A program made the translations under genes and the position numbers. Shown one piece after another: positions 1 through 27,600 of a stretch of DNA of 27,600 nt. The stretch is taken from positions 1-27,600 of IMG/VR virus record IMGVR_UViG_3300020395_000080. One strand, 5' to 3'. Position 1 is the first letter of the stretch. The number at the start of each line of letters is the position of its first letter. This DNA is from a virus. The notes under the pieces are model-generated. The model saw only the letters and a program-made list of their open reading frames with translations. It had not been told where the DNA came from and searched no databases.

Positions 1-1463
1 GCTGCTTTAAAGCCTTTAGATCGGAGAGAAGTGTTACCAAAGTTTGAGTTCGAGTTGGTAATCGAGAGGTCTCCTCCACTGTCAGAGAAGAAATGATCTC
101 CGAATCCGACTGCGAACACAGAGACGACTTGGATGAAAGCGTCGTTTGATGCTTTGATGTGTCGATGTCTCCATCCCTTTCGGTATTGTGCGAGTCCATT
201 AATGTGAGCACCAGATCCCGCAGCCTGGGGTTCATATGCTCCAGTAGTTTGGTTGTATAAGACGAATGCTCTGTCATCTTTCTGAAGTGATATGCCAGTA
301 AACTGGGCAACAACCATTGACTTGAAACCTGTTGCTTGACTACCGTCAGCATGCATACCATTTATACCCCACACTGATCTTAGAGAACAGTTAAAGACAT
401 ATGGCGAAGCAGAGTCAACTGTATCAATCTCGACCTTGACTAGTACGTTGCTACCTAGTGCATTACCTGATGGCTCAGCAGACATCTGGTAAGTAAATTG
501 GTTACCCTGTGCGGACGTTACTAGGAAACTACCATTGTATAGCAGAGCGTCTTGGTCAGTAGGACCAGTAACTCCCGATACGTTAACAGCAACACCAACA
601 GAGAAACCGTGGTTCTTGGGGTTACCAAGTTCATCCACGGTAAATGCTGTTGCAGTTTGACCATTCCTTATAATCTGTGATACTGCAAATTCATCAGATA
701 TAGGACCAACGATTCTATTCTCTTCAATCCTTGGTTGCATTTGGTCTTGATTTATAATACCTGAGGTATCAGGGATAACTGCGTATCCTTTTGATATCTT
801 CTGATAATATAATTCTAAGTCTTCTACATTAGCAAACTCAAAACAAGTAATCTTATGATGTGAGAAGTTTGGTGCAATTTGTGATAGGTCATCCCTATAA
901 TATACACCTGTGTTGTCACCATCAAAGAATGACATCTGCCAGAAATAGCATCCACCAGTTAGTTTGAATATAGCAGACTCAACTGGTTCGTTAGCAGCAG
1001 TTATACCAAGTGATCCTTGTACTGTTGGATATGGTACAAATTTAGGTACAATCTTAGTTCTTCTGAGGTCAGATCCGATTACAGACACACCCCTTGGTGC
1101 GATAATTCCACCACGAGTTGAATTGAATTTATAAAGCTCGTTAGAGGGGGAAGTTAGGTCAAAGTTAGTATTCTCGTTAAATGGTTGAATTGCGTTATAG
1201 TCAGCAATACCTGGTCTATTATCTACCACATACTCTGATGGATAGAGGTATATACTAAATGCGTCAAATTCGTCGTTTGAAAGACCAACCCTATAAGAGA
1301 ATCTTGCTACTTCAAGGAAAGCACGTTGCAATGTCTTGAATGGACGCAATGCTGAGTTACCTCTATTGTCATATGCGTCAGACGCATCAAAGTCGTCAGG
1401 GTTGACGTATATAATACGACCAGTCCTTGACGTAATAATATTCTTTAAGCGGGTTAATGCCAT
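1..1463 (-). CDS. Virion structural protein, N-terminal 487 codons (3' end beyond the window)
   Basis: Open on the minus strand from ATG at 1461-1463 to the window edge with no stop, so the C-terminal part is missing. The N-terminus begins MALTRLKNIITSRTGRI and continues with a segment rich in NPDD, DNRGNS and RPFKTLQRAF. I recognise this as the start of a large structural protein conserved in T4-like cyanophages; no biochemical role is known to me. Further motifs include GVYYRDDLSQIAPNFSHHKI and, near the edge, RHIKASNDAFIQVVSVFAVG. It has no transmembrane segment or enzyme motif. A late-type box lies 22 nt upstream of the start and a weak AAGGAT precedes the ATG by about 8 nt. Its neighbours are fibre-like structural genes, so a place in the tail or fibre apparatus is inferred. 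Confidence 0.8.
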   Translation of the reverse strand, partial: MALTRLKNIITSRTGRIIYVNPDDFDASDAYDNRGNSALRPFKTLQRAFLEVARFSYRVGLSNDEFDAFSIYLYPSEYVVDNRPGIADYNAIQPFNENTNFDLTSPSNELYKFNSTRGGIIAPRGVSVIGSDLRRTKIVPKFVPYPTVQGSLGITAANEPVESAIFKLTGGCYFWQMSFFDGDNTGVYYRDDLSQIAPNFSHHKITCFEFANVEDLELYYQKISKGYAVIPDTSGIINQDQMQPRIEENRIVGPISDEFAVSQIIRNGQTATAFTVDELGNPKNHGFSVGVAVNVSGVTGPTDQDALLYNGSFLVTSAQGNQFTYQMSAEPSGNALGSNVLVKVEIDTVDSASPYVFNCSLRSVWGINGMHADGSQATGFKSMVVAQFTGISLQKDDRAFVLYNQTTGAYEPQAAGSGAHINGLAQYRKGWRHRHIKASNDAFIQVVSVFAVGFGDHFFSDSGGDLSITNSNSNFGNTSLRSKGFKA

Positions 1464-1484
1464 TTATTATTATCCTTGATGTAG

Positions 1485-1493
1485 TTATTTAGG
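1485..1493 (-). promoter_or_regulatory. Candidate T4-type late promoter (CCTAAATAA)
   Basis: On the minus strand the 37-nt gap between two structural genes contains CCTAAATAA, close to the T4 late consensus TATAAATA, 22 nt upstream of the ATG at 1463. The same box recurs before other tail genes in this window. Assignment is by similarity and position only. Confidence 0.5.
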
Positions 1494-1500
1494 TGCAATA

Positions 1501-3693
1501 TTAAGGTGCAGCACCACCACCGCCACCACCAGTAGCGACTTTAGTCAATTGTACCACTGGGAAGTCATCTGAGTTTGTTTCAAATCCATTAACCACATAA
1601 CTAAGATCTGCTGCACTAGAATATACAAGTAAATTCTGTCCAGGTCCAACTATAATAGAACTGTTTTTATCGGTAACATTTGCATCTATTGCTTTACCAT
1701 AGAAGAAATAATCCTCAGCATCATATATTCCTGTCTGGTCTGTATGAATACCAGTACTGATAGTTGCCACATCAAATGTTAATGCAGCACCTCCACCACC
1801 ACCTAACTGAGAGTCATTGATAGTGAGAGTATCTGATCCAGCATGACCATACCCACCATCTAATAGGGTGATAGTCGCTGCTCCAGATCCATCTACCACA
1901 ACAGTTACCTTGGTAGATGCAATGTCTCCAGACCCACCTGTTGAGTTAGGAGAAATACTTGTGTATGTACCCTGTGTCCTTGAGCCATCAGCAGCACCAA
2001 CGTTATTAAACGTTAGCATCTTACCATCTCTAACAGTGGTAATTACTCTTGTACCATTATTAAGAGTAGGAGTATCATAGAATGCATCATTAACAGCAAA
2101 TGCCTGTGACCCTTCTCCTAAAGTAACTTTAAGATGACATGACATTGGATACCATTCTTGGACATATCCATAAGGTCCTACTTCAACACCATTTGCCTCA
2201 ATAGTTTGAGTAATCTGGTTAATAGTAAATGTGTCAGCAGCAGCGAGTGCTTCACCACCAACATCATAAACATATATGTCTGTGTATGTTGGGTCTGACT
2301 GGACTGATGCTTGGAAACCAACCCCAGTTGTAGATCCAGCAGGGGAACCATCTGCATAGGAGAATAGTAAGTTGGAAGTAGTATCAGTAATTTCAACTGA
2401 AGTATATGCTCCTGCTGTACCTGCGGTACCTACCTTACTTACTCCTGCTGTATACTCAGTACCTGAGCCATTAGTACCTTCAGCATCATCTGCTGAGAAT
2501 TTCAGTGGGTAGTTACTACATGTAGCATCTGATAGGTCATACTTATATGTCCTGTCAATATTGAATGTAGGAGCATCAGCTAAAACGTGGTCAGTTGCGA
2601 CTGCACTTGTCTGTGATATACAATACTTATTGTCAATCTGAGCAGCAGCGTTACCTGGGAATCCTAGAATTGCTGTTGCGTTAGATGAGGATCCAGTTAT
2701 TGTCTCCGCTTCTGTCCAATAGTTTAAGAGATATACACCGTTATCTGTTAAAAGAGTAACAGCAACACCGTTGTTGTGGTCAACATCAGCAGTACCATAA
2801 CGACCTCTACTTACACTTAAATCATTACCGTTGACTGCATCAATGGTCATTATCTCGTTATCAACTTTGATAACACCACCACCAATGAATCCAGTAGAGT
2901 CAGCGACTGTTAGAGTTTGGTCACCAGCTGCATATGTTGCACCCTCATCAATAGTTGATGTTGTTGCAGATTCAGACCATGCATTAACCTGTGACCCTGC
3001 CACAATAGCAGCAGCAGTGGTACCAAGAGCACCTCTTGTAATAGTAAGAGTATTAGTCAGTGTATCAATACCTGAAGCATTGATAGTTACAATTTCAGCA
3101 GCAGTAACACCACCAATGGTGATATACATTCCATCTGCAAGACCAGTATTACGAGATATCTTTACGGAAGTAGCACCAGATGCTATATCTGCATATTCAA
3201 TATACATTGTAGGACCTACACTTCCTCTAAAGTTAGCAGTAAATCCAGAGGTAGAGCCTGTCAGGGTTTCTCCACCGTCGAATGTACCTGCCTGTGAGTC
3301 TGCTTGTAAAGGAGTAGAAGAAACTGGTAGGACTTTAGTGTAGTAAACAGCGATGTCAGTAGGTTTGAATACATCTAATAACTTTGCGGTTGCACCGTTA
3401 GTGGTAGTAAATGTAGTACCAGGAATAGCATTACTCATTGTAAATCCTGGGTTAAGGGTCAACTTATATGCTGATAGCGGGTTACCCTTTTGAAACTTGT
3501 ATGCGGATGAGTTTAATCCATCCAAATGTAGCACTTGGTCATAATCCCTAAGTGCAGTCCTATATGTAGCAGCACTACCTGATTGATTGCAAACATTTAA
3601 AACTGTGCTTGCTGATCTCTCCGTATTGCATCGATATAGTACTGTATTTGTGGTTGCCCCTGGTTTGTCAGCGGCTAGTCTTCCTGCTGTCAT
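1501..3693 (-). CDS. Virion structural protein with beta-rich repeats and glycine-rich tail (730 aa)
   Basis: A 730-aa protein beginning MTAGRLAADKPGATTNTVLY, a start I associate with a conserved cyanophage structural protein. The middle carries at least two copies of a beta-rich module ending in a TITRGALGT or SVSRGRYGT motif, each preceded by an I-x-G-GV/GGVIKVD-x-EI(M/V)TI stretch. Near the C-terminus is a GGYGHAGSDTLTI segment followed by LGGGGGAALTF, and the protein ends in GGGGGGAAP. Such repeats and glycine runs are typical of trimeric fibre or decoration proteins, but no adhesin domain can be named. No signal peptide or membrane segment is seen. It lies between two other structural genes, 7 nt after the upstream stop codon, so it is probably co-transcribed with the fibre-like gene at 3701-5041. 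Confidence 0.8.
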   Translation of the reverse strand: MTAGRLAADKPGATTNTVLYRCNTERSASTVLNVCNQSGSAATYRTALRDYDQVLHLDGLNSSAYKFQKGNPLSAYKLTLNPGFTMSNAIPGTTFTTTNGATAKLLDVFKPTDIAVYYTKVLPVSSTPLQADSQAGTFDGGETLTGSTSGFTANFRGSVGPTMYIEYADIASGATSVKISRNTGLADGMYITIGGVTAAEIVTINASGIDTLTNTLTITRGALGTTAAAIVAGSQVNAWSESATTSTIDEGATYAAGDQTLTVADSTGFIGGGVIKVDNEIMTIDAVNGNDLSVSRGRYGTADVDHNNGVAVTLLTDNGVYLLNYWTEAETITGSSSNATAILGFPGNAAAQIDNKYCISQTSAVATDHVLADAPTFNIDRTYKYDLSDATCSNYPLKFSADDAEGTNGSGTEYTAGVSKVGTAGTAGAYTSVEITDTTSNLLFSYADGSPAGSTTGVGFQASVQSDPTYTDIYVYDVGGEALAAADTFTINQITQTIEANGVEVGPYGYVQEWYPMSCHLKVTLGEGSQAFAVNDAFYDTPTLNNGTRVITTVRDGKMLTFNNVGAADGSRTQGTYTSISPNSTGGSGDIASTKVTVVVDGSGAATITLLDGGYGHAGSDTLTINDSQLGGGGGAALTFDVATISTGIHTDQTGIYDAEDYFFYGKAIDANVTDKNSSIIVGPGQNLLVYSSAADLSYVVNGFETNSDDFPVVQLTKVATGGGGGGAAP

Positions 3694-3700
3694 TTGTTAA

Positions 3701-5041
3701 TTACCATCCTGACATGAAATGTTGTTGTAGTCTTATCTGTCCTCCTAAGACAGGTGCTGCTAGTGCTCCACCGAAGGTAATAGCAACTTCTGAGATGTTA
3801 TTCGTAGATAACAATGTAGCATCAGCATTCGGGAATTGAATGTTTACTGCCTCAGTAATATTTGACATGTCAAATGATACTATTCCATTGACATTATCTG
3901 GGTTATTTATCTTAGCAAGCTCGAAGGTTTTATTCTTCAAAGTTTGTGTCTTTAACTCTGACACTAAGATGTTTGTACCCGAAGTATTTAAAGGTGCTTC
4001 TGGTGGGTTATCTGGGAAACCAAAGACATATGTTTGGTTATCCTCTATATTAGATAGATCTAATTGAATCTTTCTACCTAATCCATCAGCAGGGTCAGTA
4101 TCTGCAAAAACTGCTCCTTGATATACCTTATTACTTAAAATCTGTGTTGATTCAGTACCTACAATTACTGTATTCAAGTCAGGAAATACTACTGTCCTAT
4201 CCTGAGTTAGATTTGATGCATCAAATATAACAAAACGAGTTGGGTTATTCTCATCATCAGAAGGTGTATTAGAGAATGTGGGGTTAACCATATTCTTGTT
4301 GAATACATTCTGAGCTGTTATGTCATCAAGTAATGTAGATTGTGTCTGTGATGCACCAAAGTCAGGTAGTTTATATGTGTGAGAACCTGGTGATTCCCAT
4401 GCGTCAGTTTCAAACTTTGCTATCTTTGCTGTATCAGTGGTACCTGTAATCTGTAGCTCAGCATCCTTTATAAGGATAGTCTTATTAGTTAATGTCTGAA
4501 AAGTATCATTAGCAACTAATGTAGTAGATGTATTAACACCAACATTAGGTAAATCAAATCTTCTTGTACCTGACTGTGTAGAAATATTATCTACGTTAAA
4601 CTGTGCTCTCTTAGCAGGGTTTTGGTCACCTGAAAGTAAGAAGTTAACATCAGTCTGGATTATAGGTGCTGCAACTGTGAAATATCCACTACCTTGAGGT
4701 TGCATCTCTATATTAGAAGTTGCCGATGCAGTATCAATTCCCCTAATCAATAAGGTACTACTACCATCGGTATTTGCTCTTCTGCTATTGTACAAAGCAG
4801 CAGAGCCAAAAGTTAATCCAATCTCATCTATTGCAGATTGGTACACTCCTGTGTCTCGGTCTAGGTCGAAGGCTATTCCTGGGGCTGTCTGTGATCCTGC
4901 ACTCACTCCACGGAAAAGTTGATTAATCTTTGCTTTTCTATTCGGTATTAGCGGGTCAGAGATAACAATAGGCATTATAGCTTCACCAGTTACCAAATCA
5001 TTAGAGATTGTTTCTAACTGTGATATTCTTTTAGTTGCCAC
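3701..5041 (-). CDS. Tail-fibre-like structural protein with TLTNKT repeats, GTG start (446 aa)
   Basis: The reading frame starts at GTG (5039-5041); an in-frame TGA lies three codons upstream and no ATG is available, and the N-terminus MATKRISQLETIS is a common start for cyanophage fibre-like proteins. Repeated motifs are visible: TLTNKTI at 183-189, ILSNKVYQG at 301-309 and TLKNKTFE at 367-374. A second repeated element, FDxSN(L/I)T followed by a FP(D/N) turn, occurs near 273-288 and 389-405, with a variant near 327-343. Such NKT repeats are known in many phage fibre and neck-whisker-like proteins. The C-terminus QLQQHFMSGW-type ending is hydrophobic. A perfect TATAAATA box lies 28 nt upstream. 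The host target, if any, cannot be read from the sequence. Confidence 0.75.
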   Translation of the reverse strand: MATKRISQLETISNDLVTGEAIMPIVISDPLIPNRKAKINQLFRGVSAGSQTAPGIAFDLDRDTGVYQSAIDEIGLTFGSAALYNSRRANTDGSSTLLIRGIDTASATSNIEMQPQGSGYFTVAAPIIQTDVNFLLSGDQNPAKRAQFNVDNISTQSGTRRFDLPNVGVNTSTTLVANDTFQTLTNKTILIKDAELQITGTTDTAKIAKFETDAWESPGSHTYKLPDFGASQTQSTLLDDITAQNVFNKNMVNPTFSNTPSDDENNPTRFVIFDASNLTQDRTVVFPDLNTVIVGTESTQILSNKVYQGAVFADTDPADGLGRKIQLDLSNIEDNQTYVFGFPDNPPEAPLNTSGTNILVSELKTQTLKNKTFELAKINNPDNVNGIVSFDMSNITEAVNIQFPNADATLLSTNNISEVAITFGGALAAPVLGGQIRLQQHFMSGW

Positions 5042-5069
5042 TGAAATTCAAGACAATTTGCTACAGTTT

Positions 5070-5077
5070 TATTTATA
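5070..5077 (-). promoter_or_regulatory. T4-type late promoter TATAAATA
   Basis: A perfect match to the T4 late consensus on the minus strand, 28 nt upstream of the GTG start of the fibre-like gene. Position and sequence fit late transcription by sigma gp55 with gp33 and the sliding clamp. Confidence 0.65.
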
Positions 5078-5081
5078 AGGC

Positions 5082-5231
5082 TTATAACTGCCTATTTTTA
5101 TTGGTGATAATGATGCAGTCATTGGCATAATCTGCTTTCATATCTAACTCATCATCGGGATCCCAACAGAGTTCTTCGTAGAGCATATTGAGCTGCTCCA
5201 TGTCTTCGTATAGTTGATTTGGATTAGGCAT
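5082..5231 (-). CDS. Small acidic conserved hypothetical protein (49 aa)
   Basis: ATG at 5229-5231 opens a 49-aa frame beginning MPNPNQLYEDMEQLNMLYEE, followed by LCWDPDDELDMKADYANDC, with stop TAA at 5082-5084. The protein is acidic with a helical LYEDMEQLNMLYEEL stretch. I believe small proteins with an LYEELCWDPD signature occur in other cyanophages, which supports it as a real gene, but no function is known. It lies alone between the fibre-like gene and the promoter region of the plus gene at 5371. A poor sigma70-like pair (TTGGTA, 18 nt, TATTAA) can be seen about 20-60 nt upstream on the minus strand. Too short for homology-free certainty. Confidence 0.6.
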   Translation of the reverse strand: MPNPNQLYEDMEQLNMLYEELCWDPDDELDMKADYANDCIIITNKNRQL

Positions 5232-5274
5232 AAGTACGTAGGCATTTATTTTTGTTAATATCCTGATGTATTTG

Positions 5275-5304
5275 TTGATACCAACACATAAATAGTGGTA
5301 GAAT
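5275..5304 (+). promoter_or_regulatory. Candidate sigma70-type promoter (TTGATA, 18 nt, TAGAAT)
   Basis: On the plus strand TTGATA (5275-5280) and TAGAAT (5299-5304) are each 5/6 matches to the sigma70 hexamers, separated by 18 nt. A transcript would start near 5311, about 60 nt before the ATG at 5371. The spacer also contains CATAAATA (5287-5294), a late-type box, so the gene could be expressed in two phases. Confidence 0.55.
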
Positions 5305-5370
5305 TAGAGGATAACAAGATGACCTAAAAGGTATATATCATGTTTCAATTAAACTTTAATTTCAAAAACT

Positions 5371-5535
5371 ATGCATAATATAATTTCGCAAAATCAACTA
5401 GCTGAGTGGAAGCATTTCGACAATAATCGTTGCGATTTCACATCACAAGAGGAGAATATTGATGAATACTTCGCTTGTATGATAGATGCAATGAGTCCAG
5501 AAGCAAAAAGAATATGTCAAAGTCTTCTTTGCTAA
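5371..5535 (+). CDS. Small hypothetical protein on the plus strand (54 aa)
   Basis: ATG at 5371 opens a 54-aa frame: MHNIISQNQLAEWKHFDNN, then RCDFTSQEENIDEYFACMID and an end rich in AKRICQSLLC; stop TAA at 5533-5535. Four cysteines are present. No clear Shine-Dalgarno is seen. The case for a real gene is the setting: a sigma70-like promoter about 70 nt upstream and a strong hairpin terminator about 50 nt downstream bracket exactly this frame, and the surrounding minus-strand genes stop on either side. I recognise no family. The strand switch and promoter type suggest early expression, perhaps a small host-directed protein; that is inference. Confidence 0.6.
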   Translation: MHNIISQNQLAEWKHFDNNRCDFTSQEENIDEYFACMIDAMSPEAKRICQSLLC

Positions 5536-5586
5536 GAAGTCAAATGTTTTATACTTAAATCACAGGAGTTAAGCGAAACTGCATAG

Positions 5587-5615
5587 AAAAAGACCCCCTT
5601 ATGGGGGTTTTTTTT
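5587..5615. terminator. Bidirectional rho-independent terminator
   Basis: A stem of CCCCC (5594-5598) and GGGGG (5603-5607) with a 4-nt loop is flanked by an A-run on the left and eight Ts on the right, so it works in both directions. It separates the plus gene ending at 5535 from the minus operon ending at 5614; the T-run touches the minus gene's stop codon. Confidence 0.85.
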
Positions 5616-5886
5616 ATCTAATCACGATATCATCTTCGTGAAAGTCACCTGTTGGTGGTGGCACGATTGGTAAGTAAAATCCACGTGGAGTCTTTGGTTG
5701 AATTATTTGAATAGTTTCATCAAACCATCTATTCAAAGAGTCGGCCATACGACGAAATCCGTAACCAACGTAAATTTGTCCTGCGAAAACTGATACAGTG
5801 CATGCACCCCAGAAAATATAATACCATCTACTCTTCACTTGAGCTCTGAGTTTCTCCCTCTTCAGTTTCGACTTTAGTCCTGTCAT
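5614..5886 (-). CDS. Conserved small membrane protein of cyanophages (90 aa)
   Basis: The 90-aa product has a very basic N-terminus (residues 4-20, many K and R), one hydrophobic segment at about 22-41 (YYIFWGACTVSVFAGQIYVG) and a C-terminal region with P-rich PIVPPPTGDF ending in DDIVIR. This suggests a single-pass inner-membrane protein with its basic end in the cytoplasm. I associate this kind of sequence with a conserved cyanophage protein near talC, but no function is known. It is the last gene of the talC operon. Its start at 5884-5886 lies inside the preceding gene, giving a 59-nt overlap; a later Met (RMADSL) would remove the membrane segment, so the long start is preferred. The hairpin terminator follows directly. 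Confidence 0.75.
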   Translation of the reverse strand: MTGLKSKLKREKLRAQVKSRWYYIFWGACTVSVFAGQIYVGYGFRRMADSLNRWFDETIQIIQPKTPRGFYLPIVPPPTGDFHEDDIVIR

Positions 5887-5983
5887 TATCTTTATCCATT
5901 TTCCTAACTATTCTATCATAGTCTGCTGCACTGTCAAGTAGTGCCTTTTTGAGTTCGTCATAACTCCAATTAATATCTTCCAT
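5828..5983 (-). CDS. Small hypothetical protein with acidic tail (51 aa)
   Basis: The frame is open further upstream, but the Met at 5981-5983 is preferred: it gives MEDINWSYDELKKALLDSA, starts 14 nt before the stop of the upstream cupin gene (the overlap typical of this operon), and avoids a long hydrophobic extension that would lie wholly inside the cupin gene. The product is helical at its N-terminus (DELKKALLDSAADYDRIVRKM) and ends in an acidic, serine-rich tail (ETEEGETQSSSEE). It overlaps the next gene by 59 nt. No family is recognised with certainty, though a MEDINWSYDELKK start looks like a cyanophage-conserved protein. Function unknown. Confidence 0.65.
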   Translation of the reverse strand: MEDINWSYDELKKALLDSAADYDRIVRKMDKDNDRTKVETEEGETQSSSEE

Positions 5984-6437
5984 CGGTTGAAAAACTAAGT
6001 GATACTCTAGGTCCATGATTAAATGGGTGATGATAAACATAGGCAGGTATGAAGATAGCATCTCCAGGTCTTAACCTATGACATACACCAGTATCAAATT
6101 TGTATGAGGTTTCTCCTATTGCTTGTACAATAAAAACGTCCATGTCATCATTATGACGACCGAACGTATCTGATAATTTACTGAAGGAAATATAGGTATG
6201 CATACAATTCATACCTACATCCTCTATTACTGCTTCGTATATTGGCATTATATTAGGTGGGACATATTGTCCTGTGCCAACTATTACTGGGAGAATTTTA
6301 TCAGGCCATTTCTCGTTAGAATACCCCCAATCTCCATCTAATACATCTTCATCTAGTTTCTGGATTACATCATCCCATGTCACATCAGGAATGGGATAAT
6401 ATTGTTGTATAAATTCAACTCCTTCACTAGATAGCAT
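5970..6437 (-). CDS. Cupin/JmjC-like protein, possible Fe(II)/2-oxoglutarate oxygenase (155 aa)
   Basis: The product shows the JmjC/cupin pattern: H95-N-D97 (in GRHNDDMDVF), a K113, then the RPGD turn at 123-126 followed by AIFIPAYVYHHPFNHGPRVS, with H136/H137 as the likely distal metal ligand and a closing S-L-S-F-S strand. In the family these residues bind Fe(II) and 2-oxoglutarate for hydroxylation of a protein or small molecule. At 155 aa it is short, close to a minimal double-stranded beta-helix. The N-terminal 60 residues have no recognised domain. It begins 11 nt before the end of talC, so it is translated from the same mRNA. The substrate is unknown; a cupin without oxygenase activity is the alternative. 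Confidence 0.65.
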   Translation of the reverse strand: MLSSEGVEFIQQYYPIPDVTWDDVIQKLDEDVLDGDWGYSNEKWPDKILPVIVGTGQYVPPNIMPIYEAVIEDVGMNCMHTYISFSKLSDTFGRHNDDMDVFIVQAIGETSYKFDTGVCHRLRPGDAIFIPAYVYHHPFNHGPRVSLSFSTDGRY

Positions 6438-7146
6438 CTAAATCTCCACCATGTCTTACACCTGCTGCATATGCAGGTGGTTGGAAGGGTTCCCGATTAA
6501 TAGTATTCTGGACTTCTGCCCAATCAGCATCAAATAATTCTAATCCCTTATCAGTAAGCACATGCTTATATAAGTTACTGAATATTTTAGGTGGCATGGT
6601 AACAACGTGTGCACCATTCCAGAATGAGCGAGTCACCTTATATGCGTCACGAATAGATGCTGCAAGTATTTGAGTCTTTGCTCCTTGCACTCTATACACT
6701 TCACTTATTGATCTGACAACCTCCAATCCAGCCACGCTATTGTCATCCAACCTCCCAATAAAAGGAGAGACGTACGTAGCACCTGCCTTTGCAGATAAGA
6801 TAGCCTGAGCAGCATTGAATATAAGCGTAACATTAACTTTGATTCCCTCTTCTGATAGAATTTTACATGCTCCGAGTCCTTCTCTAGTGCATGGTACTTT
6901 TATTGTAGCAACGTCACCAAATTTCTTTGATAAACGTAAACCTTCCTGTAACATTTCTTCGGCATCACCCACTACCTCCATAGAGATATCTGGTACACCA
7001 ATGTCCTTTATTTCAGAATAGACATCCTCTGGATTTCTACCTGACTTCATAATAAGTGTGGGGTTAGTTGTTACCCCATCAACGAGACCTGTTGCAAACT
7101 CCCCTCTAATGATGGAAGTCTCAGCAGTATCGAGGAATATTTTCAT
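6427..7146 (-). CDS. talC: Transaldolase (TalC type, cyanophage auxiliary metabolic gene)
   Basis: A 239-aa TIM-barrel aldolase of the short TalC/fructose-6-phosphate aldolase family. It begins MKIFLDTA with D6, has the TTNPTL motif at 26-31 and the Schiff-base lysine K83 in ATIKVPCT. Residue E57 in the SMEVV strand is the Glu typical of transaldolases rather than the Gln of fructose-6-phosphate aldolase, so transfer of the dihydroxyacetone unit between sedoheptulose-7-phosphate and glyceraldehyde-3-phosphate is expected. The C-terminal 20 or so residues (from about PFQPPAYAAG) extend beyond the usual family length of about 215. Cyanophage TalC is established as a phage-encoded enzyme that favours the pentose phosphate pathway during infection. 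Its ATG overlaps the upstream stop (ATGA), and it overlaps the cupin gene by 11 nt. Reads with the CP12-like gene at 11889. Confidence 0.96.
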   Translation of the reverse strand: MKIFLDTAETSIIRGEFATGLVDGVTTNPTLIMKSGRNPEDVYSEIKDIGVPDISMEVVGDAEEMLQEGLRLSKKFGDVATIKVPCTREGLGACKILSEEGIKVNVTLIFNAAQAILSAKAGATYVSPFIGRLDDNSVAGLEVVRSISEVYRVQGAKTQILAASIRDAYKVTRSFWNGAHVVTMPPKIFSNLYKHVLTDKGLELFDADWAEVQNTINREPFQPPAYAAGVRHGGDLDAI

Positions 7147-7274
7147 TTTGATTCTTGCTTTTTAATGTATGCACGTAGCTCAGGAGTTTCATCCCACTCC
7201 CAAACTGTTTTTCGGCCTTTGGAATCTGTCTGTGTCCACGATTTTCTTATGGTTTCTGATTCACGTAGTTTCAT
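7143..7274 (-). CDS. Small basic hypothetical protein upstream of talC (43 aa)
   Basis: ATG at 7272-7274 opens a 43-aa frame beginning MKLRESETIRKSWTQTDSKG and ending in TVWEWDETPELRAYIKKQ with stop TGA at 7143-7145. The product is charged, with a predicted C-terminal helix. Both ends form ATGA overlaps: the start overlaps the stop of the 88-aa gene and the stop overlaps the talC start. This leaves no gap in the operon and is the main evidence that it is translated. No family is recognised. Confidence 0.7.
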   Translation of the reverse strand: MKLRESETIRKSWTQTDSKGRKTVWEWDETPELRAYIKKQESK

Positions 7275-7537
7275 AATAGTTTACCTCCTGGAGCCATTTC
7301 AGATAGTGCTTGAGTGACATATGCCTGTGTCCCTACTGGGTCAGGTTTAAAATCCTCAGGACTTGGGATATTTATCTCTGGATTCTCTGGGTCTCTGACT
7401 TCAGAGGCCACAGGTGAGATTAACAACACAATTCCACTAGGAGTTGTTATCTTAAGGGTATGACCCTTAGATGCTAGAGATAGAGAGAAATCTACATTCT
7501 CTGCAAATTCTTTTTGGTCTAATGCTATTATATTCAT
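7271..7537 (-). CDS. Small conserved protein, faintly Phd/YefM-like N-terminus (88 aa)
   Basis: The product starts MNIIALDQKEFAENVDFSLS and continues LASKGHTLKITTPSGIVLLI, which resembles the N-terminal fold of Phd/YefM antitoxins (a short strand, a helix with an F, a K-G turn, then a strand pair with G-x-x-V-LLI). The second half (residues 45-88) is proline-rich and ends in SEMAPGGKLL. No toxin gene is beside it. The resemblance is by eye and could be chance. The gene is coupled by ATGA overlaps to the genes on both sides. Small conserved cyanophage protein of unknown role is the safe call. Confidence 0.65.
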   Translation of the reverse strand: MNIIALDQKEFAENVDFSLSLASKGHTLKITTPSGIVLLISPVASEVRDPENPEINIPSPEDFKPDPVGTQAYVTQALSEMAPGGKLL

Positions 7538-7737
7538 GCTGTGTACGTAATCATATCTTCTGGTATAGTCTCACGGAAATGAGCAAGAGTTTCCTCGAAA
7601 CCCTCCATCCCCTCACCATCAAACTTCCAAGAAATTACCTCATCGTATCCTTCATTGTCCATGATCTTTACTTCACGCTTTGAAATATTAACAAATACGT
7701 GTTCGAGGTAGGTTTCGGTATCACCAGTGATGTCCAT
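7534..7737 (-). CDS. Conserved hypothetical protein, first gene of the talC operon (67 aa)
   Basis: Starts MDITGDTETYLEHVFVNISK and continues REVKIMDNEGYDEVISWKFD; acidic, with alternating strand-like segments. I associate this sequence with a protein conserved in cyanophages, without a known function. It begins 30 nt after the stop of the gp5-like gene and has a good sigma70-like promoter just upstream (7760-7788), so it is the first gene of the seven-gene chain ending at 5614. Its stop overlaps the next start (ATGA). Confidence 0.75.
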   Translation of the reverse strand: MDITGDTETYLEHVFVNISKREVKIMDNEGYDEVISWKFDGEGMEGFEETLAHFRETIPEDMITYTA

Positions 7738-7759
7738 AGGTCTAGTGTATGTATCCCAT

Positions 7760-7788
7760 AGTATACATCAGTTTAGCATAACTGGCAA
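7760..7788 (-). promoter_or_regulatory. Candidate sigma70-type promoter of the talC operon (TTGCCA, 17 nt, TATACT)
   Basis: On the minus strand TTGCCA (7783-7788) and TATACT (7760-7765) are each 5/6 matches to the sigma70 hexamers with an exact 17-nt spacer. Transcription would start near 7753, about 16 nt before the ATG at 7737. The -35 lies inside the 3' end of the gp5-like gene. It suggests that talC is transcribed early by host polymerase, apart from the late tail transcript. Confidence 0.6.
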
Positions 7789-10464
7789 GCCATATATCTG
7801 GGTTGGACCACCTGCACAACCTGCTGCGAAGTAACCTGCACCTACAGAATATGATGCCATCCCAGTCCCCACCTGGTTTATCAAGGTACCCATAGGCACA
7901 AACTCAGAGATAACACCAGTTGGTGCTGCTACGAATGTGGCATGGAATCCATTGGTACTACCTGCGAGTATATCTGCCATGGTAGCTGGTAAGGTCTGTC
8001 CAATGGACATCCTTATCTGTGTTGGTGGTGCAACCGCAGGGAATGGTAAATCACATGTGATATCAATTATAGCACCTTTAACAAGACTAAACTGTCCAGT
8101 AATAGCAGCGAATGGGTTGAATAGAGCAATAAACTCAAATCTACCTGCATTTAGGAATGATGTAATCCAGTTTGCTTGGTTGACTATCTCACCATCAGCA
8201 ATGTTCTCAATAGTATTACCTTCTATCTTAACGTTTTGTGAGTTAACCATCAAGGACTCAATACCTGTCATGCTGACCTTAGCACCCTGTATCTTAACCT
8301 CACCAGTATATGCTATATCATGGTCACCTTCCTTTCTAGCAGCAGACTTCTGCTCAGTATCATCTTTTAAATCACCTGATAATTGAGGACCATTAGGTGT
8401 CCTTCCCCACTCATCAGCATCAGGTGGATATGGTATCTGATCTATTGGATAGAAACCATCTGAGCATTTCTCTTGTAATGCTTTATTCCTCTTATAGAGT
8501 AAGAAGTTACCTCCTGACCCTAAATCATTTGCTTGTGACTGTGTATCAGAATCTACAACACCTGTAGTAACGTTAGTATCTACATCATTTACAGCACCAC
8601 CAGTAGTATTCGTATCAGGTGATTTAGAATCTCCCTCTGAATCTGACTGTGGACCTTGTGAATGATTTTCATTCTTAGCACCTGTTACTTCCTCATGGAA
8701 GTTACCCATTACCTTAAGATAGAAGTCACCCTCTACTGTAAGAGTATAGTTACCTTTAATAGTCTCACACTTATCCTTAGCAATAATCTTAGTCTCATTG
8801 TTAGGTACATTAGTATGTCTATTACCCCATGAGTCTTCAAAACTACTAACACCACCTGGACCTGATACTATCCTCTTCTCTTTACCTGGAGTTGCATCAT
8901 TAATAATCTTACTACCATTAAGTGATGTCTCTGTCTGCATCAACTGTGGGTCTATCTGTTGGAACATCTGGTCGATGTAACTGGTAGCACCAGTGATAGC
9001 AGCAGTTAATGAGTTAGCACCCGATATTACTTGATCAAATAGACCATCAACATCTTTATATGGTGTCCCTTTGACTGCATCCTCTAAGTTATCACATTCC
9101 GTGGTACCAAGCAGAGGGTACCACGCTTTGGACTTCGGACGTTTTATCTTCCTCCCACAATTCTTCTTAAATAACATACCAAGAATAGCAAGAAGGATTT
9201 GAAGTAGACTTCCCCAATCTAATGATGTGAAATCAAACTCCATAATCATACTGACTGTATCACCGAGTGCCCTTGCTGCTCCTGCTAATCCCTTAGCAGC
9301 ACTAACAGCAGACATTACATCACCAGTAACGTCTCTAACACGATTCATTGCGTTAGTGATACCACTAAGAATACGGTTGCTTAATCCTTTAACTGCACTA
9401 TCAATCGCTTTACCTATGGTACTACTGGCTATCTTATCTACCGCCAGGCTCGCCATTTGGTTAGCGAAGTTCGCCGTATCACTCAGTGCTCCCTTCACCA
9501 GTCCTAACCACATCGGTGTCTTAGCACAGAATATATCAAATATCTGTGTCAAGAATGACATGATAGTATTGATAACAACGATAGGTACAAACTGAGATAT
9601 AATCTTAACAACCATACCCACCACCTCAGCGATGAGTTTAGCAAGCATCTCTTTAAGTGGTGCTAAGATACCAGATATACCTGAGCTCAGGAAGTTCATT
9701 ACCTTACCAAGGTGCTCTCTCACCTTGTCTCCTGCCATCTTATTACCAGTAATAACACTGACGAATCCACCTGGACCTGAGCCCATAGATGCTGCCATCT
9801 CACCTAACTCAGTTAACATCCTTGTTAGGTCAGTCTCAAATCCTTTACCTGCTGGACCTGCAACACCATCAGCAATACCATTAGCATTAACAGGTGGTTT
9901 GATAGGGTTAGTTACTACATTACCTGGAACAGTTTGCTCCGCAGTACTGATAACACCTCTTGCTTCCTCTACATTACCATCTGTATTACTAGGAGTAGTT
10001 GTCTGCACCTTAGGATAAGGGTGACCATCCTTCTGCTGCTCTCCTGTTAATGATTTCTGTCCTGGAGTATTAGTCTTCTTCTTCTCTGCTATCTTAGGGT
10101 CTGCAATAGTGGTATCAGCATCTGACTGCTGCTGTTGGAAACCTCTAAATGAACCCAAGACACATGGTAACTGTGCTTCTTCACCATCAAGGAAGAAACC
10201 TAGCACCCATGCACCTGGTTGTAATTCTGTTGTAGTACCAGCAGATTTAGTCTGTGGTTTATCACATGGTAGTAGTACAGTAGCCCACGGTAGTATCTCA
10301 GTCGGGACTTCTTTTAGAAATGCTTTCTCACCCTGTACACCAGTATACCACCCAAGAATACGTACCTTGACCCTACCTAACTCGGAAGGATCCTCGTTGT
10401 CCTCAACTTCACCTACCCACCAAGTGTAGGTGTCTCTGCCCATGAAATCAGTCTTGGTTGACAT
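7768..10464 (-). CDS. gp5: Baseplate central hub / spike protein, gp5-like (898 aa)
   Basis: Residues 5-110 match the gp5 N-terminal OB-fold: TYTWWVGEVEDNEDPSELGR, RVKVRILGWY, ILPWATVLLPCDKP and GAWVLGFFLDGEEAQLPCVLG. A long alanine/isoleucine-rich helical region follows at about 210-450. From about 570 the beta-helix strands appear (YTLTVEGDFYLKVMGNF), as in the gp5 C-terminal/VgrG spike, and again near 715-735 (GEVKIQGAKVSMTG). In T4, gp5 is the trimeric membrane-piercing spike at the tail tip. I see no gp5 lysozyme domain between OB-fold and beta-helix; the helical region takes its place. The C-terminal 150 residues are glycine- and alanine-rich. A GATAAATA box lies upstream. Its partner is probably the gp27-like protein at 12137. 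Confidence 0.85.
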   Translation of the reverse strand: MSTKTDFMGRDTYTWWVGEVEDNEDPSELGRVKVRILGWYTGVQGEKAFLKEVPTEILPWATVLLPCDKPQTKSAGTTTELQPGAWVLGFFLDGEEAQLPCVLGSFRGFQQQQSDADTTIADPKIAEKKKTNTPGQKSLTGEQQKDGHPYPKVQTTTPSNTDGNVEEARGVISTAEQTVPGNVVTNPIKPPVNANGIADGVAGPAGKGFETDLTRMLTELGEMAASMGSGPGGFVSVITGNKMAGDKVREHLGKVMNFLSSGISGILAPLKEMLAKLIAEVVGMVVKIISQFVPIVVINTIMSFLTQIFDIFCAKTPMWLGLVKGALSDTANFANQMASLAVDKIASSTIGKAIDSAVKGLSNRILSGITNAMNRVRDVTGDVMSAVSAAKGLAGAARALGDTVSMIMEFDFTSLDWGSLLQILLAILGMLFKKNCGRKIKRPKSKAWYPLLGTTECDNLEDAVKGTPYKDVDGLFDQVISGANSLTAAITGATSYIDQMFQQIDPQLMQTETSLNGSKIINDATPGKEKRIVSGPGGVSSFEDSWGNRHTNVPNNETKIIAKDKCETIKGNYTLTVEGDFYLKVMGNFHEEVTGAKNENHSQGPQSDSEGDSKSPDTNTTGGAVNDVDTNVTTGVVDSDTQSQANDLGSGGNFLLYKRNKALQEKCSDGFYPIDQIPYPPDADEWGRTPNGPQLSGDLKDDTEQKSAARKEGDHDIAYTGEVKIQGAKVSMTGIESLMVNSQNVKIEGNTIENIADGEIVNQANWITSFLNAGRFEFIALFNPFAAITGQFSLVKGAIIDITCDLPFPAVAPPTQIRMSIGQTLPATMADILAGSTNGFHATFVAAPTGVISEFVPMGTLINQVGTGMASYSVGAGYFAAGCAGGPTQIYGLPVMLN

Positions 10465-10482
10465 TTATATAATAGTTTTCTT

Positions 10483-10938
10483 TTATTTATCCAACTTAAC
10501 GAAGAGAAATTCTCCATCCTCTTCAGGTTTACCCCAACGGAAGTCTCCTGTTGTAACATCATAACCTGTATCTATGGCACGATATTCACCTGGTCTGAAT
10601 CTTATTTTTGAAACCAACCTGATTCCATTTTGAATACATTCTCCATCTGGAGTCCCGTTCCACCAACCATTCTTCCAAAGCCAGACGAATGGACAAGTAT
10701 TGGAACCATCAATAAGATTATAACTTTCACAGTAGACGATATTTTCATCCACATGTCTCCACTGATAACGTATATTATTATATGGTTTGTCTTCACCCTT
10801 ATACTTGTACCATGACTTAACCTCTAAGGTACCATGGTTAGGTTCAATTATTCTAATATCAATCTGAGGCCACGTGGATGGATTAGAGAATGCTTGTCTC
10901 TGATTCCTATAGTGACCCACCACTTCATTGAATCTCAT
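10483..10938 (-). CDS. cpeT: CpeT-like T-type phycobiliprotein lyase
   Basis: A 151-aa protein with the CpeT/CpcT pattern: VVGHYRNQRQAFSNP at 6-20, then WPQIDIRIIEP, and at the C-terminus IDTGYDVTTGDFRWG with EDGEFLFVKL. In cyanobacteria T-type lyases attach bilin chromophores to phycobiliprotein beta subunits; CpeT-like proteins are established in T4-like cyanophages, where their exact role is less clear. It is shorter than most host CpeT (about 200 aa), as phage versions tend to be. ATG at 10936-10938 overlaps the upstream stop (ATGA). It lies at the end of a run of small genes and ends in the late promoter of the gp5-like gene. The lyase activity itself is inferred from the family. Confidence 0.8.
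   Translation of the reverse strand: MRFNEVVGHYRNQRQAFSNPSTWPQIDIRIIEPNHGTLEVKSWYKYKGEDKPYNNIRYQWRHVDENIVYCESYNLIDGSNTCPFVWLWKNGWWNGTPDGECIQNGIRLVSKIRFRPGEYRAIDTGYDVTTGDFRWGKPEEDGEFLFVKLDK
10484..10491 (-). promoter_or_regulatory. Candidate T4-type late promoter (GATAAATA)
   Basis: On the minus strand GATAAATA, 7/8 of the T4 late consensus, overlaps the last codons and stop of the CpeT-like gene and lies 19 nt upstream of the ATG of the gp5-like gene. Confidence 0.5.
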
Positions 10939-11078
10939 CTGAAAACAGCAGTAACTCCCATGACTGTAGCATTGGGATTTCTAGCAAGGGCAACTTTCTT
11001 TGCCTCATCATAGTCACGAGCCTGCACCTCTTCTTTGAATACAGTCCCTGCAACATATAATGTAACTTCACACTTCAT
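10935..11078 (-). CDS. Small conserved protein (47 aa)
   Basis: ATG at 11076-11078 opens MKCEVTLYVAGTVFKEEVQA, followed by RDYDEAKKVALARNPNATVM and a short hydrophobic end; stop TGA at 10935-10937. The alternation of a strand pair with a DYDEAKKVAL helix suggests a small alpha/beta fold. Similar short proteins with an ARDYxDAKKxALARNP motif occur, to my knowledge, in other cyanophages; function unknown. ATGA overlaps join it to the genes on both sides. Confidence 0.7.
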   Translation of the reverse strand: MKCEVTLYVAGTVFKEEVQARDYDEAKKVALARNPNATVMGVTAVFR

Positions 11079-11248
11079 CTATGTATCTCACAATATTTGC
11101 AATCATCACACTCATACTCACGTGAGTAGTCATCTAGTTTAGATATCAATTGATCATACTGACGAATCCTCCATGGAGAGTCAGCAGTCTGTTGATAATG
11201 TATACACGCATCTCTTAGTTGGTGTATATCTTGCTCATTAAATCTCAT
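11075..11248 (-). CDS. Small CxxCxxCxxH protein (57 aa)
   Basis: ATG at 11246-11248 opens a 57-aa frame starting MRFNEQDIHQLRDACIHYQQ. After a helical part (IRQYDQLISKLDDYSREY) it ends in a compact cysteine cluster, C47-x2-C50-x2-C53-x2-H56, one residue from the end. Such spacing could bind zinc or an iron-sulphur cluster; this is inference. The start lies 11 nt inside the preceding membrane-protein gene and the stop overlaps the next start (ATGA), the same coupling as elsewhere in the operon. No family is recognised. Confidence 0.7.
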   Translation of the reverse strand: MRFNEQDIHQLRDACIHYQQTADSPWRIRQYDQLISKLDDYSREYECDDCKYCEIHR

Positions 11249-11852
11249 CACATGATTCTGTCATAGTTTCAGCCATCTGACCGCCTATTTCTGCACCCTG
11301 ATTTCCACCAAACATTGCTACCCAACCTGCTGCTAACCATCCTACGAATGGTATGCCTGATACAGTAGGTGCAGCTGCTGCTCCAACGCTAGTGCCGACA
11401 AGTCTTCCAGTCTGTTCGCCACCACCGACTGCCTTTATACACTCTTCGGTTTTTGCACTGACCTTTCCCATGTCATCTGACTTACCTCCTGTGATAGCAA
11501 GTGCTGCGGGGTCAATCCATGCTGTAGGTGTAGAGACAGGTCCACCATGGTGTACTGCTCCATCCATAGTATACTCCTCAACTGTCTTAACTGTGTTGTT
11601 AGCCAGTCCTAGGAATCCACCCTTCTTCTTGATGTCCTTGGTGATGAACATCGTCTTAGGATCATTCGCTTTATATCTTATTCTATATCCTTCTTCCGAA
11701 ACTTCTGCTTCATAGGTCGTAAAAGACCCTACTGGAATATCTAGGCTCGGCAATTTACTACTGTTACCTCCTCGGTTAGCAATAATACCGATCATGCCTA
11801 GATGACTAACGCCTATAGCAAGGCCAAGTCCTCCTGCAAACCATTTATTCAT
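11238..11852 (-). CDS. Conserved cyanophage protein with N-terminal membrane anchor and C-terminal glycine zipper (204 aa)
   Basis: Residues 4-25 form a hydrophobic segment (FAGGLGLAIGVSHLGMIGII) without a clear signal-peptidase site, so an anchor is likely. Residues 40-110 are hydrophilic and strand-rich. Residues 148-195 are rich in small residues in a G/A-x3-G pattern (LVGTSVGAAAAP, GWLAAGWVAMFGG, GAEIGGQM), typical of glycine-zipper membrane or virion proteins. I associate the MNKWFAGGLGLA start with a conserved cyanophage protein but know no role; virion component or membrane protein are both open. An AGGA lies just before the ATG. A TATAAT-like element lies about 20 nt upstream without a fitting -35. 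It is the first gene of the group leading to CpeT. Confidence 0.7.
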   Translation of the reverse strand: MNKWFAGGLGLAIGVSHLGMIGIIANRGGNSSKLPSLDIPVGSFTTYEAEVSEEGYRIRYKANDPKTMFITKDIKKKGGFLGLANNTVKTVEEYTMDGAVHHGGPVSTPTAWIDPAALAITGGKSDDMGKVSAKTEECIKAVGGGEQTGRLVGTSVGAAAAPTVSGIPFVGWLAAGWVAMFGGNQGAEIGGQMAETMTESCDEI

Positions 11853-11888
11853 TTCCTGTCACTTTGAGCTCATTATTATATAGCAATA

Positions 11889-12116
11889 TTAATCGTCGTA
11901 TACCAAACACTCTGGTTCGTCAGGGTGTTGGTCGCAAAATAGTTCTAAAGCATTAGGATCGTGATGGTCACCACCTTCTATCTCAGATTTGTGGTGCTCT
12001 TGATACTCTATAAGGTCGTGCAACTCTTCTTTGTAGTGACGACGTGCAGCAGGATTAGTCATTGGATCCTCAAGGATCTCTTTATCATGCTGTATGTGTT
12101 GCTCTATAGTAGTCAT
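11889..12116 (-). CDS. cp12: CP12-like Calvin-cycle inhibitor (75 aa)
   Basis: The C-terminal 20 residues, ALELFC-DQHPDEPEC-LVYDD, match the CP12 C-terminal motif, with the redox cysteine pair C61 and C70 in the family spacing (CX8C). In cyanobacteria and plants CP12 binds GAPDH and phosphoribulokinase and shuts the Calvin cycle in the dark; phage CP12 is known in T4-like cyanophages. The N-terminal half (MTTIEQHIQHDKEILEDPMT and an ELHDLIEYQEHH helix) lacks the N-terminal cysteine pair and the AWDxVEEL core of host CP12, so it is the C-terminal, GAPDH-binding half that is kept. A strong AAGGAGGT ribosome-binding site and a CCTAAATAG late-type box precede it. It works in the same direction as talC. 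Confidence 0.82.
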   Translation of the reverse strand: MTTIEQHIQHDKEILEDPMTNPAARRHYKEELHDLIEYQEHHKSEIEGGDHHDPNALELFCDQHPDEPECLVYDD

Positions 12117-12124
12117 AAGTTTTT

Positions 12125-12132
12125 ACCTCCTT
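12125..12132 (-). promoter_or_regulatory. Strong Shine-Dalgarno AAGGAGGT for CP12-like gene
   Basis: A near-perfect anti-16S match, 8 nt before the ATG at 12116. Most genes in this window have weak or no such site, so CP12-like is marked for strong translation. Confidence 0.75.
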
Positions 12133-12136
12133 GTAA

Positions 12137-12145
12137 CTATTTAGG
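12137..12145 (-). promoter_or_regulatory. Candidate late promoter (CCTAAATAG) embedded in the upstream stop
   Basis: CCTAAATAG on the minus strand is also the last two codons and stop (Pro-Lys-TAG) of the gp27-like gene. It lies 20 nt upstream of the CP12-like ATG. Confidence 0.5.
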
Positions 12146-13582
12146 CAAAGAGTCCCTAATTAACAGCAATTCAGTACTAAGACCTTCTTTTTCATAGGTA
12201 TGTGTTAGAGCCGCAACAACATATAATCCTGAAAACTTCTTGTCTTGTTTGACTGTAGTATCAGATTCTTGTCGTGAAGCTGGAATGATTACCTTGATTT
12301 TATATCCTGCACCTATCCCTGTATTACCTGGTATCTTTACCTTTAACTGTATCGATTTAAGTAAATTATACCTCCCACTAGCATATTGTGCAACTGCCAT
12401 CGCATCTATGTCAGGGTTTCCACCCGTACCAACATTAGTCTTTCCAGGTGGTAACTTAGTACCTTTAGGTTGATTCTTCATACCAGGAAGAGCACGGAGT
12501 TTCATCCTAGTAGGTTGACTGTTATCAAAAAACTCTGGTAACTTATAAGGTGGTACCTTCTCTACAGTAGTTGCCTTACCAAATATACCCATCATCTCAA
12601 TCTCGAATGCCTGACCAACGGTACCACCTGGGGACGTTGTATTATCACTGACGTTATCACTACCACCATCACCTGACTTACTACCTGAAGTGGGAGTGAA
12701 ACTAGCAGACTGCACTGGTAATGCTATACCTATAGCAGCAGACTTATATGTACCCCTCCTCATATTCTGAAGATGATTTGCTTTATCTGGATAGTCTATA
12801 GATTCAATACCATAAACACCACCATCAGCAGGGTCAGTACCTGGCTGCACGTAAGTATAGGTGTAGATATATTTGGTAGCACCACCATCAGCAATGGAGT
12901 CTATAGATTTAAAATTAAACCCATTCCTATTCTCAAAGAATAAGTATCCAGACTGTTTAACAGCCCCTTTACTACCAGTCAACCTAGTTACCTTATCAGT
13001 CATGTATGCTATAGCATCACTAGGTTTCCAGTTACATGATATGTAAGTAATCTTAGAATGATTCTCAAAGTTTTCAGATACTGCCTTCTTACCTGCCTTT
13101 AGATACTCCTTACAGATATGCAGAGGAATATTCTCTACATCCTTAGACCCTTTACCTGGACCAAATGCTTTTAATATCTTAGTCATTTCATCATGGAACA
13201 TCTCAGGAGATACACAATACAGATTATACATCTGTCCTCTCTCAGACTTAATGATGTCACCTATCTTATAGACCTGTAACTTTACCTGTAGAGGTATCCT
13301 CTTAGGATCCTTTGCTCCTTCTTCAGAGATTGCACTAGCAGTCTCTATATCCAATTCTATTGTCTCTGCACCCTGCAATAACTCATTGAAATCTATTGCA
13401 TCTATCATAGTAAACTCAGCACGTAAGAATGATGATTCTATTGACTCATAGTATTTAAACTGAGCCACCATGTCCCTGATATCATAGACATCATCGTTCA
13501 TCATGGTAATCTGCATCTTAGTGATTACCATCTCAGCATTGTTACGAGCTGGTGCGTAGGTTGTCTTCTTTACCTGTGACAT
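12137..13582 (-). CDS. Baseplate hub protein, gp27/gpD-like by position and C-terminal motif (481 aa)
   Basis: The product begins MSQVKKTTYAPARNNAEMVI and has strand-rich segments such as YYESIESSFLRAEFTMIDA (a two-layer hub-domain feature), LLQGAETIELDIET and MYNLYCVSPEMFHDEMTKIL. The C-terminus FSGLYVVAALTHTYEKEGLS followed by a TELLLIRD strand resembles the closing strands of contractile-tail hub proteins (gp27, Mu gp44, P2 gpD). A disordered G/S-rich stretch lies near 300-320. In T4 gp27 is 391 aa, forms the ring beneath the tube and carries gp5. The place between tape-measure-like genes and gp5 fits the standard order tape measure, hub, spike. gp27 homology is inferred, not plain. Start overlaps the upstream stop by one base (TAATG). 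Confidence 0.65.
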   Translation of the reverse strand: MSQVKKTTYAPARNNAEMVITKMQITMMNDDVYDIRDMVAQFKYYESIESSFLRAEFTMIDAIDFNELLQGAETIELDIETASAISEEGAKDPKRIPLQVKLQVYKIGDIIKSERGQMYNLYCVSPEMFHDEMTKILKAFGPGKGSKDVENIPLHICKEYLKAGKKAVSENFENHSKITYISCNWKPSDAIAYMTDKVTRLTGSKGAVKQSGYLFFENRNGFNFKSIDSIADGGATKYIYTYTYVQPGTDPADGGVYGIESIDYPDKANHLQNMRRGTYKSAAIGIALPVQSASFTPTSGSKSGDGGSDNVSDNTTSPGGTVGQAFEIEMMGIFGKATTVEKVPPYKLPEFFDNSQPTRMKLRALPGMKNQPKGTKLPPGKTNVGTGGNPDIDAMAVAQYASGRYNLLKSIQLKVKIPGNTGIGAGYKIKVIIPASRQESDTTVKQDKKFSGLYVVAALTHTYEKEGLSTELLLIRDSLPK

Positions 13583-16080
13583 TACATTAACTCCACGGGC
13601 TCAGTCATAGCATCAGCAATGACCCCAAACTTAGGTCTAACGAATTTATCTGAGTCTAAATGTTTCTTACCTGGAAGTACAATTGCTTGCTGCTTACCTG
13701 CACCACCTAGAGTAATAGGTTCCCCACTCTCATTAATAGTATAATTCTCAGGGTTATGCATAGCACCATGTATCTTCTGGAACTTCTCTACCTGTTTCTT
13801 AATTCTTGCTTCATTGATCTGGTTACCAACATTATCCTTTAATCTCTTAGCACCATCCAGAACATTACCACGTCCATCCAGATCAAACAGATTACCAGTC
13901 ATCATGTCAGCAGCACCTGCCATCCATCTCATCAGACCACCAGGTTTTCCTTCCTCATTCTTCTGATTTATTACATTCTTTATACCATCCTTCATGTCAC
14001 CACGTTTGTCAAAATCAAACGCATTACCAGTTAACATATCAGCATACCCTGCTAGGACTCTCTTCATCCCAGTAGGTCTGTCTTCACCTTTAGGTTTACT
14101 TACCTTCTTAACTATAGCAACAGTGCCACCCTGTGCAAATGATGGAGCAAGTTTATCAACATTGACATTATATACAGGTCCACCTATGGAATAAGGTAAA
14201 CTATACCCACCTCTAGCAGCTTCACCCATTCTCCGACTGGTGAGAGAACTATCCTTTCTTGTAGCAGGAGTGTCGAATGGTACCACAAATGCTCTACCAC
14301 CTGACTTTCTTCCTACCCACTCTTTACCATGCCCAATGAATGAGGTTTGCTTACCATCTAATGATACTGGGTAACCAGACTGAGGACCATTAATCCATCC
14401 ACCCTTGGCGAAATCCATATCACCATACTTCTCTTTTGCTTGTTCTGATGTTAATATTTCCCATCCACCATTCGCTCTATTTGCTTCGAGACGTGCTATC
14501 TGATCTTCATACACCTTTCTTTCTTCATCATCCATACCACGATGCATTCTCATCCTAACCTTAGCAATCCTTAGATCAGTCTCCTTATCGGCAGTCATAT
14601 CACCAGTATACTCTCGCTTCCCTGTCTCTGGATTAAAGGATGCGGTACCCTTGCTACTGCTCTTAGTTACTGTCGTGTCTGTCTGTGTTTCTTCTCCTCC
14701 ACCACCTACTTCATCCTTAGGACCTGCGTCCTTCATAAAGAATTTCATAATAGCAGTCAATGCTTTCATACCCATTATCAGTGGGAAGAACATTACTTTA
14801 AAACCTGTACCTAATATCTTAGTAATGAGTGGCATATGTGGTTCAATTGCTGCCAATATCTTCGACATAAAAGCACCAAGAGTCTTGAAGAACTGCTCAA
14901 AAGGTTCCTTTATCTGTCCTATGACATCATTAAATACCTTACTGACCATACCAAACCATTCTTTCAATGGTCCGATAATGGGTTCTAGCATCTTACCGAT
15001 ACCCTTACCTATCTTACTTCCCGCTAATCCTCCAAGTGCTCCACCTATTGCTCCCGCACCTGGAATACCAGTAGCAGCACCAAGTTTAGCACCGATCATC
15101 TGACCTGCACCCGCACCAACACCCGCACCAACTGCTTCTGCTCCACTACCACCTGCTGCTAACGTTGCCATTGCAGCACCAGTACCAACTAGAGCTCCGT
15201 TAAGAAGTTTACCATACTTACCAACAGAAAACTTTCGCATCTTCTGTCCTGCCTTGGTAAATTTCATCATGTTCATGATGCCCTTACCTAGGGATCCAAC
15301 CACCCACTTCAATGCTTTAAGTGTTGCTAGTGGTTTCTTAAGGAATGCAAACCCTAAGAATATAGGTGCAGCACCTATTAAAAACTGTGCAAGACCAAAG
15401 ATACCTTTAAGACTTATAGGATTCTCTAAGAATTTTGTAATACCATCCAGAGCTGTCCCTGCTGACCATGCTAGTACATTATATACAAACTTACCTATAG
15501 CAGCAAACCCCTGAGCAAGTTTCTGGACTTTATCTGGATTCTTACTCACCCAATCTAGTATCTTATATCCTAGTAATAAAGGTATAGCCCAACGTATTAA
15601 TTTTAAGAGTCCACCAAACAGTCCACCTATCCCTGCTTTAGCACCCTCCTTGAACATCGTCTTGATCTTCTTAAAGAGTGGTTGCTTACCTTCATTATTC
15701 TTCTCTGTCTCTTCTCTGGCTAAAAGTTTTCTTCTCTTCTCTTCTGCTTTCTCTCTATCTGTCTCTCTCTTAAGTTTTAACCTCTTATACTTGTCTTCTT
15801 TCTTAGTGAGAGCAGCATTATCTGATATCTGTGACTTAATACTATCTCTCCATCCCTCTAACATGTTCTGGGAATTGATAGAGATACTGTTCAGGGTAGC
15901 ACCAAGGGAGTTAAGACCCCTTGTCATCGCACCCATACCTGTATTAAAAGACTTCTTAAACTTACCCATCTCAGCAGCTGCTGTTAGGGGAGTATATTTT
16001 GTAGCACCAGAAGTTGCACCCTTATAAGATATCATCTTATAGAGTGTTGCCTTTTGTACTTTAACTGCGGGTGTTGCCAT
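13582..16080 (-). CDS. Large tail protein, tape-measure-like, paralogue of the next gene upstream (832 aa)
   Basis: Residues 95-135 are a charged, coiled-coil-prone stretch. From about 145 hydrophobic segments follow: GIGGLFGGLLKLIRWAIPLL, ILDWVSKNPDKVQKL (174-188) and a glycine-zipper region near 300-360 (GAEAVGAGVGAGAGQMIGAK). The C-terminal part has a FAKGGWINGP motif, FIGHGKEWVGRKSGGRAFVV and PFDTPATR, a pattern of tape-measure C-termini (GG, GHG/GE, then V-G). Two 28-aa repeats lie at 672-700 and 717-744. No gp29 homologue is visible elsewhere in this window, and the gene follows the gp26-like chaperone region, so a tape-measure or tape-measure-associated role is inferred. The alternative is a structural protein of the tail lumen with no length-setting role. 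Confidence 0.65.
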   Translation of the reverse strand: MATPAVKVQKATLYKMISYKGATSGATKYTPLTAAAEMGKFKKSFNTGMGAMTRGLNSLGATLNSISINSQNMLEGWRDSIKSQISDNAALTKKEDKYKRLKLKRETDREKAEEKRRKLLAREETEKNNEGKQPLFKKIKTMFKEGAKAGIGGLFGGLLKLIRWAIPLLLGYKILDWVSKNPDKVQKLAQGFAAIGKFVYNVLAWSAGTALDGITKFLENPISLKGIFGLAQFLIGAAPIFLGFAFLKKPLATLKALKWVVGSLGKGIMNMMKFTKAGQKMRKFSVGKYGKLLNGALVGTGAAMATLAAGGSGAEAVGAGVGAGAGQMIGAKLGAATGIPGAGAIGGALGGLAGSKIGKGIGKMLEPIIGPLKEWFGMVSKVFNDVIGQIKEPFEQFFKTLGAFMSKILAAIEPHMPLITKILGTGFKVMFFPLIMGMKALTAIMKFFMKDAGPKDEVGGGGEETQTDTTVTKSSSKGTASFNPETGKREYTGDMTADKETDLRIAKVRMRMHRGMDDEERKVYEDQIARLEANRANGGWEILTSEQAKEKYGDMDFAKGGWINGPQSGYPVSLDGKQTSFIGHGKEWVGRKSGGRAFVVPFDTPATRKDSSLTSRRMGEAARGGYSLPYSIGGPVYNVNVDKLAPSFAQGGTVAIVKKVSKPKGEDRPTGMKRVLAGYADMLTGNAFDFDKRGDMKDGIKNVINQKNEEGKPGGLMRWMAGAADMMTGNLFDLDGRGNVLDGAKRLKDNVGNQINEARIKKQVEKFQKIHGAMHNPENYTINESGEPITLGGAGKQQAIVLPGKKHLDSDKFVRPKFGVIADAMTEPVELM
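13849..14067 (-). repeat. Tandem 28-residue repeat inside the 832-aa tail protein
   Basis: Two in-frame segments, 13981-14067 and 13849-13932, encode related units: KRVLAGYADMLTGNAFDFDK and MRWMAGAADMMTGNLFDLDG, followed by RGDMKDGI and RGNVLDGA. Sixteen of 28 residues are identical and the units start 45 codons apart. The DNA has diverged more than the protein, so the duplication is old. Confidence 0.7.
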
Positions 16081-16083
16081 CTA

Positions 16084-18504
16084 TTAACAACTCAACATTG
16101 GTGAAGGTTTAGTGTATACAACTTTAGTTGCACCGCTTCCCTGGTTATTTATTATGGGCTGAAGGACTTTCCTTGTAATAGTGATAACCTGTGGTGCAAT
16201 GTCATCCATTGCCTCCTCAGCGAAGTGGTACTCAGTCATTTCTTTAGCAGCATCCCTATCCTTAACCATCATTTCCATTTGAATGTTGGTAGGGACACCA
16301 GTATGATGTATAGAAGGTTCTGGAGTTGGTACTATAGGAGTTTCACCACCCTTGGAGAAATTCTCATTGTATATTGAGTATGCTCTTACCTTCTTATTAC
16401 CTTCTGAATCAGTATAAACTAAGTCATAGTCTTTTAAGAACTTCTTATACTCAGTCTCCACACGTTTGTTCGTCAGTTTCGCTGCAACACTATTATTAAG
16501 TATTGGATAAAGTATTCTAGGATGTATCTTACCTTCTAAGGATCCACCTGGAAGTATATCTCTAATAGTATGATGAGGTTTCGCTTTCTTGAGTGCTATC
16601 AACTCATCCATAATATCCTTATTATGTTTTATCAGTTGATGTAGATCAATTGACCCAAGATGCTCTTCATATTCTTCGGAAGATGATACATCAACTACTT
16701 CTCCATTAAGGGTCTTCTCAATATGCTTAGTTCTCAACTGCTGCCAACTATAAACGAATTGATCTGGTGTAGGTCTACCAACGTAGTCAGTAATCTTAAC
16801 AGGTCCAGGGTTTCCACCACCAGCTAAACTTTTAACTAATTTAATAGCACCACCTGCTGCTGCATAAAATACAGGTACATTACGTTTAACAATTTTTACC
16901 TCTCCACCTTCTGCCTTCTCCTCTGCCAGGTCAACATTAGCACCTGGATCCTTACCTCTTATAACTCTCCATGCAAACCCTATAGGATTAGCTGCGAACG
17001 CTATCATATTCTTGACAGCACCTATAACCATGCCAATAATCTTCCCTATCAATGATATAGCAGGTCCCATCACTATCTTAATGAAGTTACCTAGTGGTGC
17101 GAGTATGGTCATTAACCATTGACCTAACTTACCAACAAACTTGAATAAGGTACCAAGGAAATCCCAGTAACCAGTCTCTTTCATTAAACCCTTCACCAGA
17201 TCCCACAACATCCTAAACATCTTACCAATAGGTTCAAATAGTGGTTTGATTACTGGTAAGAATGTCTTACCTACCCACTCACCTAAGAAACTACCAATAG
17301 CATTACCCACTATAGGTGCAAATGGTCCTAAGAATGGTCCTAATAATGCAGTACCAGCAGCAGCACCTAACATACCACCTGCTGCCTGTCCAATACCTGC
17401 ACCTACTGCTTCAGTTGCATCCTCTCCACTCTGTATACCTGAGAAAATACGTGTTGCACCACCTAAAATAGCAACACCTTTCATCATTCCAGGGGAAGAT
17501 AACTTACCACCAATCCCCTTCATCTTCTTACCAATTACACCCTTACCCTTTCTCCACTTCTTTAATGCACCTGCTTTGAGGTTACGTCCTCTCTGTTTAA
17601 CAGTAGGACCTACTCTCTGTTGGAATGCATTTTCTTTACCTGCACGACGTGCAGACTTACGCATATTTTTATATTCTTTCTCTGAATATATTACTCCTGT
17701 CTTTTTATCCTTATATCCTTTCTTCCTCCAAGCTGCCTGTGCTTCTGCTTCTCCCTGTTGATCTGCTTGACCACCAAATACATCTTTCAATCTATTAACA
17801 TCAGTTATCAACTTCCATGGCATCACCATGTAGGATGCAAACCTTAATGCTGCAATACCAGATGCAAGTTGAAGGAAACCTCCCATAAATCTGAAAGTCC
17901 TCTTAATTGGACCTTCATCAAATCCCTTACCAAATAGATTGGTAAGACCATCCATCACCTTATTAATACCAAACCCTACTACCGCCCAACCAAATTTAGC
18001 GATAGCAAATATTGCTTTAAATACTTTCTGAGCTTTCTCTGGGCTCTTTGATAACCAATCCAAAACACCCATTGCTAGGAAGAATTTGAATATAGGTGTT
18101 AAGAATCCAGTAATCATCCCCAGAAAGGATTTCATCGGACCTTTAGCTTCTTTCTTCTTCTTATCTACATCCTTATCAGCATCTTTCTCACCTTCCTCTG
18201 CTGCATTCTCAGTCTCCTTTCGTCTATTCCTCCTGAACATGCGAACAAAACGAGAGAGAAAACCTCTATGTTTCTTCTTATCGTCTTTATCTTCTAAATT
18301 AGCAGTATCTACGTCTGTCTCTTGCTTATCTGCTAACCACTCTTTCTCAAACTTTATTAGTTTATGTGTCTCAACATAGTTCTTACCAATAGACTCAGTA
18401 ACTTTACCAGTCTGATTAATACCTTTACGAAGCTCGTTAAAACCATCCGTGAAAGCTCCCTTCTCGGATATAGGTTTAATTTTAACGTAACTACGGATGG
18501 ACAT
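16084..18504 (-). CDS. Large tail protein, tape-measure-like, paralogue of the 832-aa gene (806 aa)
   Basis: The first 120 residues are hydrophilic and highly charged (many K, R, E, D), followed by hydrophobic segments near 125-147 and VLDWLSKSPEKAQKVFKAIF at 147-166, which aligns with ILDWVSKNPDKVQKL of the next gene. A glycine-zipper region (EAVGAGIGQAAGGMLGAAAG) again matches its neighbour. The C-terminal third differs: it has AAAGGAIKLVKSLAGGGNPG, a KITDYVGRPTPDQFVYSWQQ segment and ends in SPMLSC. The two genes are tandem duplicates that have diverged. Position right after the gp26-like gene and the 61-aa ORF favours a tape-measure-type role in the tail lumen. No clear Shine-Dalgarno; start and upstream stop are adjacent. 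Confidence 0.65.
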   Translation of the reverse strand: MSIRSYVKIKPISEKGAFTDGFNELRKGINQTGKVTESIGKNYVETHKLIKFEKEWLADKQETDVDTANLEDKDDKKKHRGFLSRFVRMFRRNRRKETENAAEEGEKDADKDVDKKKKEAKGPMKSFLGMITGFLTPIFKFFLAMGVLDWLSKSPEKAQKVFKAIFAIAKFGWAVVGFGINKVMDGLTNLFGKGFDEGPIKRTFRFMGGFLQLASGIAALRFASYMVMPWKLITDVNRLKDVFGGQADQQGEAEAQAAWRKKGYKDKKTGVIYSEKEYKNMRKSARRAGKENAFQQRVGPTVKQRGRNLKAGALKKWRKGKGVIGKKMKGIGGKLSSPGMMKGVAILGGATRIFSGIQSGEDATEAVGAGIGQAAGGMLGAAAGTALLGPFLGPFAPIVGNAIGSFLGEWVGKTFLPVIKPLFEPIGKMFRMLWDLVKGLMKETGYWDFLGTLFKFVGKLGQWLMTILAPLGNFIKIVMGPAISLIGKIIGMVIGAVKNMIAFAANPIGFAWRVIRGKDPGANVDLAEEKAEGGEVKIVKRNVPVFYAAAGGAIKLVKSLAGGGNPGPVKITDYVGRPTPDQFVYSWQQLRTKHIEKTLNGEVVDVSSSEEYEEHLGSIDLHQLIKHNKDIMDELIALKKAKPHHTIRDILPGGSLEGKIHPRILYPILNNSVAAKLTNKRVETEYKKFLKDYDLVYTDSEGNKKVRAYSIYNENFSKGGETPIVPTPEPSIHHTGVPTNIQMEMMVKDRDAAKEMTEYHFAEEAMDDIAPQVITITRKVLQPIINNQGSGATKVVYTKPSPMLSC

Positions 18505-18690
18505 CTACATTGACATTTTTCTTTCGTCTGCTTTTTGCCTACGCTCTTCCTCTTGGATATGAGCTAATAGCAGTTGTATATAAACATCACGTTCCCATGG
18601 TACCATATTCTCTAATTCAGTCAGAGAGTATTTGTGGTGCTGCATTAATGCGAAGTTAGTCCTAAAATAGTTTTCAAGACTGTCATGCAT
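18505..18690 (-). CDS. 61-aa ORF, probably the T-like extension of the gp26-like tail chaperone
   Basis: The frame encodes MHDSLENYFRTNFALMQHHK and continues with YSLTELENMVPWERDVYIQL and a charged helix (HIQEEERRQKADERK). It lies 5 nt after the stop of the gp26-like gene in the -1 frame, has no Shine-Dalgarno and is open back to the slippery site at 18702-18708. A -1 shift would join it to the gp26-like protein (233 + 4 + 61 residues, about 298 aa). In lambda the T domain is made only by such a shift, binds the tape measure and lies directly before it, as here. It could also be made separately from its own ATG by re-initiation. The stop is followed directly by the next ATG. Confidence 0.7.
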   Translation of the reverse strand: MHDSLENYFRTNFALMQHHKYSLTELENMVPWERDVYIQLLLAHIQEEERRQKADERKMSM

Positions 18691-18695
18691 TAACG

Positions 18696-19400
18696 CTACT
18701 CGAAAAAACTTGCTAGTCCCTCCAGTACCAACTCTGACTTGACCTTTGTCTTAGGATTAGTTACCTCTAATGTATAAGAGAGTTTAGGCATAGTCTCAAA
18801 GAAGTTTTGGATCTTACCAAACTGCTCTGAGTTTAGGTTCTCTAAGAAATCAAGTGCTTCCTTCTTAGTGAAAGAATCATATACTTCCTCCTTGTCATAC
18901 ACTTGGTTTATACAACCTGCTGCAAGTTGGAATACATCATCAAGTGAAGGTGTATCAGTTAGATTTTGTTGGACAAAAGTCTCCAATGAAGGATACTTCA
19001 TCTCAATACCAACACCACCACCAACATCAATCTTATTGTTATGTCCTTCAGGAATAACAACATCGACTTCTCCTAGTGGTACTTCAACTTTTACTTGAGT
19101 TTCTTCATCATCTGGGCATGTGACCTTAAATTCACTAACTTCACCAACTGCTGAAGCACGAATCTTCAAGAATATAAATTCAATCTCAAATGTTGCTAGG
19201 TCTTCAACTTTGGATTTCAGGTTGGTGCAGTTTCTAATGATTGTCTTCACTGCTTTCATCATTTGCTTGTCGTCTTGCGACTCCATAGCGAGATAAAGCA
19301 ATTTCTCTTCCTTAACTAGGAAGGGTCTATATGTAATTTTGCGACCTGTAATAGGCATCTCAGCTTCATATTCAGGTATGGCTAACTGTGGTAAAGGCAT
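18696..19400 (-). CDS. gp26: Baseplate hub / tail assembly protein, gp26-like (234 aa)
   Basis: Residues 1-60 read MPLPQLAIPEYEAEMPITGR, KITYRPFLVKEEKLLYLAME and SQDDKQMMKAVKTIIRNCT, the pattern of the T4-type baseplate protein family that includes gp26 (208 aa in T4). The middle has strand-rich IEFIFLKIRASAVGEVSEF and the end SYTLEVTNPKTKVKSELVLE. In T4 gp26 acts in assembly of the central baseplate hub. Here it stands before the tape-measure-like genes, the place of the G-type tail chaperone in other phages. Its last codons AGT TTT TTC GAG TAG contain the heptamer T TTT TTC. A CTAAATAG box lies about 20 nt upstream of the ATG. Confidence 0.8.
   Translation of the reverse strand: MPLPQLAIPEYEAEMPITGRKITYRPFLVKEEKLLYLAMESQDDKQMMKAVKTIIRNCTNLKSKVEDLATFEIEFIFLKIRASAVGEVSEFKVTCPDDEETQVKVEVPLGEVDVVIPEGHNNKIDVGGGVGIEMKYPSLETFVQQNLTDTPSLDDVFQLAAGCINQVYDKEEVYDSFTKKEALDFLENLNSEQFGKIQNFFETMPKLSYTLEVTNPKTKVKSELVLEGLASFFE
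18702..18708 (-). other. Candidate -1 programmed ribosomal frameshift site (TTTTTTC)
   Basis: On the minus strand T TTT TTC is in the right phase for a tandem -1 slip (X XXY YYZ), with the zero-frame stop two codons further on. After the slip the frame reads R-V-A-L and then the 61-aa ORF without a stop. No strong downstream hairpin was seen by eye. Confidence 0.65.
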
Positions 19401-19416
19401 AACAACTAATTATATG

Positions 19417-19974
19417 TTAACTATTTAGACGTGTATACTGACATGGTTGATCCTTATTCCAGAAATTGAAATTAAAGGAAATTATAGTCTTAGGTATATC
19501 TATCATGTTAGGGGGTGCTCTATGTATAAGAAAACTAGGAAATGCTACCACATCTCCCTCCTCTACATCTAACTCATGGACATCATCAGTAAATGGATCC
19601 CTATACTCTGTCTTAGGGGTACCACTTGGCATATCCAAATAATAAACACCACTAAATTGACAGTCATGGCAGTGCCAACTGTGATATTGGTCTTTCGTAT
19701 ATTGCTGATAGAAGAAAGTCCTTACTTCAAATCCCTGAAAGAATGCACCCTTCATCTCCCTAGTAAATTCTGTTAGGGTATCATATATCCTATCTTCTAC
19801 AAAATCCAGATATGGACGTGGTACATCTCTGTCTATATCATAATCAGACATAATATCAAGGTCATTTGCACGTATCCTTGCCTTCTGATTGTTAATAGCG
19901 ATCAGTGCAGAATCCTTAAACTCACTATGGTCCTTAATCTTCCTCTTGAAGATTGGACATTCAATTTTCATCAT
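19417..19974 (-). CDS. 2OG-Fe(II) oxygenase family protein (185 aa)
   Basis: The pattern of the 2-oxoglutarate/Fe(II) oxygenases of phages is clear: WHCHDCQFSGVYYLDMP at 100-116, with H101/H103 as the first metal ligand region; VEEGDVVAFPSFLIHRAPPN at 137-156 with H151 as the distal ligand; and a closing TIISFNFNFW strand at 163-172, where an Arg or Lys for 2OG is less clear. Such genes are common in T4-like cyanophages; their substrates are mostly unknown (protein prolines, lysines or small molecules). The start is MMK, with two adjacent Met codons. It lies between gp54-like and gp26-like genes and is likely transcribed with the tail genes, which hints at modification of a virion protein; that is speculation. 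Confidence 0.8.
   Translation of the reverse strand: MMKIECPIFKRKIKDHSEFKDSALIAINNQKARIRANDLDIMSDYDIDRDVPRPYLDFVEDRIYDTLTEFTREMKGAFFQGFEVRTFFYQQYTKDQYHSWHCHDCQFSGVYYLDMPSGTPKTEYRDPFTDDVHELDVEEGDVVAFPSFLIHRAPPNMIDIPKTIISFNFNFWNKDQPCQYTRLNS
19421..19428 (-). promoter_or_regulatory. Candidate late promoter (CTAAATAG) before gp26-like
   Basis: CTAAATAG on the minus strand overlaps the last codons of the oxygenase gene (in another phase than its stop) and lies 20 nt before the gp26-like ATG. Confidence 0.5.
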
Positions 19975-19975
19975 A

Positions 19976-20707
19976 TTAATAACCTACTTTTGCAACTTGT
20001 TTCTGGGATGTATCTGTTGATAATGCACTACCAAGATCAGTAAACTCATTTATATATGAGTCAGTATCACCACCCCATTTACCGTCATCTACTGTATCGA
20101 ATCTAAATCTCTCGTATGCAAACTGCACAGTCAACTTCTGTAGTTGTGTCTGCTCGTTATTCCATGTCATCCCTGATATATCTTTAGGGAATGCACCATA
20201 GAATTGCCATACTGCTGAAACTCTATTAAGTCTGGATCTTGCTACCTTACCTTCTTTAGTAAGACCTTCATATACTACGTTAGAACCTGTTTCCCACTTA
20301 AGTATGTTGATACTTGTCACATATTCATCATAAAAAGTTGCCCTATTCTCTCCATCATGTGCTGTATAGCTCATCCAGTTCTGGAAGATTGTGTTATGAA
20401 TCTGGTCTTTAGTAACAAGGAAATCAATACTTAAAGGACCATACTGGTTAACAGAATAGGCGAAATTCCTTGCTACACCTACATCTCTCTGTGTACCAGT
20501 CATAATTGCTTTACCAGGAACTACTACCTGATCAGCAAGATAACTAAGAGATTCGACTGCTTCTCTATAATCTGTCCTAATGGTATCAACCTTCTTTCTT
20601 AAGACGAAAGGTAGTGCCATATCAACTGTATACAGGTTTGATTTAGAAGGTTCTTTCCTACCTCCTCCAATCAACTGTCTAAATTTATCAAAACTATTAG
20701 TACTCAC
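19976..20707 (-). CDS. gp54: Tail tube-like protein, probably baseplate tube initiator gp54 (243 aa), GTG start
   Basis: The product has the gp19/gp54 tube-fold pattern: FDKFRQLIGGGRKEPSKSNL, DMALPFVLRKK, then LSYLADQVVVPGKAIMTGTQ, a YGPLSIDFLVTKDQ strand, and FYDEYVTSINILKWE before a closing strand LQKLTVQFAYERFRF. In T4 gp19 (163 aa) forms the tube and gp54 (320 aa) starts it on the baseplate; the length of 243 aa and the location beside gp4, gp48 and gp53 favour gp54. The frame starts with GTG at 20705-20707, whose second to fourth bases overlap the upstream stop (GTGA). A major tube protein is the alternative. Confidence 0.65.
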   Translation of the reverse strand: MSTNSFDKFRQLIGGGRKEPSKSNLYTVDMALPFVLRKKVDTIRTDYREAVESLSYLADQVVVPGKAIMTGTQRDVGVARNFAYSVNQYGPLSIDFLVTKDQIHNTIFQNWMSYTAHDGENRATFYDEYVTSINILKWETGSNVVYEGLTKEGKVARSRLNRVSAVWQFYGAFPKDISGMTWNNEQTQLQKLTVQFAYERFRFDTVDDGKWGGDTDSYINEFTDLGSALSTDTSQKQVAKVGY

Positions 20708-21183
20708 TTGAGTCTACTCCATATTACTGAACTAGGTACTTCCATTACTTTCCCAAGTCCTTTAGGTCTTATAACAAATTGCTCTACTGGTAGAGGTACC
20801 ATTTCATGTAGGTCTTCTTGAGGGACTCTATACACTCTGGTAGCATTAGATATAAAGTATTTATGATAGCAACGCATAGGAAATGAAATACCACCATCAG
20901 CCCAGTTACCAGCTATGGTTACCCTAGTAGTTGGTCTCAGATAATGTAAGTTACCACCTGAAAACTGCATCTTATCATAATCAACATCAACTATTAGTAC
21001 CATAGGGAATGTATCCCAAAATAGTAGATCTGGTGTCGCTGCTGAATAATTAAAGAATATAATATCACCCACCTCAAAAGCACCTGTATACTCTTCAAGA
21101 CCATACTGTAACTGCTCTCTATACCAAGTCTTATTCATTGGCATACCACCAGCTAATTCTTTTATGTCGGCAAAAACGCTCAT
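20704..21183 (-). CDS. Conserved T4-like phage protein of unknown role (159 aa)
   Basis: The product begins MSVFADIKELAGGMPMNKTW and continues YREQLQYGLEEYTGAFEVGD. The central part, IIFFNYSAATPDLLFWDTFP followed by MVLIVDVDYD and GGNLHYLRPTTR, is a signature I associate with a conserved protein of T4-like phages (…DTFP…GxNLHYL…R). I cannot place it among T4 gene products; in T4 the neighbours of gp4 include gp2 and gp3, but similarity to these cannot be judged by eye. Its ATG overlaps the gp4 stop (ATGA), and its stop overlaps the next GTG start, so all three are translated in a chain. A virion or head-to-tail joining role is inferred only from position. Confidence 0.7.
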   Translation of the reverse strand: MSVFADIKELAGGMPMNKTWYREQLQYGLEEYTGAFEVGDIIFFNYSAATPDLLFWDTFPMVLIVDVDYDKMQFSGGNLHYLRPTTRVTIAGNWADGGISFPMRCYHKYFISNATRVYRVPQEDLHEMVPLPVEQFVIRPKGLGKVMEVPSSVIWSRLK

Positions 21184-21614
21184 ACTCCTAGTTGATGTTC
21201 TGTAATAATGAGAAAAGACATACGACGATCTGCACAGTATGCTCTAGCTGCTTTCCATTTAGCAGCATTTACATTATATGTTTTAACCTCACTTAGAAAA
21301 GTCCTTGGTTTCTTCTTCCCTCTGCGTGGGGGTTTAGTCTGAGCATAAGGTTTGACTTCGACGATACTCCTGGCGAGTAACCCCGACTTTGTTCTTGCTT
21401 TAACATAAAAATCTGGATAATAACGATGAACACGGTTGTCCAGAGGACTCCTGTAAGGAATAATAATCTCTTCACTACCCCACTCCAATACGTTTGCATT
21501 TCTATCACACCATAGCATAAATTTCTTTTCCCACAAACTCCTATAAATAATGTTTGTAGGATCACCCTTATATTTTTTGTAGTTGACTGGTCTGAATTTA
21601 CCTTTATAACTCAT
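21180..21614 (-). CDS. gp4: Head completion protein gp4 (144 aa)
   Basis: A 144-aa protein starting MSYKGKFRPVNYKKYKGDPT with NIIYRSLWEKKFMLWCD and NVLEWGSEEIIIPYRSPLDN, a strong match to gp4 (gp50/gp65 in older T4 naming; T4 150 aa). YYPDFYV at about 65 and IVEVKPY at about 83 resemble the D…ExK core of a PD-(D/E)XK nuclease fold. In T4 gp4 completes the filled head before tail joining. The frame is open 18 codons further up, but MSYKGKF is the family start. This ATG (21612-21614) overlaps by two bases the plus-strand ATG of gp48. A CATAAATA box 115-122 nt upstream, inside gp48, is the best promoter candidate; an AAGG lies just before the start. Confidence 0.88.
   Translation of the reverse strand: MSYKGKFRPVNYKKYKGDPTNIIYRSLWEKKFMLWCDRNANVLEWGSEEIIIPYRSPLDNRVHRYYPDFYVKARTKSGLLARSIVEVKPYAQTKPPRRGKKKPRTFLSEVKTYNVNAAKWKAARAYCADRRMSFLIITEHQLGV
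21542..21549 (+). promoter_or_regulatory. T4-type late promoter TATAAATA for gp48, inside gp4
   Basis: A perfect TATAAATA on the plus strand, 63 nt upstream of the gp48 ATG, wholly inside the gp4 coding region on the other strand. Confidence 0.6.
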
Positions 21615-22557
21615 GACCTTAGTATTCCCCCAAGCCAAACCATATGGAGCACATTCTGCTAGTAGCAATGAAGCGATCCGTGATGAATCGGCTCATCCTA
21701 CCCAAGTAATTGACTACCTTAAATTAGATATTTATGGTCATCAAAACAATGATCTACAACAGTCCATATATCTCTATTTACCACATCAGCTACAAGAAGA
21801 ATATACAGCTGATTATGAAGGTGTAACATTGGGTGCAGTTGGTGCTGCTGCGGTACAAACAGCAATAGATGGATTAGCAGAAGGTGGTCTACCTGATGAC
21901 TTTGGACAAACTATATCTGATGCAGCAGAGTCTGGTAAACCAATGTTAGGTTTCAGAGCTGGATCTGAAGTTTTGAATAAAGTAATAGGTGCACAATCAC
22001 TGGGTGGAGCACAAATCAGTACCCAAGGGTTATCTGCTCTAGTCCAAAAGAAAATATTCAACCCTTATGAAGAGGTGTTGTATAAAGGTACAACTTTCAG
22101 GAATCATGCATGGAGTTGGACTATGGTACCAAAGAGTGCCAAAGAAGTAAAGACAATATACGATATCATTCATACACTGCGTAAAGCAGTACTACCTGGT
22201 AAGGATGGAACCAACTGGTTGACCATTCCTGAATACTTCAGAGCATCTATTGTAAGATATGTTGATGCTACTGGTACAGAAGAAGAATTAAGTGATCCCA
22301 ATAATAGTGGGGGATTCCTAAACGCATTAATGCAGTTTCCTGCCAAAATGGTGTGTAAAAGAGTAAATGTGCAGTTTCAAGCTGCGGGTGCTGCTTATTA
22401 CACGTCATTGAGATCTATGGAAGATGCAGTCAAATACCTAGATTATGGTCCTACTGCCTATCAATTAAGCTTGGATTTCCAAGAGACATCTTACCTTACA
22501 AAAGAGTCTTTTGACAAACAACAAGAAGAAAACACTGGCTATTACAATAATTTCTAA
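21613..22557 (+). CDS. gp48: Baseplate tail tube cap gp48 (314 aa)
   Basis: The product begins MTLVFPQAKPYGAHSASSNE and has the gp48 tail-cap signature: NPYEEVLYKGTTFRNHAWSW, TMVPKSAKEVKTIYDIIHTL, and near the C-terminus the strand FPAKMVCKRVNVQFQAAG and AYQLSLDFQETSYLTKESFD. In T4 gp48 (364 aa) caps the tube start on the baseplate beside gp54. An in-frame TAA lies two codons upstream and the next Met is over 100 residues on, so this ATG is the start. The first two bases (21613-21614) also belong to the gp4 start codon on the other strand. No Shine-Dalgarno is seen. Stop and gp53 start overlap by one base (TAATG). Confidence 0.88.
   Translation: MTLVFPQAKPYGAHSASSNEAIRDESAHPTQVIDYLKLDIYGHQNNDLQQSIYLYLPHQLQEEYTADYEGVTLGAVGAAAVQTAIDGLAEGGLPDDFGQTISDAAESGKPMLGFRAGSEVLNKVIGAQSLGGAQISTQGLSALVQKKIFNPYEEVLYKGTTFRNHAWSWTMVPKSAKEVKTIYDIIHTLRKAVLPGKDGTNWLTIPEYFRASIVRYVDATGTEEELSDPNNSGGFLNALMQFPAKMVCKRVNVQFQAAGAAYYTSLRSMEDAVKYLDYGPTAYQLSLDFQETSYLTKESFDKQQEENTGYYNNF
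21729..21736 (-). promoter_or_regulatory. Candidate late promoter (CATAAATA) for the gp4 operon, inside gp48
   Basis: CATAAATA on the minus strand, 7/8 of the late consensus, lies 115 nt upstream of the gp4 ATG and wholly inside the gp48 coding region. It could drive the gp4, 159-aa, gp54-like and oxygenase genes. Confidence 0.45.
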
Positions 22558-23417
22558 TGTCTAATTATTTCTCATATCTACCAGAGGTCTATGTAAGGAC
22601 AACCAGTTATAGACAGAATAACGTTGATCCATACAGTCTTGCGAAGAATATCTTCAGAAGAATCAAGATCCGTGAAGACTTATCTGACATTATAATGGGA
22701 TTTTCTCAATATACCATTAAAAACAACCAAAGACCTGATCAGGTTGCATATGATTTTTATGGTGATATGCAATATGACTGGGTGGTACTACTTTGTAATA
22801 ATATCCTCAATGTATACGATGAATGGCCTATGACCGAGGATGAGCTAGAAAGATATATTGATTCAGAATACGAAAGTCCCGATTCTGTCCATCATTGGGT
22901 TACTCAGAAAATTAGAGATACAAAGGGTAGAGTGCTAATTAAACCAGGAATGGAAGTTCCTGAAAATTGGGCATATACACGTCCTGACGGTACTGTGGTA
23001 GGAAAGGCAGATACCGTAAGACCCATTTCTGTCTATGATTACGAATCTGAGAGAAATAACTATAAACGCAATATTTACCTTTTACGCAAACAATACTTAG
23101 GTGGGTTTGTAGAGGAATTTAAGAATTTGGTCGATTATCTTCCAAATAGCGAAACTAACGAAGAGACAAATGCCAAGAAATCGAAGAATACCGTCCAAGA
23201 GCAATTCGTAACTGTTAAAGAGGCATACGTCACAAATATTGGTTTAGACAGTACTATTGATTTTGCTTCAGAGCAAGATTACTCTTCTAGGACGTTTGAC
23301 ACATCTGCTGCAACTATAGGAGAAGGACAAACATTATCAGATTCTTCGGTTACAGTAACAACTTCAACAACTAATGATTCCCCAACCACGACTTCTAACC
23401 AGTATGGAAGTGGGTAA
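22557..23417 (+). CDS. gp53: Baseplate wedge protein gp53 (286 aa)
   Basis: The first 110 residues carry the gp53 signature: MSNYFSYLPEVYVRTTSYRQ, then QVAYDFYGDMQYDWVVLLCN and NILNVYDEWPMTEDELERYI. In T4 gp53 (196 aa) joins the wedges around the hub. Here the protein is 90 residues longer: residues from about 215 are hydrophilic, and the last 45 are serine- and threonine-rich (TVTTSTTNDSPTTTSNQYGS), a likely disordered tail. A DYESERNNYKRNIYLLRKQY helix near 160-180 fits the family's C-terminal helix. It is translated directly after gp48 (TAATG). No terminator follows; the next gene has its own promoter. Confidence 0.9.
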   Translation: MSNYFSYLPEVYVRTTSYRQNNVDPYSLAKNIFRRIKIREDLSDIIMGFSQYTIKNNQRPDQVAYDFYGDMQYDWVVLLCNNILNVYDEWPMTEDELERYIDSEYESPDSVHHWVTQKIRDTKGRVLIKPGMEVPENWAYTRPDGTVVGKADTVRPISVYDYESERNNYKRNIYLLRKQYLGGFVEEFKNLVDYLPNSETNEETNAKKSKNTVQEQFVTVKEAYVTNIGLDSTIDFASEQDYSSRTFDTSAATIGEGQTLSDSSVTVTTSTTNDSPTTTSNQYGSG

Positions 23418-23472
23418 TGTTACGATTCCTTAATAAAGTTTGTGTCAGGAAGGGACACGGTAATATATCAGC

Positions 23473-23501
23473 TTGCATTTTACTCGTATTGCCTATATAA
23501 T
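23473..23501 (+). promoter_or_regulatory. Candidate sigma70-type promoter (TTGCAT, 17 nt, TATAAT)
   Basis: A perfect -10 TATAAT (23496-23501) stands 17 nt after TTGCAT (23473-23478), a weak -35 (3/6). A transcript would start near 23508, so the gene must start at 23521 or later, not at the upstream in-frame ATG at 23473. Confidence 0.5.
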
Positions 23502-23520
23502 AACAGCAGTAACCCCAAAT

Positions 23521-23769
23521 ATGTCCAAGATGCAAGCATACGAATTAAATTTCGATTCCACAGATTTTGAATCGTTTAACGATAGAAAGGGTAGAGTAGC
23601 AACTTTACCATGGAAAACTACTGATGAGTTCTTCGTAATCAAGACTCAACAAGAAATGAAAGAAGGAAAAGGTCGTCCTAGTGCACCTCCAGGATGGAAT
23701 ACTCGTGCAGTTAAGGATAAAAACAATCCACAACGTTGCGGATACCATTGTTTTAGGAGTAGGCATTAA
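23521..23769 (+). CDS. Small hypothetical protein on the plus strand (82 aa)
   Basis: From ATG 23521 the frame reads MSKMQAYELNFDSTDFESFN, then DRKGRVATLPWKTTDEFFVI and a basic C-terminus (AVKDKNNPQRCGYHCFRSRH). A second in-frame ATG at 23530 (MQAYEL) is the other likely start; the ATG at 23473 lies in the promoter and is rejected. C and H at the end (C-x3-C with a closing H) might bind a metal. No family is recognised. The promoter is of sigma70 type and a strong terminator follows, so it is a single-gene unit, probably expressed early and apart from gp48-gp53. Confidence 0.65.
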   Translation: MSKMQAYELNFDSTDFESFNDRKGRVATLPWKTTDEFFVIKTQQEMKEGKGRPSAPPGWNTRAVKDKNNPQRCGYHCFRSRH

Positions 23770-23790
23770 TACCTACTCGACCCTCCAGGC

Positions 23791-23825
23791 AAAAAAATAC
23801 CCCCGATTTTTTCGGGGGTTTTTCT
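23791..23825. terminator. Bidirectional rho-independent terminator
   Basis: CCCCCGA (23800-23806) pairs with TCGGGGG (23812-23818) over a 5-nt T loop, with seven As on the left and a T-rich run on the right. It lies between the plus gene ending at 23769 and the minus gene ending at 23835 and serves both. Confidence 0.88.
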
Positions 23826-23834
23826 TGATCTGAA

Positions 23835-24146
23835 TTAGCAATAATATGTGTGAAGTCTAGTGTGTTCGTGCCAGTAGCCACGACCATGCGGGTTGCCCCC
23901 TCTTACCCATTCCTTCTCAGTTATGAGTTTCTCACAGACTTTTCTCCGTCTTGGACGGTGATGATGGTGGTGACCACCGTGATAGTGGTCATACCTCCAA
24001 TCTTCCCAATGTCCAGATCCATGATCATGTCCATAATGATATGATTCTACAAATGGTTCCCAAAACTCTTTCCAAGTTAGTGCTTCTGCCTTAATCGGTG
24101 TAGCAACACCAATAAGGAGGATGGGAATCATTAATAGTTTTTTCAT
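23835..24146 (-). CDS. Secreted histidine-rich small protein (103 aa)
   Basis: Residues 1-20 form a standard signal peptide (MKKLLMIPILLIGVATPIKA, cleavage likely after A20 or A22). The mature part has 15 histidines in about 80 residues, with five in a row at 59-63 and alternating H/D/G before them, then a basic RPRRRK stretch, two cysteines (C71 and C103) and a HEHTRLH end. Binding of a divalent metal is a fair inference. No family is recognised; host cyanobacteria have short exported proteins of similar make-up, so it may be host-derived. The ATG overlaps the gp32 stop by one base (TAATG), tying it to the gp32 transcript, and the terminator follows. Confidence 0.75.
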   Translation of the reverse strand: MKKLLMIPILLIGVATPIKAEALTWKEFWEPFVESYHYGHDHGSGHWEDWRYDHYHGGHHHHHRPRRRKVCEKLITEKEWVRGGNPHGRGYWHEHTRLHTYYC

Positions 24147-25066
24147 TAGTCTTCGTTAGCTAGAGCAGCGAAATAGGATAAATCTGGTGAATCACCTGAC
24201 TCTTCTATTTCTTCTATTTTAGCACCAAATCCACTGGTTTTGGTGGGTGTAGGGTCCGCTTTAACAACTGGACTATCAAATGCAACTAATTCTTCGTCTT
24301 CCTCATTAGATTGGACGGTTGCTTTAGTGCTTTTATTCAATACTAAATTCAATCTGGCAGATAACTGCTCATAACTCTTGAAGTTCTTAAGGTCAGTAAA
24401 CTCTTTAAGAGAGTATTGTGACTTCCAAATCTTCTCAAGTTTTTCATCATCAAAATCACCTAACGTGCTTGGTACATCAAACTCACTCTTATCATAGTTC
24501 CAGTATCCACCAATGGTCTGGATCTTGATCTTGAAGTTAGCACCTTTCCACAAATCAAAGGGATTGATTGGTGTCTCATCCTCAAATTGAGGTTGCATTG
24601 CTGAAGCAATCTTGTCATGGATTTTCTTACCATACTTGTAAAGGAATGTTTTTCCTTCATTTTCTGGATGTAGTTGATCCTTAACAACATAGATGTTACT
24701 GTAGTAAGATAGCTTACGCTTTTGCTTACGAGCAGTATCTTTATCAGCATCTAGTCCACTATTCCATAGTGTCCTATTCAATTCACCCACAGGATCCTTC
24801 TGGTTAAGTGTAGTGAGAGAGTTCTCAATATACCAACCACCTGGTCCTTGGAATGCATGACTCCAAATTTGTGCCCATGGAAGGTCTTCACCTTCAGGCT
24901 CAGGAAGGAATCTAATAACAGCATAACCATTACCTGACTTATCTACCTCTGGTTTCCAGAGTCTTTCATCAGGACCACCTTGCCCTTGAGGTTTAGATAG
25001 TTTCTCAATCTCTTGAGTTAGTTTGGCGAATGTACCAGACTTTTTCTTTAGGCTAGAAAATGACAT
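24146..25066 (-). CDS. gp32: Single-stranded DNA-binding protein gp32 (306 aa)
   Basis: The N-terminus MSFSSLKKKSGTFAKLTQEI is the basic LAST-type cooperativity region of gp32; the core has NGYAVIRFLPEPEGEDLPWA, KLSYYSNIYVVKDQLHPENE, GKTFLYKYGKKIHDKI and NPFDLWKGANFKIKI, all typical. The C-terminus is acidic (EEDEELVAFD, EIEESGDSPD), as in T4, where it contacts partner proteins. T4 gp32 is 301 aa and holds a zinc ion through three Cys and one His; this protein has no cysteine at all, so the zinc site is absent. It coats ssDNA in replication, repair and recombination. A GGAG site lies 10 nt before the ATG. Confidence 0.93.
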   Translation of the reverse strand: MSFSSLKKKSGTFAKLTQEIEKLSKPQGQGGPDERLWKPEVDKSGNGYAVIRFLPEPEGEDLPWAQIWSHAFQGPGGWYIENSLTTLNQKDPVGELNRTLWNSGLDADKDTARKQKRKLSYYSNIYVVKDQLHPENEGKTFLYKYGKKIHDKIASAMQPQFEDETPINPFDLWKGANFKIKIQTIGGYWNYDKSEFDVPSTLGDFDDEKLEKIWKSQYSLKEFTDLKNFKSYEQLSARLNLVLNKSTKATVQSNEEDEELVAFDSPVVKADPTPTKTSGFGAKIEEIEESGDSPDLSYFAALANED

Positions 25067-25108
25067 TTGTATTTGTCTCCGTAATTGTATTGTGATATTT
25101 GCTACTGG

Positions 25109-25131
25109 ATTATAGTAGCGTACTATTTAGG
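25109..25131 (-). promoter_or_regulatory. Candidate dual promoter region for gp32 (TATAAT and CCTAAATAG)
   Basis: On the minus strand CCTAAATAG (25123-25131), late-type, is followed by a perfect TATAAT (25109-25114), 42 nt before the gp32 ATG. The best -35 (TTGGCC) gives a spacing of only 15 nt. The late-type box also encodes Pro-Lys-stop of the upstream small gene. Confidence 0.4.
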
Positions 25132-25296
25132 CCAATGACCATCCATCTTTGAGCGATGCTCATTGACAGCAGTCTTTATGGCACGTCTGAGGAACTTAGA
25201 CACGTTAATATCGTAGTCCTCCTTGAGTTGTTGGAGATCCTCCAGGATATATAACTCTTCTTTAGGAAAAGTTACAGTAACCTGTCGTTTATCCAT
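25123..25296 (-). CDS. Ribbon-helix-helix-like small DNA-binding protein (57 aa)
   Basis: ATG at 25294-25296 opens MDKRQVTVTFPKEELYILED, then LQQLKEDYDINVSKFLRRAI and KTAVNEHRSKM, with stop TAG at 25123. The first eight residues form a basic strand (KRQVTVTF), followed by a helix and a second helix starting NVSKFLRRAI, the pattern of Arc/MetJ/CopG repressors (strand, helix, helix, with N/S before the second helix). At 57 aa it has the right size for one RHH unit, which would dimerise to bind DNA. It overlaps the DUF1825-like gene by 8 nt and lies just before gp32, so a role in control of these genes is possible. Family placement is by pattern only. Confidence 0.7.
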   Translation of the reverse strand: MDKRQVTVTFPKEELYILEDLQQLKEDYDINVSKFLRRAIKTAVNEHRSKMDGHWPK

Positions 25297-25654
25297 TTTC
25301 AACTCCCTGCTCCTTTAGTTCTTGTCTCCATGTACGTAGCTTCTGCTCCATACTATCAAGGACAACCATAAGATTCATACCAGTACTATACTGCTGATCG
25401 CTCATTATGTCAATCCTTTCTTTAATTGCTTTAGCACTGTCATCATCCTGTAACTCGTTTGCAGCTAATTGTAACCGTGCATAGAATACTTTCTGCTTTG
25501 CTACTAACTCTAATGTCTTCTCAATATGGTCTAGTCTCTCTGATGGAGAAAATTCCTTGAGTCCAGATGACATCTTCAAGAGTTCAGTATAACATGCTTG
25601 AATCTCTTCCAATTCTTCCTGCACTACTTCTGATTTAAAAAAGTCGTCCTTCAT
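25289..25654 (-). CDS. DUF1825-like conserved protein of cyanobacteria and their phages (121 aa)
   Basis: The product starts MKDDFFKSEVVQEELEEIQA and continues CYTELLKMSSGLKEFSPSER, LDHIEKTLELVAKQKVFYAR; it is nearly all helical and ends in MEQKLRTWRQELKEQGVENG. FF-x-SEVVQEE at the N-terminus and the EK…KQKVFYARLQL helix resemble DUF1825, a family of unknown function found in cyanobacteria. It overlaps the gp33 stop by ATGA at its start and the small RHH-like gene at its end. No active-site residues are seen; a role as an assembly or regulatory partner is open. Confidence 0.7.
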   Translation of the reverse strand: MKDDFFKSEVVQEELEEIQACYTELLKMSSGLKEFSPSERLDHIEKTLELVAKQKVFYARLQLAANELQDDDSAKAIKERIDIMSDQQYSTGMNLMVVLDSMEQKLRTWRQELKEQGVENG

Positions 25655-25896
25655 AGGTTTAAAATGCCTCTACTTGTCCGTTTAATATAATTAAGTTGCT
25701 GTGCGTCCCATTTAATCTTATCTTTTAGAGGTTTAGATATCAGTTTACCAACTGTAGTTACCTCTATATCAAACTCTTCGCACACAGAAGCTACTGCTTC
25801 AATATAATTGATTAGTCCGTTGCTTGCTTTATGTCTGTCCTCTACAAGCGAAGTAAACTTCCCCTGTGTCATAAACTTATCCTCTATCTCTTTCAT
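25651..25896 (-). CDS. gp33: Late transcription coactivator gp33-like (81 aa)
   Basis: An 81-aa protein: MKEIEDKFMTQGKFTSLVED, then NGLINYIEAVASVCEEFDIE, VTTVGKLISKPLKDKIKWDA and QQLNYIKR. The YIEAVxxxCEE…ISxxLKDKIxxxAxxLN(Y/F) pattern is that of gp33 in T4-like cyanophages (T4 gp33, 112 aa). In T4 gp33 links RNA polymerase to the gp45 sliding clamp and works with sigma gp55 at TATAAATA late promoters, the boxes found in this window. It has ATGA coupling to the gene downstream and overlaps the oxygenase gene upstream by 4 nt. Short length makes the assignment less than certain; gene order (33, DUF1825-like, RHH, 32) supports it. Confidence 0.72.
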   Translation of the reverse strand: MKEIEDKFMTQGKFTSLVEDRHKASNGLINYIEAVASVCEEFDIEVTTVGKLISKPLKDKIKWDAQQLNYIKRTSRGILNL

Positions 25897-26522
25897 TGTA
25901 TAACTTTAACGTTTAGGTGGGATACTCCACTTGCATTAATTAGTCCTGTGGGGAACCAATTTGCTGCTATGGTTATTCTATCATCTTTAGATGTATTTGG
26001 CAATGCTCTGTGTTGTATAGCAGGTGGAAATACAATAAACTTACCTGCTTCGGTAGGTTCATTGTGGACTAGGTTGTATTTCTCCTCTGTCCATGCACCG
26101 CAAGGCCATATATTAGAGTAGTGAAACCATGGATTAGGATGCACCCAATGTGTTACGTCATTGTAATCACCTGATGCGTAATAGTTACTGGACATAAAAC
26201 AATTTGAATGAGTGTGGTCAAAGAACCACTCCCCAGTCTTATTTAGATTAGCCCATGCAGAATTACACACCATATTTGTAGTGATACCCATATCTTCCTC
26301 GATTTCGGCCATGCAGTCTTGCATCCAGTCGAAAAGATCCTTGAGGTCAGGTATATTATAGAGGTCACTGCCTCCTACACCATCCAAAGGTACCCCATCC
26401 CAAATCCAGTTGGTGTCATTGTGTCTGTAGCTAAGACCCTTAAGGGTCTGTAGCACACCATCTCTCTTCTCCTCAGGGTAGTAGAACTTATAGAATGGTA
26501 CGCTTAGGACATCACTCTTCAT
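25893..26522 (-). CDS. 2OG-Fe(II) oxygenase family protein (209 aa)
   Basis: The oxygenase pattern reads NLNKTGEWFFDHTHSNCFMS at 92-111, with H103/H105 in the first ligand region; GKFIVFPPAIQHRALPNTSK at 160-179, with H171 as distal ligand; and DRITIAANWFP at 181-191, where R182 is placed to bind 2-oxoglutarate. This is the prolyl-hydroxylase-type fold frequent in T4-like cyanophages; substrate unknown. It differs from the gene at 19417 in length and in nearly all residues outside the motifs, so the two are not recent duplicates. It overlaps the 61-aa ORF upstream by 11 nt and gp33 by 4 nt. Confidence 0.8.
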   Translation of the reverse strand: MKSDVLSVPFYKFYYPEEKRDGVLQTLKGLSYRHNDTNWIWDGVPLDGVGGSDLYNIPDLKDLFDWMQDCMAEIEEDMGITTNMVCNSAWANLNKTGEWFFDHTHSNCFMSSNYYASGDYNDVTHWVHPNPWFHYSNIWPCGAWTEEKYNLVHNEPTEAGKFIVFPPAIQHRALPNTSKDDRITIAANWFPTGLINASGVSHLNVKVIQ

Positions 26523-26697
26523 CTACACTCTCTAACTCTTCTATAGAATCAACTGGTACCTCATGTCCACCAATATTATACCAATGCTGTGGGATACCAA
26601 TGCTATCTTCTTTAACACCCAAGTATTCCAAATCACTGAAGGTATTCTCTCGTAGCATTGCTTGAAGTCTATAGTGTATCAGTTCCGATTTCTTCAT
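26512..26697 (-). CDS. Small hypothetical protein (61 aa)
   Basis: Starts MKKSELIHYRLQAMLRENTF with a helical N-terminus, then LEYLGVKEDSIGIPQHWYNI and an acidic end (IEELESVDEE). No family is recognised. It overlaps the nuclease gene by 29 nt upstream and the oxygenase gene by 11 nt downstream, the close packing typical of this operon, which is the main support for it. Confidence 0.6.
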   Translation of the reverse strand: MKKSELIHYRLQAMLRENTFSDLEYLGVKEDSIGIPQHWYNIGGHEVPVDSIEELESVDEE

Positions 26698-27343
26698 GGT
26701 ATAATTTAATCCAATCTATGAGGGTATCTATGTAAGGTATCTTATCATATTTCTGCACTACCTGAGTAGTACCATCTTCAGCAACAGATAAGGTAACAAG
26801 TTTATCTACCTCCACACCTGTCATCTCATAATACATGTAAGCATATGCTGCTTCTTGCACAAAGAATTTATCTAAGTGCTCTTCTTTCTTAAGATTCTTT
26901 GTTGTCTTGAAATCTATAATAGCAAGTTCAGAATCAAAGCTGGCAATGCAATCAACACGGCCAGCAATACCCAAATTGCGAGAGAAAAGAGGGGCTTCAA
27001 TAGCAACAACATCAGAAATCCTATCAAGAGTCTCACGAGCAGCCCTAAAAAGGTACTTGGGAAGACCTTCGCTTTCCTCAATTTTTTCCAATTCATTGTT
27101 AAGATAATGCTCCACTAAGTTATGGTACTGAGTGCCTCTCCATGCTGACGCACGTCTGACCTTCTCTGCTTCAGCGAAACCAACTCGCTTCTGCCACTTC
27201 AGTATACCATCTTTAGTTGCGTTTGACACAACCGTTGTGACACTTGGCAACCAGGCACTATCTATCTTATAGAAACGACCAGAGTCCATGGTACGAGTCT
27301 GCAGTTCTTTTATGGGAACTGCTGGACCTATATGTTTAAACAT
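26669..27343 (-). CDS. PD-(D/E)XK exonuclease, RecB/MGME1-like (224 aa)
   Basis: The core motifs of the PD-(D/E)XK superfamily are visible: H74 in GTQYHNLVEHYL, D131 in GRVDCIASFD, then LAIIDFKTTKN with D144 and K146, and the QEAAYAYMYYE helix at 163-173 (Q-x3-Y, as in RecB and Cas4 nucleases). With SVTTVVSNATKDGILKWQKR at 34-53 this resembles small single-strand exonucleases such as MGME1 and the RecB-like nucleases of cyanophages. A role in DNA processing in replication or recombination, or in degradation of host DNA, is inferred. Its ATG overlaps the phoH stop (TAATG). Confidence 0.85.
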   Translation of the reverse strand: MFKHIGPAVPIKELQTRTMDSGRFYKIDSAWLPSVTTVVSNATKDGILKWQKRVGFAEAEKVRRASAWRGTQYHNLVEHYLNNELEKIEESEGLPKYLFRAARETLDRISDVVAIEAPLFSRNLGIAGRVDCIASFDSELAIIDFKTTKNLKKEEHLDKFFVQEAAYAYMYYEMTGVEVDKLVTLSVAEDGTTQVVQKYDKIPYIDTLIDWIKLYHEEIGTDTL

Positions 27344-27600
27344 TAATCAAAACCCATATTAATTTTAGTTATCAGGTATTCTCGAATGAATCCTGACCTT
27401 ACTATATCACTTATATCAAACTCGGTGCAACTAAATGCATCCATTGACTGAGTAATCTTCATAAAGTCTAAGACTCCTGACCTTTCTTGTTGTTTTACTA
27501 GGTCAGACTGCATGTAGTCTCCTGAGAATATAATTCTACTATCCTGACCAACACGAGTGACAATACTGTCTAACTCATGGAAGTTTAGGTTAGAGAACTC
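27343..27600 (-). CDS. phoH: PhoH-like ATPase, C-terminal 85 residues (5' end beyond the window)
   Basis: The partial product reads NLNFHELDSIVTRVGQDSRI, then IFSGDYMQSDLVKQQERSG and FDISDIVRSGFIREYLITK before stop TAA at 27343-27345. The R(I/V)G…SxI(I/V)xxGD…Q-x-DL stretch is the core of PhoH-type P-loop ATPases, with the Walker A part outside the window. phoH is very common in marine phages; in cyanophages its link to phosphate stress is proposed but not proven, and RNA or DNA binding is equally possible. It heads the minus-strand operon that runs to gp32. Confidence 0.85.
   Translation of the reverse strand, partial: EFSNLNFHELDSIVTRVGQDSRIIFSGDYMQSDLVKQQERSGVLDFMKITQSMDAFSCTEFDISDIVRSGFIREYLITKINMGFD

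Follow-up and report, generated by a model that had tools for sequence, protein, structure and literature searches.

The G/GT system of phage lambda pairs a short protein with a rare -1 extension of it, both acting with the tape measure and tail tube proteins, and G-T frameshifting of this kind is described in the available portions of PMC5009743 as widely conserved, with T4 as the exception. T4 gp26 and gp51 are listed in the accessible text of PMC3004832 as hub assembly chaperones, gp51 being required yet absent from the particle; the same text refers to genetic studies that support the presence of gp26 in the hub, a location that is not predicted by a pure chaperone model. For the Vandenendeviridae and Andersonviridae, a chaperone frameshift with a GTTTTT motif is reported in the portions of PMC12846349 available, and in the dnaX gene of E. 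coli an internal Shine-Dalgarno (SD) sequence, a slippery heptamer and a downstream hairpin are described together in the accessible parts of PMC5600365 and PMC7282821.

For the T4-like phages themselves, passages of two papers point to earlier work by Vladimirov et al. 2022, which is cited in PMC10885494 for the occurrence, in some T4-like phages, of a short gene along with a fused long one, and in PMC12846349 for poly-T signals of the shift in the chaperone genes of T4-like phages. Judging from these citing passages, the chaperone identity of gp26/gp51 is already in print (Vladimirov 2022), as some T4-like poly-T frameshift sites probably are (Vladimirov 2022). Where the initial annotation of the present locus knew of no earlier description, it was overtaken as to the chaperone identity; of the cyanophage frameshift no description appeared in the titles and abstract openings among the matches listed, and Vladimirov 2022 may contain one. 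Among the matches listed, to the extent of the text they gave, we also found no account of the three-part cassette, spread, covariation or Vi01-type variant described below.

From comparison of sequences, we consider it highly probable (a probability of about 0.88) that a lambda G/GT-type -1 frameshift yields a short gp26 and a long gp26-gp51 form of the chaperone in this marine T4-like phage and others of its kind. That the fusion arises by a -1 frameshift, with gp26 as a lambda-G-like chaperone, had been proposed from this one locus, and the comparative evidence presented here supports it.

The gene 26-51 locus and its proteins

The window, by which we mean the whole 27.6-kb virus record that was analysed, has its gene 26 homologue on the minus strand, with the following features around it:

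16084-18504, minus strand: tape-measure-like gene, 806 aa, directly downstream of the gp51 ORF (phrog_167, E 1.2e-10)
18505-18690, minus strand: 61-aa gp51-like ORF (phrog_634, E 5.7e-28)
18505-18702, minus strand: putative -1 frame extension (R-V-A-L plus the gp51 domain), which the slip would fuse to gp26; suggested by the open frame, the Ala-Leu of relatives and the L178 fusion
18639-18699, minus strand: downstream stem-loop (MFE -22 kcal/mol, z -4.5)
18696-19400, minus strand: gene 26-like ORF, 234 aa, proposed short tail assembly chaperone; stop codon TAG at 18696-18698
18702-18708, minus strand: slippery heptamer T TTT TTC, in the phase for a -1 tandem slip (0-frame X XXY YYZ)
18717-18722, minus strand: SD-like GAGGGA, its GAGG core ending 10 nt upstream of the heptamer
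19417-19974, minus strand: 2OG-Fe(II) oxygenase gene, 185 aa, between the tail tube-like gene and gp26 (PF13759)
19976-20707, minus strand: upstream tail tube-like gene, gp19 family (phrog_45 tail tube, E 1.3e-33)

The 3' end of gene 26 reads GGA CTA GCA AGT TTT TTC GAG TAG, so that the heptamer noted in the initial annotation does lie in the tandem -1 phase, with a single sense codon (GAG) between it and the stop. After a slip the frame reads R-V-A-L-M-H-D... and runs without a stop into the 61-aa ORF, again as annotated, to give a predicted fusion of 298 residues (233 + 4 + 61). The ORF at the end of this frame, which had been left anonymous, belongs to the gp51 family by its phrog_634 match; its reading as an unrelated gene was rejected on that ground. 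It also matches the C-terminal end of phrog_150 (positions 239-276, E 4.6e-4), the family that, together with PF12322, is matched by the gene 26-like ORF (E 1.6e-75 and 1.3e-69, respectively). By these matches the two window genes fit the gp26/gp51 family of T4.

The order of genes in the window (tail tube-like, oxygenase, gp26, gp51, tape-measure-like) places the pair as lambda G/GT is placed, and the succession on which the initial annotation had relied is seen there as gp26, gp51 and a tape-measure-like gene. The best profile matches of the 806-aa tape-measure-like gene are labelled endolysin or unknown, and stand above phrog_167 (tail length tape measure). A similar order of tail tube, gp26, gp51 and tape measure occurs in RHph_I1_18 and phiM12, where one more ORF precedes the tape measure, and the order is broken in Vi01 and PhiW-14. 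Several smaller observations concern the same neighborhood. In Melnitz-1, RHph_I1_18, phiM12 and AF3, gp51 is separated from the next large gene by an additional annotated ORF of about 110-140 aa (L088:2911-3240, L094:2875-3255, L096:2675-3094 and L099:2665-3093), and P-TIM40, unlike the oxygenase-bearing window, has no annotated gene between gp26 and the preceding gene. The window itself contains two large tandem genes on the minus strand, 13582-16080 and 16084-18504 (832 and 806 aa), both with matches to tape measure families and to families labelled "endolysin"; a second 2OG-Fe(II) oxygenase (PF13759; 25893-26522, minus strand) and a JmjC/cupin-like protein (PF08007; 5970-6437, minus strand); and a transaldolase-family gene of host-like metabolic type (6427-7146, minus strand; PF00923, E 4.4e-52).

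An AlphaFold2 model of the window gp26 (pLDDT 86.6) was aligned by VIA-align with 915 PDB chains, and its three top matches were 2OB9, which is the HK97 chaperone, 3FGX and 3KLU, with Z of 7.8, 7.8 and 7.2, the next match having 4.3. The chaperone-like alignment spans the first 85-95 of the 234 residues, and these Z values are below the guide value of 8. The accessible text of PMC9603447 describes all three entries as tail assembly chaperones, and a table of the same paper lists 3FGX and 3KLU as uncharacterised. In a Foldseek search of the PDB with the gp26 model, 2OB9 was not significant (E 1.5), so the structural match is taken as support for a chaperone identity and not as proof of it; a PDB sequence search with gp26 gave no match.

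The slippery site, its putative stimulators and the -1 frame

The comparative sample consists of 205 loci with a gp26 match out of 206 examined (44RR gave no match), and it is not a random one, since the loci came from scans seeded with five gp26 proteins (the best 80 at most for each), plus the window copy and 20 named records. The viral scan seeded with the gp26 of VmeM-32 found no relative. An in-phase T TTT TTN stands 0-9 codons before the stop in 182 of these 205 loci, and the -1 frame is open at 146 of 149 distinct junctions; conservation of these two features was the check that the initial annotation had proposed. All of the best 80 contig loci, whose gp26 is 54-100% identical to that of the window, have TTTTTTC with one codon to the stop. 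The 23 loci without a site are those of Vi01, phiEa2809, 18 Vi01-like contigs, Vibrio phage K445, T4 and a contig designated L178. Rhizobium phage RHph_I1_18 (L094:2001-2735) has T TTT TTA nine codons before its gp26 stop, the other site-bearing loci having theirs at 0-2 codons.

As a bare word the heptamer occurs at chance frequency, with 4 copies on the two strands of the window versus 5.05 expected; what goes beyond chance is its phase, its place and its conservation. At other ORF ends of the same loci (L001-L206), an in-phase run of six T within the last five codons was found in 2 of 943, and such a run followed by 40 open codons in the -1 frame in none of the 943, these ends being those of open stretches of at least 100 codons on both strands, many of which are not real genes. 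The 149 distinct junctions were selected for T TTT TTN and are mutually related; across them the leading T is supplied by five different codons, and the second codon of the heptamer is TTC in 139, TTT in 8, TTA in 1 and TTG in 1. Phe-Phe pairs elsewhere in the same genes are spelled TTT TTC in 6 of 148 cases, and 2 of the 148 form part of a T TTT TTY heptamer. A chance origin of the heptamer was rejected on the frequencies for other Phe-Phe pairs (2/148) and for other ORF ends (2/943).

Upstream of the heptamer, an SD-like core (GAGG, GGAG, AGGA or GAAGG) ends 8-10 nt before it in 136 of the 149 junctions, and the predicted anti-SD pairing of the 18 nt upstream averages -6.89 kcal/mol over all 149, as compared to -5.50 for synonymous shuffles (sd of the shuffle means, 0.11). 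Downstream, the stem of the window is built on a 10-bp outer helix (18687-18696 with 18642-18651) that begins 5 nt past the heptamer, is flanked on its outer side by a helix of 2 bp and encloses an inner one at 18672-18681 with 18658-18667; none of 200 shuffles was as stable. Over 146 junctions the mean z of the downstream stem is -2.22 for shuffles that keep the -1 protein, versus -0.41 for a control stretch further on, and for the loci L001-L037 it is -2.70 (n 26; shuffles keeping the -1-frame protein). Two site-bearing groups show no such excess, with mean z of -0.41 (L120-L126, n 6) and -0.10 (L127-L137, n 10), and RNAalifold found no structure common to the mixed alignment A1, in which the clade of the window is included; taken together, these results suggest that the form of the stem is clade-specific.

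In one clade, RNAalifold predicts a 7-bp stem from the alignment A3, which consists of 52 of the 86 rows of alignment A2, chosen by eye for one shared stem geometry, a choice that biases the percentage of paired cells upward. The covariation score of A3 is 0.155 versus 0.054 for shuffled alignments (reached by 0 of 500) and is at most 0.048 when the alignment is slid. Two further measures are not above shuffles, as nearly all of the signal comes from the single pair 21-35 (UA in 21, AU in 14 and GC in 14 of the 52 rows): pairs changed on both sides number 2, reached by 117 of 500 shuffles, and further pair types number 4, reached by 500 of 500. Of the ten named pairs, two are disrupted, one in 12 and the other in 14 of the 52 rows.

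Slippage of the transcribing polymerase on the T-run, and not of the ribosome, might also produce the fusion, and the run of six T, lengthened to seven or eight in some relatives (OC, Melnitz-1), lends itself to this explanation. Six T is short for transcriptional slippage, however, and in 139 of the 149 junctions a C follows the sixth T and ends the run; the codon phase, the spacing of the SD-like element and the downstream stem all fit ribosomal slippage. We regard the transcriptional route as scarcely credible.

Evidence that gp51 is read through the shift, by the proposed ribosomal frameshift, comes from the -1 frame itself, which is open for 56-69 codons in the 146 junctions, the remaining three being cut off by contig ends. 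It is here that the separate expression of gp51 has to be weighed, by which gp51 would be a small protein of its own made through re-initiation or coupling at the ATG past the gp26 stop, the T-run being incidental. In the window this ATG lies 5 nt past the TAG, an early in-frame ATG is present in 103 of the 149 junctions, and several database records annotate gp51 as a gene of its own. Yet at 35 of the 149 junctions the first ten -1 codons include neither ATG nor GTG nor TTG, and the SD-like element, placed 8-10 nt before the heptamer, sits in the window some 26 nt before the gp51 ATG. The codons ahead of the start also speak against this explanation. Among the 141 junctions with one codon before the stop, 64 with a start in the first codons were excluded, and of the 77 left, without a start in -1 codons 2-3, 65 read Ala-Leu by way of ten different codon pairs; an Ala-Leu kept through varying codons fits a translated sequence and not a spacer. 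The heptamer would not be expected to persist in 182 of 205 loci if it were incidental, and the gp51 of T4 and 44RR is a long form that carries a gp26-like N-domain. Re-initiation as the sole route was rejected on the startless junctions and the synonymously kept Ala-Leu, and we consider a wholly separate gp51 very improbable. An arrangement in which the fusion comes from frameshifting and, where there is an ATG, a certain amount of free gp51 is produced as well would be compatible with the frameshift reading, and the ATG in the window and in the 103 junctions would serve it; many relatives lack the ATG, however, its codon being replaced by Leu, Ala and others, and we hold a dual output of this sort to be unlikely.

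On the 236-kb contig L178, gp26 and gp51 form one in-frame gene (L178:1501-2391), and the model of the fused protein has a gp26 domain followed by a helical C-terminal part predicted at lower confidence. No short copy or second gp26 match was found on that contig; a single copy of gp26 was found in 26 of 28 records searched. By eye, the slip site of L178 lacks two bases relative to its relatives, reflecting either a true fusion or an assembly error.

By analogy with lambda G/GT, the proposed mechanism would run as follows. Gene 26 would encode the short tail assembly chaperone (TAC-N). A minority of ribosomes would slip back by one base at T TTT TTC, with a single codon left to the stop, aided by the internal SD-like element about 10 nt upstream and by the stem-loop a few nucleotides downstream, and would go on to translate the gp51 domain, giving the 298-aa long form (TAC-NC). 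Many short and few long copies may then coat the tape measure protein, as in lambda, with the gp51 (T-like) part recruiting tail tube subunits. We infer the slippage itself, the ratio of the two forms and their binding partners.

Distribution among phages and the exceptions

The site and the -1 extension are found together in the Kyanoviridae (P-TIM40, P-SSM4, ACG-2014d, OC, Melnitz-1 and ME01), in Straboviridae outside the T4 kind (VmeM-32, AS-zj and LPCS28), in the Pootjesviridae (AF3), and in phages YB07, D525, phiM12, PhiW-14 and RHph_I1_18; the extension of YB07 has no significant phrog_634 match. None of the 20 named records has a joined CDS at gp26/gp51 among the features listed.

The initial annotation had named homologues that keep the extension without a reachable slippery site as evidence against its proposal. 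Homologues that keep a gp51-like -1 frame without the heptamer do exist, namely Vi01, phiEa2809 and 18 Vi01-like contigs (L087, L092 and L102-L119), in which gp26 ends with ATT TTC. The 18 contigs were assigned to this kind by similarity (67-100%) and not by taxonomy. Vibrio phage K445 (L095) has an open -1 frame with CTT TTC. Neither the Vi01-like exceptions nor K445 has a canonical heptamer or a stable stem, the z for K445 being -1.49. Among the distinct junctions of the Vi01 and K445 kinds, 11 of 16 have no start codon before -1 codon 11. A single copy of gp26 was found in the four Vi01-kind records and K445 that were searched; of these five, all but K445 have a phrog_634 match at the gp26 stop. 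Our tree groups Vi01 and phiEa2809 with K445 and one Vi01-like contig in a single supported clade (100/99) that stands apart from the cyanophages.

T4 and 44RR have a short gene 26 and a separate, long gene 51. The product of the latter matches phrog_150 over nearly its full length and also phrog_634, and is in effect a natural long form. Of the 28 records searched, some of which are fragments, only these two hold two full phrog_150 copies. T4 gp26 ends with TTC TTT and has no heptamer. The tree, with its long branches and arbitrary root, does not place T4 gp26/gp51 as nested or otherwise among the frameshifting lineages.

We give even odds to a broader evolutionary reading, under which a dnaX-like three-part cassette in a single 26-51 gene would be ancestral to the T4-like superfamily; T4 and 44RR would have replaced the cassette by genes 26 (short) and 51 (long), and the lineage of the Ackermannviridae and K445 would express its -1 extension by a non-canonical NTT TTC shift without a stem-loop. 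If this is true, the two hub chaperones of T4 would be frozen products of one frameshifting gene.

Comparison with known frameshifting systems

Cyanophages are very abundant marine viruses, and in four named cyanophage records and two Kyanoviridae records gp51 is given as a separate small protein or as hypothetical, or is left without annotation. In all likelihood it forms the C-terminal end of a chaperone made by frameshifting. Many annotations would be corrected if gp26 and gp51 were joined; the exception made for T4 from the lambda G/GT rule would then be confined to phages of the T4/44RR kind, and the origin of T4's two hub chaperones would be open to a clean test.

The frameshift of the Vandenendeviridae and Andersonviridae resembles that proposed for the window in its poly-T -1 site, close to where the short gene ends, and its open -1 frame before the tape measure, and differs in occurring in other phage families and in that an SD-like element and a stem-loop go unmentioned in the available portions of PMC12846349. 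With T4 gp26/gp51, the window shares the families PF12322/phrog_150 and phrog_634, whereas T4 has two separate, divergent genes and no heptamer.

The likeness to the dnaX cassette lies in its three parts, since the window has the heptamer, a GAGG core 10 nt upstream of it and a main helix 5 nt downstream, and the spacings of the elements in dnaX are similar. The dnaX site is A AAA AAG, however, and lies in a host gene, and the shift there gives a shorter product and not an extension. Lambda G/GT provides the counterpart in that respect, having a short form with a -1 extension before the tape measure, as is proposed for the window, and the window departs from it in its protein family (PF12322), in the use of T TTT TTC with a single codon left to the stop, and in the added SD-like element and stem-loop.
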